Source: Lachnospiraceae bacterium
GTDB taxonomy: Bacteria; Bacillota; Clostridia; Lachnospirales; Lachnospiraceae
Reading direction: 5' to 3'
Assembly (NCBI GenBank): GCA_024696005.1
Contig: JAILHF010000006.1
Coordinates: 1-32,999 of the forward strand
DNA: 32,999 bases
Positions 1 through 32,999 of this stretch are shown here, in pieces. The translations under genes were made by a program, and so were the position numbers. How positions within the stretch are numbered: the stretch's first letter is position 1; every line of letters starts with the position of its first letter. The notes under the pieces are model-generated. The model searched no databases, was not told the origin of the DNA, and worked only from the letters and a program-made list of their open reading frames with translations.

Positions 1-270
1 GCATGCGTTTATAAAATGAAAGATGGCAGTGACCTGGAGTTTATAGCAGGACGGATGATCATGACCTGCTGTGAAGAGGATATGTCTTTTGTCGGATTTA
101 TCTGCGGATATCCGAAAGCACATGAACTTGATGCTCGGGAATGGGTTGAAATATCCGGAATCCTTAGAGTAAGGTTTGATGATGAAATGCAACGAAATAT
201 TCCTGTATGCAGAGTTATGGAACTTAAGGAGATTGATAGACCGGAAAAGGAGCTCATATCCTTGATATAG
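1..270 (+). CDS. C-terminal part of a TIGR03943/DUF1980-type protein (5' end outside window)
   Basis: The frame is open from the first base of the window and ends at a TAG at 268-270, so only the last 89 codons or so are present. The segment contains GRMIMTCCEEDMSFVGFIC, which resembles the Cys-Cys motif near the C-terminus of TIGR03943/DUF1980 proteins. These are usually encoded next to a DUF318-type permease and are thought to work with it in the membrane. The fragment is soluble and acidic, with no membrane segment in view; in the family the membrane helices are N-terminal. The motif is what I see, and the family name is recalled without a search. The permease partner would be expected upstream of the window. 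Confidence 0.6.
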   Translation, partial: ACVYKMKDGSDLEFIAGRMIMTCCEEDMSFVGFICGYPKAHELDAREWVEISGILRVRFDDEMQRNIPVCRVMELKEIDRPEKELISLI

Positions 271-369
271 TATCGGATCTTTCAGAGTGACCGATTATCT
301 CGCAATATAATCATGGTATGGGCTGTAAGCTTTTATATTTCCATTGGCAGATATTCAAAAAACTGTTAA

Positions 370-585
370 AAGATTGCGGTTTCCAAACTCATGGGGCATG
401 AGAAAGAGCTGATCACCGTTGATGTATACGGGGATAACAGGGGGATGATCGCTGATGGGGTACCGGAAATGGATGCCTATATAGACAGGCTTCCAATAGC
501 AAATAAGGAGTAGGAGCCCGGGAAAGAGGCTTTGGATGTCGGGATAGACATAAGCGCCTTTATAAACCCGAAGAAGAACGAATAA
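370..585 (+). pseudogene. remnant of a tyrosine site-specific integrase, C-terminal end
   Basis: From 391 the frame reads MGHEKELITVDVYGDN, which matches the helix after the catalytic His in many Firmicute phage/ICE integrases ('LGHE..ITVDVYGD'). The frame meets TAG at 511-513, then continues in the same frame with acidic residues and DVGIDISAFI to a TAA at 583-585, as such integrase tails usually end. Upstream the frame is closed by a TAA at 367, and the rest of the catalytic domain is absent. This is therefore a decayed tail with an internal amber codon. It marks an old integration next to the DUF1980 gene. Bases 271-369 hold nothing else I recognise. Confidence 0.6.
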
Positions 586-616
586 AGCTGCACTTCATAC
601 AGAGGTGCAGCTTTTT
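584..616 (+). terminator. rho-independent terminator after the integrase remnant
   Basis: The arms AAAGCTGCACTT (584-595) and AGGTGCAGCTTT (603-614) pair over 12 bases with one G-T pair and a 7-base loop. A T-rich run follows. The hairpin starts at the final stop codon of the integrase remnant. Confidence 0.75.
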
Positions 617-641
617 CTTTCGGTTTACGGCTATTTTCTGT

Positions 642-692
642 TTGATTTTTCCCTGAAAAAGTGGTAATCTACAAAAATTGGTGATAGACCAA
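642..692 (+). promoter_or_regulatory. possible promoter and operator of the first TetR gene
   Basis: TTGATT (642-647) and TAATCT (665-670) are 17 bases apart, with a TGG just before the second box, so this is at best a weak extended -10 promoter. Directly downstream, TTGGT (678-682) and ACCAA (688-692) form an inverted repeat around GATAG. That is a plausible autoregulatory operator for the TetR protein encoded at 733. Weak evidence from sequence only. Confidence 0.3.
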
Positions 693-732
693 GGATGAGA
701 CAATCGTTGGAGCGGGAAAGGAGGGAAACGAT

Positions 733-1377
733 ATGATGATCTCGGCAGAGGAAAAGGAGAAGCGGCGGGAGGAGATGCTTGCTGCGGCGTTTCACCTTTT
801 TTCGGAGCGAAGTATCGAATCCGTCCAGATGGCGGATATCGCAAAGGAAACAGGGTATACCAGGCGCTCTCTAAACCGCTATTTCAGCGAAAAGGACAAT
901 CTGGTTGTCGCCGTGTCCGCATGGGCCATGGAATCCTTCACCAGAGAAAACCGCAGGAGCAGCCCGGAGAAGACAGGAACGGCGGCGGAAACCTACGCCT
1001 TTTTCCTGGATTCCTTCCTGCGCCTGTACCGTGAACACAGTGATATCCTGCGCTTTAACCAGCACTTCAACATCTATCTCAAAGCCCGGGGGATCGATGC
1101 GGAAGAGCTGCAGCCCTACTCGGGCAGGATCGACGCGATCAGGGAGCGCTTCCATGCCGTCTATCTCAGAGGACAGCAGGACGGGACGCTGCGCACGGAT
1201 ATCCCGGAGGAGAAAATCTTCTCCGCAACACTCCATCTGATGTTAGCGGCCGTGACCCGCTACGCCGTTGGGCTTGCATATGAAACGGGCGTTGATCCGG
1301 AGGAGGAGCTTATGACCCTGCGTAATATGCTGTACAGGGAGTATACGAGCGCTACACCCGCGGGTATAAAGATTTAA
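733..1377 (+). CDS. TetR/AcrR-family transcriptional regulator
   Basis: A 214-residue protein with an N-terminal TetR helix-turn-helix. Residues 10-55 read EEMLAAAFHLFSERSIESVQ, then MADIAKETGYTRRSLNRYFS, then EKDNL, the usual A-x-x-LF / IA-x-x-G / YF-x-K-xxL pattern. The remaining 160 residues are the variable, helical ligand-binding and dimer region, which gives no clue to the ligand. GGAGGG lies about 8 bases before the ATG; a second ATG follows directly and either could serve. The next gene downstream on the same strand is the giant secreted protein, about 140 bases away, which could be its target, but this is inference. Confidence is high for the family and low for any target. Confidence 0.88.
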   Translation: MMISAEEKEKRREEMLAAAFHLFSERSIESVQMADIAKETGYTRRSLNRYFSEKDNLVVAVSAWAMESFTRENRRSSPEKTGTAAETYAFFLDSFLRLYREHSDILRFNQHFNIYLKARGIDAEELQPYSGRIDAIRERFHAVYLRGQQDGTLRTDIPEEKIFSATLHLMLAAVTRYAVGLAYETGVDPEEELMTLRNMLYREYTSATPAGIKI

Positions 1378-1428
1378 GAGGCGATCAGTTTATGTTCCGA
1401 TCAACAAAAGAAGAGTTTGATGGAATCC

Positions 1429-1451
1429 TGAGGTGCTAATATTTCACCTCA
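1429..1451. repeat. 7-bp perfect inverted repeat between the TetR and giant-protein genes
   Basis: TGAGGTG (1429-1435) and CACCTCA (1445-1451) are separated by nine A/T-rich bases. There is no T-run after it, so it is not a typical terminator. It lies about 70 bases before the giant gene and could be an operator or an RNA hairpin. I found no convincing -35/-10 pair in 1378-1517. Confidence 0.4.
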
Positions 1452-1517
1452 AGTTGAGAAGGTACGGGATAGTCTGAATTTGAATATGATCAGAAAAGAA
1501 TAAAGACGAGGAGAGAG

Positions 1518-4500
1518 ATGATGAAGAAATTTAAGAACAACCTTAGAAGAATAATGTCGATGGGGCTGACGGTAGCGCTGTTGGCCAATTCATTTCCGGC
1601 GGTATCTATTGCAGCTGAACCGGATGGGGATGAACCTGCCGTTGTCACGGAAGCAGCAGAGTACCCTGTATTTGAACAGTCTGCTTATGCGGATGGTGTA
1701 AAGATCACTGTCACGGCAGATGAAGGCGTGTTCCCGGAGGGGGCAAGGCTTTTTGCGGATAAGCTTACAAAGGCAAAGGAGGAAGCGGCACAGGAGGCTG
1801 TGGAGAGCGAGCGCGACGAGGACCAAAATGTCGCGGTCTCCTATACCTTTGATATCAAGGTGCTGGATCAGGAGGGAAAAGAGATTGAACCTGCGGATCA
1901 GAGCAAGGTGAAGCTTTCCTTTACGTTGGATGAGGTGGCGGACGATAATCTCTCAACGAATGTTTATCATATCTCGGAAAATACAGACAATAGTGACGCC
2001 CGGAATACCGTTAACGGATCGGGAGATACGGCAGCTCAGGATGGGGATGCAGCAGAGCTTACCGCCGAGAAGCTGCAAGTGAAAACAAAGGGTAATACCG
2101 CCACGGCTGAGACAGACGGCTTTTCCTTTTACACCGTAGAATTCACCTATAATGATCTCCAATATGTGATGCCTAGCGACAACAGTATAGCACTGTCTGA
2201 AATATTGAATAAGGTCGGGCTGACAGGAGAAGTATCGGATGTGGAAGTCAGTGATGAAAGCCTGTTCTCAGCAGAGAAGGAAGACGGCGAGTGGCTCGTT
2301 ACGGCTTATCAGGCGTTCAGTACAGACGAGTGGATGAAGGTCACGATCAATGGTGTGGTGTATGAGATCGTTGTGACGGATACTCAGACAATCACATATA
2401 TTGATGAAAACGGTGTTGAAAAAGCTTGTACAGAATATACCGTTCTCGACGGTACGGAAAGCGCTCTCTCGGCGGGGTGGTATGTTGTGAACAGTACCAT
2501 AAACTATACCCATACAATCACCAGTTCCGGCAATATTAATATCATTCTTGCTGATGGCGGGAAGATGAATATAGGAAGTGAGTCAAACCCTATAAAAGCT
2601 GACGGACTATCCGGCGGTGACTCACTTACAATATATGGGCAAACAGGAGGCACCGGCGAACTGAATAGCTTTACTGATCAAAGGGGTAACAAAGCTATAA
2701 ACATAGATAGAGTTACAATCAATGGCGGAAAAGTAAAGGCAATTGCTAAAGATGCCTGGGCAATTTATGCATATAGGGCATTCAATTACAATGGTGGTCA
2801 GGTAACTGCATATAGTAATGGATGGGATGGAGTCTATTCCAGAGATACTACATTAAGCTGGACAAATAGTACGGACTTTATCGATGCAAACGATATCTAT
2901 TATTCGGATGATTTTGCAATAATTACTATTGCTGAAGGAAAAACCTTCACCGATGGAAGTAAATACTATATTTCTGAAAATGCCTCGGAAATTGGCTCGC
3001 TCAAAAATACAAAGCTCAGCGCATCTGCGATACAAGCGTATGGTGTCACATTCAACAGTAATGGCGGAAGCGCTGTGGGTATGCAAGTCGTGACTGCCGG
3101 TAGCAAAGCGACAAAGCCCACGGATCCGAGTCGTGACGGCTGTGATTTTGGCGGTTGGTATGAAGACGAGAAGTTTACTAAGGCATATAGTTTTAACAAT
3201 ACGGTAAATAAGAGCTTTACACTTTATGCTAAATGGAAACCAAACGATTATGAAGTATACTTTGGATCGGGTAATGATGGCTCGTCACCTGAAAAGGCTT
3301 ATATTATTTCCTCTGCAGACGGATGGGATTATTTCTGTGAGGCTCTCCAGCATAATGATTTATGGGCAAGGTTTGAAGGAAAATATCTATGCCTTGATAG
3401 GGATATCACTGTTACCAAAATGGCCGGAAGTGATGGTCATGAATTCATGGGAGCATTCGATGGCTGTGGACATACTATCAACGCAAATTTGAGTGGCACG
3501 GATGATTTTGTTGCGCCCTTCAGTTATGTAAAAAATGCGGCAATCAAACGACTTAATATGACAGGAACTGTATCGGGAAAAATGTACTGCGCAGGCCTTG
3601 TGGGATCAGCGGACGGCACGTTGACAATACAAAACTGCAATGTCGGTGTAGCTGTTTCCAGTAGCGGAACTCATTGCGGTGGTGTTCTCGGACATGGAAA
3701 GGGAGCGACTGCTACAATTAAGGACTGTCTTTTTTCGGGAAGCATAATCGGAACCAAAACGGCAAGGGGTATATTCTATGGATGGGGAGACAGCGGAACA
3801 AGCAGTATCGAAAACTGTCTTGTCACATCAACTTTTGATAACAGTGAAAACATAGATCTCTATAAAAAGAACGGAGGAACGGTCAATGTCACAAACTGTT
3901 ATAAGACTGTAGACATAGGTGAATATGGCAGCTTTACAGCTAAGAGTGGTGATGACTTGAAAATCCTTCTCGGATCGGGGTGGGCAACGAGCGGAGATAA
4001 TGTTGTTCCGATCATGTCAGACAACAATCTCGCTGCAGGATACTTAGAGGGTATAAAGCCGGTCATACCTGTTCCCGGAAATGAGGCCATTTTGATCTCT
4101 TCACTTGTTGTCAAAAATGGTAAAGGTAATGTGCTTACTCCTTCAAATTATGATATCAGCTGTACACTGAATGGAAGTGCTGTAAACGAGATCAAGAATC
4201 CGGGCAGATATAAGATAACTGTAACAGGTAAGGGGGATTATACTGGTGTTCTGCCTTACAATTGTCATGTATTGACCTTTGAAAAAGAGGAGGGTGGAAG
4301 CATTGTGACAGAAACCCTGCCGGATGAGAATTCTGTTATTGTCGATAGTACAATAACAGAAATGAAAAACAACTACTATGTGGTAGATAATGATGTTACT
4401 GTAAGTAGCCGAATTTCAGTAAAAGGTACGGTCAGTCTGATCCTTAGCAAAGGCACGACTCTTAATGCTGCAAAGGGTATCAGCGTTACGGATGGAAACT

Positions 4501-7500
4501 CCCTGACGATCTATTGTGAAGAGGGTAATACGGGTAAACTGATTGCAAGTAATACAGATACATATTTTACAGGTATCGGAGGAGACCGTAATGGTGCTTT
4601 CGGAGCAAAAGTAAAATCGGGAAATATCGTTATCCACGGCGGAGAGATAGAGGCTACAGGAGCATTTAAGTCTGCCGGTATCGGTGCGGCATACGATGTG
4701 GAAGCAGGAAGTATCACAATATATGGCGGACAGGTCACTGCCAGAAGTTATCCTGAAGGTTTTTCTACCCAGCAGGGACCGGGGATAGGAGGAACAGGTG
4801 CGGAAATACATCTCGGCTGGTGCCATGATGACGATTTTATTGATTCGTCAGGTTATCAGGGAACTATAAACTTCGATAAGAATTTCTTTATTGACGGGAC
4901 AGCTAAGATAGCAACAACGCAAAACGCAGGTGGAAATAAAATAGTACCCTCCAATGCGGCTGTGTGTAAGGTGGATTTTGATTCAAATGGAGGAAACGAA
5001 GTTACCCAGCAGTCTATTATGAAAGGACGGACTGCAGAAGAACCACCGAAACCGAGAAGATCCGGATACGGTTTTGGTGGATGGTGTTCAGATGATGCGC
5101 TATCCACACCATACGATTTTTCTTCTCCTGTCAATAGCAATCTTACGCTTTACGCAAAGTGGGTGCCTAATGCTGCAATAAGCTATGTTGGGGAAGATGG
5201 TACTCTTATTACCGGTTTTACGGATTACATTCCGCTTGAAGCGGATTATAAAATCCTTACGGCAGGTACATATTATGTTGGAAGTGATGTTACATTAGGC
5301 GACCGTGTTGAACTGGAAGGCAGCGTAAGCATTATTCTCGGTGATGGATATACATTGACAACGCCGGAAGGAATCAGCGTTGAGCCGGGGGATGTTCTGA
5401 CAATATATGGGCAGGAGGAATGTACAGGGAAGCTTGATGCCAAAGCATATCACGGGAACGCTGCAATAGGTGGGGATCATTGGAATGAAAGCGGAGAAAT
5501 CAATATCTTTGGCGGGACGATATCAGCCTGGGGTATTGAATGTGCAGCAGCAATAGGAGGAAGTGATTGGAAAAGTGGTACAGTAACCATAAGGCTTTTG
5601 GGCGGAAAAATCAGTACCGGTTATGGAATTTATGGAAATAATAGTAGTGTAGGAGCTGGGTTAGATGGCGGAAACGCCAATATTGTTTTGGGATACACCT
5701 TGCCGGATGATTATATAAGGGTCAGTGGCTTTAACGGTACCGTAACTGTTGCAGGTGATAAACAATTGGCAACAGATGACAGTACTCCTGTAACTATCAG
5801 CGGTGCAGTAGATGATAATTCAAAGATCAATGGAAAAAGGCTTACTCCAAAGAAACATATAGTAAGCTTTGATACTAACGGCGGAACAGGAAGCATTGCG
5901 TCACAGAGCGTACCTTATGGATTAAAGGCTTCTGAACCGGTAGTGACACTGACACGCACCGGATACACGGCGGGAAAATGGATGAATGGAAATACAGTGT
6001 ATGATTTTACTACAGCCGTAATCGCAGACCTTAACCTGAAAATGTCATGGACTGCAAATACATATTCTGTTAGATTTGATAAGAATGCTTCAAATGCATC
6101 AGGAACGATGGCGGATCAGAGCTTTACATATGACGAGGCTGAGAAAAAGCTGTCAAAGAATTCCTTTACCCGTCCGGAATACAGATTTACCGGATGGAAT
6201 ACAAAGGCTGATGGGAAAGGAATCTCTTATACCGATGAACAGGTGGTTCGCAATCTGTCAACAGTTAATAATGCAGTCGTGACACTATATGCTCAGTGGA
6301 CAGCAAAAACCGCCATCAGTCCGGTTGTCAGTATTGCAGGATGGACTTATGGCGACGATGCAAACTCGCCGAGCGTGACGGCGGCGAGCAATCCCGGCAG
6401 CGGCACAGTGACTTATGAATATTTCGTTGATGCAGGATGCTTAACAAAGACCACACCGGAGAACAGCGGCGTAGCATCCGAGGGCGGCGTACCGAAGAAG
6501 GCGGGAACCTGGTATGTCAAGGCAACCGTTGCGGAAATGGACGAATACAAGAGCGGCACAGGTACGGCGGACTTCATAATCAGCCCGAAGGACGTTACCA
6601 TCACAGGCGTCACGGCGACTATTCGCGACTATGATCCGAACGACCTGACCGTCACGCTTTCGGGCGGCGAGGTGTCTGGTGTAGAAAGCGGCGATACCGT
6701 CACTGTGGATCTGAGCGAAGCAAGCGGTACAATAGCAGATGCGAATGCCGGAACGGATAAGGCAGTGACCGTCACCGGCGTTAAGCTCGGTGGTACGGAC
6801 GCAGGTAATTATACACTTTCCGCACAACCGGATGATGTGAAGGTAACGATCAATAAGATAGCTTATACCGGAACGAAAACGGCTTCGGCGACTGTACGAA
6901 GCGGACAGGTGATGACAAATGCAACACAGAGGCTGCCTGTATTGCCGGATGGAGCAGGCTATGCTTCCACAGGAACCGTGGGTGGAGATACAGCGGAACT
7001 GATTGACGGAACGCCTTCCGTGAGTGGCAGAACCCTGACCTTCAGCACGACAAGCCAGGCGGATCAGACCAGTGCTACGATCACTATCGCTGTTACCGGG
7101 GCAACGAATTATAACGATTATGATGTGGTAGTCACCGTGACCGCAAAGGCAAAGGATGATGCTGGTGTGACGGTCAACGGTGGTGTGAATAAGACCGTGA
7201 CCTATGGTACGGCTGACTTTGACCTGGTAAAGAGCGTCTCCGATCCGGGAACAAACGGAAGCTGGTCCTTTAGTACCGATCCTGCAGGCGTTGCCGACAT
7301 TTCCGCTGCCGGAAAGGTGACGATACTGGGGGTCGGAAGTACAACCATCACGGCAAAGTATGAATCCGAAACCACCATCGGGGAAGCAGGCATCGATCTT
7401 ACGGTGAATCCGAAAACGCTGGGTATCAGCTGGAGTAATACAAGCTTTACTTATGACGGAGAGCCCCATGTGCCCACAGCGACGCTGAGCGACGTAAAGA

Positions 7501-10500
7501 GCGGGGATGCCTGCACAGTGAGCGTTAGCGGAGAACAGACCGGTGCAGGGACCGGCTATACAGCCACGGCGACCCTGGACGGTGATGCTAAGAACAATTA
7601 TACCCTGCCCGCGGATAAGAAGACCTGCAGCTTTTCCATCAGCAAGGCAGATCCGACTGCTGTTGCACCCACCGGCCTGATTGCGACCTACGGACAGACT
7701 CTGACGGATGTGACTCTGACGAACCCGGCGGGCAACACAGAGGGGACCTGGGCTTGGGTCGATAGTGGTAATACCTCCGTCGGAAATGTAGGCCAACATG
7801 CTTTCGTGGCAAAATTCACACCGCAGGATGGAGCGAACTATTGCGACACAGAAGCAGATGTAATAGTAACTGTGGAGAAGGCGGATCCTGTCGTGACAGC
7901 TCCGACGGCTATAACGACTCTGACATATAACGGTTCCTCCCGGGAACTGGTCACAGCAGGCTCCACAAATGGCGGAACAATGTATTACGCACTGGCAAAC
8001 GATGCCGGTGCTCCTGCAGATGAAGTCTATACCACATCCGTACCCAAAGCGATGAATGTGGGTACTTACTATGTTTGGTACAAGGTCAAAGGTGATGAGA
8101 ATTACAATGATATAGCTGCGGCTATGGTTAGCGTGACGATCGGGAAAAAGGAAAGCGAAACAATATACCTTAATACAATTGAAGTACAGAAGGGGACGAA
8201 TGTACAGGCCGCCGTGAACCTGAAGAGCTACGGATTGACCAACCTGAATACAGACAGTGCGGCTGTGGAAACCACTTCCGGTACGGTGGATATACACAAC
8301 TGTGCTTTTGACGCAAATACAGGTATCCTGAGTTTCAAGGTGACTTCTATAGATGGCGGTAATGCTACCATCACACTGACCGGAGGTTCGGCTAATGTGA
8401 CTGAACTTACCGTGGAGATACCGATTGAGGTAAAAGGGAAAACGGCAGAAGTAAAGCTGGAAGATCCTGCTCCTGGATCAAGTGTAACGAGTGCTGTACA
8501 GGGTGTTGAAGCAGAAGGTCTTTCCGATTATGCCCAGGGGCAGGAAGAAAATACGAAAGTCGTACTGGATGTTAAGCCGGTGAGCGAATCGACAGAAAGC
8601 GATGATATACAAAAGATCGATACCTGTGTAGATAATATATTCCAAGGTGTTAATCCAGAAAAAATAAAGAAGGAGTATCTCGACATCAAGATCACAAAGT
8701 GGGTGGTCGGATCATCGTCGGTGTCCATTATCGATGATGTGGAACAACCGCTGAAGCTTGCCATTAAGTATGATCTGTTCGGAAAATTTAACCCTGTGGT
8801 GATCCGTGAGCATAAACATATGGTAAAGGCATTTACGAAGCTTGATGCAGAGCCTTCCGATCAAAGCGCATGGACGGATGCTACTTACTATGTTGATGAG
8901 GAGCATGAGGTCATCTATATCTATACACAGTTCTTCTCGACATACTCCATCGCATATGCTACGGTCAATTCCCATACCGTGAGTTTTGATGCGAACGGCG
9001 GAAGCAGCGTGGCTCCCATTATCGTAAAGGATGGCGGAACGATCAGCACTCTTCCGGCGAGCAGCAGGAGCGGTTACAGCTTTGATGGCTGGTATACCGG
9101 AAAAACCGGAGGTACAAAGCTTACAACAGACACGGTATTTACTGCTGATGCACAGTATTTTGCCCACTGGAGTATCAACACTCCCGGCCCGGGCCCCGGT
9201 CCCGACCCCGGACCTGTTGTCACCAGCTATACCGTAAAGTTTGTGATGAACGGACACGGGACGGCTATCGCAGATCAGAGCGTACAGAGCGGCAGCCTGC
9301 TTTCCAGACCCGCACCGGACCCGACGGATGAGGAATACGATTTCGGCGGATGGTACACAGATGAAGAATGTACGGCGGAATATGACTTTAATACCCCTGT
9401 AAATGCTAATCTGACACTTTACGCAAAGTGGATGGAGAAGAAGCCGGAGGGTGTAAGCCTGAATTCCATTACCATCACCACGCCTCCTGCAAAGACGGAG
9501 TATAAAGCAGGCGAGAAGTTTGACCCTGCCGGCATGGTGGTATCCGCCAACTATACGGATGACAGCGTCCGGGATGTGACGGACTACAGCTGGACACCGG
9601 ACGGGGAGCTGACCCTGAGCGATAATACGGTCACCATCAGCTATACCGAAGGCGATATTACACGTACCGCAACGCAGGCCATCAGCGTGAGCGCGAACGG
9701 CAGCGACGAGCCGGAACCCGAACCGGAACCCGAACCGGAACCTCCTGTTCCGGAACCGCCGGTACCGGAGGAGGAACAGATCTGGAACCTCTTCGAGAGT
9801 GATGCGCCTCACAGCTATACCGTAAAGGGTGTGAGCGCGAATGAGACCGTGTCCAATAATAATGCGAAGTCCGCAGCCTTCTTTGATGCGGAATTGAAGG
9901 GAAATACCATCCGCGTGAGCTTAAAGAGCGGTGCTGACAGGAAGAAGGCGGCACAGGCAGCCAATTCCCTGCTGAGCTTTGTGACGGCGGATGGAAAGGG
10001 CATAGACTATGCCCTGCCCGTCACCTACGCGGTACCTTCCCTGAAGCTTACGCAGAGCAGCGTGACCATTAAGAAGGGAAGCACGGCGCAGATCAGGCTT
10101 GGCGTTCAGCGGAAGCAGGACGGAGTCTTTGAGGATCTGGATCTTTCCGATGCAGAGCTGAAGGTGAACGGAAGCGCAGCGGAAGTGGCGGAAGACGGAA
10201 AGATCGCTGTTACGGTATCCGCTGCCGGCAAGGTAAAGATAGCGATCAAGAAGAGCGGCTGGGAGAAGGCGGTAGAGCTCATTCTCAGCGTTAAGACCAC
10301 GAAGAAGGATGTGCTGAGTGTTGAACTGTATGGCGCAAAGAACGTGGTGCTCAACACCAACGCCCCGGCACAGAGCTTCTCCTTCCCGGTATACCTAAAC
10401 GGTGAAAAGCCCGCAGAGGATGTCACCATCAGCGACAAGAAGAACAGCGGTGTCGCCTCCTATGCGGACGGCCTGCTCACCATCGCGATCCCGAAGGACG

Positions 10501-11300
10501 GCGTTAAGGCAGGAACCTATACCATCGTCCTGCGCAGCGGCAAAGCGGAATGCAGCGTTAAAGTCCGGGTCAGCAGTAAGGAGCTGTCCAAAGCGCTCAA
10601 GCTGAAGATCCTGAGCAGATACGATGTGGTCACGGGACAGGCCATGGTGCTCGAGCCCCTCTTTAAGGAGGTGAACGGCAGCATCACTTCCGTGGAAGTC
10701 GATAAGGAAGGATTCAGCGCGAAACTCCGGGCGGACGGCTGCATCCTGGTCAGCTATGACGGAAAGGCCTATGATATCAAGAATCTGGCTATCGGGGATA
10801 TGAACTTTAAACTGGGCGTCAGCGGGATCGAAGAGCCCGTATCCTACACCTTAAAGAAGGTGAAGGCAAAGAAGACCGCAGTCAGCCTCAAAGCAGCCAT
10901 AGTCACGGTACCGAAGGATGCCGTGGGTAAGGATGCGAAAGATACGGAAGAGGCTGCGGATGCTGTGATCGCCCGGGCCAACATCATCTGCAGCTGCAAA
11001 GACAGTGACGGAAAGCTCATCCGTCTGCAGCCCGTAAGTGCGGAGATCAGTAAGCTCACGAACGTGACGGCTGCGGTCAGCGCAGAGGATCCTGCGGTCA
11101 TAGAGATCAGCGCCCTCAGCAAAAAGAGCGGCAGCATCAAAGTGAAGCTCAGCTTTAACGGCGGCTACACAAAGAGCGTGACCATTAAGGTGAAGCAGGC
11201 CCCCAGTAAGCAAAGCAGAACGAGGAGTGCGTTTCCGAAGCAGAACGAGGAGTGCGTCCCAAAGCAGAATGAGGGGAAACACCCCCAATCAGAAATGTAG
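1518..11300 (+). CDS. giant secreted modular surface protein with Listeria-Bacteroides, MBG-like and Ig-like repeats
   Basis: A 3260-residue protein. Residues 1-33 form a Sec signal peptide (KKFKNNLRRI, hydrophobic core, then AVSIAA). It contains an N-terminal beta domain (about 40-210), then right-handed beta-helix-like segments in three related copies (near 2470-2680, 4360-4580 and 5250-5480 in bases), and a GLUG-like block (residues about 645-750). Listeria-Bacteroides (Flg_new/InlB-B type) repeats ending YAKW or similar begin near residues 510, 1152, 1449, 1517, 2488 and 2572. MBG/YDG-like domains fill about 1600-2220. Gly-Pro and Glu-Pro linkers lie near 2555 and 2735, and Ig-like domains reach the C-terminus. 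GAGGAGAG precedes the ATG. No LPXTG or membrane anchor is visible, and the tail is unusual (see repeat at 11213). A role in adhesion or glycan/host contact is inferred from domain families; no enzyme domain is seen. Confidence 0.85.
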   Translation: MMKKFKNNLRRIMSMGLTVALLANSFPAVSIAAEPDGDEPAVVTEAAEYPVFEQSAYADGVKITVTADEGVFPEGARLFADKLTKAKEEAAQEAVESERDEDQNVAVSYTFDIKVLDQEGKEIEPADQSKVKLSFTLDEVADDNLSTNVYHISENTDNSDARNTVNGSGDTAAQDGDAAELTAEKLQVKTKGNTATAETDGFSFYTVEFTYNDLQYVMPSDNSIALSEILNKVGLTGEVSDVEVSDESLFSAEKEDGEWLVTAYQAFSTDEWMKVTINGVVYEIVVTDTQTITYIDENGVEKACTEYTVLDGTESALSAGWYVVNSTINYTHTITSSGNINIILADGGKMNIGSESNPIKADGLSGGDSLTIYGQTGGTGELNSFTDQRGNKAINIDRVTINGGKVKAIAKDAWAIYAYRAFNYNGGQVTAYSNGWDGVYSRDTTLSWTNSTDFIDANDIYYSDDFAIITIAEGKTFTDGSKYYISENASEIGSLKNTKLSASAIQAYGVTFNSNGGSAVGMQVVTAGSKATKPTDPSRDGCDFGGWYEDEKFTKAYSFNNTVNKSFTLYAKWKPNDYEVYFGSGNDGSSPEKAYIISSADGWDYFCEALQHNDLWARFEGKYLCLDRDITVTKMAGSDGHEFMGAFDGCGHTINANLSGTDDFVAPFSYVKNAAIKRLNMTGTVSGKMYCAGLVGSADGTLTIQNCNVGVAVSSSGTHCGGVLGHGKGATATIKDCLFSGSIIGTKTARGIFYGWGDSGTSSIENCLVTSTFDNSENIDLYKKNGGTVNVTNCYKTVDIGEYGSFTAKSGDDLKILLGSGWATSGDNVVPIMSDNNLAAGYLEGIKPVIPVPGNEAILISSLVVKNGKGNVLTPSNYDISCTLNGSAVNEIKNPGRYKITVTGKGDYTGVLPYNCHVLTFEKEEGGSIVTETLPDENSVIVDSTITEMKNNYYVVDNDVTVSSRISVKGTVSLILSKGTTLNAAKGISVTDGNSLTIYCEEGNTGKLIASNTDTYFTGIGGDRNGAFGAKVKSGNIVIHGGEIEATGAFKSAGIGAAYDVEAGSITIYGGQVTARSYPEGFSTQQGPGIGGTGAEIHLGWCHDDDFIDSSGYQGTINFDKNFFIDGTAKIATTQNAGGNKIVPSNAAVCKVDFDSNGGNEVTQQSIMKGRTAEEPPKPRRSGYGFGGWCSDDALSTPYDFSSPVNSNLTLYAKWVPNAAISYVGEDGTLITGFTDYIPLEADYKILTAGTYYVGSDVTLGDRVELEGSVSIILGDGYTLTTPEGISVEPGDVLTIYGQEECTGKLDAKAYHGNAAIGGDHWNESGEINIFGGTISAWGIECAAAIGGSDWKSGTVTIRLLGGKISTGYGIYGNNSSVGAGLDGGNANIVLGYTLPDDYIRVSGFNGTVTVAGDKQLATDDSTPVTISGAVDDNSKINGKRLTPKKHIVSFDTNGGTGSIASQSVPYGLKASEPVVTLTRTGYTAGKWMNGNTVYDFTTAVIADLNLKMSWTANTYSVRFDKNASNASGTMADQSFTYDEAEKKLSKNSFTRPEYRFTGWNTKADGKGISYTDEQVVRNLSTVNNAVVTLYAQWTAKTAISPVVSIAGWTYGDDANSPSVTAASNPGSGTVTYEYFVDAGCLTKTTPENSGVASEGGVPKKAGTWYVKATVAEMDEYKSGTGTADFIISPKDVTITGVTATIRDYDPNDLTVTLSGGEVSGVESGDTVTVDLSEASGTIADANAGTDKAVTVTGVKLGGTDAGNYTLSAQPDDVKVTINKIAYTGTKTASATVRSGQVMTNATQRLPVLPDGAGYASTGTVGGDTAELIDGTPSVSGRTLTFSTTSQADQTSATITIAVTGATNYNDYDVVVTVTAKAKDDAGVTVNGGVNKTVTYGTADFDLVKSVSDPGTNGSWSFSTDPAGVADISAAGKVTILGVGSTTITAKYESETTIGEAGIDLTVNPKTLGISWSNTSFTYDGEPHVPTATLSDVKSGDACTVSVSGEQTGAGTGYTATATLDGDAKNNYTLPADKKTCSFSISKADPTAVAPTGLIATYGQTLTDVTLTNPAGNTEGTWAWVDSGNTSVGNVGQHAFVAKFTPQDGANYCDTEADVIVTVEKADPVVTAPTAITTLTYNGSSRELVTAGSTNGGTMYYALANDAGAPADEVYTTSVPKAMNVGTYYVWYKVKGDENYNDIAAAMVSVTIGKKESETIYLNTIEVQKGTNVQAAVNLKSYGLTNLNTDSAAVETTSGTVDIHNCAFDANTGILSFKVTSIDGGNATITLTGGSANVTELTVEIPIEVKGKTAEVKLEDPAPGSSVTSAVQGVEAEGLSDYAQGQEENTKVVLDVKPVSESTESDDIQKIDTCVDNIFQGVNPEKIKKEYLDIKITKWVVGSSSVSIIDDVEQPLKLAIKYDLFGKFNPVVIREHKHMVKAFTKLDAEPSDQSAWTDATYYVDEEHEVIYIYTQFFSTYSIAYATVNSHTVSFDANGGSSVAPIIVKDGGTISTLPASSRSGYSFDGWYTGKTGGTKLTTDTVFTADAQYFAHWSINTPGPGPGPDPGPVVTSYTVKFVMNGHGTAIADQSVQSGSLLSRPAPDPTDEEYDFGGWYTDEECTAEYDFNTPVNANLTLYAKWMEKKPEGVSLNSITITTPPAKTEYKAGEKFDPAGMVVSANYTDDSVRDVTDYSWTPDGELTLSDNTVTISYTEGDITRTATQAISVSANGSDEPEPEPEPEPEPPVPEPPVPEEEQIWNLFESDAPHSYTVKGVSANETVSNNNAKSAAFFDAELKGNTIRVSLKSGADRKKAAQAANSLLSFVTADGKGIDYALPVTYAVPSLKLTQSSVTIKKGSTAQIRLGVQRKQDGVFEDLDLSDAELKVNGSAAEVAEDGKIAVTVSAAGKVKIAIKKSGWEKAVELILSVKTTKKDVLSVELYGAKNVVLNTNAPAQSFSFPVYLNGEKPAEDVTISDKKNSGVASYADGLLTIAIPKDGVKAGTYTIVLRSGKAECSVKVRVSSKELSKALKLKILSRYDVVTGQAMVLEPLFKEVNGSITSVEVDKEGFSAKLRADGCILVSYDGKAYDIKNLAIGDMNFKLGVSGIEEPVSYTLKKVKAKKTAVSLKAAIVTVPKDAVGKDAKDTEEAADAVIARANIICSCKDSDGKLIRLQPVSAEISKLTNVTAAVSAEDPAVIEISALSKKSGSIKVKLSFNGGYTKSVTIKVKQAPSKQSRTRSAFPKQNEECVPKQNEGKHPQSEM
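9178..9222 (+). repeat. Gly-Pro linker in the giant protein
   Basis: The codons give alternating Gly and Pro with one Asp (GPGPGPDPGP) between two Listeria-Bacteroides repeats. This is a flexible or extended spacer and is very rich in C and G compared with its flanks. Confidence 0.7.
9709..9770 (+). repeat. Glu-Pro linker repeat in the giant protein
   Basis: A 12-base unit, CCGGAACCCGAA and variants, repeats in tandem and encodes E-P dipeptides, then PPVPEPPVPEEE. It separates the bacterial Ig-like domain from the C-terminal beta domains and is typical of wall-spanning spacers. Confidence 0.75.
11213..11276 (+). repeat. short tandem repeat forming the C-terminal tail of the giant protein
   Basis: Three head-to-tail copies of a unit that starts AAGCAGAACGAGGAGTGCGT lie at 11213-11237 (25 bases), 11238-11261 (24 bases) and 11262-11276 (partial). 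Because the first copy is 25 bases long, it is read in a different frame (SRTRSAF) from the second and third (KQNEECVP, KQNEG). The tail follows directly on the last beta strand of the protein. Confidence 0.8.
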
Positions 11301-11311
11301 TAAAACATATG

Positions 11312-11335
11312 ACGGCGGCCATTAACGGCCGCCGT
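11312..11335 (+). terminator. hairpin after the giant gene
   Basis: ACGGCGGCC (11312-11320) and GGCCGCCGT (11327-11335) form a perfect 9-bp stem with a 6-base loop, 11 bases after the stop codon. The following sequence is only moderately T-rich (TCAGTCATCTTT), so termination may be partial. Confidence 0.6.
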
Positions 11336-11429
11336 TCAGTCATCTTTATTGTACCACTGTTTTTGGTGTTTAATCATTCGATAACGGAAGACGATAAACC
11401 GACAGAAGAAAAACAGCTTCCATCCGTTT

Positions 11430-11708
11430 TCAAAGGAGGTAAAGTGCGTTTTGGAAAGCATCGATGCTGGTGGCATGTGCTGCTTCCGGGATCAGTTTTT
11501 TGAGTGTATCGGGGTCTTTTATAGCAAGCAGCCTGTTCTTTAAGTCTGCAGGAACCGGTCCAAGAGCTGACAATAATTCCAGAATGTCATCAACTCTTGT
11601 GTTTTGAGTCACGCTCTGAGTCACGCTTTCAGTCACCCGTTTCGTTGTTTCTTCACGTTCTTCCCGGCGCTCCCTGTCTATAATACAGGTGGTTAAAGAG
11701 CTGCACAT
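11430..11708 (-). pseudogene. remnant of a Rpn/PD-(D/E)XK transposase-like protein, C-terminal end
   Basis: The reverse-strand frame gives 92 residues: a charged, helical start (DRERREEREE), an odd VTESVTQSVTQ stretch, then VDDILELLSALGPVPADLKNR and a helical tail. The ILELL...LG-x-VP-x-DL pattern is typical of the C-terminal tails of Rpn-type recombination-promoting nuclease/putative transposase proteins in Lachnospiraceae (recalled, not searched). The nuclease domain is missing. The only ATG lies inside the loop of a terminator-like hairpin (11695-11719) and has no ribosome site, so this is probably not a working gene. A small functional protein cannot be excluded. Confidence 0.45.
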
Positions 11709-11722
11709 GGCAGCTCTTTTTT
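11695..11722 (+). terminator. terminator-like hairpin upstream of uvrB
   Basis: AAAGAGCTGC (11695-11704) and GCAGCTCTTT (11710-11719) form a perfect 10-bp stem with a 5-base loop, followed by T residues on the forward strand. The A-rich left arm gives a T-run on the reverse strand too, so it could act in both directions. Confidence 0.65.
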
Positions 11723-11970
11723 ATGTACTTTTGGGGTGGGTTGTGGTATGCTGATATATGTTTTGAGGACTTTTTCAGCCGGAACAGGATGGGGCGTGTT
11801 CCTGATAATGCTGTCTTGTGCTGTTCTGTTATGACTGGTTTGGAAAATACGATTTGGGGACTTTTATTCGTACTCACCCCCTTTTGTGAAAATTGCACAA
11901 TGATTTTGGGTACGAATAACGGGCCTATAGTATCACTTTTTTACTACAACTTTTTGAGGATTTTTACCCT
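11723..11970. other. intergenic stretch before uvrB
   Basis: About 250 bases with no gene I can support. A forward 83-codon frame exists but has no family features, no ribosome site and a composition unlike coding sequence. TTGCAC (11893) and TATAGT (11926) are present but 27 bases apart, too far for a standard promoter. GAGGA at 11956-11960 is the uvrB ribosome site. Confidence 0.5.
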
Positions 11971-13947
11971 ATGAACTTCAAATTACACAGCGAATACAAG
12001 CCCACCGGCGACCAGCCGCAGGCGATAAAACAGTTAGTGGACGGATTCAAAAAAGGCAATCAATTCCAGACTTTACTGGGTGTTACTGGGTCCGGTAAGA
12101 CCTTCACCATGGCAAATGTTATAGAGCAGCTGAACAAGCCGACACTGGTCCTGGCACACAACAAAACCCTTGCGGCACAACTTTACTCCGAGTTCAGAGA
12201 GTTCTTCCCTGAAAACGCAGTAGAATACTTTGTATCCTACTACGATTATTACCAGCCCGAAGCCTACGTGCCGTCAACGGATACCTACATCGAGAAGGAT
12301 TCGGATGTGAACGACGAGATCGACAAGCTGAGGCTTTCGGCGACGGCTTCCCTGACGGAACGGCGCGATGTGGTGGTGGTGGCTTCGGTCTCGTGCATCT
12401 ACGGTCTGGGTCTTCCGGACGAGTACGTCCACCTGATCGTTTCCCTGCGGCCCGGGCAGCAAAAGGACCGGGATGAGGTGATACGCGAGCTGGTCGGGAT
12501 ACAGTACGACCGGAACGACCTGGACCTGAACCGCGGCTGTTTCCGGGTGCACGGCGACGTGCTGGAGATCAACCCGGCGGAGCAGGGTGATACGATCATC
12601 CGCGTGGAATTCTTTGGGGACGAGATCGACCGCATCACGCAGCTGGACGGCGTGACACACCGCCCGCTCTGCACGCTGGAGCACGTGAGCATCTTTCCGG
12701 CTTCCCATTACGTGGTGGGGCACGAAAGGCTTCTGAGAGCCTGCGATGCCATTGAGGCCGAGGCGAGAGAGCGCGTGGCGTACTTTAAGAGCGAGGGAAA
12801 ACTGATCGAGGCACAGCGCATTTTCGAACGCTCGGCCTTTGATGTGGAAATGCTGCGGGAAACCGGGATCTGCTCCGGGATCGAGAACTACTCCCGGCAT
12901 CTTACGGGGATGGCTGAGGGGCAGCATCCGTACTGCCTTCTGGATTTCTTCCCGGATGATTTCCTGATGATCGTCGATGAGTCACACATGACCATTCCGC
13001 AGGTGCGCGGAATGTATAACGGTGACCGCTCGCGCAAGACCACGCTGGTGGATTACGGTTTCCGCCTGCCCTCGGCCCTTGACAACCGGCCGCTCAATTT
13101 CGGCGAGTTCGAATCCTATATCGATCAGATGCTCTTCGTTTCCGCCACGCCGGCCGAATACGAGGCGGAGCACGAGCTGCTTCGGGCCGAGCAGATCATA
13201 AGGCCGACCGGCCTGCTGGATCCCGAGATCAGCGTGCGTCCCGTGGAAGGGCAGATCGACGACCTGCTGGCCGAGATCCGCAAGGAAACGAAAAAGAAGA
13301 ACAAGGTCATGGTCACCACGCTGACCAAGCGCATGGCGGAGGATCTGACGGATTATCTGCACGATGTGGGGATCCGGGTGAAGTATCTGCATTCCGACAT
13401 CGACACGCTGGAGAGAGCCGAGATCATCAGGGATCTGCGCCTGGATGTGTTTGATGTGCTGGTGGGCATCAACCTGCTGCGGGAAGGTCTTGATATCCCG
13501 GAGGTGACGCTGGTGGCGATCCTGGATGCGGACAAGGAGGGCTTTTTGCGAAGCGCCACCGCCTTGATCCAGACCGTCGGGCGTGCGGCACGAAACTCCG
13601 AAGGACATGTGATCATGTACGCCGATGCCATGACCGATTCCATGCGCATATGTATAGAAGAAACGGAACGCCGCCGGAATATACAACAGAAATATAACGA
13701 GGAGCACAATATCACACCCACCACGATCAAAAAGGCGGTGCGTGACGTGATCGCCATCAGCAAGAGCATTGCGGATACCGAGGCGAAACTGGACAAGGAT
13801 CCCGAGTCCATGGATGAGGCAGAGCTCAGGAAGGTGATCGCCGAAACCGAGAAGCAGATGCGCAAGGCGGCTGCAGATCTGAACTTCGAAGTGGCGGCGG
13901 AGCTGCGTGACAAGATGGTGGAATTGAAGAAATATCTGAACGGATGA
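11971..13947 (+). CDS. uvrB: excinuclease ABC subunit B
   Basis: UvrB is the DNA-damage verification helicase of nucleotide excision repair; it takes over from UvrA and recruits UvrC. The 658-residue length is normal for the family. Visible motifs are Walker A GVTGSGKT (37-44), the beta-hairpin [20 protein letters not shown] near residues 91-110, DESH in the Walker B position, [14 protein letters not shown] (motif V), QTVGRAARN (motif VI), and a C-terminal UVR domain (about 620-655) that contacts UvrC. GAGGA lies 10 bases before the ATG. uvrA is not adjacent in this window; asnS follows after about 165 bases with its own promoter, so uvrB probably forms its own unit. The gene is GC-richer than the remnants upstream. 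Identification is secure. Confidence 0.98.
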
Positions 13948-13974
13948 AAAAATCGTGAATCGAGCGCCCCGCAG

Positions 13975-14003
13975 TTGACATTTCCGGCGGAATTCTTTAT
14001 CAT
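13975..14003 (+). promoter_or_regulatory. promoter of asnS-asnA
   Basis: TTGACA (13975-13980), a 17-base spacer, and TATCAT (13998-14003) make a near-consensus vegetative promoter. The leader that follows is about 105 bases and contains a small hairpin (GATCCG 14025-14030 with CGGATC 14041-14046). I see no T-box signature in it. Confidence 0.8.
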
Positions 14004-14113
14004 AGTTTGCGTTATTTTCTGAGTGATCCGGCTGAAAAAGCGGATCGGATCGATACGCTTCTTCCTTGCTTCGCCATGCCGGAGCTGCAGGAAGGGAACG
14101 GAGGAAACACGGT

Positions 14114-15484
14114 ATGAAGCATACGGATATTAAAGAGGTATTTCAGAACCCCGCTTTCGGAGAAAACGTGACGGTCTGCGGCTGGGTCCGCACGTCCAGG
14201 GATTCCAAGAATGTGGCTTTTCTGGAGCTGAATGACGGTACGAGCCTGAAGCACCTGCAGATCGTTCTGGACAAGGCGGAAGGGAAGGAATTCCCCGCGG
14301 AGGCCACGAAGCTGGGCACTTCTTTGAAGGTGAGCGGCAAGCTGGTGGAAGGGCGCGAGAGCGTGCCCGAGATCAATGCGGAGGAAGTGGAGGTCCTTGG
14401 GACCTGCCCTGCGGATTATCCCCTGCAGAAAAAGCGCCACACCCTGGAATTTCTGCGCACAATGCCGCATCTGCGCGGACGTACCAATACCTTTAACGCA
14501 GTGCTTCGTGTGCGTTCCGTTCTGGCAAATGCCATTCATCAGTATTTCCAGGAACGCAACTTTGTATATGTAAATACTCCGCTGATCACGGGCAGCGACT
14601 GTGAAGGTGCCGGTGAGATGTTCCAGGTGACGACGATCGGTTATTCCGATCAGTATAAGAGCGCGGCCGAGTACTACGCCGATGATTTCTTCGGAAAGAA
14701 AGCAGGCCTTTCCGTGTCCGGACAGCTCGAAGGCGAGATGGCGGCCATGGCGATGGGAAAGATCTACACCTTCGGGCCGAGCTTCCGCGCCGAGAATTCC
14801 AACACACCCAAGCATCTGGCCGAGTTCTGGCACATGGAGCCCGAGATTGCGTTCGCGGAGCTCCCGGATGTGATCGAGATCGCAGAGGACATGCTCAAGC
14901 ACGTGATCGGGACCGTCCTGGAGAAATGCCCGAAGGAGATGGAGTTCTTTGACCAGCATTTCGAGAACGGCCTGATCGACCGCCTGAAGGAGCTGATCTC
15001 ACATGAGTTCGGCACGGTTACCTATACCGAGGCGATCAAGCTCCTGGAGGAGTCGGGTGAGGACTTTGTCTATCCCGTGAAGTGGGGCGTGGATCTGCAG
15101 ACCGAGCACGAGCGCTATATTTCGGAGAAGATCTTCAAGAAGGCTGTTTTCGTGACTAATTATCCCAAGGAGATCAAAAGCTTCTATATGAAGCAGAATC
15201 CCGACGGAAAGACGGTCGCGGCCGTGGACCTGCTGGTTCCCGGCGTGGGCGAGATCATCGGAGGCAGCGAGAGAGAGGCCGATTACGATAAACTGGTGGC
15301 GGCCATGAAAGAACGCGGAATGGACATGGATGCGTATGCCGATTACCTCGACCTGCGCCGCTTCGGATCGGTACCTCACGGCGGCTTCGGACTGGGCTTC
15401 GAACGCCTGGTGATGTATGTTACCGGCGTGCAGAACATCCGCGACGTGATCCTCTTCCCCAGAACGGTGGGAAGCATCCGCTAA
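14114..15484 (+). CDS. asnS: asparagine--tRNA ligase
   Basis: This enzyme charges tRNA-Asn with asparagine using ATP, in the cytoplasm. The 456-residue protein has an N-terminal OB-fold anticodon-binding domain (VTVCGWVRTSRDSKNVAFLEL), then a class II catalytic core. Motif 2 is near FGPSFRAENSNTPKHLAEFW, and motif 3 is in GFGLGFERLVMYVTGVQNIRD, close to the end. I chose the ATG at 14114 because GGAGG (14100-14104) lies 9 bases before it; an upstream in-frame ATG at 14066 has no such site and would add 16 residues with no family match. It is followed 12 bases later by asnA, so synthesis and use of asparagine are likely co-transcribed. Secure. Confidence 0.96.
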   Translation: MKHTDIKEVFQNPAFGENVTVCGWVRTSRDSKNVAFLELNDGTSLKHLQIVLDKAEGKEFPAEATKLGTSLKVSGKLVEGRESVPEINAEEVEVLGTCPADYPLQKKRHTLEFLRTMPHLRGRTNTFNAVLRVRSVLANAIHQYFQERNFVYVNTPLITGSDCEGAGEMFQVTTIGYSDQYKSAAEYYADDFFGKKAGLSVSGQLEGEMAAMAMGKIYTFGPSFRAENSNTPKHLAEFWHMEPEIAFAELPDVIEIAEDMLKHVIGTVLEKCPKEMEFFDQHFENGLIDRLKELISHEFGTVTYTEAIKLLEESGEDFVYPVKWGVDLQTEHERYISEKIFKKAVFVTNYPKEIKSFYMKQNPDGKTVAAVDLLVPGVGEIIGGSEREADYDKLVAAMKERGMDMDAYADYLDLRRFGSVPHGGFGLGFERLVMYVTGVQNIRDVILFPRTVGSIR

Positions 15485-15496
15485 AGGAGGAAAGAA

Positions 15497-16507
15497 ATGA
15501 GCAGAGAGATCTATTATCCGGAAGGATACCGGTCGGCTCTTTCCCTTCGGGAAACGCAGCATGCGATCAAATTCATCAAGGATACCTTTCAGCAGGCGCT
15601 TTCCTTTGCGCTGACGCTTGACCGGGTGACGGCCCCCCTGATCGTGAGATCGGGCAACGGCATCAACGATGACCTTAACGGCGTGGAACGAAAGGTCAAT
15701 TTCGACATTCTTGAGGACAAGGGCGAGGCCGAAGTGGTCCAGTCCCTTGCCAAGTGGAAGCGCATGGCGTTGTACCGCTACGGCTACCAGGAGGGCGAGG
15801 GCATCTATACCGATATGAACGCCATCCGCCGCGACGACAAGATGGATAATGTACACTCGATCTTTGTGGACCAGTGGGACTGGGAAAAAGTCCTGAACAG
15901 GGAGCAGAGGAACACGGACTACCTGAAAGAGACGGTCCGTGCCATTGTGAAGGCCATTGTATATACGAAGCGTCAGGTGACCCTGCGTTACCCCATGCTG
16001 AACGCAAAGATCTGCGAGGAGCCGTATTTCATCACGACGCAGGAGTTGCTGGATCTTTATCCGGACAAGGATCAGAAGGAAAGAGAACGTCTGATCGTGC
16101 GGGAAAAGAAGACCGTATTCCTGATGCAGATCGGCAAAGCCCTTTCCAACGGCGAGCCGCACGACGGCCGTGCCCCGGACTACGATGACTGGGACCTGAA
16201 CGGAGATATCCTCTTCTGGGACGAGGTCCTTCAGGATGCACTGGAGATCTCTTCCATGGGAATCCGTGTGGACAAGACGTCTCTGGCTTCGCAGCTGAAG
16301 ACGGCAGGGGCCGAAGATCGGATGAAATACGAGTATCACAGGATGATCGCGGAGGAAAAGCTGCCGCTGACCATCGGCGGAGGCATCGGACAGTCCCGCC
16401 TTTGCATGTTCCTCCTGGAAAAGGCCCATATCGGTGAAGTCCAGGCTTCGGTCTGGCCTCAGGATATGCTGGAGGCCTGCAGGGAAAAGGGCATCCGCAT
16501 GCTTTGA
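15497..16507 (+). CDS. asnA: aspartate--ammonia ligase (asparagine synthetase A)
   Basis: AsnA makes asparagine from aspartate, ammonia and ATP via an aspartyl-AMP intermediate. It is a single-domain relative of class II aminoacyl-tRNA synthetases. The 336-residue length is normal. The N-terminus reads YYPEGYRSALSLRETQ and continues to LTLDRVTAPLIV and NGINDDLNGVERKV, all typical; near the C-terminus GGGIGQSRLCMFLLEK is the motif-3 ATP site. AAAGGAGG overlaps the asnS stop codon and lies 6 bases before this ATG. The order asnS-asnA places the product-making enzyme directly behind the enzyme that consumes asparagine. A strong terminator follows within 30 bases. Secure. Confidence 0.97.
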   Translation: MSREIYYPEGYRSALSLRETQHAIKFIKDTFQQALSFALTLDRVTAPLIVRSGNGINDDLNGVERKVNFDILEDKGEAEVVQSLAKWKRMALYRYGYQEGEGIYTDMNAIRRDDKMDNVHSIFVDQWDWEKVLNREQRNTDYLKETVRAIVKAIVYTKRQVTLRYPMLNAKICEEPYFITTQELLDLYPDKDQKERERLIVREKKTVFLMQIGKALSNGEPHDGRAPDYDDWDLNGDILFWDEVLQDALEISSMGIRVDKTSLASQLKTAGAEDRMKYEYHRMIAEEKLPLTIGGGIGQSRLCMFLLEKAHIGEVQASVWPQDMLEACREKGIRML

Positions 16508-16533
16508 GGCCCATTAAGGTCAGAAAAAGACGA

Positions 16534-16559
16534 AACCGCTCCGAAAGGGGCGGTTTTTT
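16534..16559 (+). terminator. terminator after asnA
   Basis: AACCGCTCC (16534-16542), a GAAA loop, GGGGCGGTT (16547-16555) and a T-run. The 9-bp stem contains one G-T pair. It closes the asnS-asnA unit. Confidence 0.9.
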
Positions 16560-16594
16560 GATGCCAAAGAGCTTCACGGATTTTCATATTTTCC

Positions 16595-16623
16595 TTGAAA
16601 TGCTTGCAATTCTAACATATAAT
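16595..16623 (+). promoter_or_regulatory. strong promoter of the secreted S8 protease gene
   Basis: TTGAAA (16595-16600), a 17-base spacer and a perfect TATAAT (16618-16623) lie just after the asnA terminator, in an AT-rich stretch. AAGGAGG (16649-16655) is 7 bases before the ATG at 16663. Confidence 0.85.
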
Positions 16624-16662
16624 ATATAAATCCCGTTTTTTACGTTCAAAAAGGAGGTTGAA

Positions 16663-19600
16663 ATGAAACGCAGAAGAGTATTAGCTATGCTCATGACAGC
16701 TGTGATGTCGTTCACCACGATCGGCTCTCAGGCGGCTCTTCCGGTTTATGCCGGCGATGTCGTGATCGAGGACGAGCTTGGGGACGAGGACGCAGTGTCG
16801 GAGAACGACGCGGTTTCGGAAAATGAGACGGCGTCCGAAAACGAAGCGGTATCGGACAATGAATCTGAGGAGGTCATTACCGATACGGATGCCGGAGAAT
16901 CGACTTTGCCTGACGGCATCAAGGGAATGCCGGACGGATACAAGCTTTCGGCAGAGGAAGCCGAGGTCAAGAGCCTGATCAATGCGAACGACGTTGTTTC
17001 GGGGCTCGCTGATCTGGTGGAAGACGTGGATTACGTTGCCGGAGAGGTGTTCTGCCTGGCAGAGACCGAGGAGTATGCGCAGACGATCGCAGATGCCTAC
17101 GGGATCGAGCTTCTGGATTTCAATTACGGCGTGGCAACCTTTGATGTCACCGTAAGCGGCAGAACCGTTGCCGATGTGGTAACGATCGGTGCAGACATGA
17201 AGAATGATCTGCCTGCTCTGGAGCCGAACTACATCAGAGTGGATGTTCCTCTGGACGAGGAATTCGGATACAGCGAAGATGTCAGCAGCTATGCAAGAGT
17301 AAATACCCCTTCCGATTGGGAAGACATCTACAAGAGCATGTCCAACCCGGATCCTCTGCTTGCACCTTCTGATGACAACTATCAGTGGTGGCATGACATG
17401 ATGGACAGCTGGGGCGGCTGGGGACTGTACGGAACCGATTTCTCGGGCAGCGGGATCAAGGTTGCCGTCATCGACTCGGGTATCAACGCACAGCATGAGG
17501 ATCTGAGCGGTCATACCACCCAGATCACCGAAGCGGGCGGCGGTGCCGTTACCAGAAGCGGACACGGAACGCACGTGGCCGGCATCATCGGTGCAACCGC
17601 GAACAACGGCAAAGGCGGCGCGGGTGTTGCACCCGGCGTGCAGCTTGTTGCTCTGTGCCATACCGATGCAAACAAAAAGATCACGGATGCGCTTATCACA
17701 TCCTGCCTGAATTATGTATGCAAGCCGGAAAACGGGATCAACATCGTTAACATGAGCTTCGGCGGACCTTCCTATTCTGCTTCGGAAGCAGTCCTGTTCG
17801 ACAAGGCTTATTCACACGGCGTTACTCTGCTGGCTTCCACCGGTAACGATTCTGCAAACACGGTGAAGTATCCGGCACAGTATAATCACGTCATTTCTGT
17901 AGGTGCGGTTCAGCAGGACAGCACCAGAACCCATTTCTCCACGTACGGAAGCAACATCGCCGATGTTTATGCACCCGGTGCGGATATGATGAGTACCTAT
18001 ATTGGCAGCGCCAGCGCCTATGAAAAGGAGCAGGGTACTTCCATGTCCTGTCCTGCGGCAGCAGGTGCATGCGCACTCTACATGAGCATCGCCGGCCCCA
18101 CGGATCCGGACACTATGGAGAAGATCCTTACCAAGAACACGATCAAGAGCTCTTCCTCGGACAGCGGCGCGGGCATTGTGAACGTAGCCAAGATGTTTGA
18201 GGCAGATACGACCGGTCCTCAGCTTCAGCTGAATGCGGCTGACAAGACTCCGATCACTACCGTTGCAAGCGGGAAGACCGGCAGCGCTACGGCAGATGCC
18301 ACCGCTGTTCTTACGATCACTCCCTGCGAATACGCATCCAACAAGGCGGGCAACAAGAAGACCCAGATCTTCTTCACCGTGAACGGAAAGGCTCCTTCCT
18401 TTAAGAACGGGTATGCCGCAGCCGGCACCTACCTGACTTCGGACGGAACGGTAAGACTGGAAGACTATGCAAATCTTCTGGCAGAGAGCAACCAGAAGCT
18501 TACGATCAAAGCGGCCTGCGTGACCGGCATGGGCATTGTGAGCAAGGTTACGACGATCAATATCTCGGTCAATCCCGTGGCTCCTTATGAAGTGTTCATC
18601 GTGGATCAGCCGGGACGCCTTGCAGCCGGTACCTCCTGGAAGCTGACTGCAGTTGTAGGCAAGAAGGGCGAACTCAGAGAAAACTACAAAGTGATCAAGA
18701 ACGGAACCTGGGAAGTCATCAGCGGATCCGCAACTGCGACCGTCAACAAGGATGGCGTGGTACAGACCACCAAGGGTCAGTCCGGTTCGTTTACCGTAAA
18801 GTGCAGCTATACCGAAAAGGGTGTTACCGTTTTCGGAACTGCTGTTCTGACCGTGGGTGATGTTGCACCGATCAAGACCATCACGCTCAGCGACACCGAG
18901 CTCAAAATGAGCACGCCGAGGGATTCCGAGAAGCTTGGTACCGTGAACAGAAAGGCAGTCAGCCTTACGGCCATTGACGGTGACGGAAAGGATGTTACCG
19001 GAGACAGACTGATCAGGTATGAATGGAGTTCTTCCAATTCCAATATCGCAACGATCGCCGAAACAAAGGATAACGGAAGGGAAGTTACGATCGTAGGACA
19101 GTCCAAGGGAAGCTGCACGATCACCTGCAAGGCTCTCGACGGATCCGGAAAGACCGCTACCCTGAAGGTGAATGTTCTGCAGCTGGTTACCGAGATCAGT
19201 GTGGATGGTCAGGATTTCATCCCCATGGGAACCACCGCAACCTACAAGGAAACGGCACGTGCATGGAATTCGACTCTCAGAAGCTACGAGACTCCTTACG
19301 ACAAGAGCGTTACCTGGTCCCTGCGTGAAGGCCTTGGCTCGCCGGATGCAACGACCATCGGCGGCGCAACGATCGATCCCAAGAAGGGAACCGTAAGAGT
19401 TACGGATCTCAGCCCGAAGAGCTTCTACGTGGTTGCTACCGCAAATGACGGTGGCGGAACGATCGGCTATCGTCTGGTTTCGCCCGTCAGCGCAAAGAGC
19501 AACGGCCTGACGATCACTGCGGATTCCTCTGACCCTGCTTACAAGGTCAGCAACGGAAAGGGCGGAAGCGTGGAATCGGTTCAGCTCTTCACGGTCAATG

Positions 19601-20496
19601 CAACTTCCAGCCCTGTGAACGAAATGGCACTTACGCTTACCGCTGCTCTGGATAACGGCACTGCTCCTGTCTGGAGCTGCAGCGACTACACTGTGGTAGG
19701 CCTGAGCCGTAGCGGCAATAAGGTGACGCTCAATGCCAGAAAGAAGGGTTCCGCAACGGTTACCTGCACGGCAAGCGACGGATCCGGCAAGAGCGCCAAG
19801 ATCAAGGTTAACGTCATCGTTCCGGTATCCAATCTGATGCTGACGAACAAGACTCTTGCAACCTATGCGGATGCTGAGGGTGGTGTTTCCATGGCAATCC
19901 TCGGTGCAGGCTGCTCGACCAAGACCGAGGTTACGGTTGGCGATGCCTACGGTAAGGCCAGCAATAACAAGGTTGTCTGGGGTTATCAGATCGTGGCGTA
20001 CAACGATGATTACCAGGCAGTAGCACTGCCCGAGGCCATTGCCCAGAAGGCAGACAGCCTGAAGCTGTTCAAGGTCAAGGGCAACAAGCTGACCATCAAT
20101 AAGGATTACTTTACTATTGTTGAGAGAAACGGTCTTCCCGATGTTGCGATCGTGATCACCGCGACAACTACGGACGGAACCCAGATCACTGCAGGAAAGA
20201 TGATCGTACCGAGCGTAAAGATCTCCAAGCTCGGCTTCGGCAGATCGTTCAAGAAGTCTGTTTCCCTGATCGGATCGAGAAACAGCACCATGACCTATGT
20301 GGGAACCTATGGTATCAACTGGGTAGGCCAGAACTACGGTCTTGCCGTAAAGAGCAGCAACATCAGCGTTGCGACCGGTTACTATTCCGGCGGTGAGATC
20401 GTGATCTCCTGCGGAAAGCCCGGCAAGGCTGTTCTGACGATCTCGTCGAAAGACGGTTCGAACAAGAAGTGCAAGATCAAGCTTAAAGTCAGATAA
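16663..20496 (+). CDS. secreted subtilisin-like (S8) serine protease with N-terminal FNYGVATF domain and C-terminal Ig-like repeats
   Basis: A 1277-residue secreted protease. Residues 1-30 are a signal peptide ending LPVYA. An acidic stretch of repeats (VSEND, VSENE, ASENE, VSDNE; about 44-68) follows, then a propeptide-like domain (about 100-205) containing FCLAETEEYAQTIADAYGIE and FNYGVATF (153-160). The S8 catalytic domain spans about 250-515. Its triad is D271 (AVIDSG), H301 (GHGTHVAG) and S460 (GTSMSCPAAAG), with oxyanion N395 (STGNDS). The rest is beta-rich, with Ig-like (BIG2-type) units ending DGSGKTATLKVNV, DGSGKSAKIKVNV and DGSNKKCKIKLKVR. No LPXTG is seen. It acts outside the cell, probably on peptides or surface proteins. 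Clear promoter and terminator suggest a single-gene unit. The substrate is unknown. Confidence 0.93.
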   Translation: MKRRRVLAMLMTAVMSFTTIGSQAALPVYAGDVVIEDELGDEDAVSENDAVSENETASENEAVSDNESEEVITDTDAGESTLPDGIKGMPDGYKLSAEEAEVKSLINANDVVSGLADLVEDVDYVAGEVFCLAETEEYAQTIADAYGIELLDFNYGVATFDVTVSGRTVADVVTIGADMKNDLPALEPNYIRVDVPLDEEFGYSEDVSSYARVNTPSDWEDIYKSMSNPDPLLAPSDDNYQWWHDMMDSWGGWGLYGTDFSGSGIKVAVIDSGINAQHEDLSGHTTQITEAGGGAVTRSGHGTHVAGIIGATANNGKGGAGVAPGVQLVALCHTDANKKITDALITSCLNYVCKPENGINIVNMSFGGPSYSASEAVLFDKAYSHGVTLLASTGNDSANTVKYPAQYNHVISVGAVQQDSTRTHFSTYGSNIADVYAPGADMMSTYIGSASAYEKEQGTSMSCPAAAGACALYMSIAGPTDPDTMEKILTKNTIKSSSSDSGAGIVNVAKMFEADTTGPQLQLNAADKTPITTVASGKTGSATADATAVLTITPCEYASNKAGNKKTQIFFTVNGKAPSFKNGYAAAGTYLTSDGTVRLEDYANLLAESNQKLTIKAACVTGMGIVSKVTTINISVNPVAPYEVFIVDQPGRLAAGTSWKLTAVVGKKGELRENYKVIKNGTWEVISGSATATVNKDGVVQTTKGQSGSFTVKCSYTEKGVTVFGTAVLTVGDVAPIKTITLSDTELKMSTPRDSEKLGTVNRKAVSLTAIDGDGKDVTGDRLIRYEWSSSNSNIATIAETKDNGREVTIVGQSKGSCTITCKALDGSGKTATLKVNVLQLVTEISVDGQDFIPMGTTATYKETARAWNSTLRSYETPYDKSVTWSLREGLGSPDATTIGGATIDPKKGTVRVTDLSPKSFYVVATANDGGGTIGYRLVSPVSAKSNGLTITADSSDPAYKVSNGKGGSVESVQLFTVNATSSPVNEMALTLTAALDNGTAPVWSCSDYTVVGLSRSGNKVTLNARKKGSATVTCTASDGSGKSAKIKVNVIVPVSNLMLTNKTLATYADAEGGVSMAILGAGCSTKTEVTVGDAYGKASNNKVVWGYQIVAYNDDYQAVALPEAIAQKADSLKLFKVKGNKLTINKDYFTIVERNGLPDVAIVITATTTDGTQITAGKMIVPSVKISKLGFGRSFKKSVSLIGSRNSTMTYVGTYGINWVGQNYGLAVKSSNISVATGYYSGGEIVISCGKPGKAVLTISSKDGSNKKCKIKLKVR
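16785..16872 (+). repeat. Ser-Glu-Asn repeat region in the protease
   Basis: Five successive protein units of the form [VA]S-[ED]-N-[ED] follow the signal peptide. The codons differ between units (GTG TCG GAG AAC; GTT TCG GAA AAT; GCG TCC GAA AAC; GTA TCG GAC AAT), so the repeat is kept at protein level and is not a recent DNA duplication. Confidence 0.75.
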
Positions 20497-20522
20497 AAAG
20501 ACTTTCGGCAATGTGAAAAACG

Positions 20523-20550
20523 AAACCGGTGGCAAACGCCACCGGTTTTT
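20523..20550 (+). terminator. terminator after the S8 protease gene
   Basis: AAACCGGTGGC (20523-20533) and GCCACCGGTTT (20538-20548) form a perfect 11-bp stem with an AAAC loop, then T residues. The next gene's -10 box begins three bases later. Confidence 0.92.
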
Positions 20551-20558
20551 GGTATAAT
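20550..20558 (+). promoter_or_regulatory. extended -10 promoter of the lipoprotein gene
   Basis: TGG followed by TATAAT (20553-20558) makes a TGn-TATAAT extended -10 element. The -35 position (20530-20535, TGGCAA) is poor and falls inside the terminator stem of the protease gene. AAAGGAGG at 20581-20588 is the ribosome site. Confidence 0.6.
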
Positions 20559-20593
20559 GAGGCCGGAGGAGCTTCTTCGGAAAGGAGGGCGTC

Positions 20594-21133
20594 ATGAAAA
20601 AGTTTTGTCGGATGGGACTGATCTGTTTTGCTGTTCTGTTGTCCGGATGCGGGGGAAACGAGGCGGAGCCGATCGTTGTTTCGCCGCAGCCGGAAGAAAC
20701 GGTTTCGGAGGCGGATGCCGGAGAAACGGTGATCCCCGAAATGCCGGAAGAGAAGGGGCCGGCGTTTGAATATCGCGGACCGGAAGGGGAAGGAGATGAG
20801 TCGGAAGAAGTGAAGTTCGAAAAATACGATACGGAAGTGGTGAGTGAAGGGGAACTCGCGAATATCCTCAATAACAGGAATCCCGTCGGAGAGCTTGCGG
20901 AGGGGGAAGAGCTGATGTGCCTGGCCGACAGCGAAGCCGAAGCGCAAAAGATCGCCGAGCAGTATGGGATCAGCCTGGTTCTGTTCAACTACGGAGTAGC
21001 GACCTTTCACACGGAAGAAGATCCGTCGGTCGTGATACAGAGAGGGATAGATAACGGTTGGCCGGAATTGTCGCTGAATCGCGCGAACAAGCTGGAGGAG
21101 CCCCAAAAACCTTTATCGGAAACACGAAACTGA
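20594..21133 (+). CDS. lipoprotein related to the N-terminal domain of the neighbouring S8 protease
   Basis: A 179-residue protein with a lipoprotein signal: a short positive N-terminus, hydrophobic segment and lipobox L16-S-G-C19. A disordered, acidic stretch follows (about 20-85). Residues 105-138 then read EELMCLADSEAEAQKIAEQY, followed by GIS and LVLFNYGVATF. The protease has the same pattern at 128-160 (C-L-A, then YGI-x-L-x-x-FNYGVATF). The preceding DAGE...P stretch is also shared. There is no catalytic domain. By analogy with subtilisin propeptides, which fold with and inhibit the enzyme, it could be a membrane-tethered inhibitor or folding helper for the protease, but this is inference. 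It could also be a remnant of a partial gene duplication. The lipobox, promoter, ribosome site and terminator argue that it is expressed. Confidence 0.85.
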   Translation: MKKFCRMGLICFAVLLSGCGGNEAEPIVVSPQPEETVSEADAGETVIPEMPEEKGPAFEYRGPEGEGDESEEVKFEKYDTEVVSEGELANILNNRNPVGELAEGEELMCLADSEAEAQKIAEQYGISLVLFNYGVATFHTEEDPSVVIQRGIDNGWPELSLNRANKLEEPQKPLSETRN

Positions 21134-21143
21134 AGGAATTAAG

Positions 21144-21171
21144 AAAAGGATGCATGACAGCATCCTTTTTT
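21144..21171. terminator. bidirectional terminator between lipoprotein gene and tRNA-Ala
   Basis: AAAAGGATGC (21144-21153) and GCATCCTTTT (21160-21169) form a 10-bp stem with a 6-base loop. T-runs occur on both strands, so it can end both the forward lipoprotein transcript and the reverse tRNA transcript, whose mature 3' end is at 21173. Confidence 0.85.
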
Positions 21172-21172
21172 A

Positions 21173-21245
21173 TGGAGATAGGGGGACTCGAACCCCTGAC
21201 CTATGCGTTGCGAACGCATCGCTCTCCCAGCTGAGCTATATCCCC
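21173..21245 (-). tRNA. tRNA-Ala (anticodon CGC)
   Basis: The reverse strand folds as a complete 73-base tRNA. The acceptor is GGGGATA with TATCTCC plus discriminator A, the D stem is GCTC/GAGC, the anticodon stem is ATGCG/CGCAT with loop TTCGCAA, the variable loop is AGGTC, and the T loop is TTCGAGT. The anticodon CGC reads GCG (alanine). The acceptor stem has the G3-U70 pair, the known alanine identity element. The outermost T-stem pair is an A49-C65 mismatch. CCA is not encoded. A good promoter and a terminator flank it, so it is a single-gene unit. Confidence 0.95.
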
Positions 21246-21255
21246 AAACAGAACA

Positions 21256-21284
21256 ATAATAGCAGATGAAGTCTTGCTTGTCAA
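21256..21284 (-). promoter_or_regulatory. promoter of tRNA-Ala (reverse strand)
   Basis: Read on the reverse strand: TTGACA (21284-21279), a 17-base spacer, TATTAT (21261-21256), then 10 bases to the tRNA 5' end. The -35 hexamer overlaps that of the forward promoter at 21278. Confidence 0.85.
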
Positions 21285-21306
21285 TGGAGGGTTTTTCCGA
21301 TATACT
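21278..21306 (+). promoter_or_regulatory. promoter of the HtrA-like gene, predicted near-leaderless
   Basis: TTGTCA (21278-21283), a 17-base spacer and TATACT (21301-21306). Transcription would start near 21313, about 4 bases before the ATG at 21317, leaving no room for a ribosome site. An in-frame TAG at 21311-21313 rules out an upstream start. Confidence 0.7.
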
Positions 21307-21316
21307 TGTATAGACT

Positions 21317-22792
21317 ATGAAAAAAGAGGAAGAAAAAAAAGAGGAGATCATAGAGAAAAAAGCGGAAGAAGCATCTCCGGATCAGGCCAGTGATTACGAT
21401 TTCATACGCGAGAAGATCCGTGAACGCCCGATCAACCGGAAGAAACTGGTCCGGCGCACGCTTTTTACGGCCGGAATGGCTGTGCTTTTTGGCCTGGTGG
21501 CTTGCATCACCTTTATTTTTTTGCAGCCTTTGTTCAGCCGCATGCTCAGTTCGGACGAGGACATGGAACTGAAGGTCGTGAGTTTCCCGGAGCAGAATGA
21601 GGAGGAGGAATCTCCGCAGGTTCAGGTGCTTCCCCCGGATGAGGACGACCCGGAGCAGCTGGTGATCGAAACGCCGATCCAGCAGATGAGTCTGAGTGAT
21701 GAGGATGTGGTGAGCGCCAATCAGGCGGAACAGGCGGTCAGTGACAATGAGGCAGACGAAGATGAGCGGGATGCCGACAAGCCGGACCAGGCTCCGCAGG
21801 TGATCGTGGAACAGGTTCCGCTGGAACCCGAGGACTACCGTCAGCTGTACCGCAAGCTCTATGCGCTGTCTACGGAAGTAAACAAGAGCCTGGTAAGGAT
21901 CGTCTCCATACCGGAGGATGTGGACTGGATCGGGGCTGCCGAAAACTTCAGTGAGGAAACGATCGGACTGATCATAGCCGAAAACGGACAGGATCTTTTG
22001 ATCCTTGCCAATTCCGGCCAGATAGACAAGGATGCCGTTCTGAATGCCGTTTTCTGTGACGGTGCGAGAGGAGAGCTTTACGAAAAAGCGATCGACCCGG
22101 ATACCGGCCTTGGGGTATACGGCATTGCCCTTTCTTCCATGAAGAAAGAAACGAAAGATGCGATCCAGGTCGCGACGCTGGGAAGCTCGTATGCCAGCAG
22201 CATTTTGGGGAACGCCGTGATGGCTGTCGGTTTTCCGATCGGCACGTCTTCGATCTGCTATGGGGCCGTGACTTCAACGGACAAAACGGTCAGCATGCGT
22301 GATGCATCGTATCAGCTGCTTACCACAGACATCTACGGCAGCAGGTCGGCCAGCGGCGTGATCGTAAATATCCGCGGACAGATCGCGGGCATCATATGCC
22401 AGGATCATAATGACAGCGGCATGGAGAACATGATCTATGCCTATGGCATCAGCAGCATACGAAAACTGATCGAGAATCTTTCCAACGGAAGGACGACGGC
22501 TTATCTCGGCCTGCGTGTCGGCGAAGTGTCGCCGGAGGTCGCGGAAAAGCTGGGGATCCCGCAGGGAGTATATATCAATCAGGTGGAAATGGATTCTCCG
22601 GCAATGAGCGCCGGCCTGGCCCGCGGGGATATCATTCAGAAGATCGGAGATATCAACACGAATAACATTACGGAATACATGAGCGTGATCCAGAACACCG
22701 AGCCGGAATCGGAGGTGGAACTGGTCTATGCCCGTTTTGACGGCGAGGAATATCGGAGCATGAAGCTGACGATCGTGTTGGGAAGCAGATAA
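21317..22792 (+). CDS. membrane-anchored HtrA-like protein with PDZ domain, probable pseudoprotease
   Basis: A 491-residue protein with a charged cytoplasmic N-terminus (1-45), one membrane helix (about 48-72), an acidic linker holding VSAN and AVSDNE motifs, a trypsin-like (S1C/HtrA) domain (about 180-385) and a C-terminal PDZ domain (about 393-488, from YLGLRVGEV). The HtrA fold is recognisable, but key motifs are changed. TNNHV is replaced by ANSGQ with G234 at the His place. DPDTDLAV becomes DPDTGLGV with G264 at the Asp place. GNSGG is replaced by SRSASG (342-347), where Ser 344 or 346 might remain. It probably binds rather than cuts proteins outside the membrane; this is inferred from alignment by eye. 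There is no ribosome site before the ATG. It heads a unit with yhaM and rlmD. Confidence 0.85.
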   Translation: MKKEEEKKEEIIEKKAEEASPDQASDYDFIREKIRERPINRKKLVRRTLFTAGMAVLFGLVACITFIFLQPLFSRMLSSDEDMELKVVSFPEQNEEEESPQVQVLPPDEDDPEQLVIETPIQQMSLSDEDVVSANQAEQAVSDNEADEDERDADKPDQAPQVIVEQVPLEPEDYRQLYRKLYALSTEVNKSLVRIVSIPEDVDWIGAAENFSEETIGLIIAENGQDLLILANSGQIDKDAVLNAVFCDGARGELYEKAIDPDTGLGVYGIALSSMKKETKDAIQVATLGSSYASSILGNAVMAVGFPIGTSSICYGAVTSTDKTVSMRDASYQLLTTDIYGSRSASGVIVNIRGQIAGIICQDHNDSGMENMIYAYGISSIRKLIENLSNGRTTAYLGLRVGEVSPEVAEKLGIPQGVYINQVEMDSPAMSAGLARGDIIQKIGDINTNNITEYMSVIQNTEPESEVELVYARFDGEEYRSMKLTIVLGSR

Positions 22793-22802
22793 GGAGGAAG
22801 GA

Positions 22803-23735
22803 ATGCGCTACATCAACGAACTGACCGAAGGAAGCAGGCTGCAGGGGGTTTACTACTGCAAGACAAAACTTTGCACGGAGACAAAAAACGGAAAACCCTA
22901 TGAAAGCCTTACCCTCCAGGACCGGACGGGAACGCTGGATACAAAAGTCTGGGAGCCGAACAGTGCGGGGATCGGTGAATATGAAGCCGGCGATTTTATC
23001 GAAGTGACCGGCGAGGTGATCGTATACAATAACGCAAAGCAGGCGAAGCTGACCAGGATACGCCGCGCCGCGGAAGGGGAGTATGACCCTGCCGATTACA
23101 TGCCGGTATCCAAAAAGAGCATCCCCGAGATGTATGACCGGCTGCTGAAGCTTGTTGATTCGGTCGGCAATACCTGGCTGAAGGAACTGCTGGAGCTGTT
23201 TTTTCAGGATGAATCCTTTGCCGCGGATTTCAAAAAATCTTCGGCTGCGAAAACGGTTCATCACGGCTTTATCGGCGGTTTGCTTGAGCATTCCCTCAGT
23301 GTGGCAGAGCTCTGCGATCACATGTGCACCAAGTATCCGATCCTGAACAGGGATCTGCTTGTGACGGCTGCGTTGCTTCACGATATCGGCAAGACCAGGG
23401 AATTGTCTGCTTTTCCGGAAAACGATTATACGGATGAAGGTCAGCTGCTGGGGCATATCGTGATCGGAGCGATGATGGTCGGGGAGAAGGCGGACGGGAT
23501 ACCGAATTTCCCCGCGCAGCTGAAAACGGATCTGGAGCATTGCATTCTGGCTCATCATGGGGAGCTGGAATTCGGATCGCCGAAGAAACCGGCATTGATC
23601 GAAGCACTGGCTCTTTCCATGGCGGATAATCTGGATGCCAAGATCGAAACGTTTACCGAGATACTGGATAACAATAACAGAGAAGGATGGATGGGCTTTT
23701 CCAAGTTCCTGGACAGCAATCTTCGAAGGACCTGA
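22803..23735 (+). CDS. yhaM: YhaM-family 3'-5' exoribonuclease (OB-fold plus HD domain)
   Basis: YhaM-type enzymes trim RNA (and in vitro DNA) from the 3' end and need metal ions. The 310-residue protein has an N-terminal OB-fold (about 10-95: SLTLQDRTGTLDTKVWEP, then GDFIEVTGEV) and an HD phosphohydrolase domain. HD metal ligands are seen in HHGFIGGLLEHS, in LLHDIGK and in HHGELEFGSPK; the domain ends with MADNLDAKIE. The length matches the family (about 310-315). GGAGG begins directly after the stop of the preceding gene and lies 5 bases before the ATG, so translation is tightly linked to the HtrA-like gene. rlmD follows 2 bases after its stop. Secure family assignment. Confidence 0.93.
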   Translation: MRYINELTEGSRLQGVYYCKTKLCTETKNGKPYESLTLQDRTGTLDTKVWEPNSAGIGEYEAGDFIEVTGEVIVYNNAKQAKLTRIRRAAEGEYDPADYMPVSKKSIPEMYDRLLKLVDSVGNTWLKELLELFFQDESFAADFKKSSAAKTVHHGFIGGLLEHSLSVAELCDHMCTKYPILNRDLLVTAALLHDIGKTRELSAFPENDYTDEGQLLGHIVIGAMMVGEKADGIPNFPAQLKTDLEHCILAHHGELEFGSPKKPALIEALALSMADNLDAKIETFTEILDNNNREGWMGFSKFLDSNLRRT

Positions 23736-23737
23736 GC

Positions 23738-25387
23738 ATGTATCAAAAGAATGAAGTGATAAAATTGCAGATTACGGATCTCGGATCCGATGGGGAAGGT
23801 ATCGGAAAGATAGACGGCTTCCCTTTTTTTGTGAAAGGAGCTGTTCCGGGAGACGAGATCGAGGCCATCGTGATGAAGGTGAAGAAGAATCTGGCCTACG
23901 CCAGGCTTTCACGGATCATAAAGGCCTCGCCTGACCGGGCAGATGCTCCGTGCCCGCATTTCGGTAAATGCGGCGGATGCAGACTGATGCATTTGTCGTA
24001 TGAAGCACAGCTTCGGCATAAGGAAGAGAAGGTGCACAATGCCCTGGTCCGCATCGGCGGATTGAAGCCGCCGGCTGCAGATGCTCCTTTGGCGGCAGAC
24101 ATGCCGCTGCACTATCGGAATAAGGCACAGTACCCTTTCGGCACGGATGCGGAGGGAAAGCCGATCTGCGGTTTTTACGCGGAGCGCAGCCATCGGATCA
24201 TTCCCGCGGAACGCTGTCTTTTAGGAGATGAGGAAGATTCTGCGATCCTCACAAAGATACGGGAGTGGATGCTGGAACACGGTATTCCGGCATACGATGA
24301 GCTGAGCGGGAAGGGGCTGTTGCGCCATGTGCTGCTGAGACGTTCGCGAAGCAGCGGACAGCGCATGGTCTGCCTTGTCATCAATGCGCAGAAACTGCCG
24401 CACGCGGAGGAACTCTGCAGGAAGCTTGCAGACTTGGAAAACATGCACTCGGTCTGCATCAGCGTGAATACAAAGAATACGAATGTGATCATGGGGGAGG
24501 AGATCCGCTGTCTTTGGGGAGAAGAGCGGATCACGGACAGCCTGCGCTGCGGAGATGATAAAGAATTGTTCTTTACGATCTCTCCTCTTTCGTTTTATCA
24601 GGTGAATCCCCTGCAGACCGAGAAGCTGTACTCTGCTGCTTTGGAATATGCGCAGCTTGGCGGCGGTGAGATCGTGTGGGATCTTTATTGCGGGATCGGA
24701 ACGATATCACTGTTTCTGGCAGGAAAGGCCGGAAAGGTTTATGGTGTTGAGATTGTTCCGCAGGCTGTTGAAGATGCCCGGGAAAATGCCCGAAGAAACG
24801 GGATCGATAATGCGGAGTTCTTTTGCGGAGCAGCGGAGGACCTGGCACCGGGGCTGCTGAAACGGGCCCGTCCGGATATCGTGGTGGTGGATCCGCCGCG
24901 TAAAGGACTGGATGCAGCCTGCTTGGAAACGATCCTGACTGCGGCACCCCGCCGCGTGGTGTATGTCAGCTGCGATCCGGCTACACTGGCCCGTGATCTG
25001 CATATCCTGGAAGAGGGAGGTTACCGCCTCGAACGATACAGGATCTGTGACATGTTCCCTCAGACAAGCCATGTCGAGACGGTAGCACTTTTGTCCAAAC
25101 TTTCTGAAGCCAAACATCATATCGAAGTTAAGGTGGATATGGACGAGCTGGATCTGCCCAGTGCTGAGGCTAAGGCAACTTATAAGGAAATACAGGACTG
25201 GGTGCAGGAGATGTACGGATTTCATGTGACGAATCTGAATATTGCGCAGGTAAAGCAGAAGCATGGGATCATCGAGCGGGAGAACTATAACAAGCCCAAG
25301 TCGCCCGATAGTAAACAGCCGGGATGCCCGGAGAAGAAGGTTAAGGCGATAGAGGATGCCATGAGGCATTTTCAGATGATTGAATAG
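23738..25387 (+). CDS. rlmD: 23S rRNA (uracil-C5)-methyltransferase, RlmD/RumA type, with a C-terminal extension
   Basis: This SAM-dependent enzyme methylates a uracil C5 in 23S rRNA (U1939 in the E. coli enzyme; the exact site here is inferred). I place the start at the ATG at 23738, with GAAGGA 7 bases before it inside the yhaM end; a longer frame from 23687 would overlap yhaM. The 549 residues comprise a TRAM domain (about 1-60) and iron-sulfur ligands C72, C78, C81 and probably C160. The SAM motif is DLYCGIGTISLFLAGKAG, followed by VVVDPPRKGLD and the catalytic C412 in VSCDPATLARD. About 95 residues after the usual end (from HHIEVKVDMDEL) form a separate small domain with VTNLNIAQVKQKHGIIERE, often seen fused to methyltransferases in Lachnospiraceae (recalled). 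Its role is unknown. Confidence 0.92.
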   Translation: MYQKNEVIKLQITDLGSDGEGIGKIDGFPFFVKGAVPGDEIEAIVMKVKKNLAYARLSRIIKASPDRADAPCPHFGKCGGCRLMHLSYEAQLRHKEEKVHNALVRIGGLKPPAADAPLAADMPLHYRNKAQYPFGTDAEGKPICGFYAERSHRIIPAERCLLGDEEDSAILTKIREWMLEHGIPAYDELSGKGLLRHVLLRRSRSSGQRMVCLVINAQKLPHAEELCRKLADLENMHSVCISVNTKNTNVIMGEEIRCLWGEERITDSLRCGDDKELFFTISPLSFYQVNPLQTEKLYSAALEYAQLGGGEIVWDLYCGIGTISLFLAGKAGKVYGVEIVPQAVEDARENARRNGIDNAEFFCGAAEDLAPGLLKRARPDIVVVDPPRKGLDAACLETILTAAPRRVVYVSCDPATLARDLHILEEGGYRLERYRICDMFPQTSHVETVALLSKLSEAKHHIEVKVDMDELDLPSAEAKATYKEIQDWVQEMYGFHVTNLNIAQVKQKHGIIERENYNKPKSPDSKQPGCPEKKVKAIEDAMRHFQMIE

Positions 25388-25402
25388 AATACAAAACGTA
25401 TT

Positions 25403-25439
25403 TTACTCCCTCTCGAAAGTGAGCAGGGAGTAATTTTTT
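25403..25439 (+). terminator. terminator after rlmD
   Basis: TTACTCCCT (25403-25411) and AGGGAGTAA (25425-25433) form the main stem, extended by CTC/GAG with a small bulge. T residues follow to 25439. It closes the HtrA-like/yhaM/rlmD unit. Confidence 0.9.
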
Positions 25440-25441
25440 GG

Positions 25442-25470
25442 TTGACAAAACTAATGTAAATTAGTATTAT
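25442..25470 (+). promoter_or_regulatory. promoter with embedded palindromic operator, TetR-DUF998 unit
   Basis: TTGACA (25442-25447) and TATTAT (25465-25470) are 17 bases apart. The spacer contains ACTAAT-GTAA-ATTAGT (25450-25465), a perfect palindrome with 6-base arms that overlaps the first base of the -10. A repressor bound there would block RNA polymerase. The TetR protein encoded next is the obvious candidate. Confidence 0.82.
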
Positions 25471-25508
25471 GACTTATGGTAATAAGTTAACGTTGAGGGC
25501 AAAAACAT

Positions 25509-26138
25509 ATGAACAGAAAAGAAGAGATAATCTATGCAACCTTGGAGCTTGCATCGCTTAGCGGAATGCAGAGTGTTTCCATGTCGCAGATTGCAGACAA
25601 AGTCGGGATTAAGGCTCCGTCCCTGTACAATCATTTTGCATCCAAGGATGAGATTATCCGGGAAATGTACAGCGTATTAAGGCAGCAAGCTCAGAAGAAT
25701 AACACTCGGAAGCCGGTTGATTATTCCGTGTTATTTGAAGAAAGGAGCCTGGAAGAAATACTGATGGAATCTGTAATCTCTTACATGGGGATGATAACCG
25801 ATAAGAATATGATGCAGTTCTTAAAGGTCCTGTACTGTGAACGGGCAACTAACCCAACCGCTGCTAAGATCATGGTAGAAGAAACGGAGCGTATGCTTGC
25901 ACAGTCCAGGGATCTTTTTTACGCATTGGCCGTTCATGGGAAAATAATGAATAAAAATGCGGATATGGCAGCTCTGACATATACATTTACATTACATTCT
26001 CTGATCGATCACCGGATGGATATGATCACGGCAGGCGATGCTGAAAGCTTTGCAGATTCGGAAAGTCCGGTACCTGCTAAGATCATTGATTTTATAAAAT
26101 GGTTCAGTATGCGGATCGGGGGGAACGATAATGAATAA
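25509..26138 (+). CDS. TetR/AcrR-family transcriptional regulator
   Basis: A 209-residue protein. Residues 1-50 form the TetR DNA-binding domain: EEIIYATLELASLSGMQSVS, then MSQIADKVGIKAPSLYNHFA, then SKDEI. The rest is helical and of the ligand-binding type; the ligand is not evident. GAGGG lies 9 bases before the ATG at 25509. The promoter in front holds a palindrome between its -35 and -10 boxes, so self-repression is likely. The reading frame overlaps the downstream DUF998 gene by 8 bases, which places that membrane protein under the same control. The region is AT-richer than the rlmD unit to its left. Secure as to family; the biological signal is unknown. Confidence 0.92.
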   Translation: MNRKEEIIYATLELASLSGMQSVSMSQIADKVGIKAPSLYNHFASKDEIIREMYSVLRQQAQKNNTRKPVDYSVLFEERSLEEILMESVISYMGMITDKNMMQFLKVLYCERATNPTAAKIMVEETERMLAQSRDLFYALAVHGKIMNKNADMAALTYTFTLHSLIDHRMDMITAGDAESFADSESPVPAKIIDFIKWFSMRIGGNDNE

Positions 26139-26814
26139 GAAGCTGATAAACTGGATCGGCCTTTTGGGAGTGGCAGCACTTATTTCATATGCTGCTGCAA
26201 TCATTTTTTCGCCGTTGGCATTTCCGGGATATAACTGGATGGAACAGGCGGCAAGCGACCTGTCTGCGGACTCTGCACCATCGAGGCATCTGTGGAGTCG
26301 GCTTGCGGCAATATATGAATCAGGCAGTGTGGTATGTGCGACGTGCATAGCCATATTTGTGTCAGAGAGAAAGATATCTACCCACTTATTCAGACTTGGT
26401 ATCTATCTTTTCACGATCATGAGCTGGATATCCAAGGTTGGATATCAGATGTTTGCTCTGTCTGATGCAGGTAAGGATATTGCGGGAGTTCAGGAAGTCA
26501 TGCACATGGTCGTTACAGTATTTGTTGTATTACTGTCCATAGTTTCGCTGGTTCTTCTGATCATTGCCGGATGTAAGGATAAAAAAGTAAGGGGAATTGG
26601 CATTTGGGCTGCAGTAGCGCTTGCCCTGATGTTCGTGGGACCGGTAGGAATGATGGCTTTCCCTCCGGAATACTTTGGTGTATTTGAAAGATTCAGTACA
26701 TTTGCGGCGGTAGGTTATAACGCTGTCCTCGGAATATATTTGTTTGACGGATTCAGGAAGGCGCAGGCGGATAATAAGGGGTGTTATACGAGTGAAAATG
26801 AGAAATGGTACTGA
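26131..26814 (+). CDS. DUF998-family membrane protein
   Basis: A 227-residue integral membrane protein with about six hydrophobic helices, beginning LINWIGLLGVAALISYAAAI. The signature YNWMEQAASDLSADSAPSRH after helix 1 is typical of DUF998 proteins (function unknown). The start at 26131 has GGGGG about 7 bases upstream and overlaps the end of the TetR gene, so the two are translationally linked. The last residues (GCYTSENEKWY) look unlike a membrane-protein end. A small second frame starts inside this end at 26805, so a recent frameshift or a fused remnant is possible. No catalytic residues can be named. Confidence 0.8.
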   Translation: MNKKLINWIGLLGVAALISYAAAIIFSPLAFPGYNWMEQAASDLSADSAPSRHLWSRLAAIYESGSVVCATCIAIFVSERKISTHLFRLGIYLFTIMSWISKVGYQMFALSDAGKDIAGVQEVMHMVVTVFVVLLSIVSLVLLIIAGCKDKKVRGIGIWAAVALALMFVGPVGMMAFPPEYFGVFERFSTFAAVGYNAVLGIYLFDGFRKAQADNKGCYTSENEKWY

Positions 26815-26957
26815 TATTAGTCTTTGTGCTCGGAGCCAAAATTACAGGCAAAGAACTCAGCGATATCAGTAACTGGTGGACTATTGTAGCCACGATAGTA
26901 AACATTATTACAATCATAATGCTCATTCTTGTATCGAAAAAGAATAATATGACATAA
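26805..26957 (+). CDS. small single-helix membrane protein or remnant (50 residues)
   Basis: An ATG at 26805 overlaps the DUF998 stop region and opens a frame of 50 codons to TAA at 26955. The product starts MVLILVFVLGAKITGKELSD, then ISNWWTIVATIVNIITIIML, and ends SKKNNMT. It has two hydrophobic stretches, a Trp pair at the membrane edge and a basic tail, as a real membrane protein would. There is no good ribosome site; only overlap with the gene before it could drive translation. It could be a small partner of the DUF998 protein or the surviving tail of a larger membrane protein. I do not recognise the family. Confidence 0.45.
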   Translation: MVLILVFVLGAKITGKELSDISNWWTIVATIVNIITIIMLILVSKKNNMT

Positions 26958-27058
26958 TCTATGATTCCGGGATTTTATGAGACTATGTGCAATATGTAAC
27001 TTGCAGTTTTGTACACGGTCGTTAAGCATGAAGTTTAAGAGTCAAGGAGAGGAAAAGA

Positions 27059-27862
27059 ATGGAAAAAAGTGAAAAATTCAACAAAAAATTGTTTATCGAC
27101 CATCTTTTGATTACGTTCCCTATTATGCTTATTTGCTGGGGACTGTGTATCGTTTTGGGACTAAATGGGATAACAATATCAGAACATCCGTGGATATTTT
27201 TGCCTTATGGAATGGGAGCATGGTCAACAACGATAGCATCATATATTGCTCTGAAAAAGAATGATGAAGTAACAGGTTTCAAGGATTGGCTGAAGAATGT
27301 TTTTGATTTTAGACACAACGGAACGCTATATATTGTGGCAATAGGCATAGCGGTACTCCAGGCACTTATGATGTGTATCCTTGATGGGTATGAAAAGGTA
27401 GCGCCAATATATATGATCATTCTCTCGCTTCCCATAATGTTTATCGGTGGCGGAATTGAGGAAGTGGGCTGGAGATATATAACATTTCCTGAACTGGATA
27501 AGAAGTTCGGCTTTTTTGCAGCTGCCATTATAACGGGTATGATTTGGGCACTGTGGCATCTTCCGCTGTTCTTTATTCCAGGCGTGAATCAGTATGGGAG
27601 GAACTTCGCAGTATTTACCATAAATGTCATTGGTGCGAGTTTTGGACTGGCGGCAATAAGAAAGGCATTCAGTAGCGTGTGGCTATGCATATTGTGTCAC
27701 ATGTTTATAAATGCGATACCCGAGGTATTCCGTTATGATCTTTACGGCAGTTATAAGGCAGGTATTATTACGACTGTTGTATTGATTATTGTTTCTTCGG
27801 TTATTGTCAGAACCTGCAAAACAAAGAATATGATTGATGAAGGTTATAATGATGTCACATGA
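27059..27862 (+). CDS. CPBP-family intramembrane metalloprotease
   Basis: A 267-residue membrane protein of the CPBP (type II CAAX prenyl protease/bacteriocin-processing) family, with about seven or eight helices. The catalytic motifs are complete: E134-E135-V-G-W-R139, H167 in WALWHLPLF and H214 in CHMFINA. Bacterial members act in membrane-protein processing, peptide maturation or self-immunity to bacteriocins; which of these applies here is not shown. AAGGAGAGG lies about 7 bases before the ATG. It follows the TetR-DUF998 genes by about 100 bases without a clear terminator, so it may belong to that unit. No bacteriocin precursor is visible nearby. The family call is strong. Confidence 0.9.
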   Translation: MEKSEKFNKKLFIDHLLITFPIMLICWGLCIVLGLNGITISEHPWIFLPYGMGAWSTTIASYIALKKNDEVTGFKDWLKNVFDFRHNGTLYIVAIGIAVLQALMMCILDGYEKVAPIYMIILSLPIMFIGGGIEEVGWRYITFPELDKKFGFFAAAIITGMIWALWHLPLFFIPGVNQYGRNFAVFTINVIGASFGLAAIRKAFSSVWLCILCHMFINAIPEVFRYDLYGSYKAGIITTVVLIIVSSVIVRTCKTKNMIDEGYNDVT

Positions 27863-27952
27863 GATAAAGGAAATATCATATAAAAGTAAAATGTTTTATG
27901 GCATAGCAATATCTTCTTGATGAGAACAAGATGCAATAGAGGAGGAGTATAA

Positions 27953-28393
27953 GTGGATATCTGGGAAAGTTTATATGATAGGGCAAAGGCAGAGTATCAT
28001 CCGGAAGATGTATCGCCGTTTGTTATGGCTCATCATGTGGTTTGTGCCCTTGAAGCGGAGAATGGAGAAATATATACAGGCTTCTGCATTGAAGCCTGCA
28101 GTGGTGTCATGAATCTTTGTGCAGAAAGAGTAGCTACCCTTAATATGTATGTAAACAGTGGGCAGACTGTGATTAAACGGTTGATTGCATTTCGGGATGA
28201 GCCGCCGACAGAGGGCATAGAGGGAAGCGGTATGCCTTGTGGAGCATGCAGAGAATTTCTGATGCAGCTGTCATATGAGAACCGCAACATGGAGATCATG
28301 ACCGATTATGCAGCAAGAAAAACCGTCACACTTGGCGAATTGATGCCGGGATGGTGGGGAGAAAGAAGATATAAGGCTGGAGAGGATTCATAA
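27953..28393 (+). CDS. cytidine deaminase-like zinc hydrolase
   Basis: A 146-residue protein with the cytidine deaminase fold. The zinc and catalytic motifs are C56-A-E58 in NLCAERVA and P-C96-G-A-C99 in PCGACREFL, as in cytidine deaminases and blasticidin-S-type deaminases. The substrate is probably cytidine, deoxycytidine or a modified nucleoside, and cannot be fixed from sequence alone. It starts with GTG at 27953; GGAGGAG (27941-27947) lies 5 bases before it and there is no suitable ATG. It is a single gene ended by a good terminator. It lies between the CPBP protease and a TetR gene, in an area of unrelated accessory genes. Confidence 0.85.
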   Translation: MDIWESLYDRAKAEYHPEDVSPFVMAHHVVCALEAENGEIYTGFCIEACSGVMNLCAERVATLNMYVNSGQTVIKRLIAFRDEPPTEGIEGSGMPCGACREFLMQLSYENRNMEIMTDYAARKTVTLGELMPGWWGERRYKAGEDS

Positions 28394-28424
28394 ACGAGTT
28401 CACACCGCAATACGTTATTTCAGG

Positions 28425-28453
28425 CATCCGGAGAGAAATCTTCGGATGTTTTT
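28425..28453 (+). terminator. terminator after the deaminase gene
   Basis: CATCCGGAGA (28425-28434), a GAAA loop and TCTTCGGATG (28439-28448) form a 10-bp stem with one G-T pair, followed by TTTTTC. The next promoter's -35 box begins at 28455. Confidence 0.88.
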
Positions 28454-28454
28454 C

Positions 28455-28494
28455 TTGACAAAAAAATAATAAATGCTTACAATAAACAGAGCAT
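28455..28494 (+). promoter_or_regulatory. promoter and possible operator of the third TetR gene
   Basis: TTGACA (28455-28460), a 17-base spacer and TACAAT (28478-28483). An inverted repeat ATGCT (28473-28477) and AGCAT (28490-28494) spans the -10 box and the expected start site, a plausible operator. The predicted transcript start near 28490 also decides the start codon of the gene. Confidence 0.75.
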
Positions 28495-28523
28495 ATACTC
28501 GGTTTATAGATATGGAGAATGAT

Positions 28524-29108
28524 ATGGAAAAAGGAAACAGAAAAAAGAGAGAGCTTCAGAATGCACTAAAAATGCTGGCAATCGAGAAGGGCTATGCCAA
28601 TGTCACAATGAAAGATATAGGTGAATACGTCGGTCTGTCTGTAGGGGGTCTCTATCATCACTATCATGATGTGGAGGATATATTCAAAGATCTGATAGAG
28701 AGTGAGACCGGTGATGTCTGGGATGGGTTTTCGGATGCAAGCAGTTTCGATGAACTTATGGAAGCACTTGATACCTATTTCGATGCAGAGAAAAAGGAAT
28801 TGCTTGGTCAGGTGCCGACTGTAAATACCCTTATGTATGAGTATTACTTCAGTAAGCCCGAAACGGAACGCATAATCATCATGAAACAGTCGCATGATTC
28901 TGTTGTCACTGAAATGACAAAAATACTTGCCAAAGTGTATGGGGATAAGAAACTGAGTTTAAGAATGTCCGAGCATATCTGTGTTGTGCTTCAGGGTCTT
29001 ACAAGCCTGTCCTTCTCAGGGTGTATCAGTAAGAAGATTATAGAGGAAGAGTTCGGGATGCTTAAGGCATACCTCAGTAGTAATTATAATGCGAAAGGGG
29101 ACAGATAA
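28524..29108 (+). CDS. TetR/AcrR-family transcriptional regulator
   Basis: A 194-residue protein when started at the ATG at 28524. An upstream in-frame ATG at 28473 lies before the predicted transcript start, so it cannot be used; GGAGA (28514-28518) is 5 bases before 28524. Residues about 5-50 are the DNA-binding domain: KKRELQNALKMLAIEKGYAN, then VTMKDIGEYVGLSVGGLYHH, then YHDVED. The C-terminal part is helical. The stop is one base before the start of a broken alpha/beta hydrolase gene, so the two formed a unit, and the hydrolase was probably the regulated gene. The regulator itself looks intact. Confidence 0.88.
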   Translation: MEKGNRKKRELQNALKMLAIEKGYANVTMKDIGEYVGLSVGGLYHHYHDVEDIFKDLIESETGDVWDGFSDASSFDELMEALDTYFDAEKKELLGQVPTVNTLMYEYYFSKPETERIIIMKQSHDSVVTEMTKILAKVYGDKKLSLRMSEHICVVLQGLTSLSFSGCISKKIIEEEFGMLKAYLSSNYNAKGDR

Positions 29109-29109
29109 C

Positions 29110-30041
29110 ATGAATTTGACACAGTATACGGTGGAAAAAGACGGTTTCTGCGGATTGTTTTCACCAATCAAAGAAAACAAAAAAGCTGTTATCATCGTTT
29201 TGGAGGATGGACACCCGGACAGCTTGATAGTTAAGACTGCGATGAAGTGGCTGAACAGGTCAGGTGTTTCTGCTATGGGTATCGGACCTTAGAAATATAT
29301 GAAAGGTGTTCACAACTGGCCTTTGGAGAATGTTGAGAACGCAGTTCATTTTCTTCAGTCTCAGGGGTATGAAAGGTTTGGTGTGATCGGCAGCTCGTTC
29401 GGAAGCAATATGGCTCTTTCTGCAGCCGCGAGAATACCTGAAATCACGCTTACCATCGCTCTTACTCCGATGGACTGGGTATATTGGGGAATATTTAATG
29501 ATAAGCTGGACGGAACTTTGGAAAGACCTGCCGATGGTGAATCGGCATTTTCATGGAGAGGAAAGCCTTTGCCGTATATGCCCTCACCATATAAACATCC
29601 GGATTACTGGAACATGTTTAAGAAAGAGGGAAAACAGCGGGGGATGCTGCTTGCAGTGCTTGATCTTCATAACCTCGCAGAAGAAAAGCATCATGTGACG
29701 GAAGATGAAAGAATCCCTGTTGAAAAGATAGGTGGCTATCTGATTCTCGCCGGAGCAAAGGACGATGTTGCATGGAACACCTGCAGGGGTATATCCAGGA
29801 TGACGAAAAGAGTTGAAGAATCCGAGAACAACTGCAATCTGAAGGTTCTCATTTATGATCATTGCGGTCATTTTATTTTCCGGAATCCATGATGAAGCTG
29901 CTACTCCCACGTTTTTTGGTCGATCTTATCATCCCGCGCATTTTTAGTAAATCTAAAGGGTTTGTAAAAGAATGCCGCAGGAGTCGCATCGACCTCGATG
30001 AACATATCCAATCGACCATCAGAGAATGGAGTAATCTTTAA
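29110..30041 (+). pseudogene. broken alpha/beta hydrolase (acyl-CoA thioester hydrolase/BAAT-type)
   Basis: The frame starts at the ATG at 29110, one base after the TetR stop. It reads about 60 codons, meets TAG at 29290-29292, then continues in the same frame with GVHNWPLENVENAVHFLQSQ, the nucleophile elbow G-S-S-F-G (Ser codon at 29395), an Asp region LAGAKDDVAW and the His region DHCGHFIF. A TGA at 29890 stops it, but the next frame from 29889 continues with KLLLPRFLVDL and SRIDLDEHIQSTIREW to TAA at 30039, a normal ending for this family. So one nonsense codon and one frameshift split a hydrolase of about 310 residues. A peptide made from the middle part would still hold the triad, so residual function is possible but unlikely. 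Bases 30042-30097 hold the next gene's ribosome site. Confidence 0.8.
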
Positions 30042-30097
30042 AGATGATTAGCAATTCATTGATTTTTAAAATGAAAGGAATGTAAAGGAACAATTTT

Positions 30098-30799
30098 ATG
30101 GAGGATAAACTTTTAGTGCCTACGAAAATGTTGGATTATGAGTCTCAAAGTATACGGCAACTCATAGAAGAGAGAGGTTGGAAGAAGCTTTCGGAGTTTG
30201 ATCGGATAAAATCAATATATACATATGTGAGGGATGAAATCCTTTTCGGTTATAATATCGACGATGATATTCCTGCATCAAAGGTTTTGTCGGACGGTTA
30301 TGGGCAGTGCAACACAAAAGGAACTCTTTTTATGGCGCTTCTGCGTGCGTGTGGGATTCCCTGCCGGGTGCATGGATTTACGATTGATAAGAAGCTTCAA
30401 AAGGGAGCAATGACAGGATTTGTTTATCGTAATGCTCCGCAGAATGTTTTTCACAGCTGGGTTGAGGTTTACTTCGAGGGCACATGGTATGAGCTTGAGG
30501 CATTCATATTAGACAAGACATATCTGGAAAAATTACAGGAACTGAATCGGGATTGCATCGGAGCATTTTGTGGATACGGAGTTGCGGTAAAGGATTTTAG
30601 AAATCCGGTTATTGATTTTGACAGAAACAACACATATATCCAAAGCGAAGGGATAAATCAGGACTTCGGAATCTATGATTGCCCGGATGATCTGTTAAAG
30701 GAACATCATCAGGAACTGTCGCCGATAAAGAAATTTGCTTACCGGCACTATGGCAGACATATGATGAACAGAAATGTGAAGAAAATCAGAGGGGACTAA
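30098..30799 (+). CDS. transglutaminase-like (cysteine protease fold) protein
   Basis: A 233-residue cytoplasmic protein with a transglutaminase-like core. C71 lies in GYGQCNTKGTLFMALLRACG, which is followed by IPCRV. H119 lies in HSWVEVYF. The acidic third residue is probably a Glu in WYELEA, where Asp is more usual. Bacterial members are mostly peptidases or amidohydrolases, not cross-linking enzymes. There is no signal peptide or membrane segment. AAAGGA lies about 9 bases before the ATG. It is preceded by the broken hydrolase and followed by a strong terminator. The substrate is unknown. Confidence 0.85.
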   Translation: MEDKLLVPTKMLDYESQSIRQLIEERGWKKLSEFDRIKSIYTYVRDEILFGYNIDDDIPASKVLSDGYGQCNTKGTLFMALLRACGIPCRVHGFTIDKKLQKGAMTGFVYRNAPQNVFHSWVEVYFEGTWYELEAFILDKTYLEKLQELNRDCIGAFCGYGVAVKDFRNPVIDFDRNNTYIQSEGINQDFGIYDCPDDLLKEHHQELSPIKKFAYRHYGRHMMNRNVKKIRGD

Positions 30800-30830
30800 T
30801 TGCTCTGGTGAATATAATTCGATAAACACT

Positions 30831-30878
30831 AACGATAGAATATGCCGGAGATATATCAAGCGTATTCTATCGTTTTTT
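30831..30878 (+). terminator. terminator after the transglutaminase-like gene
   Basis: AACGATAGAATA (30831-30842) and TATTCTATCGTT (30863-30874) form a perfect 12-bp stem, which can extend a few pairs further, with T residues to 30878. It overlaps the stop codon of the reverse-strand XRE remnant at 30867. Confidence 0.88.
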
Positions 30879-31259
30879 CTTCTTTGATGGTTTGTCTGGA
30901 TTTATGAGTTTTTTTCGTTCCGGGTCAGAGTGATTTCGTTTCATGATCTGAAGATACTCGAACAGCTCGCTTCTTGCGACATCATCTAACACGAAAAAAT
31001 CAGCGATAAGGTTATCAACGATGTTCAGCTCTGTATAATCAAATTTTTTCAGCAGATCAAAAGTCTTTTCAGAAACGTATGCCTTCTTGTAAAAAGATGT
31101 CATCATGATTTCTTTGTCTGAAGGCAGTTCGGGAAGAGTATGTCCGGGGGCATAGGGATTATCTTTACATATGGAATTGATCGGTATGTCGAGAATGTTA
31201 GAAATCTTTAACGCAGTATCAAATCTGATTGCGGTATCCCTTTGAATAATAGAGTAAAT
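30867..31259 (-). pseudogene. XRE-family regulator lacking its N-terminal helix-turn-helix start
   Basis: Reading on the reverse strand from about 31259, the frame gives QIYSIIQRDTAIRFDTALKI and SNILDIPINSI, the second half of an XRE-type helix-turn-helix. About 90 residues follow, with FYKKAYVSEKTFDLLKKFDY and a Lys-rich end, stopping at TAG (30869-30867). The first half of the helix-turn-helix and any start codon are missing. The frame is open further upstream only because it runs antisense through the YhcG fragment. The break falls at the start of the first palindrome near 31261. The protein would not bind DNA normally. Confidence 0.65.
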
Positions 31260-32051
31260 CTGCCCCAAGTTGGGGCAAAATTGGAGAGGTCTGCAAAATT
31301 GCCCCAAGCTGGGGCAAAAATATCGGAAGAGATCATTTTTCTTATACCATGGGGTCATAACAAAGCAATACTTGATAAATGCAAGGATAACAGGGATAAG
31401 GCTCTGTTTTTTGTGAATAAGACACTTGAAAACAACTGGCCACGCGCAGTTTTGCTTAACTTTCTTGACACTGACCTCTATGAACGTCAGGGAAAGGCGA
31501 TAACCAATTTTGCGCAGACACTTCCGGGGATACAGGGAGATCTTGCACAGGCAATAACGAAAGACCCATACAACTTTGATTTTCTTACGCTCCATGAGAG
31601 ATATAATGAGAAAGAACTCAAGGATGCACTGATAGATAAGGTCCAGTCATTCCTTCTTGAACTCGGAACAGGTTTCGCGTATATGGGGCGTGAGGTTCGG
31701 ATTAAGGTTGGTAGAAAAGAAAAGTTCATTGATCTGTTGTTTTATAATACACGGGTTCATTGCTATGTTGTCGTGGAGGTGAAGGCGGGGGAATTTGATT
31801 CAACCAATATGGGGCAGCTTGGCACATATGTAGTAGCTGTGAATCATCAGATAAAGACTGATTATGATAATCCTACGATTGGTCTCGTGGTGTGCAAGGG
31901 CATGGATAAAGTGGAAGCACAGTATGCGCTTGAGTCGAGCAGCCAACCGCTTGGTATATCAAGCTATGAATTATCGAAACTGATACCGGAGGAATTCAAG
32001 GGAAGTCTTCCTACCATAGAAGAAATAGAGGAAGAATTATCCGATGAGTGA
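31255..32051 (+). pseudogene. YhcG/DUF1016-family PD-(D/E)XK nuclease lacking its N-terminal domain
   Basis: About 265 residues match the C-terminal part of the YhcG family. WGHNKAILDKCKDNRDKALF is followed by NNWPRAVLLNFLDTDLYERQ. The nuclease core has KFIDLLFYN and VVVEVKAGEFD (D and E-x-K of the PD-(D/E)XK site), and the end is ALESSSQPLGISSYELSKLI with an acidic tail. Family proteins are usually 340-380 residues with an N-terminal DUF1016_N domain, which is missing. The first in-frame ATG (31242) lies in sequence antisense to the XRE gene and has no ribosome site. The nuclease domain itself is undamaged, so the loss may be recent. Members are often found with restriction or mobile elements. 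Confidence 0.75.
31261..31316. repeat. two near-identical palindromes at the XRE/YhcG junction
   Basis: TGCCCCAAGTTGGGGCA (31261-31277) and TGCCCCAAGCTGGGGCA (31300-31316) are 17-base palindromes with 7-bp arms, 39 bases apart. In the YhcG frame they encode LPQVGA and LPQAGA. The first lies at the point where both flanking genes are cut off. Confidence 0.85.
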
Positions 32052-32060
32052 TAATACGGG

Positions 32061-32084
32061 AATTGCCTCGAAATCGAGGCAATT
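32061..32084. other. perfect hairpin before the recombinase gene
   Basis: AATTGCCTCG (32061-32070) and CGAGGCAATT (32075-32084) form a perfect 10-bp stem with an AAAT loop. It lacks a T-run and ends 2 bases before the recombinase ribosome site (GAGGAG, 32087-32092). It may be an operator, a leader hairpin, or a weak terminator of the YhcG transcript. Confidence 0.6.
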
Positions 32085-32099
32085 ATGAGGAGCGTTATT

Positions 32100-32999
32100 A
32101 TGGAAACAGAGAAGATAAAAGTTTATACATACACCCGCGTATCCACCGCTATGCAGATTGACGGCTATTCGCTGGATGCACAGATATCACGGATGAAGGC
32201 GTTTGCGGACTTCAATAATTATGAGATCGTCCGTGAATATCAGGATGCCGGGAAATCCGGAAGGTCTATCGAGGGTCGGGTACAGTTTAGGCAGATGATG
32301 GATGATATCAAGGCTGAAAGGGATGGAGTATCCTATGTCCTTGTCTTTAAGCTGTCCCGATTCGGGAGAAACGCTGCGGATGTCCTGAGTTCATTGCAGG
32401 TCATGCAGGACTATGGCGTAAATCTGATATGTGTGGAGGACGGCATAGATTCCTCAAAGGATGCAGGAAAGCTGATCATATCCGTACTGTCTGCCGTTGC
32501 GGAGATTGAAAAAGAGAACATCCGAGTTCAGACTATGGAGGGACGTATGCAGAAGGCCTGTGAGGGCAGATGGAACGGTGGTTTTGCACCGTATGGATAC
32601 GACCTTAAGGATGGTAAGCTGTATATCAATGAGGAAGAGGCACAGGCAATCCGCATAATCTTCGACCGATATATCCATACGGACAGTGGCTCCATCGGGG
32701 TGGCAAAATATCTCGCCAATCATGGAATTCATAAAATAGCGAGACAAAACGGCAAGAATCCTTATTTTGAGGCGAACCTTATCCGAAATATACTTAAGAA
32801 TCCTGTTTACTGTGGCAAAATAGCCTATGGCCGCCGCCGCACGGAAAAGGTTCACGGGACTCGTGACGATTACCATCTGGTAGAGAAGGATGATTATCTG
32901 CTGGTAGACGGGCTGCATGAGGCCATCATAAGTGAAGAAGACTGGGAAAAGGCACAGATCAAGCTTAAATCCCAGGCAAAGCGGTACGAGCATGTGAAC
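32100..32999 (+). CDS. large serine recombinase (site-specific), 3' end outside window
   Basis: The frame is open for 300 codons to the window edge. The N-terminal resolvase domain (about 5-150) has the catalytic serine S15 in TYTRVSTAMQIDGYSLDAQ, then FKLSRFGRNAADVLSSLQ and AEIEKENIRVQTMEGRMQKA. A recombinase domain follows (about 170-270: RWNGGFAPYGY, then EEEAQAIRIIF, then NPVYCGKIAYGRR). The zinc-ribbon and coiled-coil part should lie beyond the window. Such enzymes integrate and excise phages, ICEs and SCCmec-like elements at att sites. GAGGAG lies 7 bases before the ATG. It marks one end of an accessory element; no att site can be defined from this window. Its other cargo is probably to the right. 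Confidence 0.92.
   Translation, partial: METEKIKVYTYTRVSTAMQIDGYSLDAQISRMKAFADFNNYEIVREYQDAGKSGRSIEGRVQFRQMMDDIKAERDGVSYVLVFKLSRFGRNAADVLSSLQVMQDYGVNLICVEDGIDSSKDAGKLIISVLSAVAEIEKENIRVQTMEGRMQKACEGRWNGGFAPYGYDLKDGKLYINEEEAQAIRIIFDRYIHTDSGSIGVAKYLANHGIHKIARQNGKNPYFEANLIRNILKNPVYCGKIAYGRRRTEKVHGTRDDYHLVEKDDYLLVDGLHEAIISEEDWEKAQIKLKSQAKRYEHVN

Follow-up and report, generated by a model that had tools for sequence, protein, structure and literature searches.

Bacteria that secrete subtilases are usually thought to spare their own surface by means of a propeptide acting in cis. In the window, by which we mean the whole 32,999-nucleotide stretch of Lachnospiraceae DNA analysed here, a gene for a secreted S8 protease is followed on the same strand by a gene for a small lipoprotein carrying a domain like the protease's own prodomain (Table 1). 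The locus raises the question of what a separate, apparently anchored copy of this domain does beside an enzyme that already has one.

Table 1. Features of the protease and lipoprotein genes and of their 3' flank, in window positions
Feature	Position	Strand	Remarks
Secreted S8 protease, 1277 aa	16663..20496	+	signal peptide, acidic linker, prodomain, catalytic domain, long C-terminal region
Cis prodomain of the protease, around residues 115-195	17005..17247	+	alignment A4; predicted strand-helix-strand-strand-helix-strand
Catalytic domain, about residues 258-508	17434..18186	+	phmmer to subtilisins
Terminator-like hairpin between the protease and lipoprotein genes	20522..20549	+	z -4.1; in another listing on the opposite strand only
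Sigma-70-like promoter match	20529..20558	+	overlaps the intergenic hairpin; consensus match only
Lipoprotein of 179 aa, bearing a free-standing propeptide-like domain	20594..21133	+	
Lipoprotein signal peptide, lipobox LSGC, Cys19	20594..20650	+	pattern match; lipidation predicted
Lipoprotein acidic linker, residues 20-103	20651..20902	+	24 D/E of 84
Lipoprotein propeptide-like domain, residues 104-162	20903..21079	+	last residue is the conserved Asn162
Lipoprotein C-terminal tail, 17 residues	21080..21130	+	
Terminator-like hairpin 3' of the lipoprotein gene	21142..21171	+	z -5.1
tRNA-Ala (anticodon CGC)	21172..21246	-	just past the lipoprotein gene, opposite strand
491-residue protein	21317..22792	+	membrane-like stretch; PDZ domain at the C-terminus, with no Pfam matches other than PDZ models

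The PF00082 model matched residues 262-494 of the protease (E = 1e-44; 153.5 bits against a cut-off of 21.8), placing it in the S8 family. Asp271, His301, Ser460 and the oxyanion residue Asn395, to which we assign catalytic roles after subtilisin, are all present, and none of these four columns varied among the 17 proteases aligned. The C-terminal region gave weak matches to Ig-like models, all below their cut-offs. In structure comparison, the protease model (pLDDT 79, pTM 0.86) came closest to fervidolysin (E = 1e-21 across 454 columns) and also matched, among others, unprocessed pro-subtilisin E; these matches fit a docked prodomain in the model, as a compatibility rather than a demonstration of docking. 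A search of the genome with the prodomain matched positions 17005-17238 (E = 3e-33), the window itself being one row of the search model. PF22148, the model of Fervidolysin_NPro-like prodomains, matched three of 11 prodomains (best E = 2e-4), with the window's own among the non-matching ones, and passed its cut-off in the partner proteases of six of 19 genomes, the window protease not being one of them. The same genome encodes two further S8 proteases with this prodomain, at L004:3800-7405 (-) and L005:5090-9412 (+), for which the fetched stretches held no free-standing partner; the targets of the lipoprotein might include these enzymes too.

The initial annotation had claimed that the lipoprotein repeats the N-terminal domain of the protease, and two measures confirmed it. 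A 33-residue gap-free block aligned between the lipoprotein and the prodomain scored 107 against a shuffle mean of 23.4, with none of 2000 shuffles scoring as high, and profile-profile alignment of 10 lipoprotein domains with 11 prodomains extended over 66 columns (probability 98.8, E = 1e-16). A DAGE...P stretch, also listed there as shared, was discarded as a sign of homology, since 27 of 2000 shuffles reached the score of the linkers.

To find relatives, we searched with the free-standing domain, and the protease played no part in any search. In the genus search, 10 copies were found in nine of 35 genomes. Sixteen named loci comprised nine contigs already in the genus search and seven new ones; 15 of these loci were from Lachnospiraceae (four from ruminant-labelled entries) and one was from Acetanaerobacterium elongatum, an Oscillospiraceae isolate (L078), which unlike a metagenome assembly is a named strain. 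The order search (392 genomes) gave nine positives, with six new copies besides the window and the other two positives set aside, the family search (397 genomes) eight positives with four new copies, and the class search (391 genomes) two positives with zero new copies. The free-standing protein is thus rare, as the eight positives in the family sample indicate, and a plasmid search gave no match. Three matches were left out of the count: G354 (E = 2.9e-6) is by eye a chorismate synthase; G008 (E = 2.6e-7), the tenth positive of the genus search, was taken as false, being a frame of 2541 residues that contains ester-bond adhesin domains and lies in a stretch lacking any S8 match; and G340 is by eye an S8 protease, matches inside protease frames being left out likewise. 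The set analysed consists of 27 copies from 26 genomes (the window, L066-L081, L094-L099 and L112-L115), L072 and L074 sharing an assembly and L073 and L080 having identical domains.

Absence of the pair from relatives had been named beforehand as refuting the proposal; instead, a gene with the same prodomain lay beside or near the free-standing gene, on the same contig, in 27 of 27 cases, and an S8 catalytic domain was visible in 25, the prodomain genes of L074 and L080 running off the contig end with the catalytic domain out of view. All 25 visible pairs were on one strand, with the protease first in eight and the small gene first in 17, and the open frames lay no more than 200 bp apart in 24 of the 27; in L070, L072 and L074, two genes intervened between the lipoprotein and prodomain genes. 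On the contig of L074, where the prodomain gene is the one at the contig end, one of the two intervening genes encodes a secreted CAP-domain protein (L034:2566-4197, -; PF00188, E = 7e-17). The four loci fetched once the pattern had been noticed (L112-L115) were all paired, and the small gene is kept beside the protease across several genera. Within the genus, the free-standing protein occurred in nine of 10 genomes that had this prodomain and in none of 25 that lacked it, a distribution with a chance of about 1 in 7 million by arithmetic that treats genomes as independent, an assumption that fails within a single genus. The protein does not follow the presence of S8 proteases in general, which were found in 20 of the 35 genus genomes. 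In the nine positive genus genomes, eleven further prodomain matches lay on other contigs, where no linked copy was found.

The window lipoprotein itself matched no Pfam family, and in NCBIfam it matched a signal-peptide model alone (E = 0.38). The lipobox noted in the initial annotation was recovered by pattern match. Of the promoter and terminator that the annotation had ascribed to the gene, the terminator has a counterpart in the terminator-like hairpin 3' of the gene on its own strand; the promoter is plausible but unproven, because the sigma-70-like match on which it depends overlaps the intergenic hairpin. Among the 27 free-standing copies, 16 have a canonical lipobox. By eye, four more (L094, L095, L098, L113) have a Cys closing the hydrophobic stretch, six (L075, L077, L079, L097, L114, L115) have a transmembrane-like stretch without such a Cys, and L099 has no anchor that we could see, so that 26 of 27 look membrane-anchored. 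The PDZ protein encoded farther downstream in the window has an acidic linker that by eye is like that of the protease.

In a tree of the 27 free-standing domains and 33 cis prodomains, the two groups split cleanly (support 100/100), although only 80 columns and a midpoint root underlie the tree and part of the split may stem from a length difference after strand 3. This topology speaks for a descent of the free-standing domains distinct from that of the cis prodomains. The idea that prodomains were duplicated locally time and again, each from its neighbouring protease, was rejected, as the free-standing domains all fall on one side of the fully supported branch. Mean identity to the own partner's prodomain was 29%, compared with 26% to the others, and none of 20,000 permutations of the 26 pairs gave as high a value (p = 0.04 for the nine genus pairs); the own partner ranked first in only three of 26 pairs. 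The distance matrices correlated (r = 0.56), and shared descent alone could produce this small own-partner signal.

Three further proteins turned up in other genomes. A second kind of free-standing prodomain protein in G721 (L117:7909-8550, -) is a frame of 213 residues that begins with a transmembrane-like stretch and is flanked by S8 genes on both sides; in the tree it groups nearest to protease prodomains and not with the free-standing clade, so that membrane tethering of such domains may have more than one origin. In G026, a 399-residue frame (L119:4407-5606, +) has a C-terminal propeptide-like domain above the PF22148 cut-off, with no S8 match in the fetched stretch, and in G013 a frame of 237 residues with a single transmembrane-like stretch (L118:5994-6707, +), which we take to resemble an anti-sigma factor, matches ORF_2_N and PF22148 at its C-terminus below their cut-offs.

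The initial annotation had called for structure prediction of both domains. Residues 88-179 of the lipoprotein, modelled from 33 sequences, gave a mean pLDDT of 80, with core blocks at 91-96, and a predicted strand-helix-strand-strand-helix order closed by a short strand (two residues by DSSP); this is the propeptide fold that an inhibitor or chaperone would need. In a Foldseek search of the PDB, the top match was ORF2 in its complex with the Aeromonas sobria serine protease (E = 2.3e-3, probability 1.00), ahead of the solution structure of ORF2 and, in third place, prosubtilisin, and the best 50 matches included the furin-bound PC1/3 prodomain, a lanthipeptide protease, fervidolysin and 1spb_P. 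Since no match reached E <= 0.001, TM scores were about 0.5 and other ferredoxin-like folds followed closely, the fold class is a safer assignment than any single relative. Sequence-profile searches of the PDB with alignments A3, A4 and A6 did not find a propeptide.

Near the end of the domain, one position is Asn in 26 of 27 free-standing copies and Asp in the remaining one. The subtilisin BPN' propeptide has a matching Asp followed by six residues to its C-terminus, in a register that rests on sequence and predicted strand order rather than on superposition. PMC6993865 describes Glu69 and Asp71 of that propeptide as capping helices of the enzyme and gives Glu and Asn at the two positions in SUB1-ProM. 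The Glu two residues before the Asn is kept in only three of the 22 copies of alignment A5. Beyond the Asn/Asp position, the tail has 6-8 residues in 15 copies and 10-24 in 12, and 18 of the 27 tails have an aromatic or aliphatic residue in sixth place; the window lipoprotein departs on both counts, with a tail of 17 residues and Glu there. By homology, the first six residues of its tail would take the substrate-cleft position.

Our preferred explanation is that the lipoprotein is probably a membrane-tethered, free-standing relative of subtilisin propeptides that blocks the neighbouring S8 protease in trans at the cell surface. The computed support consists of prodomain homology, a model with the propeptide fold, signals for anchoring, conserved pairing and a separate lineage; the pairing, fold and tail together point to binding in the active-site cleft of the partner. 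The protease would fold with its own prodomain, shed it and become active, and any enzyme lingering close to the membrane, or coming back to it, would be captured by the domain on its long acidic linker. In the manner of a propeptide, the sheet of the lipoprotein would pack against helices at the surface of the catalytic domain, the conserved Asn would fill the helix-capping place of Asp71, and the residues past it would lie product-like in the substrate cleft. Surface proteins of the cell would thereby be shielded while released enzyme acts at a distance. Propeptides do work as selective inhibitors in trans (PMC10580911). Several observations weigh against this reading: the weak Foldseek matches, the long tail of the window lipoprotein with its sixth-place Glu, the rarely kept Glu before the Asn, L099 with no visible anchor, and the slight likeness of the free-standing domains to their own partners.

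The initial annotation had left open whether the lipoprotein is an inhibitor or a folding chaperone, and the pairing and the predicted fold support that joint proposal, the activity itself being conjectural. We rank membrane-bound inhibition first, a chaperone second and a tether third. An external chaperone, an anchored domain that helps the exiting protease to fold as ORF2 does in A. sobria and inhibits only as a by-product, is unlikely but the strongest competitor. An anchor at the exit site would suit such a role, and ORF2, the best structural match, is needed for maturation of its protease, ASP, which it also inhibits (IC50 84 nM; PMC5638518). The ORF_2_N model was matched by six of 22 members (best E = 0.011), equalling DUF6723 and exceeding every other family, and of its 10 matches in 19 whole genomes (E up to 10) three fell on free-standing genes and two on S8 proteases; its cut-off was, however, reached in none of the 19, and controls also gave sub-cut-off matches (5 of 14). 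ASP is called propeptide-deficient in a title cited in the reference list of PMC5638518, whereas every partner protease seen here has its own prodomain, so that a chaperone would be less needed than for ASP. The eleven unlinked prodomain matches imply that most such proteases do without a linked copy, although an effect in trans is possible. Because the partners keep their prodomains and the separate protein looks anchored in nearly all copies, we favor an inhibitor or protector over a chaperone.

It is less probable still that the lipoprotein mainly holds the protease at the surface for retention or regulated release, as proposed for PrcB and PrcA with dentilisin. The long linker and the lipid or transmembrane-like anchor would suit a tether, and T. 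denticola PrcB, a lipoprotein of the prtP operon, binds PrtP, whose expression depends on it (PMC8167434); but docking in the manner of a propeptide would presumably block the active site and leave the retained enzyme inactive, and no match in the family-library searches joins the window lipoprotein to PrcB. A sensor or sacrificial substrate, cleaved by the protease to report its activity or merely to compete, is very improbable: the longer tails of 12 of the 27 copies, including the window protein, could be cleaved, but by eye the lipoproteins have no signalling part and the entire domain is preserved, not just a cleavage site. Least credible is a neutral prodomain duplication, which would leave adjoining genes such as these; against it, the free-standing domains form a single lineage to which none of the 33 cis prodomains in the comparison belongs, and the gene has stayed next to the protease in several genera and one Oscillospiraceae isolate.

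If the lipoprotein is such an inhibitor, a membrane-fixed propeptide acting in trans would be a simple further answer to how secretors of subtilases spare themselves. We give an even chance to the broader idea of a dedicated self-protection family of gut Clostridia, in which an old prodomain lineage, freed from its enzyme and fixed by lipid or a transmembrane helix, holds the cell's own secreted subtilase inactive at the surface. A membrane-fixed propeptide would also give a rule for finding such inhibitors near secreted proteases of rumen and gut Lachnospiraceae. Among the matches listed in a search of open-licence full texts, with subscription papers mostly outside it, no description of this pair was found.

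To our knowledge, neither ORF2 nor the eukaryotic stand-alone propeptide-like inhibitors are anchored to a membrane. ORF2 (PDB 3wqb_B, 2mk4; PF18492) is the closest known system, being likewise bacterial and encoded by a separate gene just downstream of an S8 protease gene; PMC5638518 places its C-terminus at the catalytic site, describes inhibition of the protease and mentions homologous operons in four other genera. It differs in the propeptide deficiency of its partner, and the PF18492 family cut-off was not reached in 19 genomes. Pleurotus peptidase A inhibitor 1, yeast peptidase B inhibitor, Arabidopsis subtilisin propeptide-like inhibitor 1, Toxoplasma MIC5 and Plasmodium SUB1-ProM share the free-standing propeptide fold, which in their case inhibits subtilases, and SUB1-ProM is, in addition, encoded next to subtilases and has Asn as its capping residue (PMC6993865). 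These inhibitors are eukaryotic, whereas the window lipoprotein is bacterial and, like the 22 members of A5, has no match to Pfam Inhibitor_I9 (E up to 1). SpeB-Spi and the Bacteroides inhibitors of C10 proteases (Bfi, Bti) are gene-linked inhibitors of bacterial proteases, BtiA being among the predicted lipoproteins, but their targets are cysteine proteases and Bti is staphostatin-like and mostly beta-sheet, as PMC3462683 describes them. In the PrcB-PrcA-PrtP system of Treponema denticola dentilisin, a small lipoprotein is likewise encoded with a subtilisin-family protease, in one operon; PrcB differs in being required for PrtP expression and is described, in PMC8167434, as having no homologues outside oral Treponema, and the window protease scores 76 bits against the PrtP model, whose cut-off is 300. 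Stand-alone propeptide inhibitors, ORF2 and gene-linked lipoprotein inhibitors being already known, we call the present pair a further variant.
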